DNA of 20,228 bases, taken from positions 1 to 20,228 of IMG/VR virus record IMGVR_UViG_3300031673_000609. One strand, written 5' to 3'. A program made the position numbers and the translations under genes. Source of the DNA: a virus. A model generated the notes under the pieces. That model worked only from the letters and a program-made list of their open reading frames with translations. It was not told the DNA's origin and did not search any database. Below, piece after piece: positions 1-20,228 of the stretch (position 1 is the first letter of the stretch; each line of letters starts with the position of its first letter).

Positions 1-105
1 TAAAGGGCCAGGGAAAAGAGGTCTTACCCTAATGGAGAGACTACTATGTATACACCTCCTCTTCAGTATACTTATATATCTCTGTAAACAGAGATTACTA
101 GTATC

Positions 106-133
106 TAGTATATAGAGATTCTCTCATATACTA
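106..133. repeat. Imperfect inverted repeat (12 bp stem, one bulge)
   Basis: TAGTATAT-A-GAGA, loop TTC, then TCTC-ATATACTA. The arms are 8 and 4 bp, with a single unpaired A at 114. It sits in the AT-rich non-coding block just after a shorter hairpin at 79-94 (TCTCTG-TAAA-CAGAGA). It has no following T-tract, so it does not look like a terminator. A protein-binding site or cruciform is possible. Confidence 0.5.
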
Positions 134-208
134 TATATGTCTAATGATTACTGTATATATATTATATTATATAGAGCTCTTTACCTATAAGAAGATCTTT
201 CGTACTTT

Positions 209-237
209 TTGTAGATATAAGAAAATAAATATATACA
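209..237 (+). promoter_or_regulatory. Weak sigma70-like promoter candidate
   Basis: TTGTAG (209-214) and TATACA (232-237) are separated by 17 bp. Both boxes depart from consensus, and AT-rich DNA yields such matches by chance. The candidate is strengthened slightly because the -10 box overlaps a 16-bp palindrome (233-248) and because the region precedes the first + strand genes. Confidence 0.25.
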
Positions 238-248
238 ATATATTGTAT
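233..248. promoter_or_regulatory. 16-bp perfect palindrome, possible operator
   Basis: ATACAATATATTGTAT reads identically on both strands and overlaps the -10 box of the candidate promoter. A symmetric site of this length across a -10 element is the usual layout for a dimeric repressor. No repressor gene is in the window. AT-rich sequence makes palindromes more likely by chance, so this is a lead rather than a firm call. Confidence 0.35.
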
Positions 249-349
249 TACTCTTTATCAAAAACACGTAAGTTACCGGTTCATATATAGATGTAGGGAA
301 GAAGACGATGAATTTCCCTTTCACATAGAAAAAATAGGAGAATCGTAAT

Positions 350-421
350 ATGGCTTTGGTTCCTCAAAAAGACTTAAGTTCTTTTGTTAGGCTAGGTTAC
401 GCCAATAGGCGGAGTGGTTAG
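350..421 (+). CDS. 23-aa ORF with its own ribosome site and terminator
   Basis: This is a short ORF encoding MALVPQKDLSSFVRLGYANR followed by three more residues. A ribosome site (TAGGAG, about 335-340) lies roughly 8 nt before the ATG, and the stop is followed 20 nt later by a strong intrinsic terminator (hairpin 442-473). Ribosome site, short ORF and terminator together resemble either a leader-peptide/attenuator unit or a standalone small-peptide gene. The peptide has no recognisable motif and no run of one amino acid of the kind that marks amino-acid attenuators. Function unknown; expression is inferred only from the ribosome site. Confidence 0.45.
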   Translation: MALVPQKDLSSFVRLGYANRRSG

Positions 422-441
422 GGACCATTTAAACATACACC

Positions 442-486
442 AAAAGCCAGGGATAGTTGTATCCACTGGTTTTCTTTGTTTTTTAT
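442..486 (+). terminator. Rho-independent terminator
   Basis: The stem has 9 bp close to the loop: CCAG plus GGATA, loop GTTG, then TATCC and CTGG with one unpaired A. It is extended by AAAA/TTTT around a bulged G. The 3' side runs into TTTTCTTTGTTTTTT (470-484). It ends the transcript of the 23-aa ORF just before the ribosome site of the next gene, so transcription of that gene needs read-through or a separate start. Confidence 0.75.
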
Positions 487-509
487 ATATAAACCAAGGA
501 GCAAAACTT

Positions 510-704
510 ATGGCAAGAAGAGGAAGATACCAATCAGAAGGGCATCCATCAGAAAAGCGCCAAAGCAGGTTGGGCTCTATTGCCAGAGAAGAAGAATGGA
601 GCACCGGAAGGAAAGAACCCGGGGCCCTTTTGCGCGCCTTTAGTAAGCTATATCCAAATAGGGGTTATTCCACTAAGACTGGACCCCAAAGAGAAGATGA
701 TTAG
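510..704 (+). CDS. Small basic protein of unknown function (64 aa)
   Basis: The ATG at 510 is preceded by AAGGAGC (494-500). An in-frame GTG at 414 would run through the terminator hairpin and is rejected. The protein begins MARRGRYQSEGHPSEKRQSR. It is strongly charged, rich in Arg, Lys, Ser and Gly, and has no hydrophobic segment. I do not recognise a family. Such proteins could bind nucleic acid, but nothing in the sequence proves it. It is flanked upstream by an intrinsic terminator and downstream by a T-tract, so it may be a single-gene transcript. Confidence 0.6.
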   Translation: MARRGRYQSEGHPSEKRQSRLGSIAREEEWSTGRKEPGALLRAFSKLYPNRGYSTKTGPQREDD

Positions 705-723
705 GAAGACTTGACCTTGTACT

Positions 724-740
724 GAAGGCCTTCTTTTTTT
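724..740 (+). terminator. Possible weak terminator (palindrome plus T-tract)
   Basis: GAAGGCCTTC (724-733) is a perfect palindrome that runs directly into TTTTTTT. The hairpin it could form is short, because a loop must be taken from the palindrome itself. An alternative CCTT/AAGG pairing also exists. The T-tract directly after a gene end is suggestive, but the stem is weak. Confidence 0.3.
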
Positions 741-911
741 ATGTCTTAACATTTTACGGGGACGCACGGCATTAATGTACGGAACGTACGAAAAAATACC
801 CCAAAAAATCGCCCTCGCGGCCTTCGGCCGAATGGACTGACACGAAAAAGAAGAACGTGTTGAGGGAAAGAACGAAAGACAATAAACAGAACCAAAACGG
901 GAGGAAAGCAA
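741..911 (+). other. Non-coding leader with short GC-rich hairpins
   Basis: No supported gene. Three small stem-loops can be seen: GTACG-GAA-CGTAC (777-789), CGGCC-TTC-GGCCG (818-830) and ACACG...CGTGT (840-860). A GGGG/CCCC pair (about 758-761 with 798-801) could enclose the first. The only ORF here (ATG at 775, about 21 codons) has no ribosome site. The stretch ends with GGGAGGAAAG, the ribosome site of the gene at 912. It may be a structured 5' leader for the following small genes. No known RNA family was recognised. Confidence 0.4.
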
Positions 912-1067
912 ATGGAACCGATTCTCAACGCAATAAGCCAGGGCTGGAGTTTTATAGGCGGCGGAGTTCTCGTCGTAGCCAATGGCATAGGTAGCGTAGC
1001 GACTCAGTTGGGCGAAGGTACTGTCACGGCTATAAAGACAGTATTTCTGCTTACATCTGGCAGCTAA
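912..1067 (+). CDS. Tiny hydrophobic membrane protein (51 aa)
   Basis: The ATG at 912 has a very strong ribosome site, GGGAGGAAAG (about 900-909). The protein is MEPILNAISQGWSFIGGGVL and so on to a C-terminal TSGS. Residues about 12-30 form one hydrophobic, glycine-rich segment able to cross a membrane. A second, weaker hydrophobic stretch (about 38-48, TAIKTVFLLT) is near the C-terminus. Its size and membrane character, and the coiled-coil/membrane gene 400 bp downstream, would fit a small holin-like or membrane accessory protein. No motif proves this, so the role is inference only. Confidence 0.6.
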   Translation: MEPILNAISQGWSFIGGGVLVVANGIGSVATQLGEGTVTAIKTVFLLTSGS

Positions 1068-1090
1068 TTTAGCACCACAAGGGAGGTGCG

Positions 1091-1183
1091 GTGGTTAAGG
1101 GTATTGTTCTGGTGGAGCTCAATACAAAATATGACGAAAAAACAGCAACGCGCGAGTTGCTTGTGATACTAATAGAAGAATAA
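1091..1183 (+). CDS. 30-aa ORF with GTG start
   Basis: GTG at 1091 follows GGGAGG (1081-1086) with a short spacer. The frame stays open for 30 codons to TAA at 1181. The product starts MVKGIVLVELNTKYDEKTAT and ends LLVILIEE. It has alternating hydrophobic/charged stretches but no clear membrane helix and no known family. The competing ATG at 1131 gives only 11 codons. Support rests on the ribosome site and the tight fit between neighbouring genes. Confidence 0.4.
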   Translation: MVKGIVLVELNTKYDEKTATRELLVILIEE

Positions 1184-1219
1184 GAAATTACAACTCAAAG
1201 TAAGGAGAAATAAGAAATC

Positions 1220-1465
1220 ATGGAAAAAGGCACAATTAGATGGTTTGACAATAAAAAGGGTTATGGATTCATAGAGAAAGCGTCGGACGGAAAGGATCTT
1301 TTCGTTCATTACTCTGCGATAGAAATGGAAGGATATAAAACTCTCAAAGCTAAAGAAGCCGTTGAATTTGAAATAGTAGACGGAGAGAAAGGTCCTCAAG
1401 CAGCTGATGTGGTTAGGGCTGCTGTTGTTGCAGACAAGGTGGAAGTTGCAGAAGAGGAAGAATAA
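1220..1465 (+). CDS. Cold-shock domain protein (CspA-like, 81 aa)
   Basis: This is a small single-stranded nucleic-acid-binding protein of the bacterial cold-shock family, which binds RNA or ssDNA through an OB-fold and can melt RNA secondary structure. The start MEKGTIRWFDNKKGYGFIEK carries the usual K-G-x-(V/I)-(K/R)-W-F entry. RNP1 is KGYGFIEK (13-20) and RNP2 is LFVHYSAI (27-34). Bacterial Csp proteins are about 65-70 aa; this one has an acidic tail ending EVAEEEE. The ribosome site is TAAGGAGA (1200-1207). It lies between small genes of unknown role and an XhlA-like gene. A phage-borne Csp could act as an RNA chaperone or antiterminator in late transcription; that role is inferred. Confidence 0.93.
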   Translation: MEKGTIRWFDNKKGYGFIEKASDGKDLFVHYSAIEMEGYKTLKAKEAVEFEIVDGEKGPQAADVVRAAVVADKVEVAEEEE

Positions 1466-1479
1466 GCAAGGAGAACTAT

Positions 1480-1815
1480 ATGCCAGACAACATAGTAAGA
1501 GAAGACACAAGGTGTGTTATGCACACCGAGAAAATACACGAGCTAGAAATGAGAATGGTTGAAATAAAGGGCGACGTTAAGCACATCAGAGAGAGGATAG
1601 ATAATGGTTTAAGCGCTACTGTAACCAAGGTATGGGACAAGCTCCAGGCAATGGCGGTAGACAGGGCCAAGATGGAGACCATAGTTGAAAACAATGCTAC
1701 GTTTATTGATAAACTAAAAAATGCTCTCATTTGGGTTTCTGTTACAGGTGTTGCTGGAGGGATTATAGCTCTAGTGTTCAAGCTAATACATACATATATA
1801 AATACTAACGCGTAA
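1480..1815 (+). CDS. Coiled-coil protein with C-terminal membrane anchor (XhlA-like, 111 aa)
   Basis: Residues about 15-80 are charged and heptad-like (for example HTEKIHELEMRMVEIKGDVK), followed by one hydrophobic helix at about 82-104 and a short tail. This plan of an N-terminal coiled coil plus a C-terminal membrane anchor matches the XhlA family, membrane proteins that work with a holin and an endolysin in lysis of some Firmicutes and their phages. It would then sit on the cytoplasmic membrane with the coil on one side. The match is by architecture rather than by a diagnostic motif, so other membrane-tethered coiled coils (for example virion or spanin-like proteins) remain possible. The ribosome site AAGGAG precedes the ATG; the next gene follows 12 nt after the stop. 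Confidence 0.6.
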   Translation: MPDNIVREDTRCVMHTEKIHELEMRMVEIKGDVKHIRERIDNGLSATVTKVWDKLQAMAVDRAKMETIVENNATFIDKLKNALIWVSVTGVAGGIIALVFKLIHTYINTNA

Positions 1816-1827
1816 TTGGAGGTAATT

Positions 1828-2004
1828 ATGGCCAGAGCAAGCAATACTGGACGAGGAAATTATCCCGCGGCAAAGATGCCCGGATCGGCGGGACAGATGA
1901 GAGAAGTGCTTAAAAGTATTCCAAAGATGAAATATCCAAATAGGAATGCAAGTACTACTGAATATAAAAGAACTCTAAAAAAAGAACCGGAATCTAATGA
2001 GTAA
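1828..2004 (+). CDS. Small basic protein of unknown function (58 aa)
   Basis: The ATG at 1828 has GGAGGT (1818-1823) 4-5 nt upstream. An in-frame TTG at 1816 would place the ribosome site inside the gene and is rejected. The protein begins MARASNTGRGNYPAAKMPGS and is rich in Lys, Arg, Ser and Asn, with no hydrophobic segment. Its end overlaps the start of the next gene (ATGAGTAA), which suggests translational coupling with the four-cysteine protein. Function unknown. Confidence 0.65.
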   Translation: MARASNTGRGNYPAAKMPGSAGQMREVLKSIPKMKYPNRNASTTEYKRTLKKEPESNE

Positions 2005-2740
2005 TGAGAACGATGTTGAAAAACAGATCACTTTAAAGAAAGATGGTGGCCTGTCCGAGGATACTGTGCTTGGAGCTTTCTCGGCTAAGATGCGTGACGA
2101 CTACGAGATCACCCTTACGCCAAAAGAAACCAAGAAACTCATCTGCTACCTGAACACCCTAAAGACAGGGTTTCAGGCTTCTATGCCGATGATATGCCTG
2201 GGAGAGCAATGTCCCTATGCTAAGAAGTGTCCTCTCGGAGAAAACAACAATTATCCAATGGGCAGCGATTGTCCAATGGAGACTTACTTAAGAGAACAGT
2301 GGTTCGATGATTACGTAAAAGACTTAGAGATACCTGAAGACAGCAAGGTTGATGCGTCTCTAGTTCAGGATTTAGTTTTATGGGACATGCTATCAAAAAG
2401 GGCAGTAGAAGAACTTGCGGTTGATCCTAAGATAGTAAAGAAGTCCGTTGCAGGATTTCAGCAGACGAACGAGGGAATGAAGCCTATCTATAAGGAAGAA
2501 GTCAACCAGAGACTGACTTTTCTGGAAAAGGCCCAGAGGCAGAAAATGAAGATCATGGATTCTCTGATTGCTACAAGAGAAGCTAAGAGCAAAGACACTT
2601 CGAGGATACTTCACGATCCTAGTACCTACGCAGCCAAACTTCTAGACAAAGCTCGAGAGCTTCGAGAGAGGGCCGCCAAGGCCGGGTTGATAGAAGTTGA
2701 ATATAGCGTGGAGGATCAGGATGCCAATACCGGGAAGTAA
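1997..2740 (+). CDS. Four-cysteine protein, unknown function (247 aa)
   Basis: The N-terminal part holds a cysteine cluster at residues 67-92: MICLGEQCPYAKKCPLG, then DCPME after a 13-residue gap. The spacing is C-x4-C-x5-C-x13-C, each cysteine except the first followed by proline. Four cysteines so spaced would fit a zinc or iron-sulphur site; which metal cannot be told. The rest is predominantly alpha-helical and charged (EKAQRQKMKIMDSL, ARELRERAAKAG). Start: ATG overlapping the previous stop. A separate small terminase subunit has not been found in the window, and a helical protein upstream of terL is a conceivable candidate, but nothing direct supports that. Its 3' end overlaps the next gene by 20 bp. 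Confidence 0.7.
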   Translation: MSNENDVEKQITLKKDGGLSEDTVLGAFSAKMRDDYEITLTPKETKKLICYLNTLKTGFQASMPMICLGEQCPYAKKCPLGENNNYPMGSDCPMETYLREQWFDDYVKDLEIPEDSKVDASLVQDLVLWDMLSKRAVEELAVDPKIVKKSVAGFQQTNEGMKPIYKEEVNQRLTFLEKAQRQKMKIMDSLIATREAKSKDTSRILHDPSTYAAKLLDKARELRERAAKAGLIEVEYSVEDQDANTGK

Positions 2741-3611
2741 AATGCTAGCAAGGGTGCTTAGCGCTTCTGCAAGAAGAAGTATGATTCTTTCCGGAGCGTT
2801 GTCGTTGTCAATATTGGCTTCACCAGGAATTGCATCAGCTAAGGACATTGGTGCTGTTGCCGCAAGGTCAATGAAAGTGGCTGCAACAGAAACTGCGGCA
2901 GTAAAGGTAGACAAGCTTAAGGATATTATACACACCGTTATTGGAATGACCGACAAGGGAGCATCAGAGGCATACAAGGGAAAAGTTGCCAACATGCTTG
3001 GAAGAACTGCTGTTCATGAGTCCATGGGCCTGAAACAAGTTAGACAAATTTCAGACTACAAAGACGGAAAGCCAATATACGGCCCAGCGCGAAGTTACTG
3101 GGGGGTGGAACCCGAAACGGCCAAGTGGCTCACAACCGATTATGCTTTTGCAACAAAGAGAGTTCCGGTTAAGGGCAAAAAGGGAGAGTTTGAAACGGTG
3201 CTAAGAAGGCCAGACACACTGGCATCAATCGAAAGCGCTACAGGACTTTCAAGGGAACAACTAAAGACCTTGAGCCAGAAAGACGTAACGGCAATGTTAG
3301 AAAACAATGTTTTTTACGCCGGAACTATGGCTAGATATAAATACAAAACAAGAACAGGATCAATACCAGGCACCCTAGACGAACAGGCTTCATACTGGTC
3401 AAATGAATATCAGGGAAAGGGAATTGCAGCAAACACGGCCAATTTTGTGCAATCTAATAAATCATTTGAAAACAAATTAGGATACAAGCCAGAGTGGGAA
3501 GACAAGCAAACAGCAGGCCTAACAATGGTGCTTGACGAAAATAAAATAAAACATAACATAAGTGATGTGAAAACGAAAACAGATCACCTATTTAATTTTA
3601 ATAAAAAGTAG
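2721..3611 (+). CDS. Exported lysozyme-like / lytic transglycosylase-like protein (296 aa)
   Basis: The start at 2721 is chosen because GGAGG (2710-2714) lies 6 nt upstream. The N-terminus then reads as a signal peptide: basic residues, a hydrophobic run (about 20-35) and an ASA cleavage-like site (37-40). A likely catalytic segment follows, RTAVHESMGLKQVRQIS with Glu100, then GPARSYWGVEPETAKWL. This order (Glu in HES, then GPA...EP.T) and a later YWSNEYQGKGIAANTANF resemble lysozyme-fold proteins common near virion genes of environmental phages. Such enzymes cut the glycan strands of peptidoglycan during entry or lysis. Activity is inferred. With the XhlA-like gene upstream, a lysis role is possible; position among structural genes equally fits a virion-associated muralytic enzyme. 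Confidence 0.6.
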   Translation: MPIPGSKMLARVLSASARRSMILSGALSLSILASPGIASAKDIGAVAARSMKVAATETAAVKVDKLKDIIHTVIGMTDKGASEAYKGKVANMLGRTAVHESMGLKQVRQISDYKDGKPIYGPARSYWGVEPETAKWLTTDYAFATKRVPVKGKKGEFETVLRRPDTLASIESATGLSREQLKTLSQKDVTAMLENNVFYAGTMARYKYKTRTGSIPGTLDEQASYWSNEYQGKGIAANTANFVQSNKSFENKLGYKPEWEDKQTAGLTMVLDENKIKHNISDVKTKTDHLFNFNKK

Positions 3612-3631
3612 AATTTATTTGGAGGCGAGCT

Positions 3632-4039
3632 ATGAACGCAGCGTGGTCACTTTTTAAGGGAACAAATTTTGCAAGAAGTATGTCCGCTCTCTGGAAAGCC
3701 GGAACAATGACATCAAGAGACGCGCTTCGTACTGGATTTAGGTATGCCAAGCAGCAAGGGTTCAAGGTTCCCGGCGGGACCGCGGCAAGGGCAGGAAGAA
3801 GAAGAGCCGCTGAAGGAATGGCCGGTGCTTGGAGGAAAAGAGCTCCACAAATGGCTAAAGAGTATTTTTGGCCAGGAACCCAGAACACAGCTTGGTCTGG
3901 CATGGGTGCCACAAAGAATGCAAGGATGACAGTAAAACAGGCACAAATGGCTAGACTTAGAAGGACTGGGGGAGCTGCCGTAGGATTGTGGGCAGGTACA
4001 AACGCCCTAAGGCGTGGGAATCAAGTAGGACCATTCTAA
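3632..4039 (+). CDS. Arg/Gly/Ala-rich basic protein (135 aa), probable minor virion protein
   Basis: The ATG at 3632 is preceded by GGAGG with a 6-nt spacer. The product starts MNAAWSLFKGTNFARSMSAL and is strongly basic, with clusters such as AARAGRRRAAEG (about 51-62) and MARLRRTGGAA. Near the C-terminus is a short hydrophobic Gly/Ala stretch (GGAAVGLWAGTNAL). No family is recognised. Together with the next two genes it forms a trio of similar composition, which suggests related roles, for example DNA-associated head or ejected proteins. That is inference from composition and location. Confidence 0.65.
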   Translation: MNAAWSLFKGTNFARSMSALWKAGTMTSRDALRTGFRYAKQQGFKVPGGTAARAGRRRAAEGMAGAWRKRAPQMAKEYFWPGTQNTAWSGMGATKNARMTVKQAQMARLRRTGGAAVGLWAGTNALRRGNQVGPF

Positions 4040-4052
4040 GTAGGAGATACCA

Positions 4053-4736
4053 ATGGCCATAGATTATCGCGACAAGAGTGAAAGAATTAGAAACAGATAC
4101 CTATACCCAGAGAACGACGATGCATCGTTGTCCGATGTGCTCGTTCCGGCGGCTGAGTATCTAGCTTTTTTTACACCACTTGGCGGATGGCTTGGGAAGC
4201 AGATTGGGAAGGGCATAAGGGGAGCGTGGCAAGGAGCTACTCGGTACAAGGGAACCAAAGCCCTGTCAACGGTTCTGGGAAGACCAGGGATGAAGGGAAG
4301 TCCAGGGGCTTCGGAAACAATATTTGCAGCGGGGAATGGACTTGCTAAATCGGCGGGGCCAGGAGCTGTAGGAGCGGCAGAAACACTTAGGGGAGCCAAG
4401 GAAAACGCCTGGAACTGGGGAAAGGGCTGGGATTGGAAAAATGGCTTTAGTGGATTCAAAAATTTTAGTGGAAAAGGTTTTCAAAGAACAGGGGCCGCAA
4501 TAAGTAGCTTAGCTAACTTTGTGGGAAGAAATCCTGGGAAAATAGCACTAGCGGCCGGAGCGGTGGGCGCGCTAAGCGCAATGAGAGAAAGGCCAAAAGC
4601 ACAGCCGATAGCAGACATAGGAATGGGATATCCAGCCGGAACAACTTGGGTTAAACAATACAAGAAAAAAGGAATGGATCCAAATAGACTTGGCGCATCC
4701 GGAGATCTTGTTTTTGCGATGAGGGGGGCTAGATAA
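4053..4736 (+). CDS. Gly/Ala-rich amphipathic protein (227 aa), probable minor virion protein
   Basis: The ribosome site TAGGAGAT lies 5-6 nt before the ATG. Two hydrophobic or amphipathic segments are visible: about 33-52 (AEYLAFFTPLGGWLGKQIGK) and about 169-181 (GKIALAAGAVGAL). Between them is a Gly/Trp/Asn-rich stretch with repeated WNWGKGWDWKNGF-type sequence (about 114-130). It shares its composition with both neighbours. Proteins with Gly/Ala-rich helices that can enter membranes are typical of phage ejection or pilot proteins, but no diagnostic motif is present. The next gene starts one base after the stop. Confidence 0.62.
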   Translation: MAIDYRDKSERIRNRYLYPENDDASLSDVLVPAAEYLAFFTPLGGWLGKQIGKGIRGAWQGATRYKGTKALSTVLGRPGMKGSPGASETIFAAGNGLAKSAGPGAVGAAETLRGAKENAWNWGKGWDWKNGFSGFKNFSGKGFQRTGAAISSLANFVGRNPGKIALAAGAVGALSAMRERPKAQPIADIGMGYPAGTTWVKQYKKKGMDPNRLGASGDLVFAMRGAR

Positions 4737-4737
4737 C

Positions 4738-5508
4738 ATGGCTACCGACAGAAGTTTTGAAGATTTTCAGTTTAAGGCCTGGATGGGCGCAAGCGCCGCT
4801 GGAATAATGGATGTAAGTGATCCCGTAGCGTATGGACTCAACAGGGCGGTTAAGGGCAAGGGCGCCGCAGCACAAGCTGCTTGGATGAAATCCAACATAG
4901 GAACTGGTTGGAGATTCTCGGGAATGGGACAGGGAAACCTGAAATACTCTCACCTGAGAATGAGACCTGGAGATTTTCAAAGCAGGTTCATGAAGTCATG
5001 GAGTTCAACATTTGGACCAGGGCTTCAGCCAGGAGTAAACCCGAAAGCAGCAGCCGGTATCAATAAAATATTTTTTGGACAAAGTAAATTTTATGGTGGA
5101 AGGGGAGCGGAAACTCTAAGAAGACTATCTACCAGAAGAGTAATGACGTCTGCCGGAAGAGAAAGAGCTGCAGGATATTTTAGTAAAAAAATGTGGGATC
5201 TTGCCGGAGCAAAAGGAAGAACCCTAAGGCCAGCGTTAGTGCGTGCCGGGATAGGCAGGGTTGGAAGCGTAGCAAGTAAAGTGCTCAGGGCTGGATGGGG
5301 CGCAACACTTCTATACGAAGTTGCTGAAAGCTCAGTAAAGATGCTAAGACAGGGGGCCAGGAAAGCCTCAGCCCTAGAGTGGGGAAAAGGATTCGAAATA
5401 ACTCAAGGGCTATATACAGAAAGACAACGTGCGGTTCAAGCCATAACATCTTCGAGAATGTCATCTAGGTCAGCCATAGGCGGAGAAGCCGCTTTAATGC
5501 ATAGATAA
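4738..5508 (+). CDS. Basic Gly/Ala/Arg-rich protein (256 aa), probable minor virion protein
   Basis: ATG at 4738, one base after the preceding stop, with a GAGGGGGG ribosome site (4721-4728). The protein is rich in Arg, Gly, Ala and Ser. A moderately hydrophobic segment is at about 181-200 (VLRAGWGATLLYEVAESS). The C-terminal end, GLYTERQRAVQAITSSRMSS then RSAIGGEAALMHR, is markedly more patterned than the rest and looks like a conserved helical end. The family is not recognised. It is the third of a compositionally similar trio (3632-5508) and probably contributes to the virion; function inferred from context only. Confidence 0.62.
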   Translation: MATDRSFEDFQFKAWMGASAAGIMDVSDPVAYGLNRAVKGKGAAAQAAWMKSNIGTGWRFSGMGQGNLKYSHLRMRPGDFQSRFMKSWSSTFGPGLQPGVNPKAAAGINKIFFGQSKFYGGRGAETLRRLSTRRVMTSAGRERAAGYFSKKMWDLAGAKGRTLRPALVRAGIGRVGSVASKVLRAGWGATLLYEVAESSVKMLRQGARKASALEWGKGFEITQGLYTERQRAVQAITSSRMSSRSAIGGEAALMHR

Positions 5509-5516
5509 GGAGAATT

Positions 5517-5687
5517 ATGAAGGATGCAATTTCAACACCAGGAATGGGAGCAATGGGAGCCGGAGGAATAGTCAGGGCTCTTGGTGGTAACTTCACGCCT
5601 GGAAGAGGTTCGGGAAATAAGAAGGCGAGAGCAAAATTAAAAAAGCAATCTTGTTCAAATAAGAAGAAAGCTTCAAAGAGCAAATAG
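5517..5687 (+). CDS. Small Gly/Lys-rich protein (56 aa)
   Basis: The ATG at 5517 follows TAAGGAGAATT immediately after the preceding gene. The product begins MKDAISTPGMGAMGAGGIVR and ends in a Lys-rich tail with one cysteine (KKQSCSNKKKASKSK). The first half is Gly/Met-rich and mildly hydrophobic; the second half is very basic. It is the first of a run of seven small genes up to terL. No known family. The excellent ribosome site and the exact fit between two genes make it likely to be real. Confidence 0.65.
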   Translation: MKDAISTPGMGAMGAGGIVRALGGNFTPGRGSGNKKARAKLKKQSCSNKKKASKSK

Positions 5688-5695
5688 GAGAAAGC

Positions 5696-5938
5696 ATGGA
5701 AAGAGTAATCAGATTAACAGACGTAGAGGGCTTCTTCAATTACTGCTTAGTAGAGGCGTCAGGAATAATTCAAGACGACATGGACGTATCTTCAGTCGGA
5801 GTGACGAGGGCTTTTACAAACCTCGACCATCAAGACGAGGTATGGAAAATATATTCTACAAAGGAAGAATTGGAAGAGTATTTTGACTCATTCGTAGCTG
5901 CAAGCGGCATAGAATATATTAATATAGGGCCATCATAA
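5696..5938 (+). CDS. Small acidic protein of unknown function (80 aa)
   Basis: The ribosome site TAGGAGAAAG precedes the ATG, 8 nt after the previous stop. The product begins MERVIRLTDVEGFFNYCLVE and is acidic, unlike its lysine-rich neighbours, with mixed alpha/beta character and no membrane segment. It has one cysteine. The pattern of aromatic and acidic residues (EVWKIYSTKEELEEYFDSF) suggests a compact globular domain. I do not recognise a family; its position in the small-protein run before terL is the only functional hint. Confidence 0.65.
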   Translation: MERVIRLTDVEGFFNYCLVEASGIIQDDMDVSSVGVTRAFTNLDHQDEVWKIYSTKEELEEYFDSFVAASGIEYINIGPS

Positions 5939-5952
5939 TACTAGGAGAAAAA

Positions 5953-6123
5953 ATGGACGATGCTAAAAAAGGTAAATGGATACAGAAGGCATCTAAAAGC
6001 ATAAAGAAAAGAGGCACTGAGGGCAAGTGCACTGGAAGTAAATTTGGAGGTCCAAGTTGCCCAGCCGGAAGCAAAGCATACAATCTAGCCAAAACCTTTA
6101 GGAAGATGGCTAAGAATAAATAG
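5953..6123 (+). CDS. Small basic two-cysteine protein (56 aa)
   Basis: The ATG at 5953 follows TAGGAGAAAA. The product is MDDAKKGKWIQKASKSIKKR, then GTEGKCTGSKFGGPSCPAGS, then KAYNLAKTFRKMAKNK. The K-W-I-Q-K-A opening, a central G-T-x-G segment and the N-L-A-x-T-(F/L)-x-K-M ending resemble a type of very small basic protein often encoded near phage virion genes; no function is established as far as I know. The two cysteines, 10 residues apart, could bind metal or form a disulphide. It has the same kind of start (M-acidic-DAKK) as the gene at 6892. Confidence 0.7.
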   Translation: MDDAKKGKWIQKASKSIKKRGTEGKCTGSKFGGPSCPAGSKAYNLAKTFRKMAKNK

Positions 6124-6132
6124 GAGAATACA

Positions 6133-6882
6133 ATGGAAGATAAAAAAGTAGAAAAATTCGTTGAATACTTGCCGGGAGGAATGGCCGAAGGAATGACGGC
6201 AGAAGATGTAGCAAAAATACACGGCGTAGAAGTTTCCGTTATAAACAAACAAATAAAGATGGGCGTAAAAATAGAAAAAGAACACTCTGCAAATCCAGAG
6301 GTACAAGCTGAAATATGTAGAGATCACCTTACAGAGACTCCATTTTATTATGACTATCTAGAAGAAATGGAAAAAACTTTTAAAGAAAATCTTAAAGAAG
6401 ACCTTGAGCGCGGAGGAATGGAGACAGAAGAAGAAGAACATAAAAAGGGAAGAAAGGCCACAGAAGATGATGCCAAAGAGCTTATCAAGAAGAGCCCAAA
6501 CCCGGAAGACGAAGTTCTCCATGAGTTTGCAGAAGAAAAGGAAATAAACGTTCCATCTCTCGAAGCACAGATGTATAAACTGGCTACAAAGTATGTTCAG
6601 GAAGAAGAGAAGGAAGAAGAGGAAGACGACGAAGATTCTTTGATGGATGCTAAAAAGAAAGAAGAGAAGAAAAAGGAAGACCCAAAGAAGAAGGAAAAGA
6701 AAGAAGAAGAGGATCCTGAGGAAGAAGAGGAAGAAGAAGAGGAAGAGGACCCAGAAGAGCAGAAGAAAAAGAGCGAAGAAGAAAAGAAGAAAGCAGAAGA
6801 ACTCAAGAAGAAGGGAATGAAGAAAACAAAGAAAGATTCTGTTGAGATTAAAAACGAAACACTTCAAAGATTGTTCGGGTAA
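6133..6882 (+). CDS. DUF5661-like protein with long Lys/Glu-rich tail (249 aa)
   Basis: Residues about 24-80 (EDVAKIHGVEVSVINKQIK, then GVKIEKEHSANPEVQAEICR, then DHLTETPFYYDYLEEME) match my recollection of DUF5661, a small helical domain of unknown function common in phages. Residues about 120-155 (SPNPEDEVLHEFAEEKEINV, then an E-x-x-MYKL helix) look like a second small helical module. Residues 156-235 are almost entirely Glu and Lys with a few DPEE units, a likely long charged helix or disordered arm, encoded by a purine-rich tract. The last residues, NETLQRLFG, resemble IETLDRLFN near the end of the protease-scaffold at 18542. A scaffold-associated or head-packaged protein is a reasonable inference. 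Confidence 0.72.
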   Translation: MEDKKVEKFVEYLPGGMAEGMTAEDVAKIHGVEVSVINKQIKMGVKIEKEHSANPEVQAEICRDHLTETPFYYDYLEEMEKTFKENLKEDLERGGMETEEEEHKKGRKATEDDAKELIKKSPNPEDEVLHEFAEEKEINVPSLEAQMYKLATKYVQEEEKEEEEDDEDSLMDAKKKEEKKKEDPKKKEKKEEEDPEEEEEEEEEEDPEEQKKKSEEEKKKAEELKKKGMKKTKKDSVEIKNETLQRLFG

Positions 6883-6891
6883 GGAGACACC

Positions 6892-7146
6892 ATGGAAGAC
6901 GCAAAAAAGAAAAGCGATCCAAAGAAAAAGCCTGGCGGATCTAATGCTGGCAAGTACAAGGGCGTTAAGTCTTTTTGTGGACCTTCTGGTGGAGCTCCGA
7001 AAGGAAGCTACCCTGTAAATACATGCGGTAGAGTTGCTGCTGCAAAATCATATGCAAGACACGCCCCAAACCCCGGTGGAATAAGGAAATGCGCGGAAGC
7101 CGCCGGGAAGAGAATGGGATGTGGAAGTTCAAAGAAGGGGAAATAA
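6892..7146 (+). CDS. Small basic cysteine-containing phage protein (84 aa)
   Basis: The ATG at 6892 follows AAGGAGAC. The core reads SNAGKYKGVKSFCGPSGGAP, then KGSYPVNTCGRVAAAKSYAR, then HAPNPGGIRKCAEAAGKRMG plus CGSSKKGK. The G-P-x-G-G-A-P-K-G-x-Y-P-(V/I)-N-T ... A-P-N-P-x-G-I pattern resembles a small domain seen near head genes of many environmental phages, sometimes at the end of larger proteins; function unknown. Four cysteines are present, and they may bind metal. The N-terminal MEDAKKKSDPKKKPG resembles an internal stretch of the preceding protein (MDAKKKEEKKKEDPKKK), hinting at local duplication. Confidence 0.75.
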   Translation: MEDAKKKSDPKKKPGGSNAGKYKGVKSFCGPSGGAPKGSYPVNTCGRVAAAKSYARHAPNPGGIRKCAEAAGKRMGCGSSKKGK

Positions 7147-7147
7147 T

Positions 7148-7303
7148 ATGCCTTATCCTGGAGTTCCAAAAAGCAAGACAGCAAAAATGGAAAGATGTGT
7201 AGAGCACGTCAAGTCCAAGAACCCAGGGTGGAGTAAGTCGAGAGCTATTGCAACATGTAATATATCTGTTACCGGAAAACAAAAGAAGGGGAAGAGCAAA
7301 TGA
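7148..7303 (+). CDS. Small two-cysteine basic protein (51 aa)
   Basis: The start at 7148 follows an AGGGGAAA ribosome site; an in-frame ATG at 7121 lies inside the previous gene and lacks one. The product is MPYPGVPKSKTAKMERCVEH, then VKSKNPGWSKSRAIATCNIS, then a Lys-rich tail. The K-M-E-R-C-V ... S-K-S-R-A-I-A-x-C pattern belongs to a small protein type seen repeatedly in phage genomes, of unknown role. The two cysteines are 20 residues apart, each in a predicted helix. The gene end overlaps the next start (ATGA). Confidence 0.75.
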   Translation: MPYPGVPKSKTAKMERCVEHVKSKNPGWSKSRAIATCNISVTGKQKKGKSK

Positions 7304-7467
7304 CAACTACCCCAATTCAAAAATGTGCAATGAACCTTCAACAAAAGTATGCGCTTGAAGGAAAAAAAATTACAACGGCTCAGGCAGTACAAAAATGCAA
7401 TGAAAAGTTCTCCACAGGTCTTAAACAAGGAAAAGGAAAAGGGTTGGGGAACAAGAGCCGGACATAA
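7300..7467 (+). CDS. Small two-cysteine protein related to the preceding one (55 aa)
   Basis: The ATG at 7300 overlaps the previous stop (ATGA), a sign of translational coupling. The product begins MTTTPIQKCAMNLQQKYALE and continues GKKITTAQAVQKCNEKF before a Gly/Lys tail. The layout of a cysteine in a first helix, a loop, and a second cysteine in a helix starting near (S/T)-x-x-x-A-(I/V) parallels the preceding protein (C-x19-C there, C-x23-C here), so the two look like diverged copies. It has no known function. It is the last small gene before terL. Confidence 0.62.
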   Translation: MTTTPIQKCAMNLQQKYALEGKKITTAQAVQKCNEKFSTGLKQGKGKGLGNKSRT

Positions 7468-7530
7468 AATAACATGCGTTATATAGATTAAGGTCGCCTA
7501 GTGCATGTTCTCCCAACTCAATAAATTATT

Positions 7531-9363
7531 ATGGAAATACATCCTTTTTGCAAAGAGTGCTTAGAAAAACATCCTCACTGGAAACTTGTCAAAGACAAGG
7601 TTTTCCTTTTGAACGACGCCGGAAGGCCGTCAATACCGGTTTGTAGTCTTATACACAGCAATCTTGACTCAACTCTGGGGGTTAAGGACCAGTTTGGCGA
7701 AGATGATCTGAGGATGATAGAACTTCTTTCTAACTCGACACTGTGGGCCCAGGCAGAATTTAGCTGGGAAGCAAGGTGGTACCAAGACCTAATGCTCAAG
7801 TGTAGCGCGTTTAGAAAGGTTAATAGGATAGGAAGACGTGCCGGAAAGACAGAAACACTATGCGTTAAGATGATGCACTACGCGTACACCAATGAATACA
7901 CAACGTCACTGGTTATAGCGCCATACAAGAATCAGGTAGGACTTATATTTGACAGACTTGAATATTTTCTTTCTACAAGCCCGGGAATAAAGGCCTCCAT
8001 AAAAAGAAACACAAAGAACCCATACAGAGTCGAGTTGCACAATGGCTCAAAGATAATGGGGTTTACATCTGGAACCAGGACAGGATCTAAGTCGACCGGT
8101 ATTCGTGGTCAGGACGCGCATGCCATATTTCTTGACGAAGCGGATTTCCTGGGGTCAAGCGATTTTGAAGTTATACTTGCTATCCTGGCCTCAAGGCCAG
8201 ACTGTTATTTGTGGGCATCATCCACTCCTATAGGAAAGAGAGAGATGTATTGGAGATGGTGTACTGATAAGACGCTTGGATTTAAAGAGTTTCACTATCC
8301 GTCGAGCGTAAGCCCATCATGGACAAAAGAAACAGAGCAACTCGAAAAGTCCATGTATTCAGATCAAGGGTATCAACATGAATTTGAAGCTGAGTTTGGG
8401 GAAGAGGCAGAGGGAGTTTTCCTTAATAAATACATAGACATAGCATTGTCTAAGTTTTCTCTTGGTAAAATAAGGAAGAACAGTGGATCTTTATATACTA
8501 TGGGTGTGGATTGGAATACTTCAGAGAAGGGAACACACATAATAGTTACAGAGTGGAACCAGGAACTTAACGGCGGTAACGGGGCATACAGGCCAGTAGA
8601 AAAGATAATAATAGGTCAAACAGAGTTTACACAGACGATAGCTTGTGAAGAGATTATAAGGTTAAATACTAAGTGGAATCCATCTGCAATATATGTTGAC
8701 CAGGGGTTTGGATACGCTCAGATAGAGATGTTGCACAAGTATGGTCTAAAGAATATGGAGTCAGGTCTTGTTCAGAGGGTAAAGGGAATAAACTTTGGGG
8801 ACAAAGTTGAAATAAGAGATCCTGCAACAAGACAAAAAGTAAAGAAGCACATAAAGCCTTTCATGGTAAACCTTTGCGTAAAGAGGTTAGAAGATGGATT
8901 TATAATGCTTCCCGAGGAAGAAGATGTAAAGCATGGTCTTGTTGGGCAGATGAGAGATTATACTGTTGTAAGAAGATCAGCAATGGGGCAGCCAATATTT
9001 TCAGATGATGACGACCACTCTCTTGTGGCGTTCATGCTCTCCATCTATGCAGCAACAATGGAACACAGCGACATGGTTAGACTCAACGTCGTTCCACATA
9101 TTGCCATAGGTGGTAAGTTCGGGGAAAAAAAGGACAACAGTATTGTCCTAAACAAGACCAGAGCAGAAAATGCACAGAGAGAGGGAGTTAGTATCGTTCC
9201 GAGATGGAGCGAGACAGCACAGATTTTTAAAGACACAAGTCTCAATAAGACATTAGAGTATCAGAAAAAAAGAAGCATGTTTGGCAACAAGAGATCAAAA
9301 ACATTAAAAGAACTGAGACGGTTTAGGCAAGGAACAAACAGACAAAGCAGAACTAAAATTTAG
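7531..9363 (+). CDS. terL: Terminase large subunit
   Basis: This is the ATP-driven DNA-packaging motor with a nuclease that cuts concatemeric phage DNA; it docks on the portal. In order it has a Q-motif-like WYQ (83-85), Walker A GRRAGKT (101-107), Walker B with acidic pair in HAIFLDEAD (197-205), and a coupling motif SSTP (230-233). The RNase H-like nuclease acids are in MGVDWN (Asp327), AIYVDQGFG (Asp390) and the DDDDHS run (492-495). The length, 610 aa, is on the long side. The extra N-terminus (1-75) carries three cysteines and two nearby His (FCKECLEKHPHW ... PVCS), possibly a metal site. The ATG at 7531 has no ribosome site, but an in-frame TAA at 7522 excludes an earlier start. Confidence 0.96.
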   Translation: MEIHPFCKECLEKHPHWKLVKDKVFLLNDAGRPSIPVCSLIHSNLDSTLGVKDQFGEDDLRMIELLSNSTLWAQAEFSWEARWYQDLMLKCSAFRKVNRIGRRAGKTETLCVKMMHYAYTNEYTTSLVIAPYKNQVGLIFDRLEYFLSTSPGIKASIKRNTKNPYRVELHNGSKIMGFTSGTRTGSKSTGIRGQDAHAIFLDEADFLGSSDFEVILAILASRPDCYLWASSTPIGKREMYWRWCTDKTLGFKEFHYPSSVSPSWTKETEQLEKSMYSDQGYQHEFEAEFGEEAEGVFLNKYIDIALSKFSLGKIRKNSGSLYTMGVDWNTSEKGTHIIVTEWNQELNGGNGAYRPVEKIIIGQTEFTQTIACEEIIRLNTKWNPSAIYVDQGFGYAQIEMLHKYGLKNMESGLVQRVKGINFGDKVEIRDPATRQKVKKHIKPFMVNLCVKRLEDGFIMLPEEEDVKHGLVGQMRDYTVVRRSAMGQPIFSDDDDHSLVAFMLSIYAATMEHSDMVRLNVVPHIAIGGKFGEKKDNSIVLNKTRAENAQREGVSIVPRWSETAQIFKDTSLNKTLEYQKKRSMFGNKRSKTLKELRRFRQGTNRQSRTKI

Positions 9364-9381
9364 TTTGCTGCCACCCCCTAA

Positions 9382-9457
9382 CCCAACCCATTCGCGGTTG
9401 GGCCCCGGAAACCTTTAAAGGGATTCGCTGGTGGTTGATCCCCGTCGACCATCAGCG
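9382..9457 (+). ncRNA. Structured RNA element between terL and the next gene
   Basis: Two strong stem-loops lie in the 113-nt gap. The first is CCCAACC (9382-9388) with GGTTGGG (9396-9402), loop of 7. The second is a 13-bp stem, 9426-9438 with 9445-9457, containing two G-U pairs and a 6-nt loop. The self-complementary CCTTTAAAGG (9412-9421) lies between them. Neither hairpin is followed by a T-tract, so this is not an ordinary intrinsic terminator. The second stem ends about 10 nt before the ribosome site of the gene at 9477. A messenger-processing or stability element, a translational control element, or a packaging (cos/pac) signal are all possible. No known RNA family was recognised. Confidence 0.5.
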
Positions 9458-9476
9458 TATCAGGGTAAGGAGAAAA

Positions 9477-11159
9477 ATGGCATTAAACAGTGAAGACAGA
9501 GGAAAAATAAACTATAAACCCGATGTTGAGTGGCATCTTAGCAGGATGTATGCCATAGCTTCCGGAACGCCGGACCAGGCCAAAAAGTATAGGCCCTCGG
9601 ACGAAAAGATAGATGCAATGGCTCTTCTTAATAAGTTTAGAGACCTAAAAAAGAAGGCCACCAAACTTGATGAAGCGATAGACACACTCAGCGCATCTGA
9701 GAAAATACCCATAGACACGGAAAGGCAGCCAAGGGTTAGTTTTGCTGTTAACATATTGGACTCGTCAAGCAAGGGTGAATACATATCGTACAATCTTTAC
9801 AAGACTTTGTCTCTCCAGATGGAGAATGGATCAAAGGCCATGTCGCTAGAATGGTGCATAGAGAATGCAACATCTGACATATATGCTAATTCAGACCTAA
9901 TACATTATAGGTATGGTATCGGGGCGCAGTCGGAGGCCGACATATCTACGGATTTAGAACTTACGACTCAAGGCGACATATTAAAAGATATAGAATCTTG
10001 GTCTGCCAAAGAAGTGTACATAAAACAAGTTATTGATTTTGCTAATGCATTTTTAGCGTCGACAATGGAGCCAGAATATATACCATGGAACCTTAAGTCA
10101 GACGTTAGGCGCAAACTGGTAGAGTATGATGATATAGATAAATTTCTGTCTCAGTACACGGACCTAACAAGGGGTCTTTCAGATTCAGTGGATCTCATGC
10201 CAAATACTCCTCTTCAACTGGCCAGAGATTTCTTTGATGCTTTTTCCGAAAAGGCTGACAACGATAATAATTTCTTCAACAAAATTAATGATGTTCTTGG
10301 TTTTAACTATACGGCCGATCTGGTTTGTTGTTTTTCAGGATGGGCTTCCGGAATAGATCTAAAGACACTTAAGGCTCTTAAAATGGTACTTTCTTTGGTT
10401 TCAAACGGAATGAGCCTTGATTTTGGAAAACTTCTGAATGGTCTCTTAGACATAATAACCGGAATATTTAAAAATGCAGTAGGGTCAGCGTTACTGGGGT
10501 TAATTGATTTAGTTTTTCAAATGATAACAAATCCCATACGAAACTGGCTAAATACCGATGACGAAAAATGGAAAAGGATCTTTCAGTGCACACCAATAGA
10601 TGAATTGGTAAACATATATCTGCTCGGTGGAATAGAATATTTAGAACAGAAGTTGATAGATAGTATTAGTGATTTTTTAACTATGTTAGAAATAGATGTC
10701 CACTTCGAAGAATGTAAACTTACCTTCCTAGACAAGTCAAAAAAGTTGTCTATGTTAATTAAAATTCTAGACATGATTATAGATACAATTGGAAGGTTAG
10801 CTTATTGCGGGCTTGACAACTCGGCTCTGTCGGGAGAAATTTCAAGAAGTATTCAAAACTTAGAAATAGGACCAAACTGGAACTACATATACCCAGTAGA
10901 AGATGAGCCAAATGAATACAACAGCTTCACAAGGAACATAACAACAGTAGAAGAGATAACAAATCCAGAAACAGGAGCCCAAGAAGTGGTTGAAAGGACT
11001 GAGGTTGAGATTGTAAACAGCATAACCACAGAGAAAATATCGCTCAACAAAAACCAGATAGACACGTGCCTAAAGAAGGTTCCAGACAACGATGTATTTT
11101 CTGTCCAACAATGGATGGAAGACCTAAGGTCTAATTCCACGGAGGAAATTAATGTTTAA
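9477..11159 (+). CDS. Unknown protein between terL and portal (560 aa)
   Basis: The ATG at 9477 has TAAGGAG (9466-9472) just upstream; an in-frame TTG at 9435 lies inside the hairpin and is rejected. The product begins MALNSEDRGKINYKPDVEWH. Its N-terminal half is helical and charged. Residues about 315-352 are hydrophobic (LLNGLLDIITGIFKNAVGSA, then LLGLIDLVFQMI), possibly membrane-interacting or a buried helical bundle. The C-terminal part (about 490-540) is Thr/Glu-rich and beta-like (NITTVEEITNPETGAQEVVE). I do not recognise the family. Its place between terminase and portal, with an 8-bp overlap into the portal gene, suggests a head, neck or DNA-entry component. Clear of motifs for enzymes. 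Confidence 0.7.
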   Translation: MALNSEDRGKINYKPDVEWHLSRMYAIASGTPDQAKKYRPSDEKIDAMALLNKFRDLKKKATKLDEAIDTLSASEKIPIDTERQPRVSFAVNILDSSSKGEYISYNLYKTLSLQMENGSKAMSLEWCIENATSDIYANSDLIHYRYGIGAQSEADISTDLELTTQGDILKDIESWSAKEVYIKQVIDFANAFLASTMEPEYIPWNLKSDVRRKLVEYDDIDKFLSQYTDLTRGLSDSVDLMPNTPLQLARDFFDAFSEKADNDNNFFNKINDVLGFNYTADLVCCFSGWASGIDLKTLKALKMVLSLVSNGMSLDFGKLLNGLLDIITGIFKNAVGSALLGLIDLVFQMITNPIRNWLNTDDEKWKRIFQCTPIDELVNIYLLGGIEYLEQKLIDSISDFLTMLEIDVHFEECKLTFLDKSKKLSMLIKILDMIIDTIGRLAYCGLDNSALSGEISRSIQNLEIGPNWNYIYPVEDEPNEYNSFTRNITTVEEITNPETGAQEVVERTEVEIVNSITTEKISLNKNQIDTCLKKVPDNDVFSVQQWMEDLRSNSTEEINV

Positions 11160-13467
11160 CCTATTACGCCCAAAGAACACCATTCAGGATAAGCCCAAAA
11201 AAAGCGAAATCCTAAAACCGGGAAGAATCAAAAAGATTGGATATCCTGGAAACGTATATAACGTTAGCCCGGCATATGGGAATCTTGCTATAGGAAAACG
11301 GGGCGTATTCCAAAGGTCAGAATATGACCTTGGAGAGGTGGCAAGGGTAATGGACATTGAGGCCTACGTCAGGCAAGCGTTCAACAAACACTCAGAACTA
11401 TGTTTGAAAGAGGGCTATCAGATAAAGTCAAGAAACACAGAAGCAACTGCATATGTAAACAGGAGACTAAGGGAGATAGGAGAGGCTACAGGTAGAACCT
11501 TCGATTCGCTATTGAGGGGCATAGTTTCAAACATGATATCTTTTTCAAATTGCTTCGTAGTAAAAGTAAGAGACAAAAACGCCTCAAGCGGACAGCCAAG
11601 ACTGACTGCCGGAGGAGAAAAAATAGACCCAGTGGCGGGATACTTCATATTAGACCCCACAACAATGGAGATTAAGAGAAACGTACATGGAAAAGTTTAT
11701 GGATATTTACAGAGGATGGTTGGTGTTGGCCTGTACCCTAAGTTCCCACCAGAGAACATGGTACATATGGTATATAATAGGAAAGAAGGTTTTGCTTTTG
11801 GCACTCCTTACATAATACCAGTTTTGGACGACATAAGATCTCTCAGGAGAATGGAAGAGAACATAGAGATGCTTACGTTGTCGCACCTTTATCCACTGTT
11901 TCAGTATATAGTAGGAACGGAAGATCATCCTGCAGAAATTTATGAGGATGGGACCACAGAAGTTGACATAATAAAGCAAGAAATTGAGAACATGCCAACG
12001 GAGGGTAGCATAGTCACCCCAGAGAGGCATGAGATAAAGGTTTTAGGGGCAGAAGGAAAGGCACTACAGGCAGACCCATATTTAAAACATTTTGAGATGA
12101 GAGTTTTGGCCGGCTTAGGTATATCAGAAATAGCTCTTGGAAGAGGGGGGACGGCCAACAGGAACACAGCCGCGGTTATAGACAGGGGCATGCAGGACAG
12201 GTGTAAAGATTTTCAGGACGTAATAGAGGGATACGTTACAGAGTATATCTTTAAAGAACTTCTTTTGGAGGGTGGGTTTGAGATAGACGAAGCTGGCGAT
12301 AACATTGTAAAGCTCGAGTTCAACGAGATAGACATAGACAACCAGATAAAACTAGAAAACCACTCAGTGTTCAAGTATGAGCACGACACCATAACTGAAG
12401 CCGAAGTCAGAGAGTTACTTGGGAAAGACCCAATCACAGAAGAGCAGAGGAAAGACATGTTCTTTGAGAAGGTAACCAAGCCAAGGGCTATAATAATGGC
12501 AGTTGACGAGCCATACACAGCAGAAGCCAAGGCTAACGGAGCGGTTGCTAAGATTTCAAAGGAATCACAGAAAACAAAAGCAACCAACAATAGGGAACAG
12601 CCAACAAATCAGCACGGTACCAAAACAGCAAAAACTAGCGCAAAGCAAGACGGTGGAGAAAACACCGGGAAAGCTAAATTGCTTTTGGACTCCATGGAAG
12701 ACATAAAAAAGTTGACTCACAACAAGGTAGAGGATCCGGACGCCCTAAATCCTCTAGGGGAAGAAGTTGTCAGCGACGTGTATGACCCAAAATATGTAGA
12801 GAAGATGATAGGCGACATTAAGTATTATTGGGACATAACAAAAGAAGACGTATTTGACTATGTCAAACAGACATATATAGAAGAGAATAGAAGTTTTAGG
12901 GAGTTTACACCGGAAAAATTAAAGATGATACTGTTCCTCACTAAGGATTCAATCGTTAGGAGGTCTGGATCATATGTTTTCCAGGCATTCAAGGACGGTA
13001 TAAATAAAGCGGCCAGAGATTCTGGAAGAGAAAACATAAGCCTTAGTGTTGATCCCACCGTAAAGCACAAGTATTTAGAGGAAAGGATAGAACTCTACAC
13101 TACGGGCTTGCTAAGTGATCTTGGGGCACAATTAGTTAGAGAGTTAAACCCCGAATTCTCAGACAAGAAGGAATATAGGGAAACTAGACAGAATGTCATC
13201 CCTACGATTGCGGGAGTCTTTGATGCACTAAAGTACAGGATCAAATTTACCGCGCACACTGAAATCATGAAAGCCTATAATTTCGGTTATGCTCTGGCGA
13301 TGAGAGAATTGGGGTATAAAGATCTTTACGTGAACTTAGCCGCTAACCATTGCAGCAGATGCAAAGAGGCCTCAAGCAAACCCTTATCGTTAGAGTACTT
13401 TTCATTTGAGGATGTAGCACCAGTGCATCCAATGTGTAATTGTACCTATATGATAAGGAAGGGGTAA
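11152..13467 (+). CDS. Portal protein fused to a Mu-F-like head morphogenesis domain (771 aa)
   Basis: Residues about 1-450 look like a phage portal, the dodecameric ring through which DNA enters and leaves the head: FDSLLRGIVSNMISFSNCFV, FPPENMVHMVYNRKEGFAFG, TPYIIPVLDDIRSLRRMEEN, then a helix leading to LGISEIALGRGG. A low-complexity linker (about 465-510, Lys/Thr/Gln/Asn-rich) follows. The C-terminus has the Mu gpF-like signature: HTEIMKAYNFGYALA (from 702), two cysteines at 734 and 737 (HCSRC), then HPMCNC (759-764). Portal and F-like protein are separate genes in most phages, so this is a fusion. Start: ATG with GGAGG upstream, overlapping the previous stop by 8 bp. Confidence 0.92.
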   Translation: MFNLLRPKNTIQDKPKKSEILKPGRIKKIGYPGNVYNVSPAYGNLAIGKRGVFQRSEYDLGEVARVMDIEAYVRQAFNKHSELCLKEGYQIKSRNTEATAYVNRRLREIGEATGRTFDSLLRGIVSNMISFSNCFVVKVRDKNASSGQPRLTAGGEKIDPVAGYFILDPTTMEIKRNVHGKVYGYLQRMVGVGLYPKFPPENMVHMVYNRKEGFAFGTPYIIPVLDDIRSLRRMEENIEMLTLSHLYPLFQYIVGTEDHPAEIYEDGTTEVDIIKQEIENMPTEGSIVTPERHEIKVLGAEGKALQADPYLKHFEMRVLAGLGISEIALGRGGTANRNTAAVIDRGMQDRCKDFQDVIEGYVTEYIFKELLLEGGFEIDEAGDNIVKLEFNEIDIDNQIKLENHSVFKYEHDTITEAEVRELLGKDPITEEQRKDMFFEKVTKPRAIIMAVDEPYTAEAKANGAVAKISKESQKTKATNNREQPTNQHGTKTAKTSAKQDGGENTGKAKLLLDSMEDIKKLTHNKVEDPDALNPLGEEVVSDVYDPKYVEKMIGDIKYYWDITKEDVFDYVKQTYIEENRSFREFTPEKLKMILFLTKDSIVRRSGSYVFQAFKDGINKAARDSGRENISLSVDPTVKHKYLEERIELYTTGLLSDLGAQLVRELNPEFSDKKEYRETRQNVIPTIAGVFDALKYRIKFTAHTEIMKAYNFGYALAMRELGYKDLYVNLAANHCSRCKEASSKPLSLEYFSFEDVAPVHPMCNCTYMIRKG

Positions 13468-14156
13468 TGGTATTCCAACTTAGACCAGAAGACACTAGGC
13501 CATTTCAATATCCAGACGTACAGGATCAAAACTTCCTGGGTTACGATCGTCCAAACGATCGATGGAAGGTAGATGCGTCTGGTATAAAGATCTATGCCTC
13601 TGGTATAAGCGTAGAGCTCGACAAGGACTCTGACAGTGTTGCTGTATGGTCGGCCTCAGGTACACCGGATTTGCCAGTATACATTACAAATCCAATACCG
13701 CTTACGGTTGACCTAAATAAAGACGATGACAGCATATCGATATGGTCTTCATCCGGAACACCAACGATACCCATATATGCCGAAGACCCAATTGAAGTAA
13801 GCATAGTTGACGATTCAGAGCCACTGGAGTTTACCTATAACGAGGTATTGACGGTTCCAAGGCTTGTTGAAACAACTCTTGTAGATTATACTGTACCAAT
13901 TGGAAAAGAATTTTTGTTTACCACAGGGAGGGCAACCGGAGATACGGATGCTGAGTTTTATCTGCAGGTAGATGGAGTAACTAAAGACGGAGCAAGAACT
14001 AGCTGGGAAGAGAGAACAGCCAAGTTTGATATAACCCAAGGATCATTAAGGGTCTCTGGCGGAAGCGTTATAAGAATTAGGGTTTACCACGAAGAGAACA
14101 CGGCCAAGCATGGAAGTGTAGATTTTTGGGGTAGTATAGCTGGAATTTTAAAGTAA
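13467..14156 (+). CDS. Beta-repeat virion protein with C-terminal beta-sandwich (229 aa)
   Basis: The ATG at 13467 overlaps the portal stop (TAATG), behind AAGGAAGGGG; an in-frame TTG at 13440 is inside the portal gene and rejected. Two tandem repeats 32 residues apart are visible: DSVAVWSASGTPDLPVY (56-72) and DSISIWSSSGTPTIPIY (88-104). The C-terminal part (about 125-229) alternates hydrophobic and polar residues with glycine turns (PIGKEFLFTTGRATGD, FYLQVDGVTKDG, GGSVIRIRVYHEE), like a jelly-roll or carbohydrate-binding-like sandwich. It is probably a neck, decoration or adhesin protein. The repeat recurs in the proteins at 14343 and 15773. Confidence 0.72.
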   Translation: MVFQLRPEDTRPFQYPDVQDQNFLGYDRPNDRWKVDASGIKIYASGISVELDKDSDSVAVWSASGTPDLPVYITNPIPLTVDLNKDDDSISIWSSSGTPTIPIYAEDPIEVSIVDDSEPLEFTYNEVLTVPRLVETTLVDYTVPIGKEFLFTTGRATGDTDAEFYLQVDGVTKDGARTSWEERTAKFDITQGSLRVSGGSVIRIRVYHEENTAKHGSVDFWGSIAGILK

Positions 14157-14167
14157 GGAGAAATAAT

Positions 14168-14341
14168 ATGTCAGAGACTCAAGATAGAATAAACAAACTA
14201 AAGCAACAGGTACAATTTGAACAGAAGAAGATACTTTTGACTAACTACGAAATACAGATACTAGAGTTAGAAGACAAGATAGCCTTTACAAAAGAGGCGA
14301 AAACAAAACTAGAACTAGAATTAGAAACCTTAGGAGGGTAA
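14168..14341 (+). CDS. Small coiled-coil protein (57 aa)
   Basis: The ATG at 14168 follows TAAGGAGAAATAAT. The product is MSETQDRINKLKQQVQFEQK, then KILLTNYEIQILELEDKIAF, then TKEAKTKLELELETLGG. It is almost wholly a heptad-patterned helix with no proline, hence a predicted coiled coil. Its central part resembles that of the 75-aa protein at 15553 (LTNYEIQILELED against VNKYDVQIEQLEE), so the two are probably paralogues. Each is followed directly by a beta-repeat protein gene, which suggests it acts as an oligomerisation partner. The stop TAA is one base before the next ATG. Confidence 0.7.
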   Translation: MSETQDRINKLKQQVQFEQKKILLTNYEIQILELEDKIAFTKEAKTKLELELETLGG

Positions 14342-14342
14342 C

Positions 14343-15551
14343 ATGGCTGTATACAAAAGCTCACTACCCGTAAGACACGAAAATCTGGGGGACATTGTAG
14401 TGGGTATAGTCGGTAGCGACAATACTTCTATTGTAGATGTCTTGACAGTCAATGGTTCTTACGGAGCAACACCAAAAGGTATGCCACTCCTTGGAAAGTA
14501 TGAAATTACTCCCACCGTTTATGATGATGGAGATGCCGTTCCTTTGACAGTAGATGCATCAGGTAAGCTTCAGGTAGACGCAGAGATAGTCTTTCCGGCG
14601 AATCAGAACGTAACGGTTGTTAATGCTGCTGGCGCGGCTGCCGTGAACATACAAGATGGTGGAAATACAATAACAATTGATGGTACTCTTACGGGTATCA
14701 CAAATGATGTCAACATAGCAGACGGCGGAAATTCAATTACAGTTGATGCTATTAATCTTGACATTAGAGACCTTGCATATACTCAAGATACAATAGGTAT
14801 TTGGACAAACACAGCTAAAGACGGTTCCGGGACAGACTATCAGCCGATAGTTGATGCTTCTGGTAGGCTTATAGTTAATGTAGAAGCCGGCGGAGCCGCC
14901 AACATAAAGGCTGACGACAGTGCTTTTTCTGTTGGTGTAGATTCGGTTGGTGCCGTAGGATATCTCTTTGATGATGTGGCAACAGACACGGTTGACGAGG
15001 GAGACATTGGCGCTCCTAGGATGACAGCAGACAGAATAGCGCTTTCTATCCTCGACGATGGTACCGATAGACTTGCCCTTGTTAAAGATGGGGATGCTTA
15101 TGGGGCCAGCACAGCTGGTGTAGTTGTGTTTGGTCAGTATGGAACCACAGACTATCAGTCCCTTAAGGTTGATAGCCTTGGTGCTCTTTATGTTAACACC
15201 GGCGTTGTTGGTTCCGTAACGGAAAACGCTGGATCTGTTAACGCGGTTAAAGACACACCAGCCACAGCCGTAACATTTACTCCTGGCGCAAATGTAGAGA
15301 TTCTTGGTGTAACATACGCTGGATCTGGAAAAGCCCAGGTAGACATATACTACGGTACGACATCTTCAGAAGTTAGAAAGCATACGTTCTACACGAGTGC
15401 CGCGAGTCCAAATGTGGACTTTAAGTTCCCCGGAGAAGTTGCTCTCACATCTTCTGATACTATATACGTTTCTGTAACTAACCTTGAAAAAGTTGCATCG
15501 CCTCAGTCAGACTTTACGGCGTATGCTACGATTTCTTACGTGATTGCATAA
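14343..15551 (+). CDS. Large beta-repeat virion protein (402 aa)
   Basis: AGGAGGG lies just before the ATG at 14343. The sequence is beta-rich, with many Asp, Gly, Thr and Val and almost no cysteine. Repeated units are visible: VNIQDGGNTITID (101-113) and VNIADGGNSITVD (123-135); VDASGKLQVD (70-79) and VDASGRLIVN (170-179); and LDIRDLAYTQDTIGIW (139-154), which echoes the repeat of the neighbouring proteins. A segment about 208-240 (LFDDVATDTVDEGDIGAPRM) is of a type common in phage neck or decoration proteins. The last about 100 residues form a separate beta domain (TFTPGANVEILGVTYAGSGK). Probably a virion surface, neck or adhesin protein; inference from composition, repeats and location. 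Confidence 0.72.
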   Translation: MAVYKSSLPVRHENLGDIVVGIVGSDNTSIVDVLTVNGSYGATPKGMPLLGKYEITPTVYDDGDAVPLTVDASGKLQVDAEIVFPANQNVTVVNAAGAAAVNIQDGGNTITIDGTLTGITNDVNIADGGNSITVDAINLDIRDLAYTQDTIGIWTNTAKDGSGTDYQPIVDASGRLIVNVEAGGAANIKADDSAFSVGVDSVGAVGYLFDDVATDTVDEGDIGAPRMTADRIALSILDDGTDRLALVKDGDAYGASTAGVVVFGQYGTTDYQSLKVDSLGALYVNTGVVGSVTENAGSVNAVKDTPATAVTFTPGANVEILGVTYAGSGKAQVDIYYGTTSSEVRKHTFYTSAASPNVDFKFPGEVALTSSDTIYVSVTNLEKVASPQSDFTAYATISYVIA

Positions 15552-15552
15552 C

Positions 15553-15780
15553 ATGTATGAAGAAAGTTATGCCTTACAGTTAAAGAAATATGAACTCGAG
15601 AGGGACGAGCTGGCGCTTAAAAAACGTCAGCTCATCCTAAAGAAAGACGAGATATCTCTTCAAGTAAATAAGTATGATGTACAGATAGAACAGCTAGAAG
15701 AAGAATATAAAGAGAATGAGAAATGTATTGTCTGGATAAAAGAACAGATAAGCAAGGGGAAGATAAGACCAAATGGCTAA
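15553..15780 (+). CDS. Small coiled-coil protein, second copy (75 aa)
   Basis: The ATG at 15553 is one base after the preceding stop (TAACATG) and has no clear ribosome site, so translation is probably coupled to the gene before it; an in-frame TTG at 15544 is inside that gene. The product, MYEESYALQLKKYELERDEL and onward to QIEQLEEEYKENEKCIVWIK, is a long charged helix with leucine-type heptads. It is similar in pattern to the 57-aa protein at 14168 and is likewise followed by a beta-repeat gene, whose ATG lies inside its last codons (8-bp overlap). Confidence 0.7.
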   Translation: MYEESYALQLKKYELERDELALKKRQLILKKDEISLQVNKYDVQIEQLEEEYKENEKCIVWIKEQISKGKIRPNG

Positions 15781-16840
15781 TATAAATTCCACTTTAGATA
15801 CAACCATATGGAGCGAGGACGGACAGACGGCAGTAACAGTTAATGAACTGTCCACTGGCGCTATCGGCCTTAGCGTTTCTCCTGTAGGTGTTTATTTTTC
15901 CAGCGATCCAACACTGTCCGATACTCAGGTATATCCACTTAGGGTTAGTGCGAGCGGAAATCTTTTAACTGAGTCTTCTGTGTACGCCACAGATCTTGAT
16001 ATAAGGGACTTGGATGAGGCTCAGGATAGTATAAGGGCCTATTCTGCTTCCGGATCTCCGTCGTTCGAAGTTTATAATATACACCCGCAGAAGACTATAC
16101 TTACAGATGCTGATGGAAATGATGTAAATATCAATGCCGATGGAAGTCTTCAGGTTACATTTGCTACTGGCGGGTCTTCTATAACTAGAATGATTGAGTT
16201 AAGATACGAGACGACAGTAGGATTAAATACTGTTGATACGTGGTATGACGTTATGGAGTACGCAGTACCATCTGGGTATAGCCTAGAACTTATAGACTTT
16301 AGTTCTCTGGCTGAAAACAACACTTCTAGTGCTCGCGCTATGACAGCACTAAGCCTAGGAGAATATAATATAGCTACGTCTGTCTTTACGGATGGAACAT
16401 CGTATACTATGCCATATTTTGGGGCGGTCATAGAGGCCCATTTACACACCGCTGTAGTCGGAGCGACCACACTTACCATAACATATACAAATGTTGCCGG
16501 CACAGCCGGGAGAACAGCTACCGTAAACATTCCAAACGGTTCAATTGCGGGAGAGTCGTTCATAGCAACCCTAGAAGGAACAGATAGGGGCGTAACAGAC
16601 ATTACCAATGTTACCAAAACTGGAGGAACTTCAGGTGAGATACATCTTCATGGTATTGTTACTGTTTTTAGAGAAAAGATGACAAGTTCATCTCAGACAT
16701 ATCATCAAATAACGTCTAGAGAATCTATAATCATTGGTCAGGGAGAAACTCTTACTCTTGGAATAAAATCAGACCAGAAAGCGGCAGTTAAAAGATATGT
16801 ACACGTCTTAGGACAATTAAGGTCAATCGTAGAGGATTAA
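15773..16840 (+). CDS. Beta-repeat virion protein (355 aa)
   Basis: The ATG at 15773 overlaps the preceding gene by 8 bp. The N-terminal third holds one copy of the shared repeat, LDIRDL then DSIRAYSASGSPSFEVY (75-101), with VSASGNLL and INADGSLQV turns nearby. The C-terminal two thirds (about 135-355) look like a large beta-sandwich: YAVPSGYSLELIDFSSLAEN, a central TTLTITYTNVAGTAGRTATV, and a closing IGQGETLTLGIKSDQ. By composition and place it is a virion surface, neck or tail-associated protein. It is the third beta-repeat gene in 3.4 kb and shares the repeat with those at 13467 and 14343. Confidence 0.72.
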   Translation: MANINSTLDTTIWSEDGQTAVTVNELSTGAIGLSVSPVGVYFSSDPTLSDTQVYPLRVSASGNLLTESSVYATDLDIRDLDEAQDSIRAYSASGSPSFEVYNIHPQKTILTDADGNDVNINADGSLQVTFATGGSSITRMIELRYETTVGLNTVDTWYDVMEYAVPSGYSLELIDFSSLAENNTSSARAMTALSLGEYNIATSVFTDGTSYTMPYFGAVIEAHLHTAVVGATTLTITYTNVAGTAGRTATVNIPNGSIAGESFIATLEGTDRGVTDITNVTKTGGTSGEIHLHGIVTVFREKMTSSSQTYHQITSRESIIIGQGETLTLGIKSDQKAAVKRYVHVLGQLRSIVED

Positions 16841-16841
16841 T

Positions 16842-17594
16842 ATGAATCAACAAATATCATGGACAGAATATAAGCAAATATGCATCACAGACAAAAATAT
16901 CCCAGTTCAGTATCTGGACAAGGGAACGTGGTACTATATATTTGCTGTTGATGATACTATATCATATGCTCTCGAGATGAGTAAGGGCGACCCAAGAAAT
17001 GCTGACCAAATAGATTTTGAAGACAACTACAAGGCCACAGCAAACCAACCAATTCATCCATCTGATCTTGATGGAAGAATGTATACCAGGTCTGGATCTA
17101 GGCCTCTAAACAAAACAACTTACTTCACAATGATAGGCGATGGGGATGGAACTATAGGGGATGGCAATACCCTTGACTGGGACTTCTCAAATTCAGACGA
17201 TGAAGTAGCCGCTCCAAGCGGATATAAAAGAAAGAGGAAAGAAATACATTTTATAGATGATATGAACGTTAAAGAGGGTGCAGTTTATTTTCACGGAGCA
17301 CCAAAAGGATGCTATGCTGACTTCTATGTACTATGTCCTTCAGGTCAATATTATCTAAAAAATGATGGCACTCCAGCATTGGCAGAAGAAGATACAATTA
17401 TAGACCACTTCCTATCTCACCACTTTATGTGCGGAGATTGCCCTATGGGAGATGAGCTTAATACAGAAGAAGCTAGTATGGAAATACCTTCTATATATAA
17501 GTATTGGCTAGAGGTAACAACGCCGGACGCAGATGAGACTTCCCATGGCTATCTTAGCATGGAGGTCTATAGGGCAAGGACGGTAGTACTGTGA
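16842..17594 (+). CDS. Probable structural protein (250 aa)
   Basis: The ATG at 16842 comes one base after the previous stop, with only a weak GAGG upstream. The product begins MNQQISWTEYKQICITDKNI. It is rich in Tyr, Asp, Asn and Gly, with a Gly/Asp-rich loop (MIGDGDGTIGDGNTLDWDFS, about 96-115), then a basic stretch KRKRKE and a beta-rich C-terminal half. Two cysteines sit close in CGDCPMGDE (about 205). It ends with LSMEVYRARTVV, a pattern like the edge strand of a beta-sandwich. No enzyme motif was seen. It probably belongs with the preceding virion proteins. Confidence 0.65.
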   Translation: MNQQISWTEYKQICITDKNIPVQYLDKGTWYYIFAVDDTISYALEMSKGDPRNADQIDFEDNYKATANQPIHPSDLDGRMYTRSGSRPLNKTTYFTMIGDGDGTIGDGNTLDWDFSNSDDEVAAPSGYKRKRKEIHFIDDMNVKEGAVYFHGAPKGCYADFYVLCPSGQYYLKNDGTPALAEEDTIIDHFLSHHFMCGDCPMGDELNTEEASMEIPSIYKYWLEVTTPDADETSHGYLSMEVYRARTVVL

Positions 17595-18082
17595 TAAAGG
17601 GTGACATAATTTTAGCAAGAAACAAGGGGATGTTATTTGATAAGATAAGAGAAGCAATGGGATCAGAATACGATCATGTTGGAATAATGATTACTGAGAA
17701 CACTCTTATAGACGCAACACCAACAAGCGGGGTAGCAGTAAGAAGCTTAGAAGTTTTTAATGGGCTAGACGTGCAAGCATACAGATTGAAAGATGAATAT
17801 AGTCCAAATATAGACAAAATGGTAGAGTATTGTCTAGATAAAGTAGGTAGCAAATACGATATTTTACAAACAATTTGCCTTTACTTTCTCATGATACTGG
17901 GAATAAAGAAGACTCTAAATCCTATTGATGTAGGAAATGCTTTTGTGTGTAGCGAACTAATAGCTCAAGCAGCGGTATATTCAGGGTTTAATTTTGACGA
18001 GAGTATGGCGATAGACAGAATCACTCCGGCCGATATAGCAGGGTCGGACAAAGTAATTAAAGTAGGAGAAAGCAATGCCTAA
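17591..18082 (+). CDS. Papain-like hydrolase of the YiiX / permuted NlpC-P60 type (163 aa)
   Basis: The N-terminus reads MIKGDIILARNKGMLFDKIR, then SEYDHVGIMI with His29, and later NAFVCSELIAQA with Cys120. This order (G-D-I-I at the start, D-H-x-G-I, then F-x-C-S-E-L) is that of YiiX/YebB-like and related permuted NlpC/P60 enzymes, in which histidine precedes the catalytic cysteine. Family members are cysteine peptidases or amidases, some acting on peptidoglycan and some on other amide or ester bonds; the substrate here is unknown. There is a short hydrophobic run at about 94-105 (TICLYFLMILGI). GTG start, overlapping the previous stop (GTGA). Its site among virion genes suggests a virion-linked cell-wall enzyme. 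Confidence 0.75.
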   Translation: MIKGDIILARNKGMLFDKIREAMGSEYDHVGIMITENTLIDATPTSGVAVRSLEVFNGLDVQAYRLKDEYSPNIDKMVEYCLDKVGSKYDILQTICLYFLMILGIKKTLNPIDVGNAFVCSELIAQAAVYSGFNFDESMAIDRITPADIAGSDKVIKVGESNA

Positions 18083-18347
18083 AATACAGTTAATTACAGA
18101 CGGACACCCAAACAACACGACACTGATAATAGACGGTGTTGACGTTACGGATGAGTATACGGTAGGGTGGATAACCTTAGAAGCTTTTAGTCATGATCCT
18201 CTGGAAATAAAGAGGCCGTACTTTAAGCTTCAATATGGTATTATAGAAGACAATCCATTAGATCAGAAAACGATTGAGACAGCAGTAAAGACGATTGTTG
18301 TTAAGCCTGACGATGCTGGTGGAATGCAAACATCGATAGAAAAATAG
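18075..18347 (+). CDS. Small protein of unknown function (90 aa)
   Basis: The ATG at 18075 overlaps the preceding gene by 8 bp behind GTAGGAGAAAG. The product begins MPKIQLITDGHPNNTTLIID and continues GVDVTDEYTVGWITLEAFSH. It looks like a small beta-rich domain with a conserved-looking IDGVDVTD turn, then a C-terminal helix. The pattern (a strand, a short I-D-G turn, strands) recalls small phage head proteins, but I cannot assign it. It is probably part of the head-gene operon. Confidence 0.65.
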   Translation: MPKIQLITDGHPNNTTLIIDGVDVTDEYTVGWITLEAFSHDPLEIKRPYFKLQYGIIEDNPLDQKTIETAVKTIVVKPDDAGGMQTSIEK

Positions 18348-18356
18348 GAGGTAATC

Positions 18357-18539
18357 ATGGCAGGAGCAACTATGGGCGGAGCCGGTCGTGGCGGCGGAAC
18401 AATATACGACCCCAGGCAAAAGGCCAAGGAAAAGAAAGGAAAGACGGGTTACTGGCCATCAGTCCAGGCTGACCTAAATAAACAGTCGGCTGCAAAGGCC
18501 AAGGGAAAGTCCGGTAACTCAAAAAAAGTAGGGAGATAA
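18357..18539 (+). CDS. Small basic Gly/Lys-rich protein (60 aa)
   Basis: A strong TAGGAGGTAATC ribosome site precedes the ATG at 18357. The product starts MAGATMGGAGRGGGTIYDPR and continues with a Lys/Ala/Ser-rich basic tail. There is no hydrophobic segment and the low complexity suggests disorder. No known family. Composition matches the small basic proteins at 5517-7467. It lies directly before the prohead protease gene, two bases from it, so it is probably co-expressed with head assembly proteins. Confidence 0.62.
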   Translation: MAGATMGGAGRGGGTIYDPRQKAKEKKGKTGYWPSVQADLNKQSAAKAKGKSGNSKKVGR

Positions 18540-18541
18540 TT

Positions 18542-20044
18542 ATGAAGAAGGTTATAGACTTATATGATAGCTTCCCTATCTCTACTAAAGTGAATGAGGG
18601 AAATAAACAATTTGTTTTTTCAGACTCTGGTGACGTAAGAAGCGGAACAAGCCTAATATGCAATGTAGCTGCGTCTCACGCTGGGACGTTGATAAATAAT
18701 AGGATATACCCACCAGATAAGATGAGTAAGGGCATAAAAAGCTGGACCTCTCCCTATAAAAAGCCAGTACTTGTCAACCACGACGAGGAAGGGGCTCCAA
18801 TAGGAAGGGTTATTAAGGCAAAGTATGTCAAAACTCCTAAAGCAATGGACGGTAAGGAATACTCTCCAATACTTAAGCCCACAGAGGGCTATGGATTTGT
18901 AGATCTTACAGTAAAGATAACAGATCAAGAGGCCATTCAGAGAATTATGGATGGCAGATACGAAACAGTATCTGTGCGCATGAGCACTGATCACGCTTAT
19001 TGTTCTGTGTGCGATACCGACTGGGCAGATGAAGGACCGTGTGAACATTCGCCTGGCAAGAAGTACGATGGAAAATTAGCTTATATGACTACAGGTGACT
19101 TGACCTACCGTGAGGTATCTTTCGTAAATATACCCGCTGATGAATTTGCAAAGGTGGAAGGGGCCACATTTGAAGATCAGAAAGGTGGAGATCCCGTGGA
19201 CGTTAAGATATATGCTAATAACGCAGAAGAAAAATTTCTCTGCGATATGAACGATGAAAAACATAGCAATCTATATGATTATTTAAGAGGTGGATACGAC
19301 GAAGAGGAAGACACAATCTCCCACCTCATTGATAAGGCTATTACGAAAGACGGTGAATCAAAGGAGGCTCAGATGTCAAAAGAACAAGATCTGACCAAAG
19401 ACCAGCTTGTCGAAATGGATTCTGTAAAAGAACTGATCCAGGAGGCAAAAGACGGAGTCGCCAAGGAATGTGAAGACCAACTTAAGCAACTTAAAGAGGA
19501 ATGTGAGAAAATCACGAAAGATTCTTCTTCTGAGGACCTTACGAAACAGTTGGACGAGGCCAGTGAAAAGCTTAATGCTGCCATTGATGCCCAGACAGCT
19601 TTGTCGAAAGAAAAAGAAACTATTGCCGAAGAAAGGGACAGTCTGAAAGAAGAGCTCGGCAAAAGAGACGAAGAAAGAACAACACTCCTTGATGAAAACG
19701 TTTCTCTTAACTCTGAACTACATAAATTAAACGCCGAAAGGTTGTTTGACCTTAAATCAGAACTTAAGAAGCCAGACGTAGCTGGAATTAAGACGATCGA
19801 AGATCGCGACAAGAAAGTTGATGAGTTTGCCCAGAGAAGTATTGAATCTCTCAAGGATCAGATAGGCGATCTTATTGTAGAGAAAAATGCAACTCCTGGA
19901 GCCATCAAAGCGTCTGTACAAGTTAGCAATCCAGGCGTAGAACACGAAGACAGTGGAGTTAAAACAGATAAGATAAAGACAAAGAAAGAAACTAAGATTG
20001 AAACTCTCGATAGACTATTCAACGCCAAGAAAGACGCAGAATAA
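18542..20044 (+). CDS. Prohead protease fused to a coiled-coil scaffold (500 aa)
   Basis: The N-terminal domain (about 35-210) has the pattern of phage prohead proteases: NNRIYPPDKM, KKPVLVNHDEEGAPIGRVIK with His80, YETVSVRMSTD with Ser144, and REVSFVNIPADEFA. His80 and Ser144 are the likely catalytic pair of a serine protease. An inserted CSVC (154-157) and CEH (167-169) suggest a zinc site. After an acidic linker (about 215-277) the rest is a long Glu/Lys/Leu coiled coil (about 280-430), typical of a scaffold, ending KIETLDRLFNAKKDAE. Such enzymes cut the scaffold and capsid ends during maturation. Start: ATG two bases after the previous stop, behind GGGAGA. Confidence 0.9.
   Translation: MKKVIDLYDSFPISTKVNEGNKQFVFSDSGDVRSGTSLICNVAASHAGTLINNRIYPPDKMSKGIKSWTSPYKKPVLVNHDEEGAPIGRVIKAKYVKTPKAMDGKEYSPILKPTEGYGFVDLTVKITDQEAIQRIMDGRYETVSVRMSTDHAYCSVCDTDWADEGPCEHSPGKKYDGKLAYMTTGDLTYREVSFVNIPADEFAKVEGATFEDQKGGDPVDVKIYANNAEEKFLCDMNDEKHSNLYDYLRGGYDEEEDTISHLIDKAITKDGESKEAQMSKEQDLTKDQLVEMDSVKELIQEAKDGVAKECEDQLKQLKEECEKITKDSSSEDLTKQLDEASEKLNAAIDAQTALSKEKETIAEERDSLKEELGKRDEERTTLLDENVSLNSELHKLNAERLFDLKSELKKPDVAGIKTIEDRDKKVDEFAQRSIESLKDQIGDLIVEKNATPGAIKASVQVSNPGVEHEDSGVKTDKIKTKKETKIETLDRLFNAKKDAE
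19361..19367 (+). promoter_or_regulatory. Internal ribosome site inside the protease gene
   Basis: AAGGAGG, preceded by a further A, is a near-perfect Shine-Dalgarno site. It lies 5 nt before an ATG (19373) that is in the protease reading frame. Its placement exactly between the linker and the coiled coil argues against chance. Confidence 0.7.
19373..20044 (+). CDS. Nested scaffold protein translated from an internal start (223 aa)
   Basis: This is the C-terminal part of the protease gene read in the same frame from the ATG at codon 278. It starts MSKEQDLTKDQLVEMDSVKE and consists of the coiled-coil region and C-terminal tail only. It has its own ribosome site (AAGGAGG, 19361-19367, spacer 5). 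The arrangement is that of lambda C/Nu3, in which a protease gene contains an in-frame scaffold gene so that much more scaffold than protease is made. The scaffold would fill the prohead and be removed by the protease. Production of the shorter product is inferred from the ribosome site and the domain boundary. Confidence 0.7.
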   Translation: MSKEQDLTKDQLVEMDSVKELIQEAKDGVAKECEDQLKQLKEECEKITKDSSSEDLTKQLDEASEKLNAAIDAQTALSKEKETIAEERDSLKEELGKRDEERTTLLDENVSLNSELHKLNAERLFDLKSELKKPDVAGIKTIEDRDKKVDEFAQRSIESLKDQIGDLIVEKNATPGAIKASVQVSNPGVEHEDSGVKTDKIKTKKETKIETLDRLFNAKKDAE

Positions 20045-20082
20045 GAGAGTTTTATTAGGTTAATTAAAAAGGAGGATTAATA

Positions 20083-20228
20083 ATGGCTCAAGATAGATCA
20101 GCTAACCAGAATGTAAACAGGATTCCTCGCGGCTATGAAAGAACACAAGGGCTGCTTGAAATCTCAAAAGGTGAAAGGCCTGCACTGGAGCTTAAACCCG
20201 CACAGTATCTTCATGTTATTAGAGAAGA
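20083..20228 (+). CDS. Probable major capsid protein, N-terminal part (cut by window end)
   Basis: The ATG at 20083 follows AAAAAGGAGGATTAAT, one of the strongest ribosome sites in the window, as expected for a very abundant protein. Only the first 48 residues are present: MAQDRSANQNVNRIPRGYER, then TQGLLEISKGERPALELKPA and QYLHVIRE. In most tailed phages the capsid gene directly follows protease and scaffold, which is the basis of the call. The visible part carries no diagnostic capsid motif, and a decoration protein is possible. Confidence 0.5.
   Translation, partial: MAQDRSANQNVNRIPRGYERTQGLLEISKGERPALELKPAQYLHVIRE

Follow-up and report, generated by a model that had tools for sequence, protein, structure and literature searches.

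A Protease-Scaffold Gene with a Probable Internal Start Site

The window, that is, the whole stretch of viral DNA analyzed (20,228 bases), carries an open reading frame at 18542–20044, on the plus strand like the next gene and the ribosome-binding sites of both, which encodes a protein of 500 amino acids (56.0 kDa) composed of a predicted prohead protease, an acidic linker, and a coiled-coil scaffold. The protease domain covers about residues 1–200 (18542–19141), as judged from invariant columns, a structural model, and a match to T4 gp21, and is followed by the linker at about residues 206–277 (19157–19372; pI of 4.3 for residues 205–277) and by a helical, coiled-coil C-terminal part. The full-length start at 18542 is served by a ribosome-binding site (RBS), AGGGAG, at 18530–18535. 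A second RBS, AAGGAGG, lies at 19361–19367, in the sequence AAAGGAGG, which begins at 19360, and is separated by the 5-base spacer CTCAG from an ATG at 19373. This ATG is codon 278 (Met278) and is in frame with the main start, as (19373 − 18542)/3 equals 277. It opens a nested reading frame (19373–20044) for a predicted free scaffold of 223 amino acids and 25.1 kDa. The calculated duplex with the anti-Shine–Dalgarno (SD) sequence was stronger at the nested start than at the main start (−11.6 versus −8.9 kcal/mol). The preliminary description of this DNA had placed an AAGGAGG 5 bases upstream of an ATG in the same frame, and the coordinates and the frame confirmed this exactly.

The nested site is not beyond chance when the window sequence is taken alone. 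AAGGAGG was observed only twice in the window, whereas shuffled sequences would contain 5.2 copies; apart from the nested site, it is found at 20069–20075, as the RBS of the next gene, which starts at 20084. At least two AAGGAGG-N(3–9)-RTG sites occurred in 23 of 100 window shuffles, and synonymous-codon shuffling of the window gene reached the observed score in 16% of the trials. These values would also fit a purine-rich stretch that simply coded for an acidic/basic (Lys-Glu) linker and an ATG that coded for an ordinary methionine, with the scaffold freed only by proteolysis of the fusion protein. As a single sequence left room for chance, the gene was compared with its relatives.

Protease Domain and Gene Neighborhood

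An AlphaFold2 model built from 37 sequences was confident for residues 1–200, disordered for residues 271–292 (pLDDT below 50), and contained long helices in residues 287–407. Met278 thus falls within a low-confidence, disordered joint ahead of the long helix. The preliminary description had located the site precisely at the boundary between linker and coil, which was nearly right, the start lying within this disordered segment. In a structural comparison of the model with VIA-align 2, T4 gp21 was the best match (Z of 12.3, rmsd of 3.0, 139 residues), followed by herpesvirus proteases (Z of 5–7.8), with an identity of about 8–15% over the aligned part. Foldseek alone ranked the HCMV protease first, with a weak E-value of 0.04. 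A Pfam search of the window protein gave no protease match, including none to S49, a sequence search of solved structures returned only coiled-coil matches, and aligning the profile directly to that of T4 gp21 gave a weak result. Since these comparisons were negative or weak, the fold assignment is based on the predicted model, in which the N-terminal domain resembles a prohead protease of the gp21/herpesvirus type.

Three candidate catalytic residues, H80 (18779–18781), S144 (18971–18973), and H169 (19046–19048), were invariant in the 37 sequences. The hhalign program paired S144 with S140 of T4 gp21, although weakly (E-value of 0.011, probability of 4%), and left H80 unpaired. H169 lies 25 residues past S144, the distance at which T4 gp21 and the herpesvirus proteases carry a third catalytic residue. 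The same histidine closes a C154-x2-C157-x9-C167-x-H169 motif (residues 154–169, 19001–19048), which was likewise invariant in the 37 relatives and resembles a metal-binding insertion within the protease. H169 may be a metal ligand instead of the third catalytic residue.

The gene order is portal upstream, protease-scaffold, a small head gene, and capsid. The head gene is truncated by the window end (20084–20228), and a second contig (L001), in which the protein is 100% identical, extends past the window to the complete head gene of 261 amino acids (L001 2561–3346) and the major capsid protein. The product of the head gene matched PHROG 673, annotated "head scaffolding protein", with an E-value of 2.4e-6; no Pfam family matched it, and no long coiled coil was seen in it by eye. 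We rejected this gene as the only scaffold. It may still act as a helper, so that scaffold work might be shared between genes, and by its position it may encode a decoration protein. The major capsid protein (L001 3391–4710) is extended at its N-terminus by about 58 residues, which are absent from the capsid proteins of Bacillus phage KLEB27-3 and Moorella phage MTATph1 and might act as a propeptide for the protease. At L062, a locus further removed, the protease is encoded by itself (244 amino acids). The capsid reading frame after it begins with a stretch that, by eye, appears helical, and the scaffold part might there belong to the capsid protein in the HK97 fashion. Upstream of the window gene, about 5 kb with some seven reading frames (13440–18539) separate the portal from the protease, unlike in KLEB27-3 and MTATph1, where the protease gene directly follows the portal gene. 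Four of these reading frames had no PHROG match, and one (17591–18082) matched Peptidase_C92. A gene for a cold-shock domain protein (PF00313, E-value of 6e-28) was found at 1220–1465, close to the window's left edge.

Conservation of the Nested Start in Close Relatives

The close set consisted of 12 distinct lineages, namely the window's own and eleven others whose proteins are 48–66% identical to the window protein; a near relative (L018) that stops short of the site was left out of the counts. AAGGAGG, the 5-base spacer, and an in-frame start were kept in all 12 lineages, with ATG as the nested start codon in 4 and GTG in 8. The encoded peptides varied (KEAQM, KEDQM, KEEDV, KEDEV, KEEVV, and KEEIV). 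The start residue thus switches between Met and Val and yet always remains a start codon, which is difficult to reconcile with an ordinary methionine in a coding linker. The choice of codons at the site points in the same direction. Lys-Glu (K274-E275) was coded AAG GAG in 12 of 12 lineages, in genes where AAG accounts for 26–74% of the Lys codons and GAG for 18–47% of the Glu codons. Among the 134 conserved columns with degenerate codons, only three used a single codon in all lineages, and two of these were the AAG and GAG of the RBS, while nearly all the other conserved columns varied; the probability of this by chance was 3e-4. Per-sequence tests by synonymous shuffling were weak in this clade (p of about 0.02–0.2), and their combined Fisher values ignore shared descent. 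In every lineage, the nested RBS was the stronger of the two, with −11.4 to −12.2 kcal/mol against −6.4 to −9.5 kcal/mol for the main RBS.

Some bacterial frameshifts are stimulated by internal SD-like sequences, and the site might accordingly have served to stimulate a programmed frameshift. Frames −1 and +1 were closed within 37 codons, often at once, in all 12 close relatives; we give this explanation practically no chance and rejected it.

Recurrence of the Site in Distant Relatives

A tblastn search detected homologues in KLEB27-3, MTATph1, and, weakly, Acinetobacter phage ME3, in each case between the portal and capsid genes. Viral contigs and genomes were also scanned with profiles, which returned partly overlapping sets of 66, 47, 20, and 4 loci, the last set from contigs of Paenibacillus, Oceanobacillus, Alicyclobacillus, and a Lithacetigena MAG. 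As the per-sequence shuffle test had low power, and as its protease-region control was contaminated in the two distant clades, where the true main start falls inside the stop-to-stop frames, it was replaced by a comparison of frames and regions. Among the distant relatives (about 26–34% identical), a good RBS with an in-frame start at the protease/coiled-coil joint was found in 20 of 22 KLEB27-3-like genes and in 13 of 16 Paenibacillus-like genes, which brings the three clades to 45 of 50, a count that ignores shared descent. In the same 50 genes, such sites occurred in frame +1 of the joint in 14, in frame +2 in 1, in the protease domain in 5, and at the C-terminus in 1; we read the frame +1 sites as a sign of the purine-rich composition of the linker. 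The five genes below the threshold mostly have weaker or longer-spaced sites. The predicted nested products range from 172 to 301 amino acids; in KLEB27-3, the predicted nested start is the GTG of codon 256 (L002 6640).

Across the relatives, the RBS is coded in all three codon phases, the start is ATG, GTG, or TTG, and the peptides at the distant sites are diverse (EGVSSM, ERSDPKM, KGDSTL, KEESIV, EGSETNM, and EGGTQDM). The recurrence of the site in other codon phases and with other peptides indicates that the nucleotides are selected rather than the protein. The codon columns and the phase changes led us to reject constraint at the protein level as the cause of the site, and from these alignments the nested start is considered to be conserved beyond such constraint. 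The preliminary description had asked whether the RBS and Met278 are conserved among relatives: the start codon is kept as ATG, GTG, or TTG, the methionine itself is not, and the exact AAGGAGG is kept throughout only in the close clade.

One relative is consistent with mere linker coding, as MTATph1 (L003 5971–7311) has protease and coil fused without a clear RBS between them, and its scaffold may be released by cleavage only; ME3 has only a weak internal site. Release by cutting is also known for the herpesvirus UL26 protein, which frees its scaffold part (VP21) in this way (PMC12474303). Set against codons that do not vary and against clades that build the RBS in other phases and peptides, an incidental site in linker codons appears unlikely. 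Another explanation starts from the general idea that internal SD-like sequences slow ribosomes. The sequence might then be kept for pausing at the domain joint, where it is indeed located, giving the protease time to fold before the coil, rather than for initiation. A pausing site would not require a start codon at a constant distance. In 45 of the 50 genes, however, an in-frame ATG, GTG, or TTG is present, out-of-frame ones being much rarer, and we therefore regard pausing as very improbable.

Proposed Assembly Pathway

The conserved start and good RBS at the joint support the earlier reading of two products, a protease-scaffold and a free scaffold, from one gene. We propose, with a probability of roughly 0.86, that the gene carries an in-frame internal RBS and start, so that one mRNA yields the fusion protein and the free scaffold, which co-assemble before the protease clears the core. 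Initiation at 18542 would give the protease-scaffold of 56 kDa, and initiation at 19373 the free scaffold of 25 kDa. Their common C-terminal part would let the two co-assemble within the head as it grows, with the core formed by the abundant free scaffold and the protease brought in by the rarer fusion protein. Once the shell has closed, the protease would cut the scaffold and itself, making the entry of DNA possible. These steps are drawn by analogy from lambda C/Nu3, Mu I/Z, and herpesvirus UL26/UL26.5. We infer that both proteins are produced and that their ratio is important; the stronger nested RBS would fit a scaffold in excess of the protease, as heads need.

Comparison with Known Systems

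The nested protease/scaffold arrangement has precedents in other phages and in herpesviruses. As predicted for the window gene, the scaffold start of lambda C/Nu3 lies in frame within the protease gene, with a common C-terminus, and the genes that follow are D (decoration) and E (capsid). The likeness to lambda drawn in the preliminary description holds for this nested start; it probably does not extend to the protease, as lambda C is annotated as an S49-family peptidase, whereas the window protease is modeled with a gp21/herpesvirus-like fold. Mu I/Z also has a nested in-frame scaffold start with its own RBS, as do the Mu-like phages KS10 and PaMx73, the nested start of the latter being thought to be a Val codon, Val177 (PMC2628397, PMC4378225). 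The likeness of Mu and its relatives to the window family is one of arrangement, with no sequence link found. The predicted nested products resemble lambda Nu3 (201 amino acids) and Mu Z (183 amino acids) in size, and under the same scoring the nested RBSs of these two (−6.9 and −7.4 kcal/mol) were weaker than those of the close lineages. T4 differs from the window gene in that its scaffold, gp22, has a gene of its own. An internal start has been noted in T4 gene 21, but it lies 22 codons in and not at a scaffold joint.

A 2007 map of Bacillus phage 0305phi8-36 labels a "protease with nested scaffold gene" as well as a putative head decoration gene (PMC2147016). The arrangement is the same as that of the window gene, a likeness drawn from the map label only, in a distantly related large-phage lineage; the portal and head proteins of ME3 are annotated as similar to those of 0305phi8-36. 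In herpesvirus UL26/UL26.5, the in-frame 3′ part codes for the scaffold as a gene of its own (PMC12474303). The N-terminal protease is, according to the model, of the same fold class as that of the window gene (Z of 5–7.8), and with fold and layout taken together, UL26/UL26.5 is the closest to the window gene, although a eukaryotic virus has no bacterial RBS to share.

Our analysis adds comparative evidence for the window family, the recoding of the site in different phases, and the pairing of the nested start with a gp21/herpesvirus-type protease fold, so that a single phage gene would combine a herpesvirus-like protease and a nested scaffold. The annotations examined contain no nested scaffold (KLEB27-3 gp014 is a "prohead protease", and the MTATph1 and ME3 proteins are "hypothetical protein"), and the scaffold of this phage group has thus been overlooked; a literature search found no paper on MTATph1, and a search aimed at KLEB27-3 found none matching that phage. 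More tentatively, and with considerable doubt, we suggest that a large-phage family, in which several members have links to Bacillota, combines the gp21/herpesvirus-type protease and a nested scaffold in the UL26/UL26.5 layout, conserved through repeated recoding of the RBS. A start signal selected within a coding sequence while its phase and peptide change would be useful for finding nested genes elsewhere. If the UL26/UL26.5 layout does occur in these phages, the nested layout would be old in the herpesvirus/tailed-phage head lineage and not an oddity of lambda.
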